Shown here in pieces: positions 1 through 64,000 of a stretch of 64,000 bases of DNA. The stretch is from Microbacterium sp. M28 (lineage in GTDB: Bacteria > Actinomycetota > Actinomycetes > Actinomycetales > Microbacteriaceae). The position numbers and the translations under genes are program-made. The notes beneath the pieces are model-generated. The model saw only the letters and a list, made by a program, of their open reading frames with translations. It did not search any database and was not told where the DNA came from. Within the stretch, counting starts at the first letter, position 1, and each line of letters starts with the position of its first letter. The stretch spans positions 868,001-932,000 of the forward strand of contig NZ_CP107546.1 of assembly GCF_025836995.1 (NCBI RefSeq). The letters run 5' to 3'.

Positions 1-1375
1 CCGGGGTGCCGTCCTGGTCGACGAGGGTCGCGGGATAGCGGGCGTCGACGAGCGCCCAGTAGACCGTGTCGGCGCGCACCCGTGAGGTCAGCATGCCGTC
101 CTCCGGTGTGAGCGCGAGCGGCCGGAGGCTGCGGTCGACGCCCATGGTCTCGATGAGGTGGGCGTCTGCGCTCGTCACGGTCGTACCGTGCTCGGATGCC
201 CAGACCCTGACCAGACCGTGCCGCTGCGCGGTCTGGGACACGAGGTAGGCCAGCGGTTGCGGCAGCCCGGTCAGCGACAGCGCCGTGAGGAACTCGACGA
301 TCGAGGCCTCGGTCTCGCCCTCGACGAGTCCGCGCGTGAGGGATTCGGCCGTGAAGCGGTACGACGAGGACTGCGCGGAGTCCCGCTCCACCAGGCCGCG
401 CAGGCGGACGTCGAGCGCAGGCAGGAGCGGGCCGGGGGCGATCGCGGTGAGATCGTTCTGCAGGAACACCCTGTCGACTTCGACGGGGACGAACCGCGCG
501 AGCGGCTCGGCATCGGCGTCCTGCCCCTGCCGCAGGCGGGCGGACCAGGTCGGCTCGGTGTCGTCGTCCGCGATCAGACCGAGCAGACGAGCACGACGAT
601 GCAGGTGCTGAGCGTGGGCCGGCCAGGCCGGATCCCATGGATAGGCGCTGCTCCAGTCCCCAGGTGCGAGCCATCCGTCTCCCGAACGGATGCCGATGGG
701 CAGCGCCGCACGGAAGGCGGCGGCCAGTCGGGTCCACCGATCGGCGAACGGGAGCTGGAGCCAGTGCTCTGCGTCGGCGGTGGGGAGGACGCGTCGATCC
801 TGGGTGCGCACGAGCGCCGCGGCGGCGGCGATCGCACGCAGTTCGTCGGCGTCGTCTGCATCGATCCCGAGCTCGGCGAGCCGCTTCTTCTCTCCGGCGG
901 CGAGCACCCCGGTCGCGAGCAGGGCCAATGGCCCTTCCCGCGCGGCCAGGAGCAGATCGGCGAAGCGCGCGACCGTCGCGAAAGCCTGTTCGGCCGCCCG
1001 GGCCGTCGCGTCATCCGATGAGGCGACCGGATCATTCCCGCCCGTCGACGCGATCGGGGCACGGCCGGCGACCGACTCGGTGACCGGTGGGTAGGGCAGA
1101 CCGTCCGCGTCGATCAGAGCGAGCGCGAGGAGACGGCCGCGACTCTCGCCGGCATCCTCGCCGGCGACGACGCGTGCGAGTGCCGCGGCGTCCTGGCGGG
1201 GGAGCGTCGAGACCGCTCGCTCGACGGATGCCGGATCGAGCAGGGCCTCGGCCGCGTCGAAGAAGTCGTTCCAGGCGGCGTCCGGGCGCACGCCGCGGCC
1301 GGCGAACAGCCGCTCCAGATCCGCGTCCGAGGCGGCGGCCAGCCACACGGCGAGAGGGCGGGCATGAGTGCTCAT
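1..1375 (-). CDS. Helicase-associated (XPB/Ssl2-like C-terminal) domain protein, partial
   Basis: The reading frame is open from the ATG at 1375 leftward to the window edge, so about 458 N-terminal residues are present and the C-terminus is missing. The protein starts MSTHARPLAVWLAA and is rich in Ala, Leu and Asp with repeated helical stretches. I see no signal peptide, membrane segment or catalytic motif. Its place upstream of a small membrane gene, a cold-shock gene, DUF3027 and serC matches the actinobacterial locus in which a helicase-associated protein accompanies an ERCC3/XPB-type helicase; that helicase would lie further left. The family call rests on context and composition. The start lies 2 bp beyond the stop of the upstream membrane gene, so the two are probably co-transcribed. 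Confidence 0.65.
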   Translation of the reverse strand, partial: MSTHARPLAVWLAAASDADLERLFAGRGVRPDAAWNDFFDAAEALLDPASVERAVSTLPRQDAAALARVVAGEDAGESRGRLLALALIDADGLPYPPVTESVAGRAPIASTGGNDPVASSDDATARAAEQAFATVARFADLLLAAREGPLALLATGVLAAGEKKRLAELGIDADDADELRAIAAAAALVRTQDRRVLPTADAEHWLQLPFADRWTRLAAAFRAALPIGIRSGDGWLAPGDWSSAYPWDPAWPAHAQHLHRRARLLGLIADDDTEPTWSARLRQGQDADAEPLARFVPVEVDRVFLQNDLTAIAPGPLLPALDVRLRGLVERDSAQSSSYRFTAESLTRGLVEGETEASIVEFLTALSLTGLPQPLAYLVSQTAQRHGLVRVWASEHGTTVTSADAHLIETMGVDRSLRPLALTPEDGMLTSRVRADTVYWALVDARYPATLVDQDGTP

Positions 1376-1377
1376 GG

Positions 1378-1653
1378 TCAGGAGCGCTTGTGTGCGCGAC
1401 CCTTGCGGACGAAGCTCATGATGAGCAGCGTGATGATGAGCACGAACGCGATCGGCAGACCCCATTGCGGAACACCGGCGACGAAGGGCCACAGGCCCGT
1501 CGCGAAGTCCTCGTGATGCATCCCGACCGCGGTGCCGATGATGATCGCGAAGAAGCAGATGACGGAGAGCGCGGCCAGCGCGAGCGCGGTGAAGGCGAGG
1601 ATCCGATCCACCGCGCGGACCGGGACGTCCGATCCGGAGTTCTGCGTGCTCAT
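1378..1653 (-). CDS. Small two-helix membrane protein
   Basis: This 91-residue protein has two clear hydrophobic segments (about residues 18-44 and 61-82), a short polar N-terminus and a basic tail ending in RKGRAHKRS, consistent with the C-terminus in the cytoplasm. I do not recognise a functional family. A TAGGCT -10 element (1661-1666, minus strand) lies seven bases before the ATG, so the mRNA is probably leaderless. It is divergent from the cold-shock gene and immediately precedes the helicase-associated gene in the same orientation. It may anchor or accompany that protein, but nothing in the sequence shows it. Confidence 0.7.
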   Translation of the reverse strand: MSTQNSGSDVPVRAVDRILAFTALALAALSVICFFAIIIGTAVGMHHEDFATGLWPFVAGVPQWGLPIAFVLIITLLIMSFVRKGRAHKRS

Positions 1654-1748
1654 CCGTCTCAGCCTAGTCCCTCGTTCCCCGGTAGGATCGAGGCAGGTGC
1701 GCGTGGGCGCACCCGAGTCATTCGGTCCGCAACACAGTGAGGTTCTCC

Positions 1749-2129
1749 ATGCCCACCGGCAAGGTCAGGTTCTACGACGACGAGAAGGGGTTCGGCTTCA
1801 TCGCCAGCGATGACGGCCAGGACGTCTTCCTGCACGCCTCCGCCCTGCCAGCGGGCACCGCCGTGAAGACCGGAAGTCGCGTCGAGTTCGGCGTGGCCGA
1901 CGGCAAACGAGGACTGCAGGCGCTCTCGGTGCGCGTGCTGGAGGCGCCGACGAGCCTCGCCAAGGCGAAGCGGAAGCCGGCCGACGACATGGCGATCATC
2001 GTCGAAGACCTCGTGAAGCTTCTCGACAGCATCGGCGGCGACCTCCGTCGCGGCCGCTATCCCTCTTCGAGCCACGGTCGCAAGATCGCGGCAGTGCTGC
2101 GCAAGGTGGCTGATGACCTCGACGCCTGA
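1749..2129 (+). CDS. Cold-shock protein with C-terminal extension
   Basis: The 127-residue product begins MPTGKVRFYDDEKGFGFI, the RNP-1-type start of a cold-shock domain (residues 1 to about 66), followed by a basic region (KAKRKP) and a helical tail of about 50 residues. Such proteins bind single-stranded RNA or DNA as chaperones; the tail is typical of one actinobacterial subgroup. An in-frame GTG exists at 1737, but the GAGG at 1739-1742 is spaced for the ATG at 1749, so I use the latter. A TAGGAT -10 candidate at 1682-1687 would give a leader of about 55 nt. The stop overlaps the start of the DUF3027 gene by 17 bp, so the two are translationally linked. Confidence 0.9.
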   Translation: MPTGKVRFYDDEKGFGFIASDDGQDVFLHASALPAGTAVKTGSRVEFGVADGKRGLQALSVRVLEAPTSLAKAKRKPADDMAIIVEDLVKLLDSIGGDLRRGRYPSSSHGRKIAAVLRKVADDLDA

Positions 2130-2781
2130 GCCCGATGCGCGTCTGATCGACGCGCGTGATCTCGCGCTCGCCGCGCTGCACGAGATCACCGCCCCGTCGA
2201 CCATCGGCCCGGCCGCGGGTCACGCGGTCGAGGAGGACGGCTCGGTGTCCCTGCGCTTCGAGAACCGCCTCGGCGGTTACCCCGGCTGGTTCTGGACCGT
2301 GACGGTCGCGGCCGTCGACGACGCGGAGCCGACGGTGCTCGAGGTCGAACTGCTTCCCGGGGATGGCGCACTGCTCGCACCGGACTGGGTGCCGTGGGCA
2401 GAGCGCCTCGCCGAGTACCGGGCGCATCAGGCCGAGCTCGCCGAGCAGGCCGCCGCGGAGGCATCCGATGCGCCGCTGGACGACGACGCCGAAGAGGACG
2501 TCGACGCGGACGAGGATTCGGAGTCCGACGACGACTTCGACGGCGACGATGAGGACGAGGACGACGTCGTGTCGCCCCGGCTGCACGCCGGCGACCTCGA
2601 CGGCGTCGACATCGACGAACTCGATGACTCCGCTGTCGCGGAGGACTCCGACGAAGAGGACGAGGACTCCGAGAACGAGGACGAGGACTCCGACGACGAG
2701 GACTCCGACGACGAGGACTCCGACGACGAGGACTCCGACGACGAGGACTCCGACGACGAGGACTCCCACGACGAGGAGTGA
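2113..2781 (+). CDS. DUF3027 family protein with acidic repeat tail
   Basis: Residues 1 to about 115 contain the features of DUF3027: a GGYPGWFWTVTVA core followed by a LLPGDGALLAPDWVPW segment. Function is unknown, but the gene is commonly next to cold-shock and serC genes in actinobacteria. Residues from about 120 to 222 are almost entirely Asp, Glu and Ser and end in tandem DSDDE units encoded by a 15-bp DNA repeat, so the tail is surely disordered and very acidic. The start overlaps the cold-shock stop. The tail might mimic nucleic acid or bind basic proteins; that is only inference. The tail length probably varies between strains. Confidence 0.85.
   Translation: MTSTPEPDARLIDARDLALAALHEITAPSTIGPAAGHAVEEDGSVSLRFENRLGGYPGWFWTVTVAAVDDAEPTVLEVELLPGDGALLAPDWVPWAERLAEYRAHQAELAEQAAAEASDAPLDDDAEEDVDADEDSESDDDFDGDDEDEDDVVSPRLHAGDLDGVDIDELDDSAVAEDSDEEDEDSENEDEDSDDEDSDDEDSDDEDSDDEDSDDEDSHDEE
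2686..2775 (+). repeat. 15-bp in-frame tandem repeat (6 units)
   Basis: Six adjacent copies of GACTCCGACGACGAG, the first five identical and the last with one change (Asp to His codon), encode DSDDE repeats in the DUF3027 protein tail. More degenerate copies lie just upstream from about 2644. Identical nucleotide units, rather than merely identical amino acids, indicate recent slippage or unequal recombination. Confidence 0.95.
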
Positions 2782-2805
2782 TTCCGAGCCTCCCGCCTGA
2801 ACGCG

Positions 2806-2839
2806 ACTGCCCCGCCTCTCGGATGAGATGCGGGGCAGT
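2806..2839. terminator. Bidirectional terminator between DUF3027 gene and serC
   Basis: A 10-bp perfect stem (ACTGCCCCGC at 2806-2815 with GCGGGGCAGT at 2830-2839) and 14-nt loop lie between two convergent genes. The T-tract is poor, as is usual in high-GC genomes. Confidence 0.65.
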
Positions 2840-2856
2840 TCGGCGTCCTGCGGGCT

Positions 2857-3978
<1,122 letters not shown>

Positions 3979-4038
3979 CTAGGCCCGCGGTCGTCGGCGG
4001 TTTCGCCCCGTGACGGGGCCGATCATCGATTGGGAATG

Positions 4039-4050
4039 TAGGCTTGCCTA
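4039..4050. promoter_or_regulatory. Candidate iron-box-like operator upstream of the DtxR-type gene
   Basis: The palindrome TAGGC-TT-GCCTA resembles the core of DtxR/IdeR boxes (consensus half-sites TTAGG and CCTAA). It overlaps a possible -10 (TAGGCT) and sits 20 bp before the start codon, a place suited to autorepression. The full 19-bp consensus is not complete, so the assignment is tentative. Confidence 0.5.
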
Positions 4051-4069
4051 AGAACTTTCGGAGGGGCAG

Positions 4070-4771
4070 ATGACCGACCTTATCGACACCACGGAGATGT
4101 ACCTCCGCACCATCCTCGAGCTCGAGGAGGAGAACATCGTGCCGTTGCGCGCTCGCATCTCCGAGCGCCTGGGCCACTCCGGTCCCACGGTGTCGCAGAC
4201 GGTCGGCCGCATGGAGCGCGATGGGCTCGTCGTCGTGTCGGAGGACCGCACGCTCGAGCTGACGGATGCCGGTCGTCGCAAGGCCGTCGACGTGATGCGC
4301 AAGCATCGGCTCGCCGAGCGCCTCCTGTCCGACGTGATCGGCCTCGACTGGGCGTACGTGCACGACGAGGCGTGCCGGTGGGAGCACGTCATGAGTGAGC
4401 AGGTCGAGCGCCGGCTGGTCGAGTTGCTCGGGCACCCGACCGAGTCGCCCTACGGCAACCCGATCCCCGGGCTCGACCAGCTCGGCGACGTCCCCGCGCG
4501 CACGTTCGACGAGGGCGTGATCGGACTCGTGCAGAAGCTGAATGCCGCGGAGGAATCGACCGACGGCACGGTTCGCCGTCTCGCCGAGCCCGCGCAGGTC
4601 GACCCCGAGCTGCTCCAGCAGCTGCGTGAAGCCGGTGTCGTCCCCGGTGCGCACGGCACCTACCGGTACAACGAGGGCTACGTGCTGATCCAGATGGACG
4701 GCAATGAAGAGGGACTCGAACTGCCGGTCGAGCTCGCGTCGCACATCTTCCTGGTGCGTGACGAGGCCTGA
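4070..4771 (+). CDS. DtxR/IdeR-family metal-dependent regulator
   Basis: The 233-residue protein has an N-terminal winged helix (RISERLGHSGPTVSQTVGRME), a dimerisation/metal domain and a C-terminal SH3-like region (about residues 150-230), the full three-domain layout of IdeR/DtxR. Metal ligands fall at the same numbers as in DtxR: M10, H79, E83, H98, C102, E105 and H106. The Cys at 102 argues for iron sensing rather than the manganese-specific MntR type. It should repress iron-uptake genes when Fe2+ is abundant. A GGAGG at 4060-4064 is five bases from the ATG. A partial iron-box palindrome lies just upstream. Confidence 0.9.
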   Translation: MTDLIDTTEMYLRTILELEEENIVPLRARISERLGHSGPTVSQTVGRMERDGLVVVSEDRTLELTDAGRRKAVDVMRKHRLAERLLSDVIGLDWAYVHDEACRWEHVMSEQVERRLVELLGHPTESPYGNPIPGLDQLGDVPARTFDEGVIGLVQKLNAAEESTDGTVRRLAEPAQVDPELLQQLREAGVVPGAHGTYRYNEGYVLIQMDGNEEGLELPVELASHIFLVRDEA

Positions 4772-4839
4772 TCCTGCGGCCTGCGGATGCGGTCGAGCCC
4801 GCCTTCGGAGGATTGCCAGGTTCGCAGGGTGACAGAATC

Positions 4840-4933
4840 GTTATCTTCCGGTAACCTCGGTCAAGTCGCCCGCGAAGGAAGCCCGCAGGCGATGACCGCG
4901 AAGATCGCCTCACCGGCTCGTCGTCTTCGCGGG
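4840..4933 (+). promoter_or_regulatory. Structured leader with two competing hairpin partners upstream of the M23 peptidase
   Basis: Between 4772 and 5031 there is no gene. The direct repeat CCGCGAAG occurs at 4870-4877 and 4896-4903, and both copies are exactly complementary to one downstream segment, CTTCGCGG at 4925-4932. Either upstream copy can pair with it, not both, which is the geometry of a switching leader. Further left, GTTA-N8-TAAC (4840-4855) is a small inverted repeat resembling GTAAC-type sites used by MtrA at cell-wall hydrolase promoters. The signature of the c-di-AMP (ydaO) riboswitch is not present. Confidence 0.4.
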
Positions 4934-5031
4934 AGACGATCGCACAGTGCCCGAAGCTACACGTGCCCCGATAGCAGAGTGCCGACGAGCCAGCGCAACC
5001 CGAGCGCCGAGGCGCAGGAGGATCACTGATC

Positions 5032-5865
5032 TTGGCCACAGACATCCAATCGCCCGAGAAGACATCTGAAGATCGCGCCCCCGCCCGTCGCGGCGTGGCT
5101 CGAAGCGGGCGCAAGCTGTCCGTGAAGAAGTCGATGCGCTCGATCGCCATCTTCGGCGCCGTCGGCGCCCTGGTCGCAGCTGTCGCGCTGCCGGCGTACG
5201 CGTCGACGACGCCCACGACCGAAGCCGCGACCACCCTTCAGCAGATCGCGGTGGACGACGCGCAGTCGCTCGTCGTCGCATCCGAGGCCACGGCGGCCCC
5301 GATAAACCGCGGTAACTACTCGGCCACAACGCCCGAGGAGATCGCGCAGAAGAAGGCCGCAGCGGCCGCAGCAGCCCGCGCCGAGGCCGCCGCGAAGGCG
5401 GCAGCGTCGTCCCGCAACACCGGCGGCGGATACAGCACCGCCGGAGTGGCCCTGGTCGCGCCGGGGTCCGGCGAGGTCCGCAACCCGGTCGGCGGCAGCT
5501 ATTACGTCAGCCGCACACTGGGCGGCAGCCACAACGGCGCCGACATGGTCGGCGACAGCGGAACGCCGATCTACGCGGCCGCAGCCGGGAAGATCCGCAT
5601 CTCGAGCGACAGCTACTTCGGCTACGGCGTCGGCGTCGTGATCGATCACGTGCTCGGCGGCCAGCAGGTCTCCACGCTGTACGGCCACATGATCTACGGA
5701 TCGCGCCAGGTGCAGGTGGGCCAGACGGTCCAGGCCGGCCAGCTGATCGGGTTCATGGGCAACACCGGTCAGTCCCGCGGCGAGCACCTGCACTTCGAGG
5801 TGCGCATCGGCGGCAGCCTGGTCGAGCCGATCGGATGGCTGAACGCGAACGGCGCTCCGGCCTGA
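5032..5865 (+). CDS. Secreted M23 peptidoglycan endopeptidase
   Basis: The 277-residue protein begins at TTG with AGGAGG 10 bases upstream. Residues 36-58 form a signal-peptide hydrophobic core ending AYAS. An Ala-rich helical linker follows (about 104-125), then a LytM/M23 domain (about 148-270) with the zinc ligands H167 and D171 in HNGAD and H254 in HLHFE, plus H219 and H252. It should cleave peptide cross-links of peptidoglycan outside the membrane. All catalytic residues are present, so it is probably active. It stands alone between a possibly regulated leader and a small terminator (ACCGGC/GCCGGT at 5894-5912). Confidence 0.9.
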   Translation: MATDIQSPEKTSEDRAPARRGVARSGRKLSVKKSMRSIAIFGAVGALVAAVALPAYASTTPTTEAATTLQQIAVDDAQSLVVASEATAAPINRGNYSATTPEEIAQKKAAAAAAARAEAAAKAAASSRNTGGGYSTAGVALVAPGSGEVRNPVGGSYYVSRTLGGSHNGADMVGDSGTPIYAAAAGKIRISSDSYFGYGVGVVIDHVLGGQQVSTLYGHMIYGSRQVQVGQTVQAGQLIGFMGNTGQSRGEHLHFEVRIGGSLVEPIGWLNANGAPA

Positions 5866-5936
5866 TCCGTCGTCGACACGCCCCGCGCTGTTCACCGGCC
5901 GTTTTCGCCGGTACACAGCCGGATGGGTTAGCCTGA

Positions 5937-6089
5937 TCCCGTTGTCGCACAGGCGGGAGTCGCTGATGGACCGAATACCGAGCATCCGAACCATGGATGC
6001 GCTCGGCCTTCTGGTGCTTCGGCATTGCCCGCAGGGATGCCACGGTGCAGCCGTGCGCGAAAGGCGCTGTCTCTAGAGACAGCGCCTTT
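5937..6089 (+). ncRNA. Candidate structured small RNA with perfect intrinsic terminator
   Basis: No protein-coding frame is convincing in 5866-6181. Instead, five consecutive foldable elements occur: TCCCG/CGGGA (5937-5941 with 5954-5958); CCGAGC-ATCC with GGAT-(gc)-GCTCGG (5978-6006); GGCAT/ATGCC with inner CCC/GGG (6021-6041); CACGG/CCGTG (6041-6055); and a 30-bp perfect palindrome (6060-6089) running into TTTT. A possible -10 (TAGCCT) lies at 5929-5934. This is the organisation of an independently transcribed RNA of about 150 nt. I do not recognise an Rfam family. The alternative is a long 3' region of the M23 mRNA. Orientation is inferred from the T-run. Confidence 0.5.
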
Positions 6090-6181
6090 TCTCGTCCCTG
6101 TGAGCAGAATTCCTCCGCCCGCGCGGCCTCGTGTGAGTCGAGAGTGCCGGGAAGCCGTCCCGGCGTATCGAGAGGATGATG

Positions 6182-6679
6182 ATGCGCACACTGGTCCTGA
6201 ACGCCGGATACGAGCCACTCGCGGTGGTGTCCTTCAAACGAGCGCTCGTGCTCGTGATGAACGAGAAGGCGACCGTCATCGAACACGTCGAGGGGGACCC
6301 CGTCTGGGCGAGCCACGGCCGCTTCGATCGCCCGGTCGTCATCATTCTGAGCCGCTACGTCCGCGTCCCCTCCAGCAGACGGGTGCCGGTGACCCGGCGC
6401 GGGGTCCTGCGACGCGATGCGCACCGCTGCGGGTACTGCGGCAAAGCGGCGTCCACGATCGACCACATCCTGCCGCGGTCGCGCGGGGGAGCGGACTCCT
6501 GGGAGAACCTGGTCGCCTGCTGCCTGCGCTGCAACAACGTCAAGAGCGACCGCACTCCGCAGGAGATGGGGTGGCAGCTGCGGTTCACGCCGCGCCCGCC
6601 GCACAACACCGCTTGGACGGTGCGCGGCACGGAGCGCAGCGATCCGCGGTGGGAGCCGTACCTCGCACTCGCCGCGTGA
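6182..6679 (+). CDS. HNH endonuclease family protein
   Basis: The roughly 165-residue protein starts MRTLVLNAGYEPLAVVSFKRAL, a hallmark of a widespread bacterial HNH family, and carries CGYCG, then DHILPRSRGGADSWENLVACC and CLRCN (about residues 80-120), giving the zinc-binding cysteines and the D-H, N and catalytic region of an HNH fold. Three ATGs lie in a row (6176, 6179, 6182). GAGAGG ends at 6175, so spacing favours the third. The biological target is unknown; it stands alone and has no toxin, methylase or phage neighbours. The tRNA-Arg gene follows 36 bp later. Confidence 0.88.
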   Translation: MRTLVLNAGYEPLAVVSFKRALVLVMNEKATVIEHVEGDPVWASHGRFDRPVVIILSRYVRVPSSRRVPVTRRGVLRRDAHRCGYCGKAASTIDHILPRSRGGADSWENLVACCLRCNNVKSDRTPQEMGWQLRFTPRPPHNTAWTVRGTERSDPRWEPYLALAA

Positions 6680-6715
6680 GGAGCGCTCGAGAGGCTGGGT
6701 AGACTGGTCGGGCCA

Positions 6716-6790
6716 GCCTCTGTAGCTCAATGGAAGAGCAGTTGCGTCCTAAGCAAACGGTTGGGGGTTCGAGTCCCTCCAGGGGCACCA
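6716..6790 (+). tRNA. tRNA-Arg (anticodon CCU)
   Basis: A complete cloverleaf can be drawn. The acceptor stem GCCTCTG pairs with CAGGGGC, and the D stem GCTC pairs with GAGC. The anticodon loop GTCCTAA carries CCT, and the T arm is GGGGG-TTCGAGT-CCCTC. The CCA end is encoded. One weak pair (G27-A43) occurs at the top of the anticodon stem. It reads the rare AGG codon. Confidence 0.97.
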
Positions 6791-6793
6791 TCG

Positions 6794-6913
6794 ATGGGGA
6801 GCGAGCTGCACGAGCTCGCGCATGCGGAGGTACGCGGTCTCTCGCCGGCGTGGACGAGGTCAATCGAGTACGGCATGCCCGGGTTCCGGATCGAGGCCAC
6901 CGGTCTGCGGTGA
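6794..6913 (+). pseudogene. DUF1801-like remnant (39 codons)
   Basis: A short frame, too small for ordinary ORF calling, reads MGSELHELAHAEVRGLSPAW and then SIEYGMPGFRIEATGLR before a stop. The YGMPGFR block and the helix before it match the start of DUF1801/YdhG-type proteins (typically 110-150 residues). Both the usual N-terminal part and the whole C-terminal half are missing. It begins four bases after the tRNA CCA, a typical place for recombination scars. It is probably a decayed gene end rather than a functional peptide. Confidence 0.55.
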
Positions 6914-6938
6914 TGCCGACCGCGTCGGGGCAGCCGCC

Positions 6939-7304
6939 TCAGGCGTGACGTCCCGTCGACGCAGCGCCTTCGATCCGCTTCTCGACCGGTCCGTCGTCGG
7001 TCCGTGAAGCGCGCTTGGCCTGCTGGAAGACGCGGATCGCCTCGTACCTCTCGGCCGAGCGTGCCTGCCGCTTCTGCTTCTGCTCCTCCCGATTCTTCGG
7101 TGGGGCCGTGGTCACGAGGCCGTCCAGGAGCAGCCGTGCCGATCGCGCGATCTCCTGAACCGCACGATCGAACACGTCCTGGTTCGCCCGTGACGGCGCA
7201 TTCGTACCGGAGATCTTGCGCACGAACTGCAGGGCGGCGTCGTGGCATTCTTCGTCGGTCGCCGGCGGTTCCAGGTTGTTCAGGGGGATGATGTTGCGGC
7301 ACAT
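6939..7304 (-). CDS. DUF2277 family protein
   Basis: The 121-residue protein starts MCRNIIPLNNLEPPATDEE and contains QFVRKISGTNAPSRANQDVFD and LVTTAPPKNRE, the conserved blocks of DUF2277. Those blocks end near residue 90; the last 30 residues are a variable basic tail. No membrane segment or signal is seen. Function is unknown in the family. It lies between the DUF1801 remnant (convergent) and an acetyltransferase gene in the same direction. Confidence 0.88.
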   Translation of the reverse strand: MCRNIIPLNNLEPPATDEECHDAALQFVRKISGTNAPSRANQDVFDRAVQEIARSARLLLDGLVTTAPPKNREEQKQKRQARSAERYEAIRVFQQAKRASRTDDGPVEKRIEGAASTGRHA

Positions 7305-7331
7305 GTGTGTCAGATTAGATCGCCGGCGCGG

Positions 7332-7919
7332 TCAAGGTAAGTCCCGCTCTCCGGTCGTGATCGTTCGGACGACGCGTGCGGGGGAGCCGACGACGACGGC
7401 GTCGCGGGGGACATCCCTGGTGACGACGGATGCCGCGGCCACGACAGCGTTGTCGCCGATCGTGATGCCCGGGAGCACGGTCACGTTCGCGCCGATCCAG
7501 ACGTTGCGCCCGATCACGATCGGCGCGGGGTGCAGATCCGCCCGCTTGGCCGGGTCGAGGTCGTGATTGAGGGTGGCGAGCACGGTGTTGTGCCCGATCA
7601 GGCAGTCGTCGCCGATGCGAATGCCGCCCTGGTCCTGGAATCGGCATCCCGAGTTGATGAAGATCCGCTTGCCGAGCGTGATGTTCTTGCCGAAGTCGGT
7701 GGAGAACGGGGGAAAGAGCGTCACGGACTCGTCCACGGGGGATCCGATCAGTTCCGACAGCAGCTCTCGCACCCGGGCGGGCTCGTGGTACCGGCCGTTG
7801 AGTTCGGCGCTGATGCGCAGGGCCTCCTGGCTCGTCTCGTGCATCACCTCGTGCAGGCTCGAGCCGCCGACGATCGTCTGGCCGGTGTCGAGCGCCTGGA
7901 GCAGGTCGGTGAGGTTCAT
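7332..7919 (-). CDS. Hexapeptide-repeat (left-handed beta-helix) sugar O-acetyltransferase
   Basis: The 195-residue protein has an N-terminal helical part with the maltose-acetyltransferase-like ALRISAELNGRYHEPARVRELL segment. Hexapeptide repeats follow from about residue 85 to 185 (GKRIFINSGCRF, IRIGDDCLIGHNTVL, IVIGRNVWIGANVTVLPGITIGDNAVVAAASVV). It should transfer acetyl from acetyl-CoA to a sugar or related hydroxyl as a trimer. A longer frame runs upstream to 7955, but GGAAGGGA is placed correctly for the ATG at 7919. The substrate cannot be read from sequence. Confidence 0.88.
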   Translation of the reverse strand: MNLTDLLQALDTGQTIVGGSSLHEVMHETSQEALRISAELNGRYHEPARVRELLSELIGSPVDESVTLFPPFSTDFGKNITLGKRIFINSGCRFQDQGGIRIGDDCLIGHNTVLATLNHDLDPAKRADLHPAPIVIGRNVWIGANVTVLPGITIGDNAVVAAASVVTRDVPRDAVVVGSPARVVRTITTGERDLP

Positions 7920-8077
7920 CGCGTCCCTTCCTATGGCGGAGTTCGCCGTTCTCACCAGGCTAGGCCGTGCGCATCGGGTCTGGAACGCCCTGTCAGGGCG
8001 CCCCAGGACCTAGCGGCCTCGGTCGGCGCCGATCAACCCCCTCCGGCGCCGAACCCGACTGCACGTATCCTGCGTGC

Positions 8078-8566
8078 ATGGACATCGACGTGGCACGCAT
8101 CACGCCCGAAGACGCCGGCGAGGTGCTGACGATCCAGCGCGCCGCATTCGTCTCCGAGGCCCTGATCTACGGTACGGCGGACATGCCGCCGCTGACCCAG
8201 ACGCTCGATGAGGTGCGCGCCGAACTCGCCGAGGCGAAGGGCTGGGTGGCTCGGGTGGGTCCGCGGCTGGTCGGGGCGATCCGTGTGCGGGAAACGGCGG
8301 ACCTGCTGCTCATCGGGCGGATCGCGATAGCTCCGGACCTGCAGGGCGAGGGGATCGGACGCACTCTGCTCGAGGCGGCGGAGCGGGATTCGCGGGCGCC
8401 GGAGGCCGAGCTCTTCACCGGCAGTCTGAGTGAGGCGAATCTGAGGCTGTACGAGTCCTGCGGGTATCGCGTGACCGAGACGGTGGATCAGGGGGACGGG
8501 ACCTCGCAGGTCTTCATGCGCAAGACGCTCCGCCAGGCGACGCCGATGCGCGATCCCGATGACTAA
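8078..8566 (+). CDS. GNAT-family N-acetyltransferase
   Basis: The 162-residue protein has the GNAT fold order: an N-terminal strand-helix, a central LIGRIAIAPDLQGEGIGRTLLE acetyl-CoA loop (motif A, about residues 80-100) and a C-terminal NLRLYESCGYR motif B. The substrate is unknown. A TATCCT -10 at 8066-8071 is six bases from the ATG, so the mRNA is probably leaderless, and the longer upstream frame is not used. Its stop overlaps the stop of the convergent DUF6766 gene. Confidence 0.88.
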   Translation: MDIDVARITPEDAGEVLTIQRAAFVSEALIYGTADMPPLTQTLDEVRAELAEAKGWVARVGPRLVGAIRVRETADLLLIGRIAIAPDLQGEGIGRTLLEAAERDSRAPEAELFTGSLSEANLRLYESCGYRVTETVDQGDGTSQVFMRKTLRQATPMRDPDD

Positions 8567-9237
8567 TCGGACTCGACGCTGCTGACGTGATGCGGGACGC
8601 CGACGGGTTTGGACTCACCCGACCCACGCTGGCGCAGGTAGATGGAGAACGCCACCATAGCGCCGACCGCGAGGAACTCGGACTGCCAGTTCTGCAGAGT
8701 GCGGTTCCAGAACTCGGAGGATGCCACGTAATCGAGCCAGGTCTCCGGCGGCATCCCGTGCATCGCGTTCTCCTCGTTCGCGACAATGTGTCCCGCCAGC
8801 GACTGCGCGAACCACGAGAGGACGAAAATGGTCCCCATCACCAGGAGCAGGGAGTTCGAGTAGAGCCACAGTCGAGCGCCTCGGACCTTCGCCCACGCGG
8901 GCGAGTCCGCCTCCGCGTGCTGGTCGATCAGCTGCTCCTCGTCCGTGCCGACCCCTTCGTCGCCGGCCTTCTTCGACTCAGGCGACCCCACCTGGATCAG
9001 CCAGATCGTGGCGAGGATGAAGAGGAAGAACTGCAGGAATTCGGATTGCCAGTTCTCGGCGACGTCGACGATGAACTCGGAGGAAGTGATGAACTCGCCG
9101 TACGAGATCGTCGGCTGTCCGTGATGGGTGAGCTCCTCGTTGTTGTAGAGGAATCCGGTCACCGACTGGCCGATCAGCGCGAGTGCGAAGATCGCGAGGA
9201 AGACGAGGCTCAGGCTCGTGCTGCGGAGATAGCGCAC
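8563..9237 (-). CDS. DUF6766-type membrane protein with internal duplication
   Basis: About 224 residues with four hydrophobic helices. Two halves repeat the pattern of a helix, then a [I/V]xSSEF loop, then NWQSEFL and a second helix ending with a [G/S]xxSGESK or GSPESK tail. This duplicated NWQSEFL signature is how I recognise the family; its function is unknown. GGGGAGG at 9247-9253 (minus strand) fits the GTG at 9237. Another GTG at 9246 is directly on the Shine-Dalgarno and less likely. It overlaps the stop of a tiny membrane peptide gene upstream, suggesting translational coupling. Confidence 0.75.
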   Translation of the reverse strand: MRYLRSTSLSLVFLAIFALALIGQSVTGFLYNNEELTHHGQPTISYGEFITSSEFIVDVAENWQSEFLQFFLFILATIWLIQVGSPESKKAGDEGVGTDEEQLIDQHAEADSPAWAKVRGARLWLYSNSLLLVMGTIFVLSWFAQSLAGHIVANEENAMHGMPPETWLDYVASSEFWNRTLQNWQSEFLAVGAMVAFSIYLRQRGSGESKPVGVPHHVSSVESD

Positions 9238-9242
9238 TCGGC

Positions 9243-9362
9243 TCACCTCCCCATCAGCGGCAGGCAGATCATGGCGGCGAGGCCCCCGAACGTGATCGCG
9301 GCCCATGCCCAGAACGCCGTGCGCATCGACGCGCGTTCCGTCTCGTCTGCAGGCATCGGCAT
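9243..9362 (-). CDS. Small single-helix membrane peptide
   Basis: A 39-residue frame reads MPMPADETERASMRTAFWAW and then AITFGGLAAMICLPLMGR: a short acidic N-terminus and one hydrophobic helix of about 20 residues. Its stop codon is directly in front of the DUF6766 start, and its last codons contain that gene's Shine-Dalgarno. The start could instead be one of the internal ATGs. It is below normal annotation length, and I cannot name a family. Confidence 0.5.
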   Translation of the reverse strand: MPMPADETERASMRTAFWAWAAITFGGLAAMICLPLMGR

Positions 9363-9450
9363 CCCGTCGTCTCGTCGCCGTCGCTCTGATCGCACGGTAG
9401 GACTCGATGCCTGGAGTGCAGGAGGGGCTTGCTTTTCGGTTGTGCGAGCA

Positions 9451-10107
9451 CTAGCCGCGTTCGAGCGCCCACCACTGCAGCAGCATGATGGTCTTGCCGT
9501 CGACGATGCGTCCGTCACGGATCATCGTGAGCGCGTCATCGAGGTGCAGCTCGACGACCTCGATGTCCTCGCCTTCCGCGACGACGCCGCCCCCGTCGCC
9601 GGTCCGGTCGCCGGGCGTGTACGCGCCCGCGTAGAAGTGCACCTTCTCGGTGACCGAACCGGGACTCATGTAGGCCGTGAACACGTGCCGCACCGGTCCG
9701 ACGTCGACGCCGAGCTCCTCGGCGACCTCGCGTCGGATCGCAGTCACGGGATCGTCGTCATCCAGCAATCCGGCGGCGGTCTCGACGAGCATGCCGTCCG
9801 CATGCTCGTTGACGTAGGCGGGGAACCGGAACTGCCGGGTCAGCAGAACCGTGGAACGGGCGTCGTCGTGGAGCAGGATCGTCGCGCCGTCGCCCCGATC
9901 GTAGGTCTCGCGCTGAAGCGTCGACCAGCTTCCGTCTCGTCGCCGGTAATCCATCGTGGTGCGGCGGAGGACATGCCATCCGTCGGAGACGAGCTCGACA
10001 TCGCGGATCACGACGTCCGGGTTGCGGTCGAGCTCCCGTCCTTGCTGGTCGAGGCCGGTGCGCCCTCGGCGGTCGGGGACGTCGATACCGGGGCGAGTCG
10101 TGTGCAT
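9451..10107 (-). CDS. Nudix hydrolase (GDP-mannose/ADP-sugar pyrophosphatase type)
   Basis: The 218-residue protein has an N-terminal strand region and a Nudix box (about residues 113-135) reading GLLDDDDPVTAIRREVAEELGV. The REVAEELG core is intact. The glutamate expected six positions after the first Gly is Asp here. The GGLL-type box with a preceding ETAA resembles NudK/ADP-ribose pyrophosphatases that hydrolyse nucleotide sugars to nucleoside monophosphate and sugar phosphate. A TAGCCT -10 lies six bases before the ATG, so it is probably leaderless. Confidence 0.85.
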   Translation of the reverse strand: MHTTRPGIDVPDRRGRTGLDQQGRELDRNPDVVIRDVELVSDGWHVLRRTTMDYRRRDGSWSTLQRETYDRGDGATILLHDDARSTVLLTRQFRFPAYVNEHADGMLVETAAGLLDDDDPVTAIRREVAEELGVDVGPVRHVFTAYMSPGSVTEKVHFYAGAYTPGDRTGDGGGVVAEGEDIEVVELHLDDALTMIRDGRIVDGKTIMLLQWWALERG

Positions 10108-10178
10108 GCTCCCAGGCTAGCCCAGGAACATGCATGAACGTGATAAAACGAGGTCAAACGTGCGAAACGGGCGACCCG

Positions 10179-10574
10179 TCACGCGACGAGCGGCAGGAGC
10201 GAGGCTGCGAAGCCGATCACCGCCGCCGACAGCATCACGGCCGCCAGGACGAAGCAGATGCGCACAGCGGGCGAGCGTCTGTCGAGCCGCATGCGCTCCG
10301 GGTCCCGCGTCGACACATAGCCGATGACCGATGTCTCTTCGGATCTCGCGATCTGCTCATGCAGGCTGAGGACCCGCGAGCAGGTGCGTCCACCCGTGCT
10401 CCACAGCGCGAACTGGTGGTCGTCGATCCCGTCCACGATCGTGACGCTCACAGGCGCGTAGGAGCCTTCGGCCACGCGGATCATGAGTCCGATGATCGCC
10501 AGCGGTATTCCGGCGATGATGCCGATCCACGAGATCAGTTCGCCGATCGTGCCGACGATGTCGACCGCGGTCAT
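10179..10574 (-). CDS. Membrane protein of unknown function
   Basis: A 131-residue protein with an N-terminal helix (SWIGIIAGIPLAIIGLMIR, about residues 13-33), a soluble middle of about 65 residues (VSVTIVDGIDDHQFALWSTG onwards) and a C-terminal helix (about 108-130). The frame is open further upstream, but that part overlaps the C26 peptidase gene antiparallel-like and has no hydrophobic logic, so I start at MTAVDIVGTIGEL. No enzymatic motif is seen. It follows the C26 peptidase gene in the same direction, 52 bp downstream. Confidence 0.65.
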   Translation of the reverse strand: MTAVDIVGTIGELISWIGIIAGIPLAIIGLMIRVAEGSYAPVSVTIVDGIDDHQFALWSTGGRTCSRVLSLHEQIARSEETSVIGYVSTRDPERMRLDRRSPAVRICFVLAAVMLSAAVIGFAASLLPLVA

Positions 10575-10626
10575 GAAGCGCGGCGGCGTCTGTGTTGCAT
10601 TCCTGAACGTTATCGCAGGCGGCCGC

Positions 10627-11373
10627 TCATCGGCCCGCGCGTGCGGGTGCGCGCTGCGCCTGCCGCTCGAGTCGGCGCAGCAGAGGGGTGAGCTGCAGAG
10701 CCGCCGCCGAGGGATGCTCCGGATGCCATTGCACACCCGTGATCGGTGCCGAATCGTGCACGACGGCCTCCGCGACACCATCCGCAGCTCGTGCGGCGAT
10801 CCGCAATCCGGCGCCGAGCACGTCGATCGCCTGATGGTGCGTGCAGAGCACGGATCGCGAGGCATCCACGTCCGCCTCGAGATCCGTGTCCGCCACCAGA
10901 CGCACACGGGAGCGCACGAAGGGATCGGTCGCGACCGAGCCGCGATGCCGGTCCGAGGTCGGCAGATGCTGGATGAGAGTCCCGCCGAGGGCGACGTTGA
11001 TCACCTGCATCCCGCGGCAGATGCCCAGCACCGGCTTGTGGCGCTGCATCGCCTCCAGGACGACGGCGATGTGCGTGCTGTCGGTTCGCGGCTCGTGATG
11101 CCCCGAGCCGGGGTAGTCCACGCGGGTGCCGTACAAGCGCGGATCGACGTCCTCCCCGCCCATCAGCACGATGAGGTCCGCCCACCGGGCGGCCGCGTGC
11201 GTCCGCGCCGTCGGCAGCTCGGCGGTCGGCACCAGGAGCGGCTCCCACCCCAGCCCGGCGACGGTCTCGGCCGCGGCGGTGTTCAGCGCATCCAGCTCGG
11301 CCTGGTAGCGGGCCGCATAGGGGCGGCGCGTGCGCAGGTGCAGCAGGGCGACGCGGCGGGTGGGGTGGGGCAT
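10627..11373 (-). CDS. Gamma-glutamyl-gamma-aminobutyrate hydrolase-like peptidase (C26)
   Basis: The 248-residue protein is a class I glutamine-amidotransferase-like hydrolase. The nucleophile C119 lies in LGICRGMQVINVALGG, and the His-Glu pair H217/E219 in GVQWHPEHP; all three are present. An early LMGGEDVDPRLYG block is typical of the PuuD branch, which hydrolyses gamma-glutamyl amides of polyamines. No polyamine genes are nearby, so the substrate is open. It is downstream of the carotenoid operon and separated from it by hairpins. Confidence 0.9.
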   Translation of the reverse strand: MPHPTRRVALLHLRTRRPYAARYQAELDALNTAAAETVAGLGWEPLLVPTAELPTARTHAAARWADLIVLMGGEDVDPRLYGTRVDYPGSGHHEPRTDSTHIAVVLEAMQRHKPVLGICRGMQVINVALGGTLIQHLPTSDRHRGSVATDPFVRSRVRLVADTDLEADVDASRSVLCTHHQAIDVLGAGLRIAARAADGVAEAVVHDSAPITGVQWHPEHPSAAALQLTPLLRRLERQAQRAPARAGR

Positions 11374-11470
11374 GGCGGCTCCGGTCGTCCTCGGCCCGCG
11401 TCACCCACACGGGCCATCATTCCTGGTGGATGCCGACCATCCTGTCCTGCTCGCTTTGCGAAGGCGGGTC

Positions 11471-11517
11471 ATCGCCGTTTCGGCGATGTTTCGAGGTGCG
11501 CACAGCGCACCATCGAA
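11471..11517. terminator. Double hairpin ending the carotenoid operon
   Basis: Two adjacent hairpins lie just past the mmpL stop: ATCGCCG-TTT-CGGCGAT (11471-11487), and TTCGA-GGTGCGC with GCGCACC-a-TCGAA around an ACA loop (11490-11517). There is no strong T-tract. The remaining 11374-11549 sequence holds no gene. Confidence 0.6.
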
Positions 11518-11549
11518 CCGCGTCGGATGTGCGGACCGTCTGATCCTGC

Positions 11550-13730
11550 TCAGCGCTCGCCGCGCCCGAGCTTCGACGGCCACCAGATCGCGCGCCCGAT
11601 GTCGTAGGCCAGGGCGGGGACGAGGAGCGATCGGACGACGAAGGTGTCCAGCAGCACGCCGAACGCGACGATGAACGCCAACTGCACCAGGAACAGGATG
11701 GGGATCACCGACAGCGCGGCGAACGTCGCCGCCAGCACGAGTCCTGCTGAGGTGATCACTCCGCCGGTGATCGCCAGGCCCCGCAGGATTCCGTCGCGCG
11801 TTCCGTGCTTCACGGACTCCTCGCGCACGCGCGTCATCAGGAAGATGTTGTAGTCGATCCCGAGGGCGACGAGGAACACGAATCCGTACAGGGGCACGGC
11901 GGGGTCGGCGCCGGGGAAGTCGAAGATTCCGTTGAAAACGAGCGCCGAGACCCCCAGCGCGGTGCCGAAGGACAGCACCGTGGTGAGGATCAGCAGCACC
12001 GGAGCCAGGATCGAGCGCAGCAGCAGCATGAGGATCAGCATGATCACGACGAGGATCACGGGGATGATGAGGTTGCGGTCGTGGATGGACGCATCGTTCG
12101 TGTCGATCGCCGTCGCCGTGACGCCGCCGACCTGGGCACCCAGGCCGTCGAGCTCGGTGCGCAGCTCTCGGACCGTGGATGCCGCGGCATCCGAATCTGC
12201 GGCATCCGACAGCGTCGCCTGCAGAAGCACATCACCGTCCACGGTCGTGGGCTCCGGCGTCGGCGTGCCAGGTGCGCCGACGGCCTGGATGCCGTCCTCG
12301 GTGACCGGGGCGGAGCCGCTCGGGGAATCGGCCGATGTCACCGAGACCGACTCGACACCGTCGTTCCCGAGCAGGATGTCCGCGGCATCCTGCAGCGAAT
12401 CCTCCGCCACGACGACATACGCCGGGCTCCCCGATCCGCCGGGGAAATGCTCACCGAGCACTTTCTGGCCGTCGCGGGCCTGCGAGGAGCCGAGCACGAG
12501 GTCGGACTGGGGGACGCCGGAGGCATTCAGCTGCGTCACGCCGAGCGCTCCTGCCATCAGCACCAGCGTCGTGACGATCCAGATGACTCGCGGTCGACGG
12601 CTGATGAGGCCGGCGAGACGGACCCACAGTCCCGTCCGGGGCATCCCGTTCTCCGCGGCGACGACCTCCGGCTCGAACGCGGGTCGGCGCGGCCAGAACG
12701 CCGCTCGCCCGAACAGCAGCAGGAGCGACGGCAACAGGGTCAGCGCGGAGAGCATCGCGAACACGATCCCGATCGAGGCGACCGGTCCCAGGGTGCTGTT
12801 CGACTTGAGGTCGCTGAGCAGCAGGCACAGGAGCCCGGCGATCACGGTCCCGCCCGAGGCGAGGATCGGCTCGAAGGATCCCTTCCAGGCTCCGAGCACC
12901 GCGGTGCCGGTGTCCTTGGTCGACCGCAGCTCTTCGCGGAAACGCGCCACGAACAGCAGGGCGTAGTCGGTGGCGGCGCCGATCACGAGGATGAAGAGGA
13001 TGCCCTGGGTCTGCCCGCTCAGCAGCAGGATCTCCGCCTTGGCGAGCCACCAGACGGTGAGCAGCGCGACGCACAGGGCGAACAGGCTCGTCGCGAGCAC
13101 GACGACGGGCAGGAGGAAGGAGCGGTAGACGAGGACGAGGATGACCAGAACGGCGAGCAGCGCGACGCCGAGAAGAAGGCCGTCGATGCCGGCGAAGCCC
13201 GCGACGAGGTCCGCACTGAAACCTGCTGGTCCCGTCAGGTAGACGGTGACGCCGTCCGGCGCCGCCTCCTGGAGCTCGGTCTCGAGAGCGGTCACCGTCT
13301 CACCGAGATCCGCTTCGCTCAGCACGGGGATGAACGCCTGAGCGGCGAGCCCGTCCTCGGACACGAGTGCGGGGGAGACGTCGTCGCCGACGCCTTCCAC
13401 CTCCGGCGCAGCGGCCACGGCATCCGAGATCTGCTCCACATCCGCGTCCGACAGCTCGTCCTCGCCGACGAACACGGCGATGGCGGGGATCGCATCGGTG
13501 TCGTTGAACTCGCCGAGCAGCTGCTGCACGGCGGTCGCGTCCGCGCTCGCCGGGAGGTAGCTGGTCTGGTCGTTGGAGGAGACCTCGTCGACCTTCCCGA
13601 ACAGCGGGCCGCCGAGCGACGCACCCACGAGCCACACCAGGATCAGCGCGACGGGGATGAGGACGCGCGCCCATGAGCGCTTGCGGACACGGGCGCGGGT
13701 CGCCGGTGCAGGGTCGGTCGTGCGGGACAT
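11550..13730 (-). CDS. MMPL/RND-family transporter in the carotenoid operon
   Basis: The 726-residue protein has the RND layout: one N-terminal helix (about 18-38), an external domain (about 40-190), a bundle of five to six helices (about 190-370), a helix near 385, a second external domain (about 410-560) and a C-terminal bundle (about 560-710). The cytoplasmic loop motif GAATDYALLFVARFREEL and its second copy ALGIDYNIFLMTRVREE carry the charged residues of the proton relay. It begins 43 bp after crtEb. In Corynebacterium glutamicum an MMPL-like gene is also part of the crt cluster. It may export or place the C50 carotenoid or a related lipid; the substrate is inferred. Confidence 0.88.
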   Translation of the reverse strand: MSRTTDPAPATRARVRKRSWARVLIPVALILVWLVGASLGGPLFGKVDEVSSNDQTSYLPASADATAVQQLLGEFNDTDAIPAIAVFVGEDELSDADVEQISDAVAAAPEVEGVGDDVSPALVSEDGLAAQAFIPVLSEADLGETVTALETELQEAAPDGVTVYLTGPAGFSADLVAGFAGIDGLLLGVALLAVLVILVLVYRSFLLPVVVLATSLFALCVALLTVWWLAKAEILLLSGQTQGILFILVIGAATDYALLFVARFREELRSTKDTGTAVLGAWKGSFEPILASGGTVIAGLLCLLLSDLKSNSTLGPVASIGIVFAMLSALTLLPSLLLLFGRAAFWPRRPAFEPEVVAAENGMPRTGLWVRLAGLISRRPRVIWIVTTLVLMAGALGVTQLNASGVPQSDLVLGSSQARDGQKVLGEHFPGGSGSPAYVVVAEDSLQDAADILLGNDGVESVSVTSADSPSGSAPVTEDGIQAVGAPGTPTPEPTTVDGDVLLQATLSDAADSDAAASTVRELRTELDGLGAQVGGVTATAIDTNDASIHDRNLIIPVILVVIMLILMLLLRSILAPVLLILTTVLSFGTALGVSALVFNGIFDFPGADPAVPLYGFVFLVALGIDYNIFLMTRVREESVKHGTRDGILRGLAITGGVITSAGLVLAATFAALSVIPILFLVQLAFIVAFGVLLDTFVVRSLLVPALAYDIGRAIWWPSKLGRGER

Positions 13731-13773
13731 GAGAAGCCTTTCGAAGAAGTCGCGGGGGAGGCGTCGGGTCGCC

Positions 13774-14634
13774 TCAGCCCAGCCAGGCGAGGATGAGGAC
13801 CAGAGTTGCGAGGAAACCGGCCGCGTAGTTCAGAGCGATGAAGCGCCGCCAGGCGCGGTTGGTGGATGCCGCGGTGTCATCGGTCGCGTTCCACCACGGC
13901 GCGGCGTTGACGATGTACGGGATCACGAGCACGGCGGAGAGCGCCGCCGGCCATCCGGTCGGCAGAACGGCCGCGCCGGCTGCCAGCCACAGGATGATCG
14001 AGAGCCGGACGGTGACGGTGGCGCCGAGCACGGTGGCGACCGAACCGATTCCCGCCTCCCGGTCGGGGACGATGTCCTGCACGGCACCGAACGCATGCGC
14101 CGCCATGCCCCACAGGAAGAACGCGAGCATGAGGAGCACGAGGTCGACGGAGATCACCGCGCCGCCGATCGCGAGGCCGACGAGCGCCGGACTCACGAAG
14201 TGCGTGCTCGACGTGATCGAATCGAGCACCGGCCGCTCTTTGAAGCGCATCGGCGGCGCCGAGTAGGCGACCACGGCGAAGACGCTCACAGCGAGCCAGG
14301 CGGCGGATGCCGCGTTGCCTGCGGCGAACAGATAGACGAGGAACGGCACGTTGGTCGCCGCGGCGGTCCACAGGGTGGCGCGATGCAGCCGTGGGGGCAG
14401 CAGCGCGCCCTCGATACCGCCCTTTCTCGGGTTCGCCAGGTCCGACGCGTAGTCGAACACGTCGTTGATGCCGTACATGGCGAGGTTGTACGGCACGAGG
14501 AAGTAGAGCACACCGATGACGAACACCAGATCGATCTCGCGGGTCGTCAGCAGGTAGGCGGCGCCGAACGGGAAGGCCGTGTTGATCCAGCTGATGGGTC
14601 GTGAGGCCACCAGAAGGGTGCGGACGGCGTTCAT
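13774..14634 (-). CDS. crtEb: Lycopene elongase / UbiA-type prenyltransferase
   Basis: The 286-residue membrane protein has about seven helices and the two UbiA aspartate motifs: NDVFDYASD (N57, D61, D65) and DIVPDREAG (D187, D191). In C50-carotenoid clusters CrtEb adds dimethylallyl units to both ends of lycopene, giving flavuxanthin-type C50 chains. Position after the two small cyclase genes is that of the Corynebacterium decaprenoxanthin operon. The long upstream extension of the frame overlaps crtYf and is rejected; the ATG at 14634 overlaps the crtYf stop by four bases. Confidence 0.92.
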   Translation of the reverse strand: MNAVRTLLVASRPISWINTAFPFGAAYLLTTREIDLVFVIGVLYFLVPYNLAMYGINDVFDYASDLANPRKGGIEGALLPPRLHRATLWTAAATNVPFLVYLFAAGNAASAAWLAVSVFAVVAYSAPPMRFKERPVLDSITSSTHFVSPALVGLAIGGAVISVDLVLLMLAFFLWGMAAHAFGAVQDIVPDREAGIGSVATVLGATVTVRLSIILWLAAGAAVLPTGWPAALSAVLVIPYIVNAAPWWNATDDTAASTNRAWRRFIALNYAAGFLATLVLILAWLG

Positions 14635-14963
14635 CGATCCGCCTCGCTCCGTGAGGCGCGGGAATCGCGACGCGCGCGCAGCGCCACCCAGATCGACGGC
14701 AGCAGCACGGCGCCGGCGATCGGATACGCGAAGTCCTCGACGGGCGCGAGCCCGATCCGTGCGCCGAGCAGATGCGCGTCGGTGTAGGTGAAGAAGCCGA
14801 CACCGATCATGACGGTGTCGAAGATCGCCGTGAGCAGCAGCAGAACCGCCATGCACAGTCCGACTGCCCGCAATCGGGGCCGTCGGTGGCCGATGAGCAC
14901 CGCCACCGCGGCCAGGACGACGGCGAGGCCGAGGAAGATCAGCGACAGCACCGCGTACGTCAT
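14631..14963 (-). CDS. crtYf: C50 carotenoid cyclase subunit
   Basis: A 110-residue protein with three membrane helices and the PxE-D type motif in LAPVEDFAYPI (about residues 73-83), as in heterodimeric lycopene/C50 cyclase subunits. It works only with the partner encoded just upstream. Ring type (epsilon, gamma or beta), and so the final pigment (decaprenoxanthin, sarcinaxanthin or a C.p.450-like compound), cannot be decided from sequence by eye. Start and stop overlap both neighbours by 4 bp, indicating tight coupling and equal subunit synthesis. Confidence 0.85.
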   Translation of the reverse strand: MTYAVLSLIFLGLAVVLAAVAVLIGHRRPRLRAVGLCMAVLLLLTAIFDTVMIGVGFFTYTDAHLLGARIGLAPVEDFAYPIAGAVLLPSIWVALRARRDSRASRSEADR

Positions 14964-15292
14964 GCGGAATCCTCCGCTCGTGGGCGCTCGAGCAGCCGGG
15001 CCGCGCCCGTGTACAGCACCATCGTGCAGACCACCAGGAACACGAGGAAGACGGGTTCCTCGAGCGGCAGTTCAGGGGCGAGCAGGATGCCGGTGGCCAG
15101 GGGGCTGTCGCCGCGGAGGAAGATCCCGAGCGCGATGCCGGCGGCATCCCAGATCAGGAAGAACGCGAGACCTGCGAGGGTCACGACCAGTGCCGAAACG
15201 GCATCCTTCCAGAAGAACAGGCGGAAGCGCCGATCGACCAGCAGGATGCAGCCGAGGCTCGCGAACAGGGCGAGGAGGTAGACGATCCCCAT
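14960..15292 (-). CDS. crtYe: C50 carotenoid cyclase subunit
   Basis: A 110-residue protein with three hydrophobic helices and the motif APELPLEEPVFL (about residues 73-84), the PLEE signature of the first subunit of heterodimeric cyclases. It starts MGIVYLLALFASLGCILLVD. The ATG overlaps the last base of the crtI stop (TGATG), so translation should be coupled. Assignment as CrtYe rather than CrtYf rests on order (crtI-crtYe-crtYf-crtEb as in Corynebacterium) and on the PLEE motif. Confidence 0.85.
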   Translation of the reverse strand: MGIVYLLALFASLGCILLVDRRFRLFFWKDAVSALVVTLAGLAFFLIWDAAGIALGIFLRGDSPLATGILLAPELPLEEPVFLVFLVVCTMVLYTGAARLLERPRAEDSA

Positions 15293-16884
15293 CAGCGCAC
15301 CTCCCTCGCCGGCGCGGGCACGGGTGCGATCGGGCCGGAGCTGTGGTCGCCCCGTACTCGCTTCAGCACGAGCTCGGCGCTGATCAGGCACATGGGGACA
15401 CCCACGCCAGGGGCCACGGTCGCGCCCGCGTAGTACAGGCCGTCGACCTTGCGAGAGACGTTCTGCGCGCGGAACATCGCGCTCTGCGAGAGGATGTGCG
15501 CCGGTCCCAGCATCCCGCCGCGCCAGGAGTGGTAGTCGTGCGCGAAGTCGGCCGGCCCGAGCGTCTCGCGCACGACGATGCGGTCCCGGAGATCGTCGAT
15601 TCCCGCCCATCGCGAGATCACGTCGATCGCGGCATCCGCGGCTCGTTCGACCGGCGGCGAGCCCGTGCCGTCGGCGCCGCCGGATCCGATCTCCACGTCC
15701 GCCGGCACGGGGATCAGGACGAAGAGGTTCTCGTGATCGGCCGGGGCCACACCCGGATCGGTCGCTGAGGGCCTGCAGACATACAGCGACGCGGTCTCGG
15801 GGATGCGCGGCGCATCGCCGAAGATCGCGTCGAAGTTCGTATCCCAGTCCCGGGCGAAGAACAGGGAGTGGTGGGGCAGAGCGGGCAGCGATCCGCGCAC
15901 GCCCAGCATGACGATCACGGCGCCGGGGCCGCTCGTTCGGCGACGCCACCAGCGCTCAGGGTAGCTCTGCAGCCGCTCCGGCAGCAGCCGGGTCTCGGTG
16001 TGGTGGAGGTCAGCGGCGGACACCACGAGATCGGCGAGTTCGAGGTGCTCGGCTCCGGCGCTGTCGCGCCAGCGAACGCCGTACGCTCGCTCGCGACCGG
16101 CGGACGGCTCGGTGAGGATCGAGGTCACCTCGGCGTCCGTGACCACTTCGACGCCGGCCTCCTCCGCCAGAGCCCGGATGCGCTCGGTGATGCGCCAGAA
16201 GCCGCCCTGCGGATACTGCACGCCTTCGTCGAGATCGAGCGTGCTCATGAGGTGATACATCGCGGGCGCGCTTCGGGGATCCGTTCCCAGGAACACGGCG
16301 GGGTAGCCGAGGATCTGACGGATCACCGGATGCCGGAACCGCCGAGCGGCGAAGGCATCCAGCCGTCGGGTCAGCAGGGTCGCGAGTCGCGGCAGTCGGC
16401 GCAGCACGTCGGCGGACGCGAGCTCGGACAGTCGCGTGAACGGGTTGTAGAGGAAGCGGCGCACCGCCATCTCGTTCGCGTCAGCCGCGGAGGACAGGTA
16501 CTCGTCGAGCCTCGCCCCGGCGCCGGGTTCGAGTTCTTCGAAGAGCGCGCGGACGCGGTCGACGCCGGCGGGGACCGTGACGGACGGTGCCGCTCCGTCG
16601 GCGTCCGGCTCCGAGAAGACCCGATAGGCGGGGTCCAGGGTGACGAGGTCGAGCTGTTCGGCCGTGGTCGTGCCCATCAGCTCGAAGAAGTGGTCGAAGA
16701 CGCCCGGCATGAGGTACCACGACGGACCGGTGTCGAACCGGAAGCCGTCCCGGTCGAGCGTTCCCGCGCGACCCCCGGTGCGGCCGTTGCGTTCGAGTAC
16801 CGTGACCCGGTAGCCGTCGCGCGCCAGCAGCCCTGCGGTGGCCAGACCCGCCACGCCTGCGCCGATGACGATCGCCCGGCTCAT
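15292..16884 (-). CDS. crtI: Phytoene desaturase
   Basis: The 530-residue enzyme begins with a dinucleotide-binding motif, VIGAGVAGLATAGLLARDG, and the RTGGRAGT flavin loop. It carries FDTGPSWYLMPGVFDHFF and ends with the bacterial CrtI C-terminal signature near YYAGATVAPGVGVPMCLISAELV. It converts phytoene through successive desaturations to lycopene using FAD at the membrane. An upstream ATG (16902) exists, but the ATG at 16884 overlaps the crtB stop as ATGA and has GGAG at the right distance. Confidence 0.95.
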   Translation of the reverse strand: MSRAIVIGAGVAGLATAGLLARDGYRVTVLERNGRTGGRAGTLDRDGFRFDTGPSWYLMPGVFDHFFELMGTTTAEQLDLVTLDPAYRVFSEPDADGAAPSVTVPAGVDRVRALFEELEPGAGARLDEYLSSAADANEMAVRRFLYNPFTRLSELASADVLRRLPRLATLLTRRLDAFAARRFRHPVIRQILGYPAVFLGTDPRSAPAMYHLMSTLDLDEGVQYPQGGFWRITERIRALAEEAGVEVVTDAEVTSILTEPSAGRERAYGVRWRDSAGAEHLELADLVVSAADLHHTETRLLPERLQSYPERWWRRRTSGPGAVIVMLGVRGSLPALPHHSLFFARDWDTNFDAIFGDAPRIPETASLYVCRPSATDPGVAPADHENLFVLIPVPADVEIGSGGADGTGSPPVERAADAAIDVISRWAGIDDLRDRIVVRETLGPADFAHDYHSWRGGMLGPAHILSQSAMFRAQNVSRKVDGLYYAGATVAPGVGVPMCLISAELVLKRVRGDHSSGPIAPVPAPAREVR

Positions 16885-17798
16885 CGGCGCGGCTCCATCC
16901 ATGTCACGAGAACGGAACGCACGGCCAGCAGGATCTTGATCGGATCCGGCACGCGGACACGCCGCTCGTACAGGGTCGCCGCGGGAGTGCGGGCGACGCG
17001 TGCCGTGAGGGCTTCGAACAGCGCGAGTGCACTGCGGACCGCGGCGCGTGCGTCACGGGGCAGCAGCGGAATCGAGGCGCGGGCATCCTCCAGCTGGGCG
17101 CGGACCGTGCGGACCCACTCGTCCCGCCCTTCGTCCGTCAGCCGCCCCGTCCCGCTGAGATACCCCCGCTGAAGCCGTTCGGTGTCGTCGGCGAGGTCGC
17201 GGAGGAAGTTGACGTTCTGGAAAGCGGCGCCGAGCTGGCGGGCGCCCGCCTCCAATCGACCGAGATCGGCATCGGACGGTTGCGCGTCGCGCAGGAAGAC
17301 GCGCAGGCACATCAGTCCGACGACCTCGGCCGAGCCGTACACGTACTGCGCGTGCGCCTCGGGGCTGTACGCTCGTACGCCGTCGCCCGTTTCGGGCGCG
17401 GACGTCGCATCGGTGCGCATGGACGCGAAGAACGGTTCGGTCAGATCCTCGCCGATGCGGCAGCGCGCGGCCGTGCGCGCGAACGCGTGCAGCACGATGT
17501 TGCTGCTGTACCCCGTGCGCATGGCGCGATGGGTGTCGTCGGCGTAGGCGTCCAGCGCCGCGCGCTGAGCCGACTCATCGAGGCCGGCCTCGCCGGCGAC
17601 GCCGTCGACGATCTCGTCGGCGATGCGCACCATGGCGTAGACGTTGCGGATGTGCTGACGGTGGCGGCGTCCGAGCAGCCGGGTCGCGAGGCCGAAGGAG
17701 GTCGAGTACGTCCGGATGACGCCGGTCGTCGCGCTCTCGGCCGTCCGGGTGAAGCGGGCGAGGGCCGAAGCGTCCTCTTCCGGCGCTGCCGCATTCAC
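16881..17798 (-). CDS. crtB: Phytoene synthase
   Basis: The 305-residue protein has the two Asp-rich motifs of squalene/phytoene synthases: D61-EIVD in VRIADEIVDG, and D201-LADD in NVNFLRDLADD. YSTSFGLATRLL lies near the N-terminus. It condenses two GGPP molecules to phytoene. The start is a GTG overlapping the crtE stop as GTGA. The longer frame upstream runs through crtE and is not real. Confidence 0.93.
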   Translation of the reverse strand: MNAAAPEEDASALARFTRTAESATTGVIRTYSTSFGLATRLLGRRHRQHIRNVYAMVRIADEIVDGVAGEAGLDESAQRAALDAYADDTHRAMRTGYSSNIVLHAFARTAARCRIGEDLTEPFFASMRTDATSAPETGDGVRAYSPEAHAQYVYGSAEVVGLMCLRVFLRDAQPSDADLGRLEAGARQLGAAFQNVNFLRDLADDTERLQRGYLSGTGRLTDEGRDEWVRTVRAQLEDARASIPLLPRDARAAVRSALALFEALTARVARTPAATLYERRVRVPDPIKILLAVRSVLVTWMEPRR

Positions 17799-18895
17799 GA
17801 CAGGCGCCCTTCGATGCGGCCCACGAGCGCAAGGAGAGTGTCGCGTGCCGCAGCAGGCAGGGGAGCGGCGTCGGCCAGGATCGCCGTCCGCGCCGCGGCG
17901 AGCTGTTCGTCGATGAGCTGCTGCACGAACGCGTCCGCACCGCACTGCCGCAGCTGTTCCCTGATCGCGGCCCCTTCGTCCGTCGAGAGCGTCGCATCGC
18001 CGAAGCGCGGCTCGATCGAGCTCCAGGCGCTGGTCAGCCTGGCGTACGCGATCAGCACGGTCTCCTTGCCCTCGCGGAGATCGGAGTACGGCTCCTTGCC
18101 GTGCTCGACGGCGTCTCCGAACACCGACAGTGCGTCGTCCTGCAGCTGGAAGGCGACTCCGAGGTGCTGTCCGATCGCCGAGAGCGCGATCTCGGTCTCG
18201 GGTGCGGCGCCGGCCAGTACCGCAGCAACACGGAGCGGGAACTCGAACGTGTAGGTCGCGGTCTTGCGCGCCGTCATCGTGAGGATCGTCGGCAGGTCCG
18301 GTGCGACCACCCGATCGCTCAGCGCGACGTCGGCGTACTCGCCGGCGACGGTCTCGCTGACGGTGTGATCCAACAGATCAAGCAGCCGGATTCGAACGGT
18401 CTCGTCGAGATCGGCCAGCGCGAACATCCGGTGGACGACGGACAGCAGCAGATCGCCCATCAGGATCGCACCCGTGCTCGCCCAGTGCTGAGCCGCTCTC
18501 GAATCGAGCTCCGAGCGACCCTCGCGCAGGGCGCCGATGAGATTCGGTCTGCCTCGTCGCTGCGCGTCGCCATCGATGACGTCGTCGTGCAGCAGGAACG
18601 CGTAGTGCAGGATCTCGACCGCCGCGGCGATCCCGACGACGGTGTCGAGGTGTGCGCGGGACGGGGTGGTGTCCGTGTCGAGCAGCCCATCGTGGTCGAG
18701 CAGGGCATCGTGCATGGCGACCAGCAGGCGGGGGCGCAGGAGCTTGCCGCCCAGAACCTGCTCCGCTGACGCGCGCCACAGATCGATGTACTCCGCGCCG
18801 TACGGTGCTGCTCGAGCGATGCGATCGTCGAACACGCTGCGCACCCTCGATTCGATCCGGGCGTGAAGGTCCTCGCGGACCATGGTTGCCGTCAT
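17795..18895 (-). CDS. crtE: Geranylgeranyl diphosphate synthase
   Basis: The 366-residue polyprenyl synthase has the first Asp-rich motif D104-D-V-I-D108 in LLHDDVIDGD, with RRGRPN after it, and the second region FQLQDDALSVFGD, where the fifth position is Ser rather than Asp as in other actinobacterial enzymes. It builds GGPP from IPP and allylic diphosphates for CrtB. Two bases separate its ATG from the idi stop, and the end of idi provides GAAGGA as ribosome site. An internal ATG at 18883 is a weaker alternative. Confidence 0.93.
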   Translation of the reverse strand: MTATMVREDLHARIESRVRSVFDDRIARAAPYGAEYIDLWRASAEQVLGGKLLRPRLLVAMHDALLDHDGLLDTDTTPSRAHLDTVVGIAAAVEILHYAFLLHDDVIDGDAQRRGRPNLIGALREGRSELDSRAAQHWASTGAILMGDLLLSVVHRMFALADLDETVRIRLLDLLDHTVSETVAGEYADVALSDRVVAPDLPTILTMTARKTATYTFEFPLRVAAVLAGAAPETEIALSAIGQHLGVAFQLQDDALSVFGDAVEHGKEPYSDLREGKETVLIAYARLTSAWSSIEPRFGDATLSTDEGAAIREQLRQCGADAFVQQLIDEQLAAARTAILADAAPLPAAARDTLLALVGRIEGRLS

Positions 18896-18897
18896 CC

Positions 18898-19419
18898 TCA
18901 GATCCTTCCGGCTTCGTGCAGGAGCGGCAACTGCTCCCGCAGCCAGGGGCTGAAGGCGAAGGGAGCGTTCGCGACGGCGTCGCGCAGATCGGCCGGTCGC
19001 ACCCACGCCCACTCCATCACCTCTGCGGGATCCGGTGCGATCGCATCGTCGACCACCGCCACGTGGACCGGGCACAGCTCGTGCTCGACGGTGCCGCTCG
19101 CGTCGATCGCGCGGTAGCGGAATGCGGGAAGGACGCTGACGACCTCGACCGGACGGGCTCCGAGCTCCTCCGTTCCGCGCCGCACGACCGCGTCGAGCAT
19201 GTTCTCGTCGGGTCGCGGATGTCCGCAGAAGCTGTTCGTCCAGACGCCTGGCCAGGTGCGCTTCGAAAGAGCCCGACGGGTGACCAGCAACCGTCCGTCT
19301 CGGTCGAAAAGGTAGCAGGAGAAGGCGAGATGCAGCGGTGTGGCGTCGGAGTGCACGGCGTCCTTCGGCGCGGTGCCGATGGCGGTGCCGTCTTCGGCGA
19401 GGAGAGTCACGAGCTCCAT
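18898..19419 (-). CDS. idi: Isopentenyl-diphosphate delta-isomerase, type 1
   Basis: The 173-residue Nudix-fold enzyme has the catalytic cysteine C65 in TNSFCGHP, metal-binding His residues and the acid pair in EHELCPVH (E112, E114). It interconverts IPP and DMAPP and so supplies the allylic starter for CrtE and the DMAPP used by CrtEb. It is the first gene of the crt operon. AAGGAGAGG lies before the ATG, and the presumed promoter lies in the 86-bp gap shared with the divergent MarR-type gene. Confidence 0.95.
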   Translation of the reverse strand: MELVTLLAEDGTAIGTAPKDAVHSDATPLHLAFSCYLFDRDGRLLVTRRALSKRTWPGVWTNSFCGHPRPDENMLDAVVRRGTEELGARPVEVVSVLPAFRYRAIDASGTVEHELCPVHVAVVDDAIAPDPAEVMEWAWVRPADLRDAVANAPFAFSPWLREQLPLLHEAGRI

Positions 19420-19447
19420 ACCGGGTCCTCTCCTTAGTCGTGTTTAT

Positions 19448-19476
19448 TGCTAGCTTAGCGAGAAATAAAGCTAGCA
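19448..19476. promoter_or_regulatory. Inverted repeat in the idi-crtR divergent promoter region
   Basis: A perfect 9-bp inverted repeat TGCTAGCTT (19448-19456) and AAGCTAGCA (19468-19476), with an 11-bp spacer, occupies the middle of the intergenic gap. It is AT-rich against a GC-rich background and is the natural candidate operator for the MarR-type regulator controlling itself and the carotenoid operon. Confidence 0.6.
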
Positions 19477-19505
19477 TGAAGAATCTCCGGGTGTAAAGTA
19501 GCGAG

Positions 19506-20144
19506 GTGTCCATGGAAGATCACGCGAACGGCACCGGCGAAGCGCCTGCTCACGCCTCGCCGGCGAATCGCGACGGCATGGACAACTCCGCGATCTACGA
19601 CGTGGATTCGTCCGACCCCCGGCAGATGCTCGTCGATCGCTCCGGCGTCTCGGCGGACGACGTGCGGCAGATCACGGGCATCATGAAGGCGCTCGGTTCG
19701 CTGCGCGAGGCGGAGCAGCGGCTCTCCGAGGCGTCGCGACGCTTCATGCAGCTCAACGAGACGGACATGCGTGCGTTGCACTACCTCATCGTGTGCACGC
19801 ACCGCGATGTGATCGCGACGCCGGGCGGCATCGCCCAGCATCTGTCGATCTCGAGCGCCTCGACGACCAAGCTGCTGGATCGCCTGGAGCGGGGCGGGCA
19901 CATCGTGCGCTCGTCGCACCCGACCGACCGTCGCGCTCTGGCGATCACCATCACTCCGGAGACCCACAGGGCGGCGATGGAGACCGTGGGGCGTCAGCAG
20001 GCGAAGAGGTTCAATGCGGCCGCGCGCCTCACTCCGGCGGAGCGCGAGGTGGTGACGCGATTCCTGCGCGACATGACGGATGAGATCACGCTGCGGGACG
20101 AACCCTGGGCGACGGAGGGCGCGCACGCCGCGCCGTCCGCGTAG
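19506..20144 (+). CDS. crtR: MarR-family regulator of the carotenoid operon
   Basis: About 212 residues with a winged-helix MarR domain in residues 60-190 (IAQHLSISSASTTKLLDRLERGGHIVRSSHPTDRRALAITITPE) and an unusually long polar N-terminal extension. In C. glutamicum the MarR-type repressor CrtR lies divergent to crtE and is released by GGPP and other prenyl diphosphates. Position and family here are the same, so the same logic is inferred. A TAAAGT -10 (19494-19499) is six bases from the GTG at 19506, suggesting a leaderless start. An ATG at 19512 is the alternative. Confidence 0.75.
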   Translation: MSMEDHANGTGEAPAHASPANRDGMDNSAIYDVDSSDPRQMLVDRSGVSADDVRQITGIMKALGSLREAEQRLSEASRRFMQLNETDMRALHYLIVCTHRDVIATPGGIAQHLSISSASTTKLLDRLERGGHIVRSSHPTDRRALAITITPETHRAAMETVGRQQAKRFNAAARLTPAEREVVTRFLRDMTDEITLRDEPWATEGAHAAPSA

Positions 20145-20173
20145 CGTCGCCTCGGGTCCTTCGCAGGGGAACA

Positions 20174-20204
20174 GCGGCGGGGCATGGAAGCAGTCTCCCG
20201 CCGC
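20174..20204. terminator. Hairpin between convergent crtR and lsr2
   Basis: GCGGCGGG (20174-20181) pairs with CCCGCCGC (20197-20204) around a 15-nt loop, in the gap between the two stops. Confidence 0.5.
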
Positions 20205-20212
20205 CGCCGGGA

Positions 20213-20560
20213 TCAGTGCGCGGCGCGGTACGCCTCGAGCACCGTCTCGGGGATTCGCCCGCGTTCGGACACCTTGTGCCCGTTCGAATTCGCCCATTCG
20301 CGGATCGCCGCGGTGTCGGAATTCTTCGCGCCGGCGCGCTTGCGCGTGGCGCCGGAGCGCGCGGCACCTCCGACCGACGACCGCCGGCCCGCGGCGATAT
20401 AAGGTTCGAGAACCGAACGCAGTTCCTCTGCATTCTCCGTCGTCAGGTCGATTTCGTACGAGATGCCGTTGAAAGAGAAATGAACGGTCTCTCCTTCGCC
20501 CACCTCGAGAAGCGTTCCATCGATGTCGTCAACCAGCTGATGCACAATTCGTCGGGCCAT
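20213..20560 (-). CDS. lsr2: Lsr2 family nucleoid-associated protein
   Basis: The 115-residue protein has the N-terminal beta-rich oligomerisation domain (MARRIVHQLVDDIDGTLLE to about residue 60), a basic linker and the C-terminal domain with REWANSNGHKVSERGRIPETV. The RGR lies in the AT-rich minor-groove binding loop. Lsr2 is the actinobacterial H-NS analogue that silences AT-rich and foreign genes. Length and both domains are complete. Lsr2 may act on the AT-rich stretches of the neighbouring crt promoter, but that is only a possibility. Confidence 0.95.
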   Translation of the reverse strand: MARRIVHQLVDDIDGTLLEVGEGETVHFSFNGISYEIDLTTENAEELRSVLEPYIAAGRRSSVGGAARSGATRKRAGAKNSDTAAIREWANSNGHKVSERGRIPETVLEAYRAAH

Positions 20561-20608
20561 TTGTTCAGTGTATTGAGCGCAATACCCGATGACAAGGAAT
20601 CGCGCTTT

Positions 20609-21454
20609 TCAGGGCAGCAGGCCCATACGCCGTGCCCGTGCCACGGCGGCATGACGCGTCGATGCGTCGAGCTTCGACATCGCGGTACCGAGATAGGCCT
20701 TCACGGTGCCTTCACGCAATCCGAGCTGCGTGGCGATCTCGGCATTCGTCGCCCCTAGGGCCGCGCACGCGAGCACGTCGGTTTCGCGCGGTGACAGATG
20801 CACACGAGGAATCGGACCGGTCGTGGTCGGGACGGCCTCACCGGCGATGTGGAGCAACCGCTTCTCCAGATCGCTCAGCCGCGACCGCAGCTCCTCGTCC
20901 GCGACGGAGGCGGAGATGCTGCGCAGCTCGGCGAAGCTCTCGCGAAGCTCTTCGCGGTGCGACGAGGAGAACCCGTTCCGCGGCGGCGTCATCGATTGCA
21001 GTCGGCGACCGACCTCGTCGCGGATACGCAGTTCGGTGCTGATCGCGTCCGCAACGCTCATCGCCGGCGCGGTCGTCACGCCGCCGACCGGGGACTGCTC
21101 CCATGCCCCCGCGTACAGCACGCCGCGCGATCGGCCGTCCACGACGATCGGGATCGCGAGGAGCGTGCGCAGTCCTTCGCCGAGGACGAAGCCGTCGTAG
21201 TCATGCGTGATCTGCTGCGACGTGCGGTAGTCGCTGGTCATCCGCGGCCGCTGCTCGGTCATGGCACGGCCGCCCAGCCCGCGCTCCGGACGCACCCGCA
21301 GTCCTTCGAGTGCGTGGGTGCGGTTGCCGACGATGCTCGTCACGGACACTTCGCCGTCCTCGATCAATCCGCCGAACGCGACGGGAAAGCGCGTACGCCT
21401 GGCCAGCTCGCGCACGGCCTGCGCGACGAGCTCCGCATCGGTCTCGGTCGACAC
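20609..21454 (-). CDS. GAF-domain LuxR-type regulator (RamA-like)
   Basis: The 281-residue protein has a GAF-like sensor region (about residues 15-150: GLGGRAMTEQRPRMTSDYR, LLAIPIVVDGRSRGVLYAG), a helical linker and a C-terminal LuxR HTH (LSPRETDVLACAALGATNAEIATQLGLREGTVKAYLGTAMSKLDA). It has no receiver domain. Size and layout are those of RamA, which controls acetate and monocarboxylate metabolism in Corynebacterium. It is divergent from a DUF485/SSS pair of the MctC/ActP type, a known RamA target. G-rich tracts (TGGGGGGA near 21455-21462) in the gap resemble RamA half-sites, weakly. The start is a GTG. Confidence 0.75.
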   Translation of the reverse strand: MSTETDAELVAQAVRELARRTRFPVAFGGLIEDGEVSVTSIVGNRTHALEGLRVRPERGLGGRAMTEQRPRMTSDYRTSQQITHDYDGFVLGEGLRTLLAIPIVVDGRSRGVLYAGAWEQSPVGGVTTAPAMSVADAISTELRIRDEVGRRLQSMTPPRNGFSSSHREELRESFAELRSISASVADEELRSRLSDLEKRLLHIAGEAVPTTTGPIPRVHLSPRETDVLACAALGATNAEIATQLGLREGTVKAYLGTAMSKLDASTRHAAVARARRMGLLP

Positions 21455-21567
21455 TGGGGGGATACCTACTTTCGGGGGTGACGGCTCCGTGCCCCGTTTC
21501 GTAGCGTCGACCCTACCACCCGCGCGGATGCCTCCGTGTGGGTTTCCCCATGTGGCAAGGAGGCCCC

Positions 21568-21915
21568 ATGACTGACCGGATCCCCCCAGAATCGGCCGGA
21601 CCCATCGACTACATCGCCGTCGTGGAATCGCCGAAGTTCCAAGGTCTCAAACGCACGCAGCGGTCGTTCATCTTCCCGCTCGCCGCCCTCTTCCTGATCT
21701 GGTATTTCGTTTACGTGCTTCTCGCGGCTTTCGCCCCGGAATTCATGGGGCAGCGCGTATGGGGAGACATCACCATCGGTCTGCTGTTCGGACTCGGACA
21801 ATTCGTGTCGACGTTCGCGATCACGATGGCCTACGTCGCGTTCGCGAATAAACGTCTGGATCCCGTCGCGGCCGAAATCCGTGACGAACTTGAGAAGGTG
21901 CAGGCGCAGTCGTGA
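21568..21915 (+). CDS. DUF485 family inner-membrane protein
   Basis: A 115-residue protein with two helices (about 40-60 and 72-95) and the DUF485 features (SPKFQGLKRTQRSFIFPLAALFL and a final AYVAFANKRLDP). DUF485 proteins are regularly encoded directly before acetate/monocarboxylate symporters and are thought to be accessory to them. AAGGAGG at 21557-21563 selects the ATG at 21568 over an upstream frame. Its stop overlaps the GTG of the symporter gene. Confidence 0.88.
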   Translation: MTDRIPPESAGPIDYIAVVESPKFQGLKRTQRSFIFPLAALFLIWYFVYVLLAAFAPEFMGQRVWGDITIGLLFGLGQFVSTFAITMAYVAFANKRLDPVAAEIRDELEKVQAQS

Positions 21916-23546
21916 ATATCCTTCCCTTCGAGACCGCGCCGGCCGCGGCGAACAATCCCATTCTCAACATCTCGATCTTCGCTGCTTTCGTCGCGGTGAC
22001 GCTGTTCATCGTCATCCGTGCGAGTCGCAACAACAAGACGGCGGCGGACTATTACGCCGCCGGACGCTCTTTCACCGGACCGCAGAACGGCTTCGCGATC
22101 GCAGGGGATTACCTGTCCGCGGCATCCTTCCTGGGGATCTGCGGCGCCATCGCGGTCAACGGCTACGACGGATTCCTCTACTCCATCGGGTTCCTCGTCG
22201 CCTGGCTCGTCGCTCTGCTGCTCGTCGCCGAGCTGATGCGGAACACCGGCAAGTTCACGATGGCCGACGTGCTCTCGTTCCGGCTGAAGCAGCGTCCGGT
22301 CCGGATGGCAGCGGCGATCACGACGCTGGCGGTGTGCTTCTTCTACCTGCTGGCGCAGATGGCCGGCGCGGGCGGCCTCGTGTCGCTCCTGCTGGGCATC
22401 GACGCCAGGATCGGGCAGTCACTCGTGATCGCCGTCGTCGGCGCGCTGATGATCGTCTACGTCCTCATCGGCGGGATGAAGGGCACGACGTGGGTGCAGA
22501 TCGTCAAGGCGGTCCTTCTCATCGCCGGTGCTCTGGCCATGGCGATCTGGGTGCTCGCGCTCAACGGCTTCAGCCTGAACACGCTGCTGGAATCGGCCGT
22601 GGAGGCGTCGCCACAGGGCGATGCGATCCTCGCACCGGGACTGCAGTACGGCGCCAACCCCTGGGACTTCCTGTCTCTCGGACTGGCGCTGGTCCTGGGC
22701 ACTGCGGGCCTGCCGCACGTGCTGATGCGGTTCTACACCGTGCCGACCGCGAAGGAGGCGCGTCGCTCCGTCGTGTGGGCGATCTGGCTGATCGGCGGCT
22801 TCTACCTGCTGACGCTCATCCTGGGCTACGGCGCCGGAGCCCTCGTCGGGCCCGAGGTGATCGCGGCCGCTCCCGGTGGCGTGAACTCGGCTGCGCCGCT
22901 GCTGGCGGAGCGGCTCGGCGGTCCGCTGCTTCTCGGCTTCATCTCCGCCGTCGCCTTCGCGACGATTCTCGCAGTCGTCGCGGGCCTCACCATCACGGCC
23001 GCAGCGTCGTTCGCGCACGACATCTACGCGAACGTCATCCAGAAGGGTCGCAAGAAGGCGGACGGGACGCCGGTCGACGCCGACCCGAACGCCGAGGTGA
23101 AGGTCGCGCGTCGCACGGTGGTGGTGATCGGCATCCTGGCGATCCTCGGCGGCATCGGGGCTCAGGGCCAGAACATCGCGTTCCTGGTGGCTCTTGCGTT
23201 CGCCGTCGCGGCGTCGGCGAACCTGCCGACGATCCTGTATTCGCTCTTCTGGCGCCGGTTCAACACCCGCGGTGCGGTGTGGAGCATGTACGGCGGTCTG
23301 GGATCGGCGATCCTGCTGATCGTGCTGTCGCCGGTGTTCTCGGGATCCGAGACCGCGATGATCCCGTCGATCGACATCGCGATCTGGCCGTTGAACAACC
23401 CGGGCATCGTGTCGATCCCGCTCGGGTTCCTGCTCGGCTGGCTCGGAACGATTACGTCGCGGGGCGTCGAGTCGCGCGCACTGGCTGCCGAGATGGACGT
23501 CCGTTCGCTCACGGGCTTCGGCGCGGAGAAGGCGGTCGAGCACTGA
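21912..23546 (+). CDS. Sodium:solute symporter (acetate/monocarboxylate type)
   Basis: The 544-residue protein has about 13 membrane helices and the SSS-family blocks YYAAGRSFTGPQNGFAIAGDYLSAASFLGI (sodium-binding first helices) and LIGGMKGTTWVQIVKAVLL. The ActP/MctC subgroup is indicated by the FTGPQNG motif, the preceding DUF485 gene and the neighbouring RamA-like regulator. It should import acetate, pyruvate or propionate with Na+ or H+. The start is GTG, in a 4-bp overlap with the DUF485 stop. Confidence 0.9.
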   Translation: MNILPFETAPAAANNPILNISIFAAFVAVTLFIVIRASRNNKTAADYYAAGRSFTGPQNGFAIAGDYLSAASFLGICGAIAVNGYDGFLYSIGFLVAWLVALLLVAELMRNTGKFTMADVLSFRLKQRPVRMAAAITTLAVCFFYLLAQMAGAGGLVSLLLGIDARIGQSLVIAVVGALMIVYVLIGGMKGTTWVQIVKAVLLIAGALAMAIWVLALNGFSLNTLLESAVEASPQGDAILAPGLQYGANPWDFLSLGLALVLGTAGLPHVLMRFYTVPTAKEARRSVVWAIWLIGGFYLLTLILGYGAGALVGPEVIAAAPGGVNSAAPLLAERLGGPLLLGFISAVAFATILAVVAGLTITAAASFAHDIYANVIQKGRKKADGTPVDADPNAEVKVARRTVVVIGILAILGGIGAQGQNIAFLVALAFAVAASANLPTILYSLFWRRFNTRGAVWSMYGGLGSAILLIVLSPVFSGSETAMIPSIDIAIWPLNNPGIVSIPLGFLLGWLGTITSRGVESRALAAEMDVRSLTGFGAEKAVEH

Positions 23547-23584
23547 ACAGCTGTATGAACTGACACGCCCGTGCGGGGGACGTG

Positions 23585-23623
23585 GACGAGGACCCCGGCC
23601 GCCTACCGGCCGGGGTCCTCGTC
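23585..23623. terminator. Strong bidirectional terminator
   Basis: A 16-bp perfect stem (GACGAGGACCCCGGCC at 23585-23600 with its exact complement at 23608-23623) and a 7-nt loop lie between the symporter gene and the convergent alkyltransferase-like gene, whose stop codon is inside the stem. Confidence 0.85.
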
Positions 23624-24155
23624 ACGCGGTGGAGGCCGGGACGGCCGAGGTCTCGAGATCGATGAGGTAGCGCTTGTGCTCGGGATGCGCACCGTACTGA
23701 CCCGGCGATCCGTCCGAGCGCACGACGCGGTGCACGGGAACGATGATCGAGAACGGAGTCAGGCGGCACGCGGTGCCCACGGCACGCGCCGCACCGGGAC
23801 TGCCGGCGAGGACGGCCACCTCGCCGTACGCGAGCGTCTGACCCCAGGGGATCTCGCAGATCGTCTGCAGGGCGTCCCGATGGAAGCCGTCGATGAGCCG
23901 CCAGTCCAGCCGGACGTGCTCGTCGAAGCGGATCGGTGTGCCGTCGAAGTAGTCCGAGACGAGATGGGCGAGCTCATCGGCTGCACCGGGGTCGTGGTCG
24001 GGAACGGCGTTCAGCCGCCGGGCGACGCCCTCCAGCAGCCAGGGGACGGTCGGGTCCTGCCCCTCGGAGAGGTCGAAGCTCACGACGCCGTCGTCGGAGA
24101 ACACGACGAGGGCGTCGCCCAGCGGAGTCGGCACGAAGTCGTAGCGGAAGTCCAT
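23622..24155 (-). CDS. Alkylguanine-DNA alkyltransferase homologue lacking the catalytic cysteine
   Basis: The 177-residue protein has both parts of the Ogt/AGT fold: an N-terminal RNase-H-like domain (about 1-85) and the C-terminal HTH domain (PWGQTLAYGEVAVLAGSPGAARAVG). The active-site block, normally P-C-H-R-V, reads P140-V-H-R-V, and the DNA codon is an unambiguous GTG for Val141. Without the cysteine it cannot take up the alkyl group. Alkyltransferase-like proteins (with PWHRV) bind alkylguanine and signal to nucleotide-excision repair; this may be an unusual member with Val. The start at 24155 is chosen because upstream residues are low-complexity and basic. Confidence 0.85.
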   Translation of the reverse strand: MDFRYDFVPTPLGDALVVFSDDGVVSFDLSEGQDPTVPWLLEGVARRLNAVPDHDPGAADELAHLVSDYFDGTPIRFDEHVRLDWRLIDGFHRDALQTICEIPWGQTLAYGEVAVLAGSPGAARAVGTACRLTPFSIIVPVHRVVRSDGSPGQYGAHPEHKRYLIDLETSAVPASTA

Positions 24156-24344
24156 GGCTCCATCCTGCTCGCTCCCGCCGCGGTGCCGGTCGCGGAAAGC
24201 CGGGATCGGGGACAACGGGAACGGTTGCGTCGGCTGTGCAGAGCGAGTGGCCACGGCATCCGATCGGGATCTCGGACCACCAATCCGACGCAAACCCGCC
24301 TGGCATACCGGATCTCCTGCCGCCCGGCGCCTAGTCTGTGATAT

Positions 24345-27300
24345 GTGTGGCGACGAACGGACAAGTCTGCGGATGACGCGGAGACGACGGCCGCAGTGAC
24401 GCTCGGCGCGCTGGGCGAGTCGTCGACCGGCGTCGATCTACCGCATGCCGCCGACGCCGAGCGTGCGCGCCTCAGAGCGGAAGCCGCCGACCTCGGCGGA
24501 CCATCGCCGCTGGTGCGCTACCACGACACCGTCGAGGGCGGGATCGACATCTCCAAGGCGCATCCGGGGAGTCTTCCGCAGTTCATCACCGGGCGGTCCA
24601 CGCTGCTGTCCAACCTCTTCCGCGACGAGGTGGGTCTGCGCACGGCACGACTGGCCGCCGAGCGGATCACCGCCAAGCACACCGAACTGCGCACGGTCCG
24701 CGGCATCGAGGCCGTGCACCTCGCCGTCGGACTCGCCGGCTGGCGGATCGGCGGTGTCCCGTTCTCGGCGCCCGTGCTGCTCCGGCCGCTCGCCATCCGC
24801 CGTCACCACTCCGACTTCGAGCTCAAGCTCCAGGGGTCGTTCTCGGTCAACCCGCAGCTGGTGCGGATCGCGCGCGAGCACTTCGGCATCACGATCGACT
24901 CGGATGCACTCGCAGCGCTGGCCTACGACGGTGGCATCTTCAAGCCGCAGCCGGTGATCGACAGCCTTCGGGCGCTCACCCGCTCGATCGACACGTTCTC
25001 GGTGCAGCCGCGACTTGTCGTGTCGGTGTTCGCCGACGTCGCATCGGCCATGGCGGCCGACAGCCGCAACCTCGACCACCCCGTGCTCAACGCGCTCGCC
25101 GGTCACGTCGACGACCGCGAACGCTTCACGGCCGAACGCCCTGTTCCCCCCGTGACGAGCCCGGACGATCGGGCGCCCGCCTCGGACAATCTCCTGCTGG
25201 ATGCCGATTCCGAGCAGGAAGCCGTGCTGGCCCGCATCGCGGCCGGCCAGTCCATGGCGATCGCGACCCTGCCGGGCACCGGTGGCACCCAGACCGTCAT
25301 CAACGCGCTCGGCGAACTGATCCGTGCGGGCAAGCGCGTCCTCGTGGTCTCCGCGCGGCGCTCCACGCTCGATGGCGTCCGCCATCGCCTGAACGGCATC
25401 GGGCTCGACAGCCTCGCCGTCAGTCCCGCCTCGATCCGTCGCGATCTCGTGCACGCCATCGGTCGCAACGAGAAGGCGGTCGCGCCCAAGGCAGGCGAGG
25501 TCGACGACGCTCTGGTGCGCCTGCGCACGGTGCTGCGCGATTATCGGCACGCCCTCACGAGCCCGGTCGCCGGTACCGGGGCGTCGGTCCTCGACGCGAC
25601 CAGGCAGCTCACCCGACTCGCCTCCCTCGAGCACCCTCCGTCGACCACGGCGCGCCTCGGCACGGATGCGCTCGCCCGACTCGCCGGCGACCGCAGCGCG
25701 GCGGCCGGGAAGCTCGTGCAGGCGGCGCGTCTCGGCGAGTTCCGCTTCGGCCCGGATGATTCGCCCTGGTACGGCGTGACGTTCGAGACCACCGAGGCGG
25801 CACGCGGCGCCCATGATCTGGCAGGGCGCCTGAGCTCTACGAGCGTGCCGGCGCTGCTCGAGCGCGGATACGAGCTCATCGCGCAGACGCGGATGCGCCC
25901 GTTCGCCACGATCGACGAACTGGGGGAGTACCTGCGGCTCCTGCAAGGCATGCGCGACTCCCTCGATCGGTTCAGCCCGACCGTCTTCGAACGTCCGCTG
26001 GGTGAGCTCATCCAGGCCCACGGCTCGCGACGCGACGCACCCGGCATGTCCGGGGCTAACCGGCGACGGCTGAAGAAGCTCGCCAAGGAGTATGTCCGCC
26101 CCGGTGTGCACATCCTCGACATGCACGAGGCTCTGCTGCGCATCCAGCAGCAGCGCACCGAGTGGCAGCGCTTCGTCGACGCAGGCGTCGCACCCGAGAT
26201 CCCGCTGGGCCTGTCCGACGTCTACGTCTCGTGGCAGCGCGTCCAGGCGGAGCTCGCCGAGCTGGATGCCGCGCTCGGACGCCGTGAACCGCTGGCCACC
26301 CTTCCGCTGGCACGTCTCGTGCGCACGCTCGCCGGTCTCGCGGCGAAGTCCGACGTGTTCGAGAACCTCGTCGAGCGCGCCGCGATCCGCGATGATCTCG
26401 CCCGGCTCGGCCTCGCGCCGCTGCTGGCGGAGCTGTCGGTGCGTCACGTCGCCGAGGACAGGGTCGCCGACGAGCTCGAGTTCGCCTGGTGGCAGTCGCT
26501 GCTGGAGCGGTCGCTGCAGGATGATCGGTCGCTGCTGGGCGCCAACACCGCGGTCGTCGATCGTCTCGAGCGCGACTTCCGTCTCGTGGACGAGGCGCAC
26601 GCGGCCATGGCCGGTCCGCTGCTGGCCTGGCAGCTGGCCAACCAGTGGAAGATCGCGATCGTCGACGAGCCGACCGAGTCGCAGAACCTGCGTCGCGCGC
26701 TCACCCAGGGCGTGCCGACGACCGCGGAGATCGTCAGTGCTGCGCCGACCCTGATGTCCGTGCTCGCCCCCGCCTGGATCTCATCGCCCTATCAGGTCCC
26801 CGAGATCCCGGACAGCGTCGAGTTCGATGCAGTGCTCCTGGTGGATGCCGCGGCGATCAACCTCGCCGAGGCGGCGCCGGCGATCCGCCGGGCCCGTCAG
26901 GTCGTCGCGTTCGGCGATCCCGTCACGCAGCGACCCACGCCGTTCCGTGTCGCTGTCGCGGGCGAGGAGGAGTGGGAGTCGGAGGTTCCGTTCGACTCCG
27001 TGTCGGTGTTCGAGCGGCTGGCCGAGCTGCTGCCGGTCGCCACGCTGACGCGCAGCTACCGTGCCGGCGGCGAGGATCTCGCCGAACTGATCAACGACGC
27101 GTTCTACGGCGGTGAGATCCAGTCCCTGCCCTGGGCCGGTTCGTACCTCGGACGCGGCAGCCTCACCGTCGACTACGTGGAGGGCGGCGTCGGGGCACCT
27201 GATCCGATCTCCGGTGCGGTCGAGAGTCCGGATGCCGAGGTGTCCCGTGTCGTGACGCTCGTCGTCGAGCATGCGGTCCACCGTCCGACGGAATCGCTCA

Positions 27301-28055
27301 TGGTCGTGACCGCGAGCGCGCGGCATGCCGAGCGGGTCCGAGCCGCGGTCACCAACGCGTTCGCCGGTCGCAGCGACGTCACCGCCTTCGTGTCGCGGGA
27401 CACCGCCGAGCCGTTCGCGGTGCTGACGCTCGAGGAGTCCGTGGCCGAGAGCCGCGACCGAGTGATCTTCTCGCTCGGGTTCGGCCTCACCAAGCACGGC
27501 CGGGTCCTCAGTGACTTCGGCGACCTGTCCCGTCCGGATGGCGAGCGTCTGCTGACGGTCGGAATGACGCGTGCGCGACGTTCGATGGTCCTGGTGTCCT
27601 CGATCCGCCCCTCGTCCTTCGACGACGGCCGGCTCGAGCACGGTGCCGCGACCCTCATGTCCATCCTGGGCGGGCTCGCGGGACGGTCCCGCGAGGCGCG
27701 TCTGGAGGACCTCGCCGACCCGCTCACTCTGGCGCTCGCCCGCGAGTTGCGCCGAGCAGGGGCATCCGTCGATGTGGACTACCGCGGACTGCTGCCGCTG
27801 GTCGCACAGCACAACGGCCGCGCCGTGGTCATCGAATCCGACCCCGAGTCGCGGGGGGAGTCCCTGCGCGAGTCGCTTCGGTTGCGACCGAATGTGCTGC
27901 GGCGTCTCGGATGGCACTACGTCCGCGTGCACGCGTTCGACCTGTACAGCGACCCTGCGACCGCGGCGAACCGCATCGCCGAGGTGCTCGGCATCTCGTC
28001 GGACACCCAGCGGGTGGACCTGGACACGCAGCCGATCGAGCGGGGCGATGGCTGA
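24345..28055 (+). CDS. SF1 helicase/nuclease-like giant protein with degenerate catalytic motifs
   Basis: The 1236-residue protein has a leaderless-type GTG start (TAGTCT seven bases before). Residues 60-290 form an unassigned N-terminal domain. From about 290 the SF1 (UvrD/Dna2-like) motifs can be followed: motif I reads LPGTGGTQT with G314 in place of the Walker lysine; motif II reads VLLVDAA with D834 followed by Ala instead of Glu; motif III is GDPVTQ; motif IV resembles TRSYRAGGEDL; motif VI is VGMTRARRS. The last 100 residues (LRRAGASVDVDYRG, VVIESD, LRRLGWHYVRVHAFD) resemble the restriction-endonuclease-like tail of DUF4011-type helicases. The protein is probably not an active ATPase. 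A small gene overlaps its end. Confidence 0.8.
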   Translation: MWRRTDKSADDAETTAAVTLGALGESSTGVDLPHAADAERARLRAEAADLGGPSPLVRYHDTVEGGIDISKAHPGSLPQFITGRSTLLSNLFRDEVGLRTARLAAERITAKHTELRTVRGIEAVHLAVGLAGWRIGGVPFSAPVLLRPLAIRRHHSDFELKLQGSFSVNPQLVRIAREHFGITIDSDALAALAYDGGIFKPQPVIDSLRALTRSIDTFSVQPRLVVSVFADVASAMAADSRNLDHPVLNALAGHVDDRERFTAERPVPPVTSPDDRAPASDNLLLDADSEQEAVLARIAAGQSMAIATLPGTGGTQTVINALGELIRAGKRVLVVSARRSTLDGVRHRLNGIGLDSLAVSPASIRRDLVHAIGRNEKAVAPKAGEVDDALVRLRTVLRDYRHALTSPVAGTGASVLDATRQLTRLASLEHPPSTTARLGTDALARLAGDRSAAAGKLVQAARLGEFRFGPDDSPWYGVTFETTEAARGAHDLAGRLSSTSVPALLERGYELIAQTRMRPFATIDELGEYLRLLQGMRDSLDRFSPTVFERPLGELIQAHGSRRDAPGMSGANRRRLKKLAKEYVRPGVHILDMHEALLRIQQQRTEWQRFVDAGVAPEIPLGLSDVYVSWQRVQAELAELDAALGRREPLATLPLARLVRTLAGLAAKSDVFENLVERAAIRDDLARLGLAPLLAELSVRHVAEDRVADELEFAWWQSLLERSLQDDRSLLGANTAVVDRLERDFRLVDEAHAAMAGPLLAWQLANQWKIAIVDEPTESQNLRRALTQGVPTTAEIVSAAPTLMSVLAPAWISSPYQVPEIPDSVEFDAVLLVDAAAINLAEAAPAIRRARQVVAFGDPVTQRPTPFRVAVAGEEEWESEVPFDSVSVFERLAELLPVATLTRSYRAGGEDLAELINDAFYGGEIQSLPWAGSYLGRGSLTVDYVEGGVGAPDPISGAVESPDAEVSRVVTLVVEHAVHRPTESLMVVTASARHAERVRAAVTNAFAGRSDVTAFVSRDTAEPFAVLTLEESVAESRDRVIFSLGFGLTKHGRVLSDFGDLSRPDGERLLTVGMTRARRSMVLVSSIRPSSFDDGRLEHGAATLMSILGGLAGRSREARLEDLADPLTLALARELRRAGASVDVDYRGLLPLVAQHNGRAVVIESDPESRGESLRESLRLRPNVLRRLGWHYVRVHAFDLYSDPATAANRIAEVLGISSDTQRVDLDTQPIERGDG

Positions 28056-28233
28056 CCAGCCGCGTCAGCGCGTCGAGCGGGTCGCAGGGTCTCGGCGTGC
28101 GCGGCTCACGCCCGCGCCTGGCACTGATCCGTCCCCGGATGTGGCGGCGAAGGATGCCGCGGCTGCCGCGCCGGTGAAGGACCAGGGCCCGAACGACGCG
28201 CGTCTGCGGCAGGACGTCCCGCCGCACTACTGA
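28048..28233 (+). CDS. Small charged protein overlapping the helicase-like gene
   Basis: A 61-residue protein starting MADQPRQRVERVAGSRRARL and ending NDARLRQDVPPHY. It is polar and probably disordered with a distinct C-terminal motif. The ATG overlaps the last codons of the helicase-like gene by 8 bp, and GAGCGGGG precedes it, so co-translation is likely. No family is recognised. A role as a partner of the helicase-like protein is only a guess from gene order. Confidence 0.65.
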   Translation: MADQPRQRVERVAGSRRARLTPAPGTDPSPDVAAKDAAAAAPVKDQGPNDARLRQDVPPHY

Positions 28234-28256
28234 CGCGCGCCGCTCGCCACCGGAAG

Positions 28257-28664
28257 TCAGACGGTGTTGTTCTTGCGCAGCAGGTCGCGGATCTCGATGA
28301 GCAGCTCCTGCTCGCTCGGGAGAGTCTCCTCTTCCACGGCCGGGTTCTTCGCGGCCTGGTGCTCCTTGTAGCGGTTCATCGGCAGGACGAACACGAAGTA
28401 CACCACGAGGGCGACGGCGAGGAAGCTGATGATCGCGGAGATGAGATCGCCGATCGGGAACGTCACCTCGTTGCCGTAGATGTTGGTGACGGTCGGACCG
28501 AAGTTGCCGGCGGCGTCTGCTTCGAAGAAGAGCGACACCAGCGGGTTGATGATGCTCGACACCACGGCGTTGACGATCGCGGTGAACGCACCGCCGATGA
28601 CGACCGCCACCGCGAGGTCGATGACGTTGCCCTTGGTGATGAACTCCTTGAATCCCTGGATCAC
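28257..28664 (-). CDS. mscL: Large-conductance mechanosensitive channel
   Basis: The 135-residue protein starts MIQGFKEFITKGNVIDLAVAVVIGGAFTAIVNAVV, the amphipathic helix and TM1 of MscL. TM2 lies at about residues 70-92 and a cytoplasmic helix ends in LLIEIRDLLRKNNTV. It opens under membrane tension to release solutes during osmotic down-shock. The GTG start is preceded by AAAAGGGGGG. It is last in an operon after formyl-THF cyclo-ligase and fmdB. Confidence 0.96.
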   Translation of the reverse strand: MIQGFKEFITKGNVIDLAVAVVIGGAFTAIVNAVVSSIINPLVSLFFEADAAGNFGPTVTNIYGNEVTFPIGDLISAIISFLAVALVVYFVFVLPMNRYKEHQAAKNPAVEEETLPSEQELLIEIRDLLRKNNTV

Positions 28665-28691
28665 GAGGATCCCCCCTTTTCGGTTCGGGCC

Positions 28692-28964
28692 TCAGCTCGA
28701 GGCCGGTGCCGTCGCGGGTGCCGGTTTGGCGCTCGTCGACGATTCCGTCTTCGATGATGCCGACGATTCCGACTTCGCACCACTTCCGCTGCGCGAGTCG
28801 GTGCGATAGAAGCCGGAGCCGTTGAACGTGACGCCGATCGATCCGTACTGCTTGCGCAGGGCGCCGCCGCACTCCGGGCACACCGTGAGCGCGGCATCCG
28901 AGAAGCTCTGGACGGCGTCGAACTGGTGGCGGCACCGCGTGCAGGCATAGGCATAGGTGGGCAT
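28692..28964 (-). CDS. FmdB-type zinc ribbon protein
   Basis: The 90-residue protein begins MPTYAYACTRC and carries paired cysteines C8/C11 and C29/C32, the FmdB/CxxC zinc ribbon, followed by YGSIGVTFNGSGFYRTD and a Ser/Lys/Ala-rich disordered tail. The name derives from a putative amidase regulator; actual function is unknown. It lies 16 bp downstream of the cyclo-ligase gene and 27 bp upstream of mscL, a common actinobacterial arrangement. Confidence 0.9.
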   Translation of the reverse strand: MPTYAYACTRCRHQFDAVQSFSDAALTVCPECGGALRKQYGSIGVTFNGSGFYRTDSRSGSGAKSESSASSKTESSTSAKPAPATAPASS

Positions 28965-28979
28965 GGTTGTTCCTTGGAA

Positions 28980-29576
28980 TCAGCGTCGCGCAGGCGACAG
29001 CGTGAGTGTCCGGGTGGGGGTCACGACGCCGGTGACGGGCTGGTCGTGCACCTCCCGCGGAAGGGTTTCGAGTACCTCGGAATCATAGATCACCGCGTAG
29101 ACCGGCGGGCATCTCTCCATGGAACCGATGGTCTTGTCGAAGTAGCCGCGACCCCAGCCGAGCCGCATCCCGGTCTCGTCGATGGCGGCTGCGGGGATGA
29201 TCATGAGGTCCACATCGTTGACCGCGATCGGGCCGAGCACCTCGCCGGTCGGCTCCGGCAGACCGAAGAGACCTTCGGCCACGTCGGGGGAGTCGTCCGC
29301 GACGGCCCAGTCCAGCAGGCCGTCCGCTCGGGACACGGGAAGGAGGACTCGGATGCCTCGCCGTACCGCCCGCTCGACGAACTCGCGAGTGCCGGGTTCG
29401 GTGGTCGTCGACAGGAAGCAGGAGATGGAGCGGGCGCCGAGCCGATCGACGAGCTCGTCCAGGCGGTCGGCGATCGCGGATGCGGCAGCGGCCCGTTGCG
29501 CATCGGAGAGGAGCTGACGTCGCTCGCGGAGTTCGGCGCGCAGCGCGCGTTTCGCGTGCTCGATGTCGGTCGACAT
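28980..29576 (-). CDS. 5-formyltetrahydrofolate cyclo-ligase
   Basis: The 198-residue protein has the MTHFS family motifs: KRALRAELRERRQ at the start (ATP site), a PAAAIDETGMRLGWGRGYFDKT signature at about residues 135-156 and a VIYDSEV strand. It converts 5-formyl-THF to 5,10-methenyl-THF with ATP, salvaging the stored folate. TAGACT seven bases before the ATG points to a leaderless transcript divergent from galU, which also looks leaderless. Confidence 0.93.
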   Translation of the reverse strand: MSTDIEHAKRALRAELRERRQLLSDAQRAAAASAIADRLDELVDRLGARSISCFLSTTTEPGTREFVERAVRRGIRVLLPVSRADGLLDWAVADDSPDVAEGLFGLPEPTGEVLGPIAVNDVDLMIIPAAAIDETGMRLGWGRGYFDKTIGSMERCPPVYAVIYDSEVLETLPREVHDQPVTGVVTPTRTLTLSPARR

Positions 29577-29638
29577 GGTCCCGAGTCTAGACGGCCGACC
29601 AGGGAAGGCCTTCAGCGCGTGCCCGCTAAGCTGGCCCA

Positions 29639-30526
29639 ATGGCGAAACACATGATCAAGGCTGTCATCCCGGCTGCCGGACTGGGCACCCGCTTCCTCCC
29701 CGCGACGAAGGCGATGCCGAAGGAGATGCTGCCGGTCGTGGACAAGCCGGCGATCCAGTACGTCGTGGAAGAGGCGGCGGCGGCGGGCATCGACGACATC
29801 CTGGTGATCATCGGGCGCAATAAGAACGCCATCTCCAACCACTTCGATTCCGTGCCGGAACTCGAGGTCAAGCTGATGGAGAAGGGCGACACAGGGCGGC
29901 TCGCCCGCGTCGTGCAGTCCAGCGACCTGGCCGACATCCACTTCGTCCGTCAGGGCGAGCCCAAGGGGCTCGGCCACGCGGTCCTCCGTGCCAAGACGCA
30001 CGTCGGCGACAGTTCGTTCGCCGTGCTGCTCGGTGACGACCTGATCGACGAGCGCGACGCGCTGCTGACCACGATGCTCGAAGTTCACGAAGCCACCGGC
30101 GCGGCCGTCATCGCACTGATGGAGGTCGACCCCGCCAGTATCCACATGTACGGCGCGGCCGCGGTCGAGCCGACCGACCGCGACGACGTGGTGCGGGTCA
30201 CGGATCTCGTCGAGAAGCCCGCGCAGGAGGACGCGCCGTCCAACCTGGCGATCATCGGACGATACGTTCTCCCGGCGAGCGTGTTCGACGTCCTCGAGCA
30301 CACCGAACCGGGCAAGGGCGGCGAGATCCAGCTGACCGACGCTCTCCAGGAGCTGGCCACGCGTCCCGGCGGACCGGGCGTCGTCGGCGTGATCTTCCGC
30401 GGTCGCCGGTACGACACCGGTGATCGGGTCGACTACATCAAGGCGATCGTCCAGCTCGCGACCGACCGTGAAGACCTCGGCGCGGACCTGCGTCCGTGGC
30501 TGAAGGAGTTCGCCGAGCGCCTCTAG
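29639..30526 (+). CDS. galU: UTP-glucose-1-phosphate uridylyltransferase
   Basis: The 295-residue nucleotidyltransferase starts KAVIPAAGLGTRFLPATKAMPKEMLPV, the nucleotide-binding loop and the Lys of GalU, with FVRQGEPKGLGHAV (base recognition), LLGDDLI (metal Asp) and VEKP later on. It makes UDP-glucose for cell-wall polymers and glycolipids. TAAGCT six bases before the ATG suggests a leaderless mRNA. A RimJ-type acetyltransferase gene follows 20 bp later. Confidence 0.95.
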   Translation: MAKHMIKAVIPAAGLGTRFLPATKAMPKEMLPVVDKPAIQYVVEEAAAAGIDDILVIIGRNKNAISNHFDSVPELEVKLMEKGDTGRLARVVQSSDLADIHFVRQGEPKGLGHAVLRAKTHVGDSSFAVLLGDDLIDERDALLTTMLEVHEATGAAVIALMEVDPASIHMYGAAAVEPTDRDDVVRVTDLVEKPAQEDAPSNLAIIGRYVLPASVFDVLEHTEPGKGGEIQLTDALQELATRPGGPGVVGVIFRGRRYDTGDRVDYIKAIVQLATDREDLGADLRPWLKEFAERL

Positions 30527-30546
30527 GCGGCGGAGCGAGACGTGCG

Positions 30547-31176
30547 ATGGAACTGCTGACGGGGCACCGGCACGGCAAGGTCGAACTTCGACTCGTCCGC
30601 ACCCGTGACGCGCGCACCCTGCAGCAGGAGCTGCTGAGCAATCGCTCCTGGTTGCAGCGCTGGGAGGCGACCGTGCCGAACGGCACCGCGTCGTTCGACA
30701 TGCGCGTGGGCATCCGACGCCTGCTGCAGCAGTACCGTGACGGAGCCGGGTACCCGTTCGTCATGCTGTACGACGGCGAGATCGCCGGCCAGCTCAACAT
30801 CTGGGGAGTCTCGCGCGGATCGCTGTGCTCGGCGACGATCGGCTACTGGGTCAGCGAGCGGTTCGCCGGCAAGGGCATCACCCCGACCGCGGTCGCGCTC
30901 GCGACGGATGCGAGCTTCATGGAGTACGGGCTGCATCGGATGGAGATCTGCATCCGGCCCGAGAACGCGGCGAGTCTGCGGGTGGTTCAGAAGCTGGGCT
31001 TCCGCTACGAGGGACTGCGCCGCAGGTACATCCACATCGACGGGGACTGGCGCGACCACTACGCATTCGCTCTGACCAGGGAGGACGTACCGCGCGGCGT
31101 GCTCGCCCGGTGGGTCGAGGGGCAGGCCCCCCAGGATGCGGCGGCGATCCCGCCATCGGATCGTCTGTCCATCTGA
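30547..31176 (+). CDS. RimJ/RimL-type GNAT acetyltransferase
   Basis: The 209-residue protein has the GNAT layout of the RimJ class: AGQLNIWGVSRGSLCSATIGYWVSERFAGKGITPTAVAL (strands and acetyl-CoA loop, residues 78-120) and GLHRMEICIRPENAASLRVVQKLGFRYEG (motif B, 135-163). These enzymes acetylate N-termini of ribosomal proteins or small amines. An upstream extension from 30496 overlaps galU and is not used. It is probably co-transcribed with galU. Confidence 0.88.
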   Translation: MELLTGHRHGKVELRLVRTRDARTLQQELLSNRSWLQRWEATVPNGTASFDMRVGIRRLLQQYRDGAGYPFVMLYDGEIAGQLNIWGVSRGSLCSATIGYWVSERFAGKGITPTAVALATDASFMEYGLHRMEICIRPENAASLRVVQKLGFRYEGLRRRYIHIDGDWRDHYAFALTREDVPRGVLARWVEGQAPQDAAAIPPSDRLSI

Positions 31177-31239
31177 TTCGCAGGCGACACGCGCTCGTAC
31201 TCCGCGGCCGCGGGGGTGCGTGCCCTTACCGTTGAGCGT

Positions 31240-32103
31240 ATGGATGGGCCGGTGCTGAGTGGGGGCGTGATCGTCCTCGTCGCCGTGCTCCTGTGGATGC
31301 TCTACCTGCTCCCCAGCTGGCGCGGACGCTACCAGTACAACGCGGCCGAACGGAACGCCGTTCGCCTGAATCAGGCGCTCCGGGTACTGGCCGAGACGAG
31401 TGAGACGCCGGACGAGGTCCGTCTCGAGCTCAACGCCCGCACCGCGTTGGCGCAGCAGAAGCTCGCCAAACGCGTGCAGTCCGAGAAGGAAGCCGCCGAA
31501 CTCGTGCGCCTGCGCGAAGAACTCGCCGCGGCGCAGGCCGACCCCGCCCTGCAGCAGGCGCGCGCACGGCGTCGCGTCCGCGTGACAGCCCTCATCGCGA
31601 TGCTGATCGGTCTGGCGGTCGCCGGTGTCGGCGCATGGCAGATCGTCACGACCGGTGTCCAGATGCTCGCCTGGGTCGGCGGCGCTCTCGCGCTGGCAGC
31701 CTTGATCGTCCTGCAGCGGATGGCGCGCGTCGCCTCCCGCGCCGCGCGACGACCGGCCGTCGTCGCGGAAGCGAGTGCGCCACGAGTGTCGCCTCCGCTC
31801 CACGATCAGGGCACCGCGTCCTGGACTCCGAGGCCGCTGCCCGAACCGCTCACCTCGCTGGCCGGATCGCGTGCGCAGGTCGCGCGGGCCGAGATCGAGG
31901 CCACCCAGGAGCTGCGACGTGCGGAGCGCCTCGCCGAGCTGCGCGAGCGCGCCGCGAGCATGGCACCCGCGGAACCGGTCCGACTCGCGCCGCGGGAAAC
32001 GCCGGCAGCGGCGGATTCTCCTTACTCCCGCATGGGATTCGTCGACGACGCAGAGATCGAGGACCACGTCCGTCAGATGCTCGCTCGTCGAGCCGCCGGC
32101 TGA
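31240..32103 (+). CDS. Membrane protein with coiled coil
   Basis: The 287-residue protein starts with a helix (VIVLVAVLLWMLYLLP, about 9-25). A charged coiled-coil segment follows (about 60-110: LNARTALAQQKLAKRVQSEK), then two adjacent helices (about 115-155), and a long polar tail ending EDHVRQMLARRAAG. No known domain is seen. Similar proteins are found in Microbacteriaceae under uninformative names. TACCGT seven bases before the ATG suggests a leaderless mRNA. It lies just before tRNA-Ala. Confidence 0.75.
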   Translation: MDGPVLSGGVIVLVAVLLWMLYLLPSWRGRYQYNAAERNAVRLNQALRVLAETSETPDEVRLELNARTALAQQKLAKRVQSEKEAAELVRLREELAAAQADPALQQARARRRVRVTALIAMLIGLAVAGVGAWQIVTTGVQMLAWVGGALALAALIVLQRMARVASRAARRPAVVAEASAPRVSPPLHDQGTASWTPRPLPEPLTSLAGSRAQVARAEIEATQELRRAERLAELRERAASMAPAEPVRLAPRETPAAADSPYSRMGFVDDAEIEDHVRQMLARRAAG

Positions 32104-32154
32104 GCCAATGGCGAATCGGACCTCGAAGATCGTGATAATCTAACGGAGGTTCAC

Positions 32155-32227
32155 GGGCCTATGGCGCAGTTGGTAGCGCGCCTCGTTCGCATCGAGGAGG
32201 TCAGGGGTTCGAATCCCCTTAGGTCCA
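32155..32227 (+). tRNA. tRNA-Ala (anticodon CGC)
   Basis: The cloverleaf is complete: acceptor GGGCCTA with TAGGTCC, D stem GCGC/GCGC, anticodon stem CCTCG/CGAGG with loop TTCGCAT (anticodon CGC), T arm AGGGG-TTCGAAT-CCCCT. CCA is not encoded (the next bases after A73 are CCG). A TAATCT -10 lies just upstream. Confidence 0.97.
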
Positions 32228-32249
32228 CCGTGAGATGTCGCAAGACAGG

Positions 32250-32291
32250 AAGAACGGCTGAGTTCCCAGTTTCGGGGGTTCAGCCGTTCTT
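32250..32291. terminator. Hairpin between tRNA-Ala and the LacI gene
   Basis: A 12-bp perfect stem (AAGAACGGCTGA at 32250-32261 with TCAGCCGTTCTT at 32280-32291) has an 18-nt loop. It can end both the tRNA transcript and the convergent lacI-type transcript, whose stop codon is inside the stem. Confidence 0.8.
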
Positions 32292-33350
32292 GCGTCTGGC
32301 TGTCGTCCGCTGAGGGCTGACGATTCGTCGCTCTCCGCATAAGGCGGGCGAGGTGCTCTCGCGGATCTTCAGTTCGAATCCGGTGCGACGGTGCCGCGCT
32401 GGACGCTCGCCGTGCTTGCCCTCCAACTGCTCGCTGAGAAGCTCGAGCGCGTTCGCTGCGAGGCCGTCCCGAGACAGCGCGATCGTCGACAGCGACGGGC
32501 TCGAGCGGCGAGCCTCGGCGATGTCGTCGAAGCCGATGAGCATCACCTGATCCGGGATGCGGATGCCGGCACGCAGCAGAGCCCTCATCGCGCCGAGCGC
32601 GATCGAGTCGTTCAGGCCGAAGATCGCATCGGGCAGCGTCGTGCCGCTGCGAAGGAGCTCGGTGATGAGGCGTTCGCCCTCGTCCCGTGTCCACACTCCG
32701 ACCAGTTCGAGGGCGGGATCGAGGGTGAGCCCGGCCTCGGCGAGGGCCTCGTCGAAACCTTGTCGTCGGAGCGTATAACTGTGCTCGGTGTTCTTCGCGG
32801 CGCCGAGAAGGGCGATCCGCGTACGCCCGGAGTCGACCAGGTGGCGGACGGCGGCCGCCGCGCCTTCGCGGTTCGGGATGCCGACATGATCGAGCGGTCC
32901 GTCGTACTCGCGATCGCTGATCAGGACGAGCGGGTGGTCCGCTCGCTCGAGAGGGTCGTCGTCCGGGCCGAGACTCAGCGCGCTTATGATCACGCCATCG
33001 GTCAGTTGATCGCCGCCGCCCTGGAGGAGGGCGACCTCCCGGGCATGCCCGCCACCGGTGGTCTCGATGAGCACTCTCAGGCCGAGTTCACGCGCCCGCT
33101 CGATCACCGCTTCGGCGAGGTCGGCGAAGTAGCGCTCACGCAGGCCAGGGAGCGCGAGCGTGATCGTCCCGCTGCGGCCGCTCCTGAGCTGCCGTGCGAC
33201 GACATTGGGCCGATAACCGAGTTCGCGCAGACTGGCCTCGACGCGTGCGCGGGTCTGCGGGGAGACGTGGACATAGTTGTTCACGACGTTCGACACTGTG
33301 CGTTGAGACACCCCTGCGTGACGGGCGACGTCGGACATGCTCACGGGCAT
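32280..33350 (-). CDS. LacI-family transcriptional regulator
   Basis: The 356-residue protein has the N-terminal HTH and hinge (MSDVARHAGVSQRTVSNVVNNYVHVSPQTRARVEASLRELGYRPN) and a periplasmic-binding-like ligand domain (about residues 65-340). GGAGGT six bases before the ATG at 33350 defines the start; the much longer open frame upstream is a shadow of the divergent glycosidase. It is expected to repress the GH2 gene until a sugar ligand binds. A palindrome in the 135-bp gap is the candidate operator. Confidence 0.93.
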   Translation of the reverse strand: MPVSMSDVARHAGVSQRTVSNVVNNYVHVSPQTRARVEASLRELGYRPNVVARQLRSGRSGTITLALPGLRERYFADLAEAVIERARELGLRVLIETTGGGHAREVALLQGGGDQLTDGVIISALSLGPDDDPLERADHPLVLISDREYDGPLDHVGIPNREGAAAAVRHLVDSGRTRIALLGAAKNTEHSYTLRRQGFDEALAEAGLTLDPALELVGVWTRDEGERLITELLRSGTTLPDAIFGLNDSIALGAMRALLRAGIRIPDQVMLIGFDDIAEARRSSPSLSTIALSRDGLAANALELLSEQLEGKHGERPARHRRTGFELKIRESTSPALCGERRIVSPQRTTARRKNG

Positions 33351-33428
33351 GGATGACCTCCGATCCGTCGCGGCGCCGGCGCGATCCGCACGGCCGCCTG
33401 TCGTCTCACTGTATAGCCGGCGTTTCGG

Positions 33429-33444
33429 TTTGCTACGCAGCAAA
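33429..33444. promoter_or_regulatory. Candidate LacI-type operator before the GH2 gene
   Basis: A perfect inverted repeat TTTGCT-ACGC-AGCAAA is centred in the divergent lacI-GH2 intergenic gap. It is AT-richer than the surroundings and similar in size to LacI-family half-sites. Confidence 0.6.
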
Positions 33445-33485
33445 TTGCATGCGCTAATAGAAGTCCGATCGAAGGAGATGACCTC

Positions 33486-35291
33486 ATGATGCCTCGTGCC
33501 ACCATCCAGGACGGCAGCTACCCGCGACCTCGCCTCGTGCGCGAGAGCTGGACGCCGCTGGACGGCGACTGGAGCTTCGCCTATGACGACGCGGACCACG
33601 GGCTGAGTGAACGATGGTTCGCCGCGGTCGACGAAAGCGTGTTCCCGCTGTCGATCACGGTGCCCTTCGTGCCGGAGAGCGCGGCATCCGGCCTCGGCGA
33701 AACGGGGTATCACGCGGTCGTCTGGTACCGCCGTGTGATCACCGCGCGTCGCCGCCCTGGCGTACGAGTGATCCTGCACTTCGGCGCCGTCGATCACGAG
33801 GCGCGCGTATGGGTCGACGGACAGCAGGTCGCCGTGCACCGCGGAGGCCAGACCGCCTTCAGCGCCGACATCACGGACGCGCTCGGTGACGGAGACGAGC
33901 ACGTCATCGTGGTGCGTGCGCACGATGATCCGCACGACACCGAGCTCCCTCGAGGAAAGCAGGACTGGCGGGAGAGCCCGCACGGCATCTGGTACCAGCG
34001 CAGCACCGGCATCTGGCGTTCGGTCTGGTGCGAGGAGGTCGCCGAGCAGCACGTCGTCTCCTTCGACTCGACGTTCGAGAGCACGCGCGCCACCGTCGGC
34101 GTGCAGATCGTGCTCGCGCACCAGCCGTCGGCAGGCCAGCGCGTGCGGGTCGCGCTGCATCACGACGAGAAGCCGCTGGGGTCGGCCGTCTTCGACGCCC
34201 TCAGCACACGCGTCGGCGGTTCGATCGAGCTGCCGGTGCTGAGGAACGCGCAGGAACGGGAGCATTTCCTCTGGTCGCCCGAGCATCCGACGCTCATCGA
34301 TGTGACCGTCGACGTGCTCGACGAAGAGGACGACGTCCTCGACCAGGTCGGCAGCTACGTCGGACTGCGCACCACCGAGGTCGATCGCGGCTGGTTCGTT
34401 CTGAACAGTCACCCGTACTACATCCGCTCCGTGCTTCAGCAGGGATACTGGCCCGACAGCCACCTGACGGCGCCGTCGCCGGAGGCCTACCGCACCGAGG
34501 TCGAGGCGATCAAGGCGCTGGGCTTCAATGCCGCTCGCATCCATCAGAAGGTCGAGGACCCGCGCTTCCACTTCTGGGCCGATCGCCTCGGGCTGCTGCT
34601 ATGGGGCGAGACCGCCGGCGCGTACGAGTACACGCCGCGTGCCGCCGCCGCTCTGATGTCGGACTGGTCCGAGATCGTGGAGCAGTACCGCGGACACCCG
34701 AGCATCGTCACGTGGGTTCCGATCAACGAGAGCTGGGGCGTCCAGGACATGCACCGATCGCGCCAGCAGCGGGAGTTCGTGCAGGCCATCGCGTCGTTCA
34801 CCCGGGCGCTCGATCCGACGCGGCCGGTCGTGTCCAACGACGGGTGGGAGCACATCGACAGCGACATCATCGCGATCCACGACTACACGACGGATCCCGA
34901 AGCGCTCGCCGCGAACTACGCCTCGCTCGACGCGGTGCGCACGCTGCTCGCGGGCCCCGGTCCGGCGAACCGCCGGCCGACGCTCGTCGAGACTCGGGCG
35001 TCGATCGACGACGGCCTCCCGCTCATGGTGACGGAGTTCGGCGGCATCTCGTATGCGGGGGAGGGGACCTGGGGCTACGCGGTCGTCAACACCGACGAGG
35101 ACTATCGGCTCACGGTCGGCGGGCTGTTCGCGGCGCTGCACGCCAGCCCCGTCGTCACCGGGTTCTGCTACACGCAGCTCACCGACACCCTGCAGGAGGC
35201 AAACGGGTTGCTGCGGGCGGATCGCTCGCCCAAGCTGCCCTTCGAGGTGCTGCGCTCGCTCGTCACGGGCACTCCTGCGGGCGCGGTGTGA
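33486..35291 (+). CDS. Glycoside hydrolase family 2 protein
   Basis: The 601-residue enzyme has a GH2 sugar-binding jelly roll (about 15-190: TVPFVPES, GYHAVVWYRR, RVILHFGAVDHEARVWVDGQ), an immunoglobulin-like domain (about 190-300) and a TIM barrel. The acid/base is E415 in WVPINESWG and the nucleophile E517 in MVTEFGG. There is no signal peptide, so it acts on an imported glycoside. Activity (beta-galactosidase, glucuronidase or mannosidase) cannot be set by eye. AGGAG lies eight bases before the ATG. It is under the divergent LacI regulator; no transporter is linked. Confidence 0.92.
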   Translation: MMPRATIQDGSYPRPRLVRESWTPLDGDWSFAYDDADHGLSERWFAAVDESVFPLSITVPFVPESAASGLGETGYHAVVWYRRVITARRRPGVRVILHFGAVDHEARVWVDGQQVAVHRGGQTAFSADITDALGDGDEHVIVVRAHDDPHDTELPRGKQDWRESPHGIWYQRSTGIWRSVWCEEVAEQHVVSFDSTFESTRATVGVQIVLAHQPSAGQRVRVALHHDEKPLGSAVFDALSTRVGGSIELPVLRNAQEREHFLWSPEHPTLIDVTVDVLDEEDDVLDQVGSYVGLRTTEVDRGWFVLNSHPYYIRSVLQQGYWPDSHLTAPSPEAYRTEVEAIKALGFNAARIHQKVEDPRFHFWADRLGLLLWGETAGAYEYTPRAAAALMSDWSEIVEQYRGHPSIVTWVPINESWGVQDMHRSRQQREFVQAIASFTRALDPTRPVVSNDGWEHIDSDIIAIHDYTTDPEALAANYASLDAVRTLLAGPGPANRRPTLVETRASIDDGLPLMVTEFGGISYAGEGTWGYAVVNTDEDYRLTVGGLFAALHASPVVTGFCYTQLTDTLQEANGLLRADRSPKLPFEVLRSLVTGTPAGAV

Positions 35292-35295
35292 AGCG

Positions 35296-35359
35296 GAGGG
35301 CGAAGGGACCGATGGTCTGAGCCTCAGACCGCGACGACGGCGCCGGTCCCTTCGCCCTC
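35296..35359. terminator. Nested hairpins joining the 3' ends of the GH2 and SDR genes
   Basis: A 16-bp perfect inverted repeat (35296-35311 with 35344-35359) encloses a second hairpin, GGTCTGA-GCC-TCAGACC (35314-35330). The right arms are inside the C-terminal codons and stop of the convergent SDR gene, so coding sequence doubles as terminator. Confidence 0.75.
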
Positions 35360-35923
35360 GATCACCTCGACGAACGCTCCGGCGACGTCGGAGGCCGGGA
35401 CGGGCGTGAACCCGGGGAAGCTCGCGTGGTAGCCGGGCGCCTCGAGCAGCACGTTCGGGCTGATCGCGTTGATGCGCAACCCGCGCGGAAGGTACGGGGC
35501 AGCGGCGCGGACGTACGCGTTCAGGGCGCCGTTTGCGACCGAGGCCGCAGCACCCGTCGGTACCGGGCGGCCGTCGAGGATGCCCGTCGTGACCGTGATG
35601 GAGCCGCCGTCGCGCAGTCGCGTCGCCGCGAGCGCCGCCACGGAGATCTGGCCCAGCGTCTTGTCGTCGAAACCGGCACGGAAGTCGTCCTGTGTCAGCT
35701 CGCTCAGGGGCTTGAACGGCACCGAGCCCACTGCCGTGACGACGGCATCCAGGGGCCCGACGCGGTCGAACAGTGCGACGAGCGAGTCTTCGTCGCGGAG
35801 ATCGACGCGCTCGCCGGTGCTGCGCGATGCGCGGGTGACGTGGTGTCCGCGGGCGTCGAGAACGTCGGCGACGGCCGATCCGATGAGTCCCGAGGCTCCG
35901 ATGACGAGGATGTTCTGAGGCAC
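35324..35923 (-). CDS. Short-chain dehydrogenase-like protein without the YxxxK pair
   Basis: The 199-residue protein has the Rossmann start ILVIGASGLIGSAVADVL and the late RINAISPN block of SDRs, but is short and has Ala and Asn where the catalytic Tyr and Lys of YxxxK should be (GAAASVANGALNAYVRA). Such atypical SDRs exist as a recognised subgroup whose activity is uncertain. The start is GTG. It is divergent from cydDC, and its 3' end forms a nested hairpin with the GH2 gene. Confidence 0.82.
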   Translation of the reverse strand: MPQNILVIGASGLIGSAVADVLDARGHHVTRASRSTGERVDLRDEDSLVALFDRVGPLDAVVTAVGSVPFKPLSELTQDDFRAGFDDKTLGQISVAALAATRLRDGGSITVTTGILDGRPVPTGAAASVANGALNAYVRAAAPYLPRGLRINAISPNVLLEAPGYHASFPGFTPVPASDVAGAFVEVIEGEGTGAVVAV

Positions 35924-35978
35924 GATCTGCTCCTTGTGTCGACCTCCAGCCTCTCATTCCGGATCGGTCCGGCAGTAC

Positions 35979-35995
35979 TTCTACGCATTGTAGAA
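35979..35995. promoter_or_regulatory. Candidate BlaI operator at the cydDC promoter
   Basis: TTCTAC-GCATT-GTAGAA is a perfect 6-bp inverted repeat with a 5-bp spacer. Its right half is part of TAGAAT (35991-35996), a consensus-like -10 placed six bases before the cydDC GTG. The same element recurs in the blaI-cydA gap, so a common repressor is likely. Confidence 0.75.
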
Positions 35996-36002
35996 TTCAA
36001 GG

Positions 36003-39000
36003 GTGAGTCGAGCCGAGGTCCCGAACGATCCGTGGGTGCTCGAAGCCGAGCGTGCGGCGCAGGCCCCCGGCTTCCAGCGTCCCGACCTGTCTGCGGTGCC
36101 TCGGCGGTCGCTGTACGGACTCGGCGTGCTCGCGGCGGCGCGAGCCCTCGGACTCGTGCTCATAGCCGAGGCCGTCGCGCGGGGGATCGGCGCGCTCGCC
36201 GGAGGGGGCCTCGATGCGGGCGCGGTCCGGCTGATCCTCGTCCTCGGTCTGCTCGGCGCGCTGCTGCGGGCGGGTGGCGAGTGGGCGACGTCCGTGCTCG
36301 CACGGCGCCTGGCCACCGGCGTCAAGCGTGATCTGCGACGGCGTCTGTGGCGTCGCATCGCGGACGGCGACGTCTCGGGGGGCGGGATCGCCGTTCTTGC
36401 CGCCGACGGGCTGGACGATCTGGACGACTACTTCGTGCAGACCGTGCCGGCGGTCATCTCGGCGGCGGTGGTGCCTCTGATCGTCGGCGCGCGCATCCTC
36501 GGTGCCGACTGGCTCAGCGCGCTCGTGATCGTGCTGACGGTGCCGCTCGTGCCCCTGTTCATGATCCTGATCGGCAAGCACACCCAGCAGCGCACGGATG
36601 CCGCCCTCAGCGCCCTGACGCGCCTGGCGGATCATCTCGCCGAACTCGCACGCGGACTCCCGGTGCTTGTCGGGCTGGGTCGTGTCGCCGAGCAGACCCG
36701 CGCGCTGGATGACATCCAGACGCGCTACCGCACGCGCACGCAGGAGACGCTGCGCTGGGCGTTCCTGTCGGCGCTCGCCCTGGAGCTGATCGCGACGATC
36801 TCGGTCGCGATCGTCGCCGTGTTCCTCGGGCTGCGCCTGCTGAACGGCACCATGGAGCTCGAGCCGGCGCTGCTGGCGCTCATCCTCGCGCCGGAGTGCT
36901 TCACGGCGCTGCGGGAGGTCGGCACCGCCTTCCACGCGTCCCAGGACGGTCTGTCGGTGCTCGACCGTGCGAAGGCGCTGCTCGGCCGCGCGACGGGTGG
37001 CGACGTGCGAGAGCCGGGCGGTGACACGATCCGCATCGAGTCGCTGTCGGTCCGCTACGCGGGGCGCGATCGCCCCGCCCTGGAGATGATCGACGCCGAG
37101 ATGCGAGGCATCACTGCGATCACGGGCCCGAGCGGCGCGGGCAAGTCGACCCTGCTCGCCGCGCTCGCCGGTGTTCTGCCCTCGGACGCCGAGGTCGACG
37201 GCCGAGTGGTCGGGATCGCTGCGGACAGCGTTGCGTGGGCGCCGCAGGCGCCGCGCGCATTCGCCACGACGCCGGTCGACGAACTGGCGCTCTACGGCGC
37301 GGACCGCTCGGCGCTCGATGAAGTCGGGCTCGCGGCGCTCGCTCACGCGTCCGTGGCGGAGCTCAGCCCGGGAGAGCAGCGCCGCTTGGCGGTGGCCAGG
37401 GCGCTCGCGCGCGTGGATGCCGGGGCTCGGTTGCTCGTGCTGGACGAGCCGACGGCTCACCTGGACCCGATCGCGGCCGATCTCGTGCGCGCGGCGATCC
37501 TTCGACGCGCCGATCGCTGCGTGGTCGTTCTGGCCAGTCATGAACCGGAGACGCTGGCGCTGGCGACTGTCGCGATCCCGGTCGGACCGACGATCGACGG
37601 GGCGGTCGCTGCGGCTCCCGACACAGAGGTGGCGCATCATGCCGCCGTGCACGACTCGGAGCGTCCGGATGCGACCCCCGCAGAGGACGGGACCGCGGCG
37701 GGTGAGGTGGTGCGGATCGGCGCCGCGGAGCCCACCCCAGGACGCCTCGCGACCGCCGGGCGGCCGGACCGTCTCACGCTGCGCGCGCTCCTTCGGCCGC
37801 ACCGGTGGGTCTGGATCGCCTCGGTCCTGCTCGCCGCGCTCGCCGCCGGTCTCGGCATCGCGCTCACGGCGGTGTCCGGCTGGCTCATCGTGCGAGCGAG
37901 CATCGAGGAGTACATCATGTACCTCCTCGTCGCCATCGTCGGCGTCCGTGCGTTCGGCATCGGCCGCGCTGTCGGCCGCTATGCCGAGCGCCTGGTGACC
38001 CACCGTGCCGCATTCCAGGTGGTCGATGCGCTGCGCCTGCGGCTGTGGGGCGCGATCGCGGCACGAGGCGCGGGGTCGCGTCGCCTGCTCGAGGGCGGCG
38101 CACCACTGGACTACCTCGTCACGCTCGCCGACGATCTGCGCGATCAGCTGCCCCGCGTGCTTCCGCCGATCGGTGCCGGCGTGCTGGTCATGGCAGCGGC
38201 GATCGTCACCACGGGGTTCGTGACGCCGCACCTGACCGTGCTCGTCGCGCTCATGCTGGTGCTCGCAGTCGCGACGGCATCTCTCGTCGCGATCACCTCC
38301 GAGCACGGCGCGGGCGCCGCGCGCGTCGCTGCTCGCTCGGAGATCGTGCGGGGAACGGCCGCGCTCACGACGGCCTCGGACGATCTGCGCGGCAACGCCG
38401 CGTCGAGGGCTGCGCTGGACGTCCTGGATGCCGCGGCCGCTCGGCTCGCGGAATCGGAGCGCCGCGCGGCGTGGTCCGCCGGGCTGGGGTCGGCGATGGT
38501 GACCGCGGCGTTGGCGGTGCTGGCCGTCGTGATCGCGCCGCTGTCGTCGCAGGTGCCGGCCGAGAACGCGTCCGTGATCGCTCTGCTCGCCCTCGCGTTG
38601 ATCGAGCCGCTCATCGGTCTCGTGGCCGCGGCGCACCGTGTTCCGTCGCTGCGTGCCCTGCTGGCGCGCCTGGGCCCGGTTCTGCAGCCGGCTCCTGCAC
38701 CCCGTTGGGGGACCTCGACGCCGGATGCCGAAGTCGAGGAGCTCGCCCTGGACGACGTGACGATCCGGTATCCGGGTGCTGCGCATCCGGCCGTGGCCGA
38801 CGTCAGCGGCACGGCCCGCCGTGGGCGCTGGCTCGTCCTGGGCGGGCCGTCTGGCTCGGGGAAGTCGACCGTGCTGTCCGCCGTCATGGGGGCGCTGCGC
38901 GTGGAGCGGGGGGCCATCGTCGCGGACGGCGCACCCCTCACGCACCTGGAGGAGCGCGCGTGGCGCGACCGTGTGGCCTGGTGTCCGCAGGACGCGTACG

Positions 39001-39386
39001 TCTTCGACTCGACGCTGCGGGGGAACCTCCTGCTGGCGCGTACGCGTGCGGACGCCCCGAACGAGCAGGCCATGCGGTCCGCATTGGAGCGCGCCGGGCT
39101 GGGCGGGCTGCTGGGCGGCCTGTCGGACGGGCTCGACACTCGTGTCGGAGCCGGGGGATCGGCGCTCTCGGGAGGGGAACGTCAGCGCCTGGCGGTCGCG
39201 CGGGCGCTGTTGACGCGCGCGGACGTCCTCCTGCTCGACGAGCCGACCGCGCACCTGGACGAGCCGACCGCCGCGGCCATGATGGCGGATGTGCGTATGG
39301 CGACCGCCGATCGCGTCGTGCTGCTGGTGTCGCATCGCGGGGGAGACCGAGAACCGTCCGACGACGTGGTGACTCTCCCACGGTGA
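36003..39386 (+). CDS. cydDC: Fused CydD-CydC thiol-reductant ABC exporter
   Basis: The 1127-residue polypeptide contains two complete ABC exporter halves. The first has membrane helices in about 30-280, Walker A GPSGAGKST near 375, signature LSPGEQRRLA near 454 and Walker B LLVLDEPT. The second has membrane helices in about 600-870, Walker A GPSGSGKST near 947, signature LSGGERQRLA near 1054 and LLLDEPTAHLDEP. CydDC exports cysteine/glutathione and is needed to assemble cytochrome bd. A single-chain fusion is known in Micrococcales. GTG follows TAGAAT by six bases, so the transcript looks leaderless, and the -10 lies in the candidate BlaI site. Confidence 0.92.
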   Translation: MSRAEVPNDPWVLEAERAAQAPGFQRPDLSAVPRRSLYGLGVLAAARALGLVLIAEAVARGIGALAGGGLDAGAVRLILVLGLLGALLRAGGEWATSVLARRLATGVKRDLRRRLWRRIADGDVSGGGIAVLAADGLDDLDDYFVQTVPAVISAAVVPLIVGARILGADWLSALVIVLTVPLVPLFMILIGKHTQQRTDAALSALTRLADHLAELARGLPVLVGLGRVAEQTRALDDIQTRYRTRTQETLRWAFLSALALELIATISVAIVAVFLGLRLLNGTMELEPALLALILAPECFTALREVGTAFHASQDGLSVLDRAKALLGRATGGDVREPGGDTIRIESLSVRYAGRDRPALEMIDAEMRGITAITGPSGAGKSTLLAALAGVLPSDAEVDGRVVGIAADSVAWAPQAPRAFATTPVDELALYGADRSALDEVGLAALAHASVAELSPGEQRRLAVARALARVDAGARLLVLDEPTAHLDPIAADLVRAAILRRADRCVVVLASHEPETLALATVAIPVGPTIDGAVAAAPDTEVAHHAAVHDSERPDATPAEDGTAAGEVVRIGAAEPTPGRLATAGRPDRLTLRALLRPHRWVWIASVLLAALAAGLGIALTAVSGWLIVRASIEEYIMYLLVAIVGVRAFGIGRAVGRYAERLVTHRAAFQVVDALRLRLWGAIAARGAGSRRLLEGGAPLDYLVTLADDLRDQLPRVLPPIGAGVLVMAAAIVTTGFVTPHLTVLVALMLVLAVATASLVAITSEHGAGAARVAARSEIVRGTAALTTASDDLRGNAASRAALDVLDAAAARLAESERRAAWSAGLGSAMVTAALAVLAVVIAPLSSQVPAENASVIALLALALIEPLIGLVAAAHRVPSLRALLARLGPVLQPAPAPRWGTSTPDAEVEELALDDVTIRYPGAAHPAVADVSGTARRGRWLVLGGPSGSGKSTVLSAVMGALRVERGAIVADGAPLTHLEERAWRDRVAWCPQDAYVFDSTLRGNLLLARTRADAPNEQAMRSALERAGLGGLLGGLSDGLDTRVGAGGSALSGGERQRLAVARALLTRADVLLLDEPTAHLDEPTAAAMMADVRMATADRVVLLVSHRGGDREPSDDVVTLPR

Positions 39387-39410
39387 CCGCCGGTACGAGA
39401 AACGGATGCT

Positions 39411-39457
39411 GTGACGGATCACGGACCGATCGACGTGAGACATCCGTGATTCGTCAC
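39411..39457. terminator. Bidirectional terminator between cydDC and the M56 gene
   Basis: A 15-bp stem with one mismatch (39411-39425 with 39443-39457; GTGACGGATCACGGA against its near-complement) and a 17-nt loop lies in the gap between convergent genes. Confidence 0.75.
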
Positions 39458-39485
39458 CGTGTCCGTGAAACGTCGCCGTCCTCGA

Positions 39486-40310
39486 TCAACGAGCGAGGGG
39501 AGTGAGCCGGCGGAAGCGGTCGCTGACCCGCGTCGAGCCCGACACGACGCGCTCGGCGCCCGGGACGCCGCTCGCGCCGACCGCGAGGATCGCACGCGCG
39601 AGGACCTCGTCTCGTACCTCGCGCCTGGCGTGATCGTCGGCGAGCATCTCGACGAGGGCCGCGACCTCGGCCTCCGCGCGTGCGGCGATCGGGAACCAAG
39701 GCAGCGCCGAACGCCAGGCGCGGAACGCCAGCAGCAGCAGATCGTGGCGCTGCTCGACGTGCGCGCGCTCGTGCGCGATCACGGCGACGAGCTCATCGGC
39801 ATCCAGCCGGTCCAGCAATCCCTGCGACAGCACCGTCACCGATCGCGCGCCGTTCGGCAGGCAGTAGGCCACCGGAACGGCGTCGTCGATCACTCGTGTG
39901 CGCGCCCGCGTCGGGTGCGGCGATGTGAGCATGTCGAGCAGAGCGAGGTGGCGGTGACGCTGCCGGGTCACCTGTACGACCGTCACGGCGAGATGCGCCA
40001 GCAGATACACGGTGAAGGCGATCGCGGGGATCAAGGCGATCCAGGGGTGGCCCGGGGCGACGGAGTACCCCGCCAGCGCCAGTGCGCCGATCATCGACAA
40101 CCCGCCGGCGAGTCCGATCGCCTGCCAGAGCAGCAGCGCGATCACCGGCATCCGCATGGGCCAGGACGTGCGCGACAGCGCCACCGGCACGGGCCACGCG
40201 AGAGCGACCGCTACGACGCCGAGCGCGATGGCTGCGGAGACGATCACCCCGTGCGGGATGACCAGTGCGCCGACGAGCGCTTCGTCGCTCACAGCGGCCA
40301 GCGGGCTCAT
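39486..40310 (-). CDS. M56-family membrane metallopeptidase (BlaR-like, no sensor domain)
   Basis: The roughly 274-residue protein has three or four membrane helices (about 14-40, 53-80, 90-114) and a cytosolic gluzincin domain with H180-ERAH184 in ELVAVIAHERAHVEQRHD. It lacks the extracellular penicillin-binding domain of BlaR1/MecR1, so the signal it senses is different or comes through the membrane part. M56 peptidases cleave their cognate BlaI/MecI repressor. It follows blaI by 10 bp in the same direction. The start is uncertain; an open frame continues upstream into blaI. Confidence 0.85.
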   Translation of the reverse strand: MSPLAAVSDEALVGALVIPHGVIVSAAIALGVVAVALAWPVPVALSRTSWPMRMPVIALLLWQAIGLAGGLSMIGALALAGYSVAPGHPWIALIPAIAFTVYLLAHLAVTVVQVTRQRHRHLALLDMLTSPHPTRARTRVIDDAVPVAYCLPNGARSVTVLSQGLLDRLDADELVAVIAHERAHVEQRHDLLLLAFRAWRSALPWFPIAARAEAEVAALVEMLADDHARREVRDEVLARAILAVGASGVPGAERVVSGSTRVSDRFRRLTPLAR

Positions 40311-40320
40311 GGGCAGAGCG

Positions 40321-40677
40321 TCAGGCCGCGCCGGAGAGCAGCTGACGCAGGACGGCCGCATCCTCGGGGGACACGCCACCCACGAAGCGCTCGAGTACGG
40401 CGGTGCGGTCGCCGGCATCGCCGAGGACCGAGTGCATGAGTTCGGCGACATGATCCGCCCGAGATGCGACGGCCGTGTAGCGGTGCGGTCTGGCGGAGCG
40501 GTCCGATGCGACGAACCCCTTCTTCTCCAGCCGCGAGAGCACGGTGAGCAGGGTCGTCACCGCGAGTGCGCGCCCCTCCGCATCCAGCTGTTCCTTCACG
40601 TCGTACGCCGTGACGGGGGTCGCGGCATCCCAGATCGCATCCATGACGGTGCGTTCGAGTTCTCCGAGCGTTCCCAT
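40321..40677 (-). CDS. BlaI/MecI/CopY-family repressor
   Basis: The 118-residue protein starts MGTLGELERTVMDAIWDAATPVTAYDVKEQL with the winged helix and recognition helix (TTLLTVLSRLEKKGFV), and has a C-terminal dimerisation helix pair (about 80-118). Proteolysis by the M56 partner would inactivate it. GGAGG lies seven bases from the ATG. It is divergent from cydA with three phased TTCTAY-N5-GTMGAA sites between them, one overlapping its own TAGAAT -10 (40696-40701, minus strand). It is therefore probably the regulator of itself, cydAB and cydDC. Confidence 0.92.
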   Translation of the reverse strand: MGTLGELERTVMDAIWDAATPVTAYDVKEQLDAEGRALAVTTLLTVLSRLEKKGFVASDRSARPHRYTAVASRADHVAELMHSVLGDAGDRTAVLERFVGGVSPEDAAVLRQLLSGAA

Positions 40678-40696
40678 GTCATTCCTCCGGGATCTA

Positions 40697-40755
40697 TTCT
40701 ACCCCCAGTCGAATTTGTTCTATGCTCTGTCGAAGAAGTTCTACAACTGGTAGAA
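40697..40755. promoter_or_regulatory. Three 21-bp-phased BlaI operators between blaI and cydA
   Basis: Three 17-bp elements lie at 40697-40713 (TTCTACCCCCAGTCGAA), 40718-40734 (TTCTATGCTCTGTCGAA) and 40739-40755 (TTCTACAACTGGTAGAA). Starts are exactly 21 bp apart, two helical turns, so dimers would bind one face. The third is a perfect inverted repeat and contains a TAGAAT -10 for cydA (40751-40756); the first contains the blaI -10. A 12-bp palindrome ATTCACGTGAAT (40755-40766) abuts the third. Confidence 0.8.
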
Positions 40756-40798
40756 TTCACGTGAATCCCTGGACCAGGCTCTTTGAAGGAGACCAGCA

Positions 40799-42382
40799 GT
40801 GGACGTTCTCGACATCGCCCGGTGGCAATTCGGCATCACGACCGTTTACCACTTCCTCATGGTGCCGCTCACCCTCGGGCTCGGCATGTCCGTCGCCATC
40901 ATGCAGTCGATGTGGGTGCGCAGCGGGGACGAGAAGTTCCTGCGGATGACGAAGTTCTGGGGCAAGGTCTACCTGATCAACTTCATCGTCGGCGTGGCCA
41001 CCGGCCTCGTGCAGGAGTTCCAGTTCGGCATGGCCTGGAGCGAGTACTCCCGCTTCGTCGGCGACGTCTTCGGTGCGCCGCTGGCCATGGAGGGCCTGCT
41101 CGCCTTCTTCGTCGAATCCACCTTCCTCGGCATCTGGATCTTCGGCTGGGGCCGCTTGCGCAAGGGGCTCCACCTCGCGGCGCTGTGGTGCGCGGTGATC
41201 GGCTCGTGGATCTCGGCGTACTTCATCATCGTCGCGAACTCCTGGATGCAGCACCCCGTCGGTGTCGAGCTCGGAGACGACGGACGGCCTGTCATGACCG
41301 ACGTCTGGGCGGTGCTCACCAACAACACCGCACTGGCCGCGTACACGCACACGATCCTCGGCGCACTCGTCGTGGCGGGCATGTTCCTCATCGGCATCTC
41401 CTGGTACCACCTGTGGCGCCGCCGTCACGACGGCATCGACACGGTCGACGAGAAGGGCTACGTCGTCGTCGGCGCCGCGGATGCCGTGCCAGGGCGCGAT
41501 CGCAAGGACCACGGCGTGTGGCTGTGGTCACTCCGGTTCGGAGCCGTCGTCGCGATCCTCGGATTCGCCGGCACTGTCGCGACCGGCGACATCCAGGGCA
41601 AGCTCATGTACGAGCAGCAGCCCATGAAGATGGCGGCGGCGGAGGCGGCGTGCCACACCGGGTCGGCGTTCTCGGTGCTCTCGCTCGGCGACCCCGGCTC
41701 CCGCGACTGCGCGGACGTCATCACCCTCATCGAGATCCCTGGCGTACTCGGTTTCCTCGGCACGGGGGAGTGGGGCGCGGAGATGCCCGGCATCAGCGAC
41801 CTCGAGCCGGAGTACGTGAACCAGTACGGCGAGACGATCCCCGATGACGAGCTCTACGGAGACCGCGCGGGCAGCGAGGTCGAGTACGTGCCGGTCATGT
41901 GGGTGACGTACTGGGGCTTCCGGCTCATGATCGGGCTGGGTGGCATCGTCGCGGCCGGCGCCGTGATCGCGCTGTGGCTGACCCGCAAGGGGACGGTGAT
42001 GCGATCGCCATGGGTCATGCGCCTGGCGCTGCTCGGCATCGTCGCGCCGTTCGCGGCCAACATCGCAGGCTGGATCTTCACCGAGATGGGGCGTCAGCCG
42101 TTCGTCGTCGCGCCGAACCCGGATGCCACGGGCGTCGATGGCGTGTTCATGTTCACCGCGGCGGCCGTGTCGCCAGGCGTCACGGCGGGAGAGATGCTGT
42201 TCTCCGTCATCACCCTGACAGCGGTCTACGGAGTGATGCTCGTGATCGAGCTGTTCCTGATGGTGAAGTACATCCGCGGCGGAGTGGCGGCGTCGATGCC
42301 GGAGCTCGCGCCCCATGCGGATGCCGCTGACGATCGACCCGACGACGACAAGCGCGACGATGTGCTCGCGTTCGCGTACTGA
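40799..42382 (+). CDS. cydA: Cytochrome bd ubiquinol/menaquinol oxidase subunit I
   Basis: The 527-residue integral membrane protein has the haem ligands of CydA at H18, H184 and M377 and acidic proton-path residues E98 and E106 (E. coli H19, H186, M393, E99, E107). The GWGR block and about nine helices are present. The Q-loop between helices 6 and 7 is of the short type common in actinobacteria. With CydB it oxidises menaquinol and reduces O2 at low oxygen tension without pumping protons. The start is GTG, with GAAGGAGA upstream. Confidence 0.97.
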   Translation: MDVLDIARWQFGITTVYHFLMVPLTLGLGMSVAIMQSMWVRSGDEKFLRMTKFWGKVYLINFIVGVATGLVQEFQFGMAWSEYSRFVGDVFGAPLAMEGLLAFFVESTFLGIWIFGWGRLRKGLHLAALWCAVIGSWISAYFIIVANSWMQHPVGVELGDDGRPVMTDVWAVLTNNTALAAYTHTILGALVVAGMFLIGISWYHLWRRRHDGIDTVDEKGYVVVGAADAVPGRDRKDHGVWLWSLRFGAVVAILGFAGTVATGDIQGKLMYEQQPMKMAAAEAACHTGSAFSVLSLGDPGSRDCADVITLIEIPGVLGFLGTGEWGAEMPGISDLEPEYVNQYGETIPDDELYGDRAGSEVEYVPVMWVTYWGFRLMIGLGGIVAAGAVIALWLTRKGTVMRSPWVMRLALLGIVAPFAANIAGWIFTEMGRQPFVVAPNPDATGVDGVFMFTAAAVSPGVTAGEMLFSVITLTAVYGVMLVIELFLMVKYIRGGVAASMPELAPHADAADDRPDDDKRDDVLAFAY

Positions 42383-42409
42383 CACCGATCCGCATCGAGA
42401 GGAATGACC

Positions 42410-43447
42410 ATGGAACCCCTTCCCGTCGTCTGGTTCATCGCGATCGCCGTGCTGTGGATCGGATACCTGCTGCTCGAGGGATTCGACCTCGGCGTCGGCA
42501 TGCACATGATCTTCTCCACGCGGTCGGAGCGCGACCGCCGGGTCATGCTCAACACCATCGGGCCGGTCTGGGACGGAAACGAAGTCTGGCTCATCACGGC
42601 CGGCGCGGCGATCTTCGCGGCGTTCCCCGCTTGGTACGCCTCCTTGTTCTCGACGCTGTACATCCCGCTGACCATCACACTGGTCGGTCTCATCGTGCGC
42701 GCGGTCGGCATCGAGTACCGCGGCAAGATCCACACCGAGCGGTGGCGCACGTTCTGGACGTGGATGATCGGCCTGGGGTCGCTGGTGGTGGCCTTCTGCA
42801 TCGGTGCCGCACTCGCGCTGACCTCATTGGGGCTGCCGATCAACGCGAACGGTGATCGCGTGGGCGGGCCGTTCGTCTGGTTGACGGTGCCGGCAGTGCT
42901 CGGCGGATTCGCCGTGGTCGGCTTCTCGCTGGCGCATTCGTCGACGTTCCTCGGGCTCAAGGCTGACGGCCCGGTGCGAGAGCGTGCGGGTCGCTTCGCC
43001 GCCGCGTGGGCACCGCTGTGCCTGGTCCCGGCCGCGGTCTGGGCCATCTGGGTGCAGCTCGCCCACGGCGGGAATCTGCTCGCCTGGGCGTTCATCGCGC
43101 TGGCGGTCGTGGGTGCGGCGGTCGGGTGGATCTCGGCCCGGCGCCGCCGCGAGGGGTGGGCGTTCATCGGATACGCCGGCTTCGGCCTGTTCGGCGCCGG
43201 GGCGGTCTTCGCGGGCATGTTCCCGCTCGTGCTCCCCTCGACGGTGGACGCCGCGTTCGACCTCACCGTCTGGAACGCGTCGAACAGCGCCTACACGCTT
43301 GGCGTGATGACGGTGGTCGCGGTGGTGGCGCTCCCGGTGATCCTCGCCTACCAGGCGTGGAGCTACTGGATCTTCCGCAAGCGCGTGACCCCCGGCATGA
43401 TCCCGGACGCGCACATCGTGCTCCCGGCCGTCCTGCGGGCGTCCTGA
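42410..43447 (+). CDS. cydB: Cytochrome bd oxidase subunit II
   Basis: The 345-residue protein has about eight helices and the CydB motifs LLEGFDLGVGMH, GPVWDGNEVWLITAGAAIFAAFPAWYA and the RGKI loop. It is the structural partner of CydA. GAGAGGA ends seven bases before the ATG at 42410, which is therefore preferred over the ATG at 42404. It is 27 bp downstream of cydA and clearly in the same operon. Confidence 0.96.
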   Translation: MEPLPVVWFIAIAVLWIGYLLLEGFDLGVGMHMIFSTRSERDRRVMLNTIGPVWDGNEVWLITAGAAIFAAFPAWYASLFSTLYIPLTITLVGLIVRAVGIEYRGKIHTERWRTFWTWMIGLGSLVVAFCIGAALALTSLGLPINANGDRVGGPFVWLTVPAVLGGFAVVGFSLAHSSTFLGLKADGPVRERAGRFAAAWAPLCLVPAAVWAIWVQLAHGGNLLAWAFIALAVVGAAVGWISARRRREGWAFIGYAGFGLFGAGAVFAGMFPLVLPSTVDAAFDLTVWNASNSAYTLGVMTVVAVVALPVILAYQAWSYWIFRKRVTPGMIPDAHIVLPAVLRAS

Positions 43448-43459
43448 CGCGGCTCGTCC

Positions 43460-44380
43460 TCAGCCCAGAACGAGCGTCGCGATCAACAGCACGGGCACGC
43501 ACCCGATGGTGGTGATGAAGACCGTGTCGCGCGAGATCGCCTCGCCGATGTCGTAGCGCTGCGAGTAGTTGAACACGTTCTGCGCGGTGGGCAGTGCCGC
43601 GAGGACGACGACGATGAGGACCTCGTGGGCGCTCAGGCCGAACACGAACTGCGCGAAGACCCAGGCGATCACGGGCATCACGAACAGCTTCAGCGTGGAC
43701 GCGAGCAGCACATCGCGGCGGCGACCGGACGCGCCGAGGACGCGCTGCCCGAACAGCGATATCCCGTAGCTGATCAGCAGCACGGGCACGCAGGCGTTCG
43801 CGAGCAGCAGGGCGGGCTCCATCACGATCGGGGGCAGATCGATGCCGAGCACCGAGACGAGCGTCCCGAGCGCCGAGCCGAGGACGATCGGATTCGTCGC
43901 GGTGCGCGCGAGCGTGCGCCAGATCGAACTGCGCCCTGCCGTCACCGCGTCGAGGATGGCCAGGGAGATCGGCGTGAACACGAGCAGCTGCAGCAGCACC
44001 ACGGGCGCCGGGTAGGCCGCGCTTCCCAGCAGGTACAGAGACAGCGGGATGCCGATGTTGTTGGAGTTCACCTGGCCGGCCGACAGCGCCCCGATGACGG
44101 TCTCTCCGATATCGCGCTTCCAGGCGAATCGGGCGACGAGGGCGTACGCGGCGATCACGACCAGCGCGGCGATCGCCGAGACGGGCAGCAGCGACGAGAA
44201 CAGGACCTTGGCATCGGCCTGCGCGAGGACGGTGAACAGCAGGAACGGCGACAGCACGAAGAAGGTGAGACGCCCCAGGACATGCCGCGCGTGCGGTCCG
44301 AGCAGATCGATGCGGCCGATGATGTAGCCGACGGCGATCGCGACTCCCACGACGGCGAATCCGGTGAGAGTCTCGAGCAC
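43460..44380 (-). CDS. AEC-family transporter (auxin-efflux-carrier type)
   Basis: The 306-residue protein has about ten helices arranged as two five-helix repeats and the family motif in the first half (GQVNSNNIGIPLSLYLLG) with the matching one in the second half (ALPTAQNVFNYSQRY). These carriers move small dicarboxylates or other anions. The frame extends upstream, but the GTG at 44380 is six bases after a TACGCT -10 and starts at MLETLTGFAVVG, the normal N-terminus. It is convergent with cydB; no substrate gene is near. Confidence 0.88.
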   Translation of the reverse strand: MLETLTGFAVVGVAIAVGYIIGRIDLLGPHARHVLGRLTFFVLSPFLLFTVLAQADAKVLFSSLLPVSAIAALVVIAAYALVARFAWKRDIGETVIGALSAGQVNSNNIGIPLSLYLLGSAAYPAPVVLLQLLVFTPISLAILDAVTAGRSSIWRTLARTATNPIVLGSALGTLVSVLGIDLPPIVMEPALLLANACVPVLLISYGISLFGQRVLGASGRRRDVLLASTLKLFVMPVIAWVFAQFVFGLSAHEVLIVVVLAALPTAQNVFNYSQRYDIGEAISRDTVFITTIGCVPVLLIATLVLG

Positions 44381-44463
44381 GTCTCGAGCGTAGCGCGCGT
44401 CGGTTCCGGGTGCCGTCACGGGCGGACATGACCGCGGTGCGGCAGACGATGATTCGCGAGAAA

Positions 44464-44510
44464 TTCCCGTTCAGCGGGAAATTTGACTTCCCTGTGCAAC
44501 GGGCTATGGT
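44464..44510 (+). promoter_or_regulatory. Promoter of the small basic protein gene with upstream inverted repeat
   Basis: TTGACT (44483-44488) and TATGGT (44505-44510) with a 16-bp spacer form a near-consensus vegetative promoter, unusual in this GC-rich window. Immediately upstream is TTCCCG-TTCAG-CGGGAA (44464-44480), a perfect 6-bp inverted repeat abutting the -35 that could be an operator. Confidence 0.6.
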
Positions 44511-44553
44511 CGATGGTTACACCCGCCAGCCGACAGAAGGGGAAGCGAGTCAC

Positions 44554-44688
44554 ATGTCAGGCAAGTCACCGCACGCACGCGACGGGAAGAAGGCTCCGAA
44601 GCTGTCTCTGAAGGAGAAGAGAGCAGCCAAGCGCGAGAAGCTGGAGCCGGCCGCGTTCATCAAGCCGCGCAAGGGCGCGTCCGGCTGA
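44554..44688 (+). CDS. Small very basic protein
   Basis: A 44-residue protein, MSGKSPHARDGKKAPKLSLK and then EKRAAKREKLEPAAFIKPRKGASG, with over a third Lys and Arg and no hydrophobic helix. AGAAGGGGAAG is about nine bases before the ATG. The frame upstream is not used. It has its own strong promoter. Similar tiny Lys-rich proteins are seen in Microbacteriaceae; the function is unknown, with binding to nucleic acid or ribosomes a plausible guess from charge. Confidence 0.7.
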   Translation: MSGKSPHARDGKKAPKLSLKEKRAAKREKLEPAAFIKPRKGASG

Positions 44689-44702
44689 GTCGAACGTCGG
44701 CC

Positions 44703-45485
44703 TCATCGCCGCAGACGTCGTTCCAATGCGGACGCCGTCGCGGCGACAGCGGCCGCGGCGGCCTGGTCCTCGGGTCCGGAACCCGTCGACCAGGTCGCCG
44801 CGACCGCAGCGATCGGCCAGTCGGCGGCGTCGCGCACGGCGACGCCCACCGACCGCAGCCCCGGGGTCACCGCGCCGTCCTCGATCGCGTAACCGCGACC
44901 GCGCACGTCGCGCAGCAGCTCGCGCAGCTCGGCAGGGCTCGCCGGTGCGGTGTCGTCGCGCGTCGAGAAAGCCGAACGGTCGGGGTAGAGCGCACGCACC
45001 TGCTCACGCGGGAGAGCGGCGAGCATCGCGCGTCCCGTCGCCGTGAGGTGGGCCGGAAGCCGTACCCCGACCTCGGTCACCAGTGTCGGTCTGCGCGGCG
45101 CGCGCTCCTCGACGATGTAGACCACGTCGGAGCCGCTCATGACGGCCAGGTGCGTGCTCTCGCCCAGATCATCGGCGAGTGCCGCCACGAGCGGCCTGCC
45201 CAGACGCGCCAATGGCTGCTGCCTGGCGAACCCACCCGCCAGCTCCGAGGCGGCGGTTCCCAGGCTCCATCGGCGCTCCTCCCGCAGGTGCAGCACGAAC
45301 CCGTGCGCGGCGAGGGTCGTGAGCAGGTGGTAGACCGTCGAACGGGGCAGGCCCAGATCGCGGGCGACCGCAGATGCCGCGACGGGCGCAGGGCGGCCGG
45401 CGAGATGCCGGAGGATCCGCAGCGTCTGATCGGCCGCGGGGACCTGCGGGGTGCGGTCGATCGGCTTGTCTGGGATCACAGACAC
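44703..45485 (-). CDS. IclR-family regulator of histidine utilisation
   Basis: The 260-residue protein has an N-terminal winged helix (ADQTLRILRHLAGRPAPVAASAVARDLGLPRSTVYHLLTTLAAHGF) and the IclR effector domain (about 90-255). Its start is a GTG 54 bp from the divergent hutH start. In Corynebacterium resistens an IclR-type HutR controls the hut genes; the same job is inferred here from position. The effector would be histidine or urocanate. The very short shared gap implies overlapping promoters. Confidence 0.88.
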   Translation of the reverse strand: MSVIPDKPIDRTPQVPAADQTLRILRHLAGRPAPVAASAVARDLGLPRSTVYHLLTTLAAHGFVLHLREERRWSLGTAASELAGGFARQQPLARLGRPLVAALADDLGESTHLAVMSGSDVVYIVEERAPRRPTLVTEVGVRLPAHLTATGRAMLAALPREQVRALYPDRSAFSTRDDTAPASPAELRELLRDVRGRGYAIEDGAVTPGLRSVGVAVRDAADWPIAAVAATWSTGSGPEDQAAAAAVAATASALERRLRR

Positions 45486-45538
45486 ATGATCGCATGAACC
45501 GCTGTCGCGCGGTTGCTGCGGGGTGTGGAATCAGGATC

Positions 45539-47074
45539 ATGAGCGCGCAGGTCACCATCGGAGCAGCACCCCTCACCATCGACGAGGTCGTCGCCGTCGC
45601 CCGCCACGACGCAAGGGTCGAACTGGATCCGGCGGCACGGGACCGCATCGCCGACTCCCGACGCATCGTCGACGCGCTTGCTGCGGATCCGGACCCGCAT
45701 TACGGCGTCTCCACCGGTTTCGGCGCCCTCGCGACGACCTTCATCGCCGCCGATCGCCGCCGGCAGCTGCAGGCGAGCCTGATCCGCTCGCACGCAGCAG
45801 GAACCGGCGACGAGGTCGAGCGGGAGGTCGTGCGAGGACTGCAGCTGCTGCGCCTGCAGACGCTCGCCTCCGGCCGCACCGGCGTGCGCCCGGTCGTCGC
45901 GGAGACGTATGCGGGTCTTCTGAACGCCGGGATCGTCCCCGTCGTCCGCGAGTACGGATCGCTCGGCTGCTCGGGAGATCTCGCCCCGCTCGCCCACATC
46001 GCGCTGGCGGCGATGGGGGAGGGCGAGGTGCGCACGGATGCCGGACTCGTCCCGGCCTCCGAAGCGCTCGCGGCAGCCGGCATCGCGCCGCTCGTCCTCG
46101 AGGAGAAGGAGGGCCTGGCGCTCATCAACGGCACCGACGGGATGCTCGGGATGCTGGCGCTCGCGCTGCACGACCTCGATGTCCTGCTGACCACGGCCGA
46201 TGTCGCCGCCGCGATGTCGGTGGAGAGCCAGCTCGGAACGGATGCCGTGTTCGCGGCCGACCTGATGGCGCTGCGTCCGCAGTCCGGACAGGCCGTGTCC
46301 GCCGCCAACCTGCGGGCGTTCCTCGCCGAGTCGCCGATCGTCGCCAGCCACAAGGGACCGGAGGATGGTCGGGTGCAGGACGCATACTCGCTGCGCTGCT
46401 CGCCGCAGGTGCACGGCGCCGCACGCGACACGGTCGACTACGCCGGCAGCATCGCGGCGCGCGAACTCGCCAGCGTCATCGACAACCCGGTGATCACGCT
46501 CGACGGGCGCATCGAGTCGAACGGCAACTTCCACGGCGCTCCGATCGCTGCGGTCCTGGACTTCCTCGCGATCTCCGTCGCCGATGTCGCGAGCGTGTCG
46601 GAGCGCCGCACCGACCGCGCCCTCGACCCCGCGCGCAGCCACGGCCTTCCGCCGTTCCTCGCCCACGAGGTCGGAGTGGACTCCGGCCTGATGATCGCGC
46701 AGTACGCCGCCGCGGGGATCGTCTCCGAGCTCAAGCGCCTCGCCGTTCCGGCATCCGTCGACTCCATCCCGTCATCCGCCATGCAGGAGGACCACGTCTC
46801 GATGGGCTGGTCGGCTGCACGCAAGCTGCGCCGCGCGATCGACGGACTCGCGCGCGTCGTCGCGATCGAGATCCTCACCGGCGCCCGCGCACTCGACCTG
46901 CGCGCTCCGCTTCAGCCCGGCCCGGCGACCGGAGCGGTCCGCGACCTCGTCCGAACGGTCGCCGAAGGCCCAGGCCCGGACCGTTTCCTGTCGCCCGACA
47001 TGGAAGCCGTCACCGAACTCGTCCGATCGGGCGCCGTCGCCCGCACAGCAGAGGAGCACGCACATGTCTCGTGA
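45539..47074 (+). CDS. hutH: Histidine ammonia-lyase
   Basis: The 511-residue enzyme makes urocanate and ammonia from histidine. The MIO prosthetic group forms from the triad C144-S145-G146 in [12 protein letters not shown]. Actinobacterial HutH commonly has Cys-Ser-Gly where others have Ala-Ser-Gly. The active-site YGVSTGFG (residues 55-62) is present. The frame extends upstream over the divergent IclR gene and is cut at the ATG in AGGATCATG. Its end overlaps hutU by 11 bp. Confidence 0.96.
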
Positions 47075-48707
47075 GATCAGGGCGCCGCGCGGCAATCACC
47101 GCACCGCCAAGAGCTGGGGCGCCGAGGCGGCCAAGCGGATGCTGATGAACAACCTCGACGCCGAGGTGGCCGAGCATCCGGAGGATCTCGTCGTGTACGG
47201 GGGCACAGGGCGCGCGGCACGCAGCTGGGAGGCGTACGACGCGATCGTGCGGACGCTCGACGAGCTGGAGCCCGACGAGACGCTGCTCGTACAGTCCGGA
47301 AAGCCGGTCGGCGTGTTCCGCACGCACGAGTGGGCGCCTCGGGTGCTCATCGCGAACTCGAATCTCGTCGGGGATTGGGCGAACTGGCCGGAGTTCCGCC
47401 GACTCGAGCAGCTGGGGCTGACCATGTATGGCCAGATGACCGCGGGGAGCTGGATCTACATCGGCACGCAGGGCATCCTGCAGGGGACGTACGAGACCTT
47501 CGCCGCCGTGGCTCGCTCGCTCGGACGCGAATCGCTGCGGGGAACGCTGACCCTCACCGGTGGCGCCGGCGGCATGGGCGGCGCCCAGCCGCTCGCCGTC
47601 ACGATGAACGACGGCGCCGTGCTCATCGTCGACGTCGACGAGTCGCGCCTGGAGCGCCGCGTCGCTCACGGCTACCTCGACGAATACACGACCGATCTGG
47701 ATGCCGCGGTCGTCCGTGTGCTCGCCGCGAAGGACGCCGGTGAGGCGCTGTCGGTCGGCGTCGTCGGCAACGCAGCCCAGGTCTTCCCCGAGCTGCTGCG
47801 CCGCGGTGTGCCGATCGACATCGTCACGGATCAGACCAGTGCGCACGACCCGCTCGCCTACCTCCCGCTCGGTGTCGCGTTCGACGACTGGAAGGACGAG
47901 GCGACCAGGGATCCGGAGGACTTCACCCGGCGTGCCCGCGAATCCATGGCCGCGCACGTGGCGGCGATGGTGGCTTTCCAGGATGCCGGGGCCGCCGTCT
48001 TCGACTACGGCAACTCGATCCGCGCCGAGGCGCAGCTCGGCGGCTTCGAGAGGGCCTTCGCGTTCCCCGGCTTCGTGCCGGCGTACATCCGTCCGCAGTT
48101 CGAGGAGGGCCGTGGGCCGTTCCGCTGGGCCGCGCTCTCGGGCGACCCCGAAGACATCCGCAGGACGGACCGCGCGATCGCCGAGCTGTTCCCCGAGGAT
48201 GCTGCGCTGCACCGCTGGCTCGACAAGGCGGGCGAGAAGGTGCACTTCGAGGGACTCCCCGCCCGGATCTGCTGGCTGGGCTACCAGGAGCGCCATCTCG
48301 CGGGACGGAAGTTCAACGAGATGGTCGCATCGGGGGAACTGTCCGCGCCGATCGTGATCGGCCGCGACCACCTCGATGCGGGCTCGGTGGCGTCGCCATA
48401 CCGGGAGACGGAGGCCATGAAGGATGGGTCGGACGCGATCGCCGACTGGCCGCTGCTGAACGCGCTGCTGAACACGGCATCGGGAGCCAGCTGGGTGTCG
48501 CTGCACCACGGCGGCGGTGTCGGCATCGGCCGCTCGATCCACGCCGGTCAGGTGACCGTCGCGGACGGCACAGCGCTCGCCGCCGAGAAGCTCGAGCGCG
48601 TGCTGACCAACGACCCGGGCACCGGTGTCATGCGCCACGTCGACGCCGGATACGAGCACGCCCGCGACATCGCCCGCGAGCGCGGCCTGAAGGTGCCGAT
48701 GCTGTGA
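47064..48707 (+). CDS. hutU: Urocanate hydratase
   Basis: The 547-residue protein has the urocanase features: an NAD-binding [20 protein letters not shown] and a late [13 protein letters not shown], with the [23 protein letters not shown] block near residue 80. It converts urocanate to 4-imidazolone-5-propionate using NAD+ as an electrophile. It overlaps both neighbours (hutH by 11 bp, hutI by 4 bp), so expression is tightly linked. Confidence 0.97.
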
Positions 48708-49849
48708 GCACGCTCATCACGAACATCTCCGAGCTGACGACCAACGTCGACGACGCCGTGCACGACGCGGCGGTCCTGATCGATGACGGCCGCATCGCGT
48801 GGGCCGGGCCGGCCGCAGAGGCACCGCGCGCCGACGACATCGTTGATGCCCAGGGGCGCGCGGTCATCCCCGGATTCGTGGACAGCCACAGCCACCTCGT
48901 GTTCGCCGGCGACCGCGCTGCCGAGTTCGAGGCGCGGATGGCGGGGCAGAGGTACGCCGCCGGAGGAATCCGCTCCACCGTCGTCGCGACCAGAGCAGCC
49001 TCCGACGACTCCCTGCGCACGCGCCTACGCGGATTCCTGGACGAGATGCTCGCGCAGGGCACCACGACGGTGGAGATCAAGAGCGGCTACGGGCTGAGCG
49101 TCGCGGACGAGGAGCGGCTCGTGCGCCTCGCCGCCGAGGTCACGGCGGAGGTCACGTTCCTGGGGGCGCACGTCGTGCCGGCGGAGTACGCGGATCGGAC
49201 GGACGAGTACGTGGATCTCGTGGTCGGTCCGATGCTGGATGCCGCGGCGCCGCACTCCCGCTGGATCGACGTGTTCTGCGAGACGGGGGCGTTCACGGTC
49301 CCTCAGTCCCGTCGCGTGCTGGAGGCGGGCATCGCGCGCGGGCTCCTGCCCCGCATCCACGCCGGCCAGCTGGGCCAGGGCGACGGCGTGCGCCTCGCGG
49401 TAGAGCTCGGCGCGGCATCCGTCGACCACGGCACCTACCTCAGCGGCGAGGACGTGGTCGCCCTCGCCGCATCCGACACCGTATTGACGCTGCTGCCGGG
49501 GGTGGAGTTCTCCACTCGCCAGCCCTACCCGGATGCCCGCCGGCTGATCGATGCCGGCGTGACCGTGGCGATCGCATGCGACACCAACCCCGGATCGAGT
49601 TTCACCAGCTCGATGCCGTTCTGCATCGCCATCGCGGTGCGCGACATGGGGATGACGCCCGCCGAAGCCGTACGAGCGGCGACAGCGGGCGGCGCCAGGG
49701 CGCTGCGCCGGAACGACGTCGGATCGATCGCACCCGGCATGCGCGCCGATCTCGTGCTGCTCGACGCTCCGACCAGCATCCATCTGGCCTACCGGCCGGG
49801 CGTCCCCCTGGTGGCCGGAGTGTGGAAGGACGGCGTCCGCGTCCGTTGA
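48704..49849 (+). CDS. hutI: Imidazolonepropionase
   Basis: The 381-residue amidohydrolase has the metal site [14 protein letters not shown], later [24 protein letters not shown] and a D near [13 protein letters not shown]. It opens the imidazolone ring to N-formimino-glutamate. The start is GTG in a 4-bp overlap with hutU. No formiminoglutamase or HutF/HutG gene follows, so the last steps must be encoded elsewhere. The next gene is convergent. Confidence 0.95.
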
Positions 49850-49866
49850 CGCCGTCCTCCCTGGAC

Positions 49867-52257
49867 TCAGCGCGCTGCGAGGTCGGCGACGTCCTCGGGG
49901 GAGAGCGCCGAGCTCCACACCGTGAGCTCGTCGACGTCGCCCTGGAAGGGAGCATCCCACCAGTTCACGCCGAGGGCGAAGACGTTGCCGTCGCCGGACA
50001 GGATGTCCGGGAAGCCGCCGCCCTCGTAGCGCAGCTCGCCGTCGATGTAGACGGATGCCGCGGCACCGTCGACGACGAACGCGACGTGCGACCACTCACC
50101 GGTCGGCAGGAATCGGCCGGTACCGGCGTCGTACCACTGCTCGCTGCCGGCCCACAGCATCGTCGAACCGCCCACGCCGCTGTGCCCCTGAGGGAGCAGG
50201 CTCAGCCAGTTCGTCTGACTGCCGGCGGCGAAGAAGGCGGAGGTGTACGCGGTCAGCGCTTCGGGGCGCAGCCACAGCCCGACCGAGTACGACGTCCCCT
50301 GCACGAGGTCGTCCGGAAGCCGGACACCGGCCGTGCCGTCCAGGCGCAGCGCGCTGCCGGAGACGCCGTCGTCGACGAACGCGGCCGGAGCGGCAGCGCC
50401 CGCATCGATGCGGGCACCGGTGGCGACGGCATCCGGGAACACGCCGTTCGCGTCGCCGAGGTCGTCCTCGAAGGACCACTCCCCGGCCAGAACCCCGGGA
50501 GTCCGTGCGAGCACGATGATCTCGAACGGCACCTGCGTGGAGGCCTCGCCGTTCGTCACCGTGGCGGTGAGCGTGGCGTGCGCGTCCGGTTCGCCGACGG
50601 CCGGGCGGGCGACAGCGCCATCCGCGGTCACCACCGCGTCATCCGAGGATGTCCAGGTGATGGTCGTCCCGCCCGTGCCCGACGTCGGGAGATCGAGGTC
50701 GATCGTCACCCCGTCGGTGTCGCCGAGATCGAGGTCGGCGATGACGGCCTCGACCGCGTCGGCCCCTGTGAGTTCGACGCTCTGCCGTCCCCACAGTGCG
50801 ACGCCCTCATCCGAGACGACAGTGAGTCCGGTGGACCAGGTCTCGAGATCCGGATCCCAGACCGGCGCGAAGACGCCTGAGTAGGACTCGCCGTCGATCG
50901 TGAGGGTGGCGGCGTGCTGGCCCTCGCGCTCCCACGTGCCGTTGGCGTCACCGGTGATGCGGCCGTCCTTCTCCAGCGTGACGTCCCTCGATTCCGCGGC
51001 CGTCGCGGTGATGTCCTTGCCCATGTCGACCAGCTGCCACGTGCCCAGCACCTCGGACCGTTTGATCTTGCCTGCGGTCTCGCCGGCGTAGCGCATCGGC
51101 GAGACGACCGGCCAGCCCTGCTCGTTCATCCACATCTGGTGCACGCGCACCTCGTGCTGCTCGCCCATGCCCGGGAAGCGGGCATGGAACACCATGAACA
51201 TCCGGCCGGTGGCGGGATCCTGGTACCAGGAGGTGTGACCGGGGGAGACGTACCCGGTGCCGAGGCCCGTCCCAGGATCGCCGAGCTCGCGGGTGAACAG
51301 GTGACCGCCCATGAGCTTGACACCGTACGACTGGATCGACTCGTCGTCGAAGATCGGCAGCGACGGGTCGGCCTTGACGTCCGCCATGTCGTTGCCCTCG
51401 GCATCCAGGTACGGGCCGTCCGGCGTCTTCGAGCGCGCGACGCGCACGTCGTATCCGCCCGACGCGTCGAGCCCGCCGAACGACAGATACAGGTAGTAGT
51501 AGCCGGTTGCGGCGTCGTACTGGATCGTCGGCGCTTCGATGCGGCTGTGATTTCCGCCGACGAGGTGCGTGCCGTATCCCTGGCCGGGCAGCGGCTCGCC
51601 GGTCTCCGCATCCATCTTCAGAATGCGGATGCCTCCGGAGTACGAGCCGTAGACCATCCACAGATCGCCCTCGGCGTCGTAGAAGGCGTCGGGGTCGACG
51701 GCATTGGGATGCACGCGGGCGTCGTAGATCTCTCCGGGGTTCTCGCTCTCGCCCGCCATGCCGCTCTTGAGCAGGATGCCCTGGTTCTCGTACGGGCCGT
51801 CGACGGCGTCACTGGTCGCTATCCCGAGCGCCGACCGCGGAGACGATCCCTCGCAGGCGTTGTAGTACATCGCGAAGCGGCCATCCGGCAGCTGGATGAC
51901 GTCCGCAGCCCACAGCGTGGAGCTCTGGGCCCACTCGAATGTCTCGGCGAGTTCGGTGTAGATGTCCTCGAACAGGGCGTTGTCCGGATTCTGCGACAGG
52001 TCGATGGTGTGCTGCTCCCAGGCCATCAGATCCTCCGTGTGCGCGGAGGCGCCGTGGGAGCCGAAGGCCCAGATCTCGTCGCCGGCCGTCACGATCGATG
52101 GGTCATGCACGGTCACGTCGCTGAAGGACGGCGGGGGCGGATCGCTGGGCTGTTTCGCCGCGGCAGCGGGAGCGCACAAGGCTCCTGCGGCGACGAGTGC
52201 GGTCGTGGTCAGCGCGAGCGCGGTGCTCGCCCTGCGCGCGCGGGGACGTCGCGTCAT
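49867..52257 (-). CDS. Secreted GH43 arabinanase-like enzyme with Ig-like and LamG modules
   Basis: The 796-residue protein starts with a signal peptide (cleavage near AAAA-KQ, residue 34). The GH43 five-blade propeller (about 45-390) has catalytic D52 (HDPSIV), D190 (VDPDAFYD) and E241 (SRIEAPTI). A C2-type beta domain (about 400-500) follows, then an Ig-like domain with TITWTSSDDAVV (about 500-610), and a C-terminal LamG-like jelly roll (about 620-795). Domain order suggests an endo-arabinanase or related arabinofuranose-polymer enzyme acting on plant material; the exact substrate is inferred. Two direct operator-like repeats overlap the -10. Confidence 0.88.
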   Translation of the reverse strand: MTRRPRARRASTALALTTTALVAAGALCAPAAAAKQPSDPPPPSFSDVTVHDPSIVTAGDEIWAFGSHGASAHTEDLMAWEQHTIDLSQNPDNALFEDIYTELAETFEWAQSSTLWAADVIQLPDGRFAMYYNACEGSSPRSALGIATSDAVDGPYENQGILLKSGMAGESENPGEIYDARVHPNAVDPDAFYDAEGDLWMVYGSYSGGIRILKMDAETGEPLPGQGYGTHLVGGNHSRIEAPTIQYDAATGYYYLYLSFGGLDASGGYDVRVARSKTPDGPYLDAEGNDMADVKADPSLPIFDDESIQSYGVKLMGGHLFTRELGDPGTGLGTGYVSPGHTSWYQDPATGRMFMVFHARFPGMGEQHEVRVHQMWMNEQGWPVVSPMRYAGETAGKIKRSEVLGTWQLVDMGKDITATAAESRDVTLEKDGRITGDANGTWEREGQHAATLTIDGESYSGVFAPVWDPDLETWSTGLTVVSDEGVALWGRQSVELTGADAVEAVIADLDLGDTDGVTIDLDLPTSGTGGTTITWTSSDDAVVTADGAVARPAVGEPDAHATLTATVTNGEASTQVPFEIIVLARTPGVLAGEWSFEDDLGDANGVFPDAVATGARIDAGAAAPAAFVDDGVSGSALRLDGTAGVRLPDDLVQGTSYSVGLWLRPEALTAYTSAFFAAGSQTNWLSLLPQGHSGVGGSTMLWAGSEQWYDAGTGRFLPTGEWSHVAFVVDGAAASVYIDGELRYEGGGFPDILSGDGNVFALGVNWWDAPFQGDVDELTVWSSALSPEDVADLAAR

Positions 52258-52295
52258 GGTCTCTCCAGTTCGACAGTGGACGGGAACGCCTCAAT

Positions 52296-52330
52296 CTACA
52301 ACGATGCAGACCGCATATACAACGATGTAG
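52296..52330. promoter_or_regulatory. Two direct repeats, 21 bp apart, at the GH43 promoter
   Basis: CTACAACGATGCAG (52296-52309) and ATACAACGATGTAG (52317-52330) share the core TACAACGATG with exactly two helical turns between copies. Each core has TACA/TGTA-like dyad ends. The first overlaps a TAGATT -10 (52293-52298, minus strand), as a repressor site would. The regulator is not adjacent. Confidence 0.65.
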
Positions 52331-52345
52331 AAGAATCCCACGAGA

Positions 52346-52377
52346 AAGGGCACCCGGCGTGTGCGCCAGGTGCCCTT
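52346..52377. terminator. Terminator after gdhA
   Basis: A 9-bp stem AAGGGCACC/GGTGCCCTT with an inner GGCG/CGCC extension lies directly after the gdhA stop. In the leftward direction the stem runs into TTTC. Confidence 0.8.
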
Positions 52378-52390
52378 CAGGTGGAGCGGA

Positions 52391-53872
<1,482 letters not shown>

Positions 53873-56548
53873 TCACCCGGTGTTCTGCAGTCCGGCGGCC
53901 ACGCCGGACACGGAAAGGAGCAGGAGGCGCTGCTGTTCGGCATCCGCTCCCGACCCCGTCGCGGACTCGTCAGCGGAGCGCAGCTCGCGCAGCGCCCGCA
54001 GCTGCAGCAGCGACAGGGCGTCGACGTAGGGGCTGCGCAACTGCACCGCGCGTTGCAGGATCGGCTTGTTCTCGAGGAGGCCGGATCCGCCGGTGAGGCG
54101 GATGACCCATTCTCTGGTCAGGGTGAGCTCTTCGAGCACCAGCTGCGCGAGGTCGTCGCGGTCGCCGAGTGCGAGGTACCGGCGCGCGATGCGCTCGTCG
54201 GTCTTCGCGAGGCTCATCGCGACGTTGTCGATCATGGTGTGCAGCAGCGGCCACTCCCGGTAGGCCTCGGTGAGCAGCGCCTCGTCGCCGACGGCTTCGA
54301 GCGCGGTTCCGAGACCGAACCAGCCGGCCAGGTTGATGCGGGCCTGGGTCCACGCGAAGACCCACGGGATGGCGCGCAGGTCCTCGAGGGATTCGACGGA
54401 CAGACCGCGTCGGGCCGGGCGCGAGCCCAGGGCGAGCAGGCCGATCTCCTCGAGCGGCGTCACTGTCGCGAACCAGGGGGCGAAGCCCTCGGCCTGCACG
54501 AGCTCGAAGAAGCGGGCGCGGGAAGCGGTGTCCATGGTCGCCGCGATCGAGGCGAACCGCTCCGCCGCACCGCTGGTGCGCTGTTCGACTCCGGGCGAGG
54601 AGGCCAGCAGCGTCGCAGCGGCGACCTGGTCGATGTGGCGCATCGCGATGGCGGGCTCCCCGTACCGGGCGAAGATGACCTCGCCCTGCTCGGTGAGCTT
54701 GAACCGACCGTCGACGGAGTGCGGCGGCTGGGCGAGGATCGCCGAGTTCGCCGGTCCGCCGCCACGCCCGAGGGCGCCGCCGCGGCCGTGGAACAGCGTC
54801 AGCTCGATGCCGGACTCCTGCGCCCACTGCGCGATCTTGCGCTGCGCCTCGTAGAGCGCGAGGTTCGCCGCGACCGGCCCGACGTCCTTCGAGGAGTCGG
54901 AGTAGCCCAGCATGACCTCGAGCCGGTTGCCGGTCTCCGCCATGCGCGCACGGAACTCGGGGAACTGCACGGTCTCCGCGAGGATCGCGGGAGCGGCCTG
55001 CAGGTCGGCGAACGTCTCGAACAGCGGCACGACGTCGAGCACGGGGGCGTCGTCGCCGAGCGCGTAGCGCGCGAGCCGGTGCACGTTCGCGAGGTCCTGG
55101 GCGGACTGCGTGAACGAGACGACGTAGCGGCCGGCGGCCCGCGGTCCGTACTCGCGCTGGATCTCGGCCACCGCACGGAAGACGTCCAGCACCTCGATCG
55201 TCTTCTCGCTTCGGTCACCGCCGGCGTCCAGCTCGGCCAGCGCCTGACGGTGCACCTGCGAGTGCTGACGCACCTCGAGCTCGGTGAGGTGGAAGCCGTA
55301 GGTCTCGACCTGCCAGATGAGGTGCTGCACTCCACCGAACGCGTGACGGCGCGCTCCGGCGGCGATCAGCGAGTCCTGCACGGTGCGCAGGTCTGCGAGC
55401 AACTCGTCCGGATGCGTGTAGCCGCCCGGGGTGCCGGTGCGCTTGGCGGCCACGCGGCGCGCGAACAGGAGCAGGAGACGGCGGTGCGGCTCGTCGGGCG
55501 AGCGGGTCGAGATGTCTGCGGCCGCCTCCGCTTCGGCGACGGCGAAGTCGTCCCACAGCGCGGCGGCGGCGGGGGAGACCGGCGTGCTCTCGGCATCCAG
55601 CGTCAAGGTGCGACCGATGCGGGCGAGGGCGCGCTCGAGTCCCTGCAGGACGTGATCGGAGGCGATCTGCGCGGCCTCGCGGGTGACAGCGGCCGTGACG
55701 AACGGGTTGCCGTCGCGGTCTCCGCCGACCCAGGATCCGACCCGCACGAACGCCGGGACGACCGGCGCGCTGGCGCCGGACTCCTCGCCGCGCAGGGCGT
55801 CGTCGATCCGGCGGTACACGTGCGGCACGGTGGTGAAGAGCGTCTCGTCGAACACGCTCATGACGGTGCGGACCTCGTCGACCGGGGTGGGCTTCTGCGC
55901 ACGCAGCGGGGCGGTGCGCCAGAGGGTGTCGATCTCCTCCAGCATCCGGCGGCGGGCGCGGCGCTGCTCGGCACCGTCCTCGCTCGCCGAGTCGTGCTGC
56001 GTCAGCAGGTCGGACAGCCGGCGGATGCTCGTGGACACCGCACGGCGACGCGCCTCGGTCGGGTGGGCGGTGAAGACGGGGTGGAACCGGAGCCCGGCGA
56101 GTCGGCGTTCGGCCTCGGTGTCGCCGATCTCACGGCGCAGCTGCGCGTAGGCGGCTGCGACGGTGTCGGCGGCGCCGTCGCGTCCGGGCTGGCCGGCGCG
56201 TTCGCGCAGCACGCGCACGCGCTGGTGCTCCTCAGCGAGGTTGACGAGGTGGAAGTAGGCGGTGAACGCGCGGGCGACCTCATCGGCGCGGTCGACCGAG
56301 AACGAGTCCGCGATGGAAGCCGCGCGCTCGAACGCCTCGGCGCTCTCGTCGTCGTACGCCTGGATCGTCGCCAGACGCAGACGCTCGACGTCCTCGAACA
56401 GGCCGGGGGTGCCGGATTCGCGCAGCACCTGGCCGAGCAGGGCGCCGAGCATGCGGACGTCCGCCCGCATGGATTCGGGAATGCCGCGTCCTGCCTCGAA
56501 GCGACCGATGACGCGAATGGCCTCTGTGGGTGTGGGCTCGGGGGTCAT
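53873..56548 (-). CDS. ppc: Phosphoenolpyruvate carboxylase
   Basis: The 891-residue enzyme has catalytic H162 in VFTAHPTEA, the GYSDSSKD phosphate lysine region, the FHGRGGALGRGGGP loop and the invariant C-terminus QNTG. It makes oxaloacetate from PEP and bicarbonate. A TACGCT -10 is six bases before the ATG, so a leaderless mRNA is likely; the frame further upstream overlaps nhaA and is a shadow. With gdhA downstream it feeds and drains the TCA cycle for glutamate synthesis. Confidence 0.97.
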   Translation of the reverse strand: MTPEPTPTEAIRVIGRFEAGRGIPESMRADVRMLGALLGQVLRESGTPGLFEDVERLRLATIQAYDDESAEAFERAASIADSFSVDRADEVARAFTAYFHLVNLAEEHQRVRVLRERAGQPGRDGAADTVAAAYAQLRREIGDTEAERRLAGLRFHPVFTAHPTEARRRAVSTSIRRLSDLLTQHDSASEDGAEQRRARRRMLEEIDTLWRTAPLRAQKPTPVDEVRTVMSVFDETLFTTVPHVYRRIDDALRGEESGASAPVVPAFVRVGSWVGGDRDGNPFVTAAVTREAAQIASDHVLQGLERALARIGRTLTLDAESTPVSPAAAALWDDFAVAEAEAAADISTRSPDEPHRRLLLLFARRVAAKRTGTPGGYTHPDELLADLRTVQDSLIAAGARRHAFGGVQHLIWQVETYGFHLTELEVRQHSQVHRQALAELDAGGDRSEKTIEVLDVFRAVAEIQREYGPRAAGRYVVSFTQSAQDLANVHRLARYALGDDAPVLDVVPLFETFADLQAAPAILAETVQFPEFRARMAETGNRLEVMLGYSDSSKDVGPVAANLALYEAQRKIAQWAQESGIELTLFHGRGGALGRGGGPANSAILAQPPHSVDGRFKLTEQGEVIFARYGEPAIAMRHIDQVAAATLLASSPGVEQRTSGAAERFASIAATMDTASRARFFELVQAEGFAPWFATVTPLEEIGLLALGSRPARRGLSVESLEDLRAIPWVFAWTQARINLAGWFGLGTALEAVGDEALLTEAYREWPLLHTMIDNVAMSLAKTDERIARRYLALGDRDDLAQLVLEELTLTREWVIRLTGGSGLLENKPILQRAVQLRSPYVDALSLLQLRALRELRSADESATGSGADAEQQRLLLLSVSGVAAGLQNTG

Positions 56549-56633
56549 CCTTCGAGCGTATCCCGACGCGCACGGCGCTCCGGACCGCGTGACGCCGCAT
56601 GAAGGGCGGGCGCAGAGGCCTAGCATGGACTCG

Positions 56634-57809
56634 ATGTCCGACTCCCGCAATCCTCTGCGCTCAGCGCAGTTCCCCGCGGTTCTGCTCCTCGTGGCGGCAG
56701 GACTGGGCCTTCTGCTCGCCAACACGCCCGCGCACGATGCGATCGCGGGGGTGCTGGACGTCCACCTCCCGGTGCCGGGGACGGCGCTGGACCTGTCCGT
56801 CGAGCACTGGATCTCGGACGGCCTCCTGGCGATCTTCTTCTTCGTCGTGGCGATGGAGCTACAGTACGAGCTCACCGGCGGTGAGCTGAACTCCTTGCGC
56901 AAGGCCCTGCAGCCGGCGATCGCCGCGGCAGGCGGAGTGATCGTGCCGATCGTCATCTATCTCACGATCGCCGGTGCGCCGCAGACGGCATCCGGCTGGC
57001 CCATCCCGACAGCCACCGACATCGCCTTCGCGCTCGGAGTGCTGGCCGTCTTCGGACGCGGGCTCCCGTCGACGGTGCGGGTGTTCCTGCTGGCGCTCGC
57101 GATCCTCGACGACATCATCGGGATCATCTTCATCGCCGTCCTGTTCGCGCACGATCTGAACTGGCTCCTGCTGCTGCTCGCCCTGGTCGGCGTCGTCGGC
57201 TTCGGCATCCTGAGCCGCCAGCTCGGCGAGCGCAACGACGTCGTCATCGGCGTGCTGATGGCGCTTCTCGGCATCCTCGTGTGGGGGCTCGTCGCAGCCT
57301 CCGGCGTGCACGCGACGATCGCCGGCGTGCTGCTCGGGCTCGCGGTCGCCCAGGCCCCCTCCATGCGCATCCGCTACGCGCTGGAGACGTGGGTGAACGG
57401 CGCGATCCTGCCGATCTTCGCGTTCACCGCCGCGTTCGTCGTGATCCCGGCGGTTTCCCCGTCGGAGTTCTCGCCCGCGTTCTTCGGCATCGCGCTGGCT
57501 CTGCCGGTCGGGAAGGTGATCGGCATCGGCCTGTTCGGCTGGCTGGCCATGCGGATCGGGTCCCGTGGGCGTCCGCCGGCGCTGACGATCATGGATCTCC
57601 TCGCCGCCGGCACACTGGGCGGCATCGGCTTCACGGTCTCGCTGCTGCTCGCCAACCTCGCGTTCGCGAACGATGCCGAGACGAGGGACCAGGCGATCCT
57701 CGGCGTCCTGGTCGGATCGCTGATCGCGCTGGTGCTCTCCGGTGTCATGGTCTCGCTGCGTGCGGCCTGGTACCGGCGGCGGGACGTGACCACAGCGGAT
57801 GCCGGATGA
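56634..57809 (+). CDS. nhaA: Na+/H+ antiporter NhaA
   Basis: The roughly 391-residue protein has about 12 helices and the NhaA ion site in FLLALAILDDIIGIIFIA (the adjacent Asp pair), with TATDIAFALGVLAVFG before it. It exchanges sodium for protons in alkaline or salty conditions. Start choice: TAGCAT (56621-56626) is seven bases before the ATG at 56634 (leaderless pattern), whereas AGAGG at 56614-56618 fits an ATG at 56625. Divergent from ppc; mazG follows after 10 bp. Confidence 0.94.
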   Translation: MSDSRNPLRSAQFPAVLLLVAAGLGLLLANTPAHDAIAGVLDVHLPVPGTALDLSVEHWISDGLLAIFFFVVAMELQYELTGGELNSLRKALQPAIAAAGGVIVPIVIYLTIAGAPQTASGWPIPTATDIAFALGVLAVFGRGLPSTVRVFLLALAILDDIIGIIFIAVLFAHDLNWLLLLLALVGVVGFGILSRQLGERNDVVIGVLMALLGILVWGLVAASGVHATIAGVLLGLAVAQAPSMRIRYALETWVNGAILPIFAFTAAFVVIPAVSPSEFSPAFFGIALALPVGKVIGIGLFGWLAMRIGSRGRPPALTIMDLLAAGTLGGIGFTVSLLLANLAFANDAETRDQAILGVLVGSLIALVLSGVMVSLRAAWYRRRDVTTADAG

Positions 57810-57819
57810 GGGAGCAGGG

Positions 57820-58455
57820 ATGAGCGACGCGCTGCGGGATGCGGCCGAGACGATGCGGGCCGTGCGCGAGCGCTGCGTCTGGTCGCAACGGATCACGCAC
57901 CGGGATCTGGTGCCGTATCTCATCGAGGAGTCCCACGAGGTCATCGACGCCGTCGAGTCCGACGATCGCGCTGATCTGCGGGAGGAACTCGGCGACCTGC
58001 TCTGGCAGGTGCTCTTCCACGCCGCGATCGCCGCGCAGGACCCGGACGACCCCTTCGACATCGACGATGTCGCCCGGACGCTGACCGAGAAGATGGTCCG
58101 GCGGCATCCGCACGTCTTCGCCGATGCCGTCGCGACGACGCCCGAAGAGGTCCTCGTGCACTGGAACGCGGCGAAGGCCGCGGAGAAGCGGGAGCGCACG
58201 AGCGTCCTCGACGGCGTCCCGAGCGGGATGCCCTCGTTGGCCAGGGCTCAGAAGATTCTGGGCCGCGCCGCCGCGGTTCTGCCCGACCCCAGTCCCGTAC
58301 ACGACCTCGAACCTCCGGCATCCGAGCCCGAACTCGGTGACGCACTGCTCGCGCTGGTCGCCCAGGCCCGCACGCGCGGCTGGGATGCCGAGCGCGCCCT
58401 CCGAGAGCGCATCCGGGTGCTGGAGGACGAGGTCCGCGCGGCCGAATCCGGCTGA
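57820..58455 (+). CDS. mazG: MazG nucleoside triphosphate pyrophosphohydrolase
   Basis: The 211-residue protein has the all-alpha NTP-PPase metal site ESHEVIDAV followed by LREELGDLLWQVLFH (EExxE and ExxD pattern, about residues 40-70). It is a single-module actinobacterial type with a divergent C-terminal half. It removes non-canonical or excess NTPs. GGGAGCAGGG precedes the ATG. It is 10 bp after nhaA and probably co-transcribed. Confidence 0.9.
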   Translation: MSDALRDAAETMRAVRERCVWSQRITHRDLVPYLIEESHEVIDAVESDDRADLREELGDLLWQVLFHAAIAAQDPDDPFDIDDVARTLTEKMVRRHPHVFADAVATTPEEVLVHWNAAKAAEKRERTSVLDGVPSGMPSLARAQKILGRAAAVLPDPSPVHDLEPPASEPELGDALLALVAQARTRGWDAERALRERIRVLEDEVRAAESG

Positions 58456-58518
58456 ACCGGGGCGAGTGCCCGACGGCCGCGGCACGCATCCCGCCCGCGG
58501 ACCTGGAAGAATCGACGG

Positions 58519-59805
58519 GTGGCTACCGTGAACCCGCCGCGCGGCATGCGCGACATCCTCCCCGCTGACAAGGCCCGCCGTGAGCGCGTCCTCTCCGTCA
58601 TCCGCGACCGCTACCGCGCGCACGGCTTCGACGAGATCGAGACGCCGGTCGTCGAGGAGTATGCGCGCCTGCACGCCGGTATCGGCGGAGACAACGAGAA
58701 GCTCTCGTACAACATCCTGCGCCGAGGATTGGATGCCGACGGCATCCGTGCGGCGGCGGAGGACCCGGCGGCGCTGTCCGATCTCGGGCTCCGCTACGAC
58801 CTGACCGTGCCGCTGGCCCGCTTCTACGCGTCGAACCGGGCGCAGCTGCCTGCGGTCTTCCGCTCGATCCAGATCGGCTCGGTCTGGCGCGCCGAGCGCC
58901 CCCAGAAGGGCCGCTATCGCCAATTCGTGCAGTGCGACATCGACATCATGGGCGACGACTCCTCCCGAGCCGAGGCCGAGCTGCTGGTCGCATCGCTGGA
59001 TGCCGTGGCGGTCCTCGGTCTGACCGATGCGAGCATCCGGATCAACGACCGGCGCGCCCTGGACTGGATGCTGAATGCCTTCGGCTTCTCCACCGAGGAG
59101 CGCCCCGGTGTGCTCATCACGATCGACAAGCTCGACAAGATCGGGCCGGACGGGATCGTGACGGAGCTGCGCGAGCGCGCAGCCACGGCATCCGCCGTCG
59201 ACGCGTTCGACGCCTTCCTGCGGCGTCCGCAGACACGGGAGTTCTTCCCGTACGGCGAGCGCCAGATCCGCAAGGCGCTGCCGGACGGCGCGCCGGACGA
59301 GATCGTCGCGCACCTGGTCGGCATCGGCGAAGCCGTGGCGGCCGGGCGCGGGATCGACGGTGCGATCCCGCTCGTCTTCGATCCGTTCCTCGTCCGCGGG
59401 ATGGGGTACTACACGGGAACGATCTTCGAGCTCGCCCACCCCTCGGTGCCGTACTCTCTCGGCGGGGGCGGACGCTATGACGGCATGATCGGGCGCTTCC
59501 TGGGGCAGCAGGTCCCGGCCGTCGGGTTCTCGCTCGGCTTCGAGCGGTTGGTCGACCTGGTCGATCTCGCGGACGATGCGGATGCCGCGGCGGTCGTCCT
59601 GGTGCACGACGCCGACGTCCCGGTCGCCGAACTGGTCGCGCACAAGGCGGCGCTGATCGGCGACGGTTCCCGCGTGCGCGTCGAGCGGCGCACGAAGAAC
59701 CTCAAGGGGCTCCTGGAGCGCTCGGCGGCAGACGGCTACACCGCTTTCGCCACCGTCTCGGCCGGCGCCGCGGTCGGCTCGTTGGAGATCAAGCCGCTCG
59801 GCTGA
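58519..59805 (+). CDS. hisS: Histidyl-tRNA synthetase
   Basis: The 428-residue class II synthetase starts ATVNPPRGMRDILPADKARRERVL, has motif 2 around VFRSIQIGSVWRAERPQKGRYRQFVQCDIDIMG and the histidine-specific RGMGYYTGTIFE and GGGGRYD blocks near residues 295-320. The anticodon-binding domain is at about 350-428. The GTG start follows an AAGAAT -10-like element by seven bases, probably leaderless. Confidence 0.96.
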   Translation: MATVNPPRGMRDILPADKARRERVLSVIRDRYRAHGFDEIETPVVEEYARLHAGIGGDNEKLSYNILRRGLDADGIRAAAEDPAALSDLGLRYDLTVPLARFYASNRAQLPAVFRSIQIGSVWRAERPQKGRYRQFVQCDIDIMGDDSSRAEAELLVASLDAVAVLGLTDASIRINDRRALDWMLNAFGFSTEERPGVLITIDKLDKIGPDGIVTELRERAATASAVDAFDAFLRRPQTREFFPYGERQIRKALPDGAPDEIVAHLVGIGEAVAAGRGIDGAIPLVFDPFLVRGMGYYTGTIFELAHPSVPYSLGGGGRYDGMIGRFLGQQVPAVGFSLGFERLVDLVDLADDADAAAVVLVHDADVPVAELVAHKAALIGDGSRVRVERRTKNLKGLLERSAADGYTAFATVSAGAAVGSLEIKPLG

Positions 59806-59854
59806 GCGCGCAGCATTCACCGTCGGTTCATCTCCGCCGTGTTCACTCTCATCC

Positions 59855-60634
59855 GTGGCACGCGGGAGAGCACTGGGCGCTGTGCTGGCGGCGTGTGTCG
59901 TCGCGGTGTTCGGGATCCGGCTCATCCTCGCCAGACAGGCCGCGATCGCTCGGCGACGGATCGGCAAGCCGCTGGGGGAGCAGTCCCTGGACGCCGACCG
60001 GGTCTGGCGGAAGTCGCTGCCCGGAAGTGCGATCGACCTTCTGCTGCTCGGTGACTCGCTCGCCGCGGGGCTCGGTGCCGAGCATCGCAAGCAGACGCTC
60101 GGGGGGCGCGTGGCGAAAGCGCTGGCGCGAGAGCTGCAACGGCCGGTGCGACTGCACACGGCCGCGGTCGTCGGTTCGGAATCGTCCGCACTGGAGTACC
60201 AGCTCGACAGCCTTCCGTCCGAGTATCGGGCCGACGTGGCGGTGATCGTCGTCGGCGGCAACGACGTGACGCACCTCATCCCGGCCTCGACGGCATCCGC
60301 TCAGCTCGAGCGCGCCGTCGTGCGGCTTCAGGATGCCGGGACGTCCGTGGTGGTCGGCACCTGCCCCGACCTGGGAACGCTACGCCCTGTGCCGCAGCCG
60401 CTGCGGGCACTGCTGTCGCGGATGTCGCGGCGCCTCGCCCTCGAGCAGACCAAGGTCGCGTGGCGGACGGGGGCGGTTCCGGTCGATCTGCGGCAGCTCG
60501 TCGGGCCGACGTTCCACGCCGAGCCGGATGAGATGTTCAGCCTCGACCGGTTCCACCCCTCCGCGGCGGGTTATCGTCGAACGGCGGAAGCGCTGCTCCC
60601 CGCCGTCGTCACTGCGTTGCGGTCTCGGCGGTGA
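59855..60634 (+). CDS. SGNH/GDSL-type hydrolase with N-terminal anchor
   Basis: The 259-residue protein has an N-terminal hydrophobic helix (about 6-27; uncleaved anchor or signal) and the SGNH blocks: LLLGDSLAAGLG (nucleophile Ser), VVGGNDV (oxyanion Gly/Asn) and SLDRFHPSAAGYRR (Asp/His). It should hydrolyse an ester in a lipid or envelope polymer at the membrane surface. The start is GTG. Its last 26 bp overlap the convergent VOC gene. Confidence 0.87.
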   Translation: MARGRALGAVLAACVVAVFGIRLILARQAAIARRRIGKPLGEQSLDADRVWRKSLPGSAIDLLLLGDSLAAGLGAEHRKQTLGGRVAKALARELQRPVRLHTAAVVGSESSALEYQLDSLPSEYRADVAVIVVGGNDVTHLIPASTASAQLERAVVRLQDAGTSVVVGTCPDLGTLRPVPQPLRALLSRMSRRLALEQTKVAWRTGAVPVDLRQLVGPTFHAEPDEMFSLDRFHPSAAGYRRTAEALLPAVVTALRSRR

Positions 60635-61118
60635 AGCTCGCGGCCCACTCTTCGACGCGGCGCGCGCTCTCGGCGGGCGACAGGTCCTCGACACGCGACA
60701 TGATCGACCACCGCACGCCGAACGGGTCGCGGATCGACGCGAATCGATCGCCCGACACGAAGTCGCTCGGCGCTTCGCGGATGACGGCGCCGGCCGCGGT
60801 GGCGGCTTCGACCACGGCATCCGCATCGGCGACGTAGAGTCCGAGCGAATAGCAGTCCTCCTCGCCGGCAGGCGGGGCGACCAGGTGGTATTCGGGTGTC
60901 GGCTCGCCGATCTGCAGCAGGCCGAGGCCGAAGTCGAGGTCGGCGTGCACGACGACTCCACCCATCTCGGTGACGTCGATCACGGTCGCGCCGAACACGT
61001 CGCGGTAGAAGGCGATCGCATCCCCGGCGCGCGGGATCGCGAGGAACGGCGTGAGCGAGGTCGCGTTGTTCGGGCGGCCGGCGGTGGTGTGGGTTCCGGT
61101 GAGTCCTGTTTTCGTCAT
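60609..61118 (-). CDS. VOC/glyoxalase-superfamily protein
   Basis: The 169-residue protein has the paired beta-alpha-beta-beta-beta modules of the vicinal oxygen chelate fold (TPFLAIPRAGDAIAFYRDVFGATVID and a second module with YVADADAVVEAATAAGAVIREAP and RDPFGVRWSIMSRVEDLSP), resembling PhnB-type glyoxalase-like proteins. Substrate and metal use are open. TAGCGT seven bases before the ATG points to a leaderless mRNA. Confidence 0.88.
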   Translation of the reverse strand: MTKTGLTGTHTTAGRPNNATSLTPFLAIPRAGDAIAFYRDVFGATVIDVTEMGGVVVHADLDFGLGLLQIGEPTPEYHLVAPPAGEEDCYSLGLYVADADAVVEAATAAGAVIREAPSDFVSGDRFASIRDPFGVRWSIMSRVEDLSPAESARRVEEWAASFTAETATQ

Positions 61119-61201
61119 GTCCCCGACGCTACGGACCGTGGGGGAGGGTGTGCTTGGAGATTCGCGACATGTTGTCCGCGCCGGGCTCTATCGTGTCGAG
61201 G

Positions 61202-61996
61202 GTGATCGATGCACGACGCGGGGTGCTCTACCCGGCACGGATGCCGGAGTTCCACCGGATCGCGCCGCCGAGCGCAGCGGTCGACCTGGTGCAATGGTTC
61301 TGGATTCCGCAGTGGGACATCGATCCGGGGCGGACTTCACGCCAGCATGTCGTTTCGTACCCGGCGTTGAACCTTGTGGTCGAGCCCCGAGGCATCGAGC
61401 TCGTCGGTGCCTCCACTGTCGCGACTTATCGGGATCTCATCGGCCGGGGATGGGCCGTCGGCGCGATGCTGAAGCCTGCCGCCGTCGCGGCGCTCACAGA
61501 CGAGCCGAGCGCGCTGCGCGATGCGTCTCGCGCGTTCGACGCGCCGGATCTGCATCGCGACGTCGTCCGAGCGATGCGAGACGGCGGAGAGCGCGGTCGT
61601 GGGCGGGCGGTTGCGGTGTTCTCGGAATGGCTCATTGCTCGCGTGGGCGCGCTGAGTCCTGCGGCGCGCGATGCGAACAGGGCGGCGGAGCTGCTGATGA
61701 CGGATGCCGAGGTGATCCGCGACGAGGATGCCGCGACACGGCTGTCCGTCTCGGTGCGGACGATGCAGCGCCTCACGCGACGCTACGTCGGGCTGTCTCC
61801 GGCCGCGATGATCCGGCGCCGGCGACTGCAGGAGGCTGTGCAGCGGGTTCGAGACCATCCGGACACGGATCTCGCGACGCTGGCGGCGGACCTGGGCTAC
61901 GCCGATCACGCACATCTGACCAACGATTTCCGTACCGTGCTCGGGTTCACGCCATCGTCGTACCGTGCCGACTCCGGCACGGCTTCGACTCTGTAG
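61202..61996 (+). CDS. AraC-family regulator
   Basis: About 264 residues: an N-terminal DUF6597-like domain (PPSAAVDLVQWFWIPQWDI onwards) and a C-terminal AraC double HTH (RLSVSVRTMQRLTRRYVGLSPAAMIRRRRLQEAVQ and LATLAADLGYADHAHLTNDFRTVLGFTPSSYR). A TATCGT -10 is seven bases before the GTG at 61202, so I start there; in-frame alternatives are 61148 (GTG) and 61169 (ATG). Divergent from the VOC gene, which may be its target. Confidence 0.85.
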   Translation: MIDARRGVLYPARMPEFHRIAPPSAAVDLVQWFWIPQWDIDPGRTSRQHVVSYPALNLVVEPRGIELVGASTVATYRDLIGRGWAVGAMLKPAAVAALTDEPSALRDASRAFDAPDLHRDVVRAMRDGGERGRGRAVAVFSEWLIARVGALSPAARDANRAAELLMTDAEVIRDEDAATRLSVSVRTMQRLTRRYVGLSPAAMIRRRRLQEAVQRVRDHPDTDLATLAADLGYADHAHLTNDFRTVLGFTPSSYRADSGTASTL

Positions 61997-62072
61997 AGCC
62001 GGGTCTGTAGGGCGCCGAGCCGACACGGAGTGGCGAGGCTCGACATGTTCACACTGCGTGAGCAGGCGGCTG

Positions 62073-63403
62073 TCAGAACGGTGGTGGTTGTTCGCGGGTG
62101 GTGTGTCCGGTGGGTGTGGTGAGTTGGATGGTGCCGTCGGGTCGGGTTCGGTAGTGGGTTCGGGTGCGGTGGCGGTGTTTGTGGTGGCGGGGGCAGAGGG
62201 GTGCGAGGGAGTCGGCGTTGGTTGTGCCTCCGGTGGCTCAGGGGCGGCGGTGGTCGATCTCGGCGTCGGCGGCGAGGCGTTCGCAGCCGTCGCAGGAGCA
62301 GGTGCGGTGTTTCAGGGTGAGCCAGTCGCGTTGGGCGGTGGTGGGCCGGTAGGTGCGGCGGTCCATGTCGAGGATCACTCCGTGGACGGGGTCGGTGATC
62401 ACCCGGTGAAACGCGGTGGCGTCGGAGAAGATCTGCGCGGCGGTTGCCGGGTCGATGCTGTCGCGGCCGACGACCTCGGCCTGCTCGGACGCGAGAACCC
62501 GGACGATATCGGCGTCGATCGGGGTGCCGTCGCGGGCGGCGGCGAGCAACTGCACGGGGATGGTGACGAACACTTTCGTCTTCACCGCGGTGTCGGTGCC
62601 GATCCCGCGCAGCCACGCGCTGGACAGGTCGGCGCGGAGCTGGTCGCGGGTGCGGCCCTCCCGGGCGTCCTTCGACAGGTGCTTCGCGGTGGACGTCGCC
62701 CGCCGGAACGCGGCCCGCGCGTCAGGGTGGGGATCAGCGCATGAAACCACGCCATGCCCCCACCGGTGTCTTCGACATACACCCGCCGGTCCCGCATCGC
62801 CCTGGCATGCTGCGCCTCGGCCGGCACCGGACACAACCGGTCCGTGAGCCGCTTCAGCCGCCGATTGAACGACGCCGGCGAACACGACCCCGCCCATTCC
62901 GCGGTGGCGGCGTCGATCGCCGCGAACGCGGCCCGCTCCGCCGCCCGCTCCTCGGCGGTCGCATCGGCGGGAGCGGCGACCAGGCCGAGGGCGTGCACGG
63001 CCCGACCCAGCAGATACAACGACGCGAACCCCGTCACCGCCCGCTCCCACAACGCCGGCAGATGGGCCTGCGCACGCTCAGCCAGGAACACCTGCCCCCG
63101 CACGTGCTCCTCGGACATGTTCATCCGCAACGCGAGATCCAGGATCGCCGCCCGCTCCGCGAGATCCAGGATCGCCGCCCGCTCCGCGTGATCGATCGCC
63201 TCAGCATCCTCGATCCCGTCCACATACAACTCCGGATGCCGACGCGCATACCGCACCACCCGCAGCATCCGAACCGCCTGCAACGCCGCCTGACGATTCG
63301 CATCGACCTGCGAGCACTCCGCATCCGCCAGCAGCACACCGATCTCCTCCACCGGCCCGAGAACCGGAGAAGAAGAGGGCACCCGCGCCGCCGCATCCAT
63401 CAC
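62073..63403 (-). pseudogene. DUF222 / HNH endonuclease gene (13E12-type) broken by two frameshifts
   Basis: Three successive frames together encode one DUF222-HNH protein. The first runs from the ATG at 63403 to about 62730 (MMDAAARVPSSSPVLGPVEE to GGMAWFHALIPT). The second runs to the stop at 62238 (ARAAFRRATSTAKHLSKD to CDGCERLAADAEIDHRRP). The third runs to 62073 (GGTTNADSLAPLCPRHHKHRH to EQPPPF). The HNH finger is split between the second and third. Shifts fall near 62722-62733 and 62225-62250, both beside C runs. Coding-strand third positions are very C-rich. The family is repeated and mobile-like in actinobacteria. Confidence 0.85.
63132..63185. repeat. 27-bp tandem duplication inside the DUF222 gene
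   Basis: Two identical adjacent 27-bp units (63132-63158 and 63159-63185), in frame, duplicate the nine residues AERAAILDL in the coding direction. Identity of the copies indicates a recent event. Confidence 0.9.
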
Positions 63404-63494
63404 CCCAGTTTAGTACCTATGTTCGAAACTGACAAGTGCTGTCAGCGGGAATTGTCTCAAGGGATACAGCGGTGAATGCGTTCCGACTCCTCGC

Positions 63495-63700
63495 TGCGCT
63501 CGTCGCTCAACGAACGGGTGGCCCCGCGCTCAACCAGCGAACGAGTCGCGCCCCCCTCGCGCAGCGAACGAGAGGGTGGCCACCTCGCGCAGCGAACGAG
63601 AGGGCCGGGCCCCTCGCGCAGCGAACGAGAGGATCGCCACTTCGCTGAGCGAACGAGAGGATGGCGCGACCTCGCTCAGCGAACGGATGGCGGCGCCCCA
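63495..63700. repeat. Degenerate tandem array of a 28-bp GC-rich repeat (about 7 units)
   Basis: The core AGCGAACGAG, or close variants, occurs at 63508, 63536, 63563, 63591, 63620, 63648 and 63678, spaced 27-30 bp. The fuller unit is CCTCGCGCAGCGAACGAGAGG plus a short variable stretch. Apparent ORFs through it are repeat translations. It resembles the dispersed CGTTGAGCGAGCGAAGCGA-type repeats of actinobacterial intergenic regions, here multiplied. The rest of 63404-63767 shows no gene. Confidence 0.85.
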
Positions 63701-63767
63701 CCTCGCTCGCCGATCGAGCCGAGAGTCGAAACGTGTGGGCGGCTCGGCCGCGCCGCTGGGTAAGTCG

Positions 63768-64000
63768 TCAGCGCGCGAGAAGCCGCAGTCGCAGCATCCG
63801 ATACCCGACTCCGACGAGCACGACGACCGTGCCGACCAGCGATGCCAGCACGGGCAGCGTGTTCACGAGGGCGAGGCACCCGACGGCCCCGAGCACCTGC
63901 AGTGCCCGAGGGTAGCGCCGCACGTCTGCCTTCTGCCGGAACGCCGACGCGTTCGCGATGAGGTAGTACAGCAGGACGCCGAACGAGGAGAACCCGATCG
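63768..64000 (-). CDS. APC-family amino acid permease, C-terminal fragment
   Basis: The frame is open from the right edge to TGA at 63768-63770, giving the last 76 residues. They read IGFSSFGVLLYYLIANASAF followed by RQKADVRRYPRALQVLGAVG, a second helix and a short basic end. The FGVLLYYLIANASA helix and the RRYPRxLQxxG loop are typical of helices 10-12 in APC permeases. The substrate cannot be told from this part. Confidence 0.75.
   Translation of the reverse strand, partial: IGFSSFGVLLYYLIANASAFRQKADVRRYPRALQVLGAVGCLALVNTLPVLASLVGTVVVLVGVGYRMLRLRLLAR

Follow-up and report, generated by a model that had tools for sequence, protein, structure and literature searches.

A BlaI-type repressor and a sensorless membrane protease as likely regulators of the cytochrome bd genes in Microbacterium sp. 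M28

How does Microbacterium sp. M28 switch on cytochrome bd, a back-up respiratory oxidase and drug-tolerance enzyme? To our knowledge, the way in which Actinobacteria induce this oxidase is poorly understood. In M28, cydA is divergent from a gene for a BlaI-type repressor, and copies of a short dyad lie at the promoters of the locus. We analysed a window of 64,000 nucleotides containing these genes, the whole M28 genome and 150 genomes of the same family, and asked which protein reads the dyads and what may release it.

Genes and operators of the cyd locus

The features are given below with their positions in the window, mismatches being counted against the 17-bp consensus operator TTCTAC-N5-GTAGAA.

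35979..35995: operator O1, at the cydDC promoter, perfect dyad TTCTACGCATTGTAGAA
35991..35996, + strand: predicted -10 element of cydDC, TAGAAT, overlapping the O1 half-site
36003..39386, + strand: cydDC, fused CydD-CydC exporter, 1127 aa, both NCBIfam models in one ORF
39486..40310, - strand: M56/M48-type membrane zinc protease, 274 aa, BlaR1-like without sensor domain
40321..40677, - strand: BlaI-type repressor (Penicillinase_R, Pfam PF03965), 118 aa
40696..40701, - strand: predicted -10 element of blaI, TAGAAT, overlapping O2
40697..40713: operator O2, blaI-proximal, one mismatch
40718..40734: operator O3, middle of the array, two mismatches
40739..40755: operator O4, cydA-proximal, perfect dyad
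40751..40756, + strand: predicted -10 element of cydA, TAGAAT, overlapping O4
40799..42382, + strand: cydA, cytochrome bd subunit I, 527 aa (PF01654, 499.8 bits)
42404..43447, + strand: cydB, cytochrome bd subunit II, 347 aa (PF02322, 322.3 bits)

The cydDC ORF scored 617.2 bits with the NCBIfam CydD model (cut-off 435) and 503.1 bits with that of CydC (cut-off 329.05). BlaI matched PF03965 along residues 4-115 with 80.4 bits (cut-off 22.6), which places it in the family, and PDB 2g9w with an E value of 2e-17. It is the only BlaI of the genome, a second PF03965 match at genome position 3261980 (23.1 bits) looking by eye like a MarR-like protein. An Rfam scan of 35300-43500 gave no match at gathering scores, and in PADLOC BlaI gave only a 20-bit hit against a CARF model, which was disregarded.

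The four elements proposed in the initial annotation are all present, although only O1 and O4 are perfect, and the starts of O2, O3 and O4 are indeed 21 and 21 bp apart. They probably form a graded array, with the perfect dyad at cydA and weaker sites toward blaI. The cydDC start codon lies 6 nt past TAGAAT, with a gap of 6-7 nt in M28 and 7 relatives, so we predict a leaderless mRNA.

Regarding the specificity of the motif, its perfect form has only two copies genome-wide, O1 and O4, both at cyd genes. Within the window, up to two mismatches were found at 5 places, namely O1-O4 and position 1770 (two mismatches). Three mismatches gave 24 places against 3.1 expected from shuffles; most are scattered across the window, so the shuffle control underestimates the background. 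The genome-wide scan for TTCTAY-N5-GTMGAA that the initial annotation had suggested returned 5 exact places, four of them at the cyd locus and the fifth, at genome position 265085, within an ORF call; the reversed pattern gave 0 forward and 1 reverse matches. Allowing one mismatch, we obtained 36 strand matches (7 at cyd) versus 21 in the control; outside cyd, the weak motif thus barely exceeds background. The scan listed 28 places with no more than one mismatch, and we inspected 22 of these: 4 are cyd, 17 of the other 18 are inside an ORF call (doubtful for L008) and one, L022, is outside. Among the 22, we found no convincing operators outside cyd that would point to a further regulon, and the ctaC and atpB regions have no dyad, with best matches of 3 and 4 mismatches, respectively. 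Near-perfect operators in M28 are confined to cyd, with one exact degenerate match elsewhere, in an ORF. With one BlaI and one operator cluster, behind which all cyd genes sit, BlaI looks dedicated to cyd as judged from the genome sequence.

Conservation of the arrangement in Microbacteriaceae

Among the 150 genomes, 114 carry cydA, and in 60 of these, counting M28, blaI is divergent from cydA within 302 bp. From the side of the repressor, 58 of the 59 BlaI matches of at least 99 bits are linked divergently to cydA. Other gene orders exist, such as blaI-protease-cydAB (G300) and cydABDC-blaI-protease (G254). The 8,443 bp between blaI and cydA hold 136 dyads with up to two mismatches, compared with 15 in 926,458 bp of flanks (16 versus 0.016 per kb). 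When spacers of N5 or N6 were allowed, every one of the 60 regions contained at least one dyad, and 56 contained two to four. By spacer length, 108 perfect dyads have 5 nt and 16 have 6, with none at 0-4 or 7-15; the reversed control gave no perfect dyads at any spacer from 0 to 15. The motif was neither scattered through the M28 genome in its exact form nor missing at the cyd genes of relatives, the outcome that the initial annotation had named as contrary to its proposal.

Two finer features turned out to be narrower than first suggested. The 21-bp phasing is exact in all nine relatives with BlaI more than 80% identical (Agrococcus excluded); family-wide, only 17 of 92 centre spacings fall at 20.5-21.5 bp and 58 at 22-26 bp, and we rejected strict helical phasing as a general rule. 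Likewise, the idea of a TAGAAT -10 built into half-sites stood for cydDC, cydA and blaI in M28, and for cydA 8 of the 11 Microbacterium-type loci examined retain the overlap; outside these loci it failed as a rule, as just 2 of 59 loci in the family have the T after the cydA-proximal site. Both are Microbacterium traits and not general ones. In members of the Microbacterium clade with cydDC moved out of the cyd operon, a perfect dyad sits on its -10, in M28 and in 7 out of 7 relatives; the relocated cydDC of Agrococcus has no dyad at its new promoter (0/6).

The overlap of a half-site with a -10-like TAGAAT in M28 could mean that the dyad is a promoter relic or the site of another regulator, tied to blaI by mere linkage. 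We give this reading almost no weight, because the dyad is kept across the family and TAGAAT is not, and because two-strand sites occur in 55 of the 60 genomes with the linked pair but in 0 of the 34 cydA genomes without a BlaI match (a one-strand match is present in 9 of the latter). Boxes for Rex, FNR and CRP matched at best with 5, 3 and 4 mismatches and were set aside. Moreover, the operator type covaries with BlaI residues: 78 of 80 loci have matching types and none has a crossed pair, the other two (L142 and L356) having no full dyad of either type under the strict pattern. TAC-type residues are Y, M and A at BlaI positions 40, 44 and 51. Two TAC-type loci lie within the family and one TTC-type locus in another family. 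Since blaI co-occurs with the dyads and the operator type follows the BlaI type, BlaI is the likely reader of the dyads, in line with the role given to it by the initial annotation.

The protease and the release of BlaI

Behind blaI, the protease gene is present in all 60 linked loci. The M28 protein scored 23.6 bits with Pfam M56, under the cut-off of 31; among 52 orthologues, 23 match M56 at an E value of 0.001 and all 52 match M48. The HExxH and ExxxD gluzincin residues (H180, E181, H184, E221 and D225) are invariant in the 52 sequences, and the modelled structure resembles the membrane-embedded protease fold of BlaR1. As the initial annotation had noticed, there is no extracellular beta-lactam sensor domain: the polypeptide stops after the protease domain, at residue 274, and has no such Pfam match. 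The signal thus probably reaches the protease in or at the membrane.

From these comparisons, we consider it quite probable that BlaI represses cydAB, cydDC and itself. BlaI dimers would occupy the four operators, which overlap the promoters, and hold down both sets of cyd genes together with their own operon (autoregulation). Once respiration is impaired, the co-encoded protease would cleave BlaI, whose loss would free the whole cytochrome bd set simultaneously. Candidate signals are the quinol pool, a failing copper-haem oxidase, NO and the membrane energy state.

One could argue that, although BlaI is the reader of the operators, what releases it is a direct ligand or halted synthesis, in a CopY/copper-like manner, the protease having another substrate. 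We take BlaI and CopY to be members of one repressor family, M28 BlaI weakly matches the CopY model, and in relatives whose BlaI is not beside cyd, PCuAC is found beside perfect dyads (G013 and G095) and CopC-CopD beside one-mismatch dyads (G058). Nevertheless, this seems unlikely, as the CopY score is 28.8 bits against an equivalog cut-off of 121.95, which leaves BlaI outside CopY, its cysteine count is zero where CopY has a cysteine metal site, and the protease gene follows blaI in every linked locus. Still less credible is a beta-lactam-inducible bla system adjoining cyd by chance. The family names and the control of blaC by M. tuberculosis BlaI (PMC5473688) speak for it; against it stand the sensorless 274-aa protein, the lack of a beta-lactamase among the genes read at the locus and the clustering of near-perfect M28 operators at cyd. 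Cleavage by the protease is our preferred, likely route of release.

Wider regulon and relation to known systems

In relatives, the dyads reach beyond cyd. We picked 12 genomes for sites away from cyd, leaving out G085, which is also site-rich, and found 49 forward perfect sites versus 11 in the reversed control. Twenty-five lie between blaI and cydA and the remaining 24 form 22 places, at 21 of which (all but L287) Pfam was run on 23 flanking proteins. These included flavohaemoglobin (3), COX2 (3), atpB (2), pta (2) and adenosine deaminase (2), the rest being single or unknown; at least two non-cyd sites, in a GH3 ORF and at tilS, are probably chance. The sites near atpB belong to G040 and G148; in M28, no site with fewer than 3 mismatches is present near ctaC or atpB. 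Because some relatives have perfect dyads at hmp and pta as well as at ctaC and atpB, reading the kind overall as nothing but an aa3-to-bd switch would be too restrictive.

More tentatively, and with rather less than even confidence, we suggest that BlaI and a sensorless BlaR-like protease are an ancestral Actinomycetes relay for respiratory failure. The protease would sense the respiratory membrane and destroy BlaI, and bd oxidase would rise. Some lineages would in addition raise copper delivery, the NO-detoxifying flavohaemoglobin, ATP synthase and aa3 subunit II. The use in beta-lactam control would have come later, and in Microbacterium and its kin the relay would be dedicated to cyd, with an operator code that evolved anew. 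The locus also presents a family that owes its name to antibiotic resistance as a likely respiratory regulator. It is a small, self-contained and tractable model, comprising four operators and a single repressor and membrane protease, and the operator-to-repressor code would permit regulon prediction in genomes across the class.

The closest known system is BlaI (Rv1846c) and BlaR (Rv1845c) of M. tuberculosis, whose protease is likewise sensorless. By sequence, the nearest solved relative is 2g9w, listed as a conserved hypothetical protein and presumably Rv1846c. Work by Sala in 2009 reportedly found M. tuberculosis BlaI bound at cyd and atp promoters. In contrast, the M28 pair is physically divergent from cydA and apparently cyd-dedicated, its operators stand in tandem and the half-site is of the TTC type, whereas 2g9w carries the TAC-type residues Y, M and A. 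Compared with BlaR1-BlaI of Staphylococcus aureus, the M28 system lacks the penicillin-binding sensor domain and regulates other genes, and its BlaI falls far under the NCBIfam BlaI model (19.8 bits, cut-off 180). The M. tuberculosis SigC response to copper, which ties copper supply to aa3 and bd oxidase expression (PMC7924339), shares the theme, but SigC is a sigma factor and not a proteolysed repressor. Within the open-access texts retrieved, in part, on BlaI with cydAB, cytochrome bd, M56 or copper, we found no blaI-cydA divergon. While BlaI at cyd and atp has already been reported in M. tuberculosis, the new part is a module linked and dedicated to cyd that has an operator code of its own.

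The cyd locus of Microbacterium sp. M28

Genomes assigned to the genus of M28 share DNA with loci of named Microbacterium (L226 with L148, L227 with L147, L229 with L146 and L230 with L151), which places M28 in Microbacterium. The genes of the cyd locus are listed below by window position.

36003–39386, + strand, cydDC, encoding a fused CydD-CydC
39486–40310, − strand, membrane protease gene
40321–40677, − strand, blaI
40799–42382, + strand, cydA
42404–43447, + strand, cydB

The CydD and CydC models both scored above cut-off within the single fused CydDC protein. The protease (39486–40310), a BlaR1-like M56/M48-type membrane zinc protease, has 274 aa and is shorter than 52 of its 60 family orthologues as called, many of which reach 300–340 aa with an extra C-terminal stretch. 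The four TTCTAC-N5-GTAGAA dyads described in the initial annotation were recovered at the same positions, one on the cydDC promoter (35979) and three in the blaI-cydA interval (40697, 40718 and 40739). Searched exactly, TTCTAY-N5-GTMGAA occurs in five places in the 3.37-Mb genome, four of them at the cyd locus, where both of the genome's perfect palindromes also lie. With one mismatch allowed, a reversed control gave 21 strand matches; the motif itself gave 36 genome-wide, including 7 at cyd. Nearly all the examined matches of this level away from cyd are inside ORFs, so weak matches mean little. A PF03965 search identifies a single BlaI in the genome; the only other match is marginal and was rejected, as it reads as a MarR-like protein.

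Conservation in Microbacteriaceae

We drew an even sample of 150 genomes from the family, in which BlaI is present in 88 and CydA in 114. Divergent blaI and cydA genes no more than 302 bp apart are found in 60 genomes; no linked pair is arranged otherwise, and the protease gene follows blaI in all 60 loci. Among BlaI matches of at least 99 bits, 58 of 59 are linked to cydA. An Amnibacterium-like BlaI-cyd locus (L180) comes from a bin titled Acidobacteria bacterium (metagenome), a label that is probably wrong for this contig.

With up to two mismatches, 136 N5 dyads fall within 8,443 bp of blaI-cydA intergenic sequence, compared with 15 in 926,458 bp of surroundings. A and T are weakly preferred two bases outside the arms (65/136 and 79/136). 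Of the perfect dyads, 108 have a 5-bp spacer and 16, spread over 10 loci, a 6-bp spacer; none has 0–4 or 7–15 bp. When either N5 or N6 is accepted, all 60 intergenic regions contain a dyad and 56 contain two to four; the sole locus without an N5 site at up to two mismatches (L108) has three N6 sites. The 6-bp spacer is used alone in L108, and is also found in L093, L094, L097, L099, L101, L103, L106, L112 and L130. With both spacers in use, the BlaI dimer would need to tolerate 5 and 6 bp.

The exact 21-bp spacing proposed for the three sites holds in nine relatives whose BlaI is more than 80% identical, Agrococcus left out (L145–L151, L153 and L156), but not family-wide. Because spacings of 21–26 bp dominate the family, the conserved trait is close packing and not same-face phasing. 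The array is graded in the nine relatives, with a perfect cydA-proximal site and one or two mismatches in the other two. Likewise, the TAGAAT placed at cydA by the initial annotation is present in 8 of the 11 Microbacterium-type loci printed, but is not kept in the family.

Genome-wide two-strand dyad counts were then tabulated over the family sample. Two-strand sites are found in 55 of the 60 genomes with the linked pair, and in none of the 34 with cydA and no BlaI match (nine of which have a one-strand match). The remaining classes gave 6/20 (cydA with unlinked BlaI), 6/8 (BlaI without cydA) and 2/28 (neither), and the resulting p of about 1e-20 is illustrative only, given the shared ancestry of the genomes. 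The five linked-pair exceptions are two genomes with the TAC type of half-site (G006 and G089), one with an N6 locus (G134) and two with imperfect sites (G049 and G064). Genome G135 (L295, L296) carries three perfect dyads before its cydA match at 0.23 Mb and a one-mismatch dyad near its sole BlaI match, at 3.00 Mb; BlaI control of cydA without linkage is possible there.

In most family loci cydDC lies behind cydAB, so operators before cydA could cover it too. In part of Microbacterium it sits instead beyond the protease gene, on the far side. There, the cydDC promoter has a perfect dyad in M28 and in 7/7 relatives (L145, L146, L148, L149, L151, L153 and L156), with invariant arms around eight different middle 5-mers. 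In every case TAGAAT ends 6–7 nt before a start codon, so that the cydDC mRNA is predicted to be leaderless. Two close relatives with cydDC still behind cydAB (L147 and L150) have no cydDC dyad at up to two mismatches. The relocated cydDC of Agrococcus has a dyad in 0/6 loci (L154, L155, L159, L163, L164 and L169), that of L086 has none either, nor is there one at the displaced cydDC of G106 and L167, and these results count against a pattern in which the operator follows cydDC.

Operator type and BlaI type

In a class survey of 148 genomes, with arrangements counted by eye from match lists, 82 genomes had CydA, and 22 of these have blaI and cydA divergent at a distance of roughly 300 bp or less. 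The 22 come from five families, one of which has this arrangement in all 10 genomes with BlaI matches. Equivalent divergons in other families of the class use TACTAC or TACGAC half-sites. We compared operators and BlaI in 80 loci, 60 from the family and 20 from the class survey. The latter include two non-divergons on one strand, blaI-protease-cydAB in G300 and cydABDC-blaI-protease in G254, which has TAC-type dyads before cydA.

The 59 loci whose BlaI has E51 and P64 contain 124 N5 dyads of TTC type and none of TAC type, while the 21 with Y40, M44 and A64 contain 39 of TAC type and none of TTC type. At least one full own-type dyad (N5 or N6) is present in 78/80 loci and an other-type dyad in 0/80; L142 and L356 have no full dyad of either type under the strict pattern. 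Single half-sites cross slightly, with four of TAC form in TTC-type loci and five of TTC form in TAC-type loci. The match is not just taxonomy, because TAC-type L143 and L144 sit inside Microbacteriaceae and TTC-type L343 in another family. Of the sequence evidence that the dyad is likely read by BlaI rather than another protein, this covariation is the best. It may also be that the two types of BlaI are phylogenetic subgroups, and the operator-reading residues are therefore not proven.

Other targets and proposed mechanism

Twelve hand-chosen genomes of relatives gave 22 non-cyd places, 21 of which were scanned. Perfect dyads adjoin hmp (3), ctaC/COX2 (3), atpB (2) and pta (2). Non-cyd perfect sites number 24 in the 12 genomes against 11 in the reversed control, by which about half could be chance. 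Those at hmp, COX2 and atpB are each repeated in two genera, and such recurrence at the same gene is not easily chance. A PCuAC copper-chaperone gene is preceded by a perfect dyad in two small genomes of the family without a CydA match (G013 and G095; L301, L302). G058 has three one-mismatch dyads around DUF5134 and CopC-CopD genes (L306:978–4010), near a distant BlaI and away from its cydA. In two species of one genus (G052 and G122; L275, L276) a perfect dyad lies where an adenosine deaminase gene begins.

CydDC is the exporter needed for assembly of the bd oxidase. In the mechanism that we consider most likely, BlaI dimers filling the array would block the cydA, blaI and cydDC promoters, with BlaI holding its own level in check. 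Impaired respiration would activate the protease, BlaI would be cut, and oxidase and exporter would be made together. The dyads at ctaC, atpB, hmp and copper genes of relatives suggest that the signal may be a failing copper-haem oxidase or the energy state rather than oxygen alone.

Control of respiratory genes by BlaI is already known from two papers: PMC5473688, citing Sala 2009, states it for M. tuberculosis, and in PMC12565901 BlaI binds the promoter and lowers the transcription of Rv1303, which is co-transcribed with ATP synthase genes. Our literature search found no report of a blaI-cydA divergon, a tandem array, an operator code or cydDC relocation.
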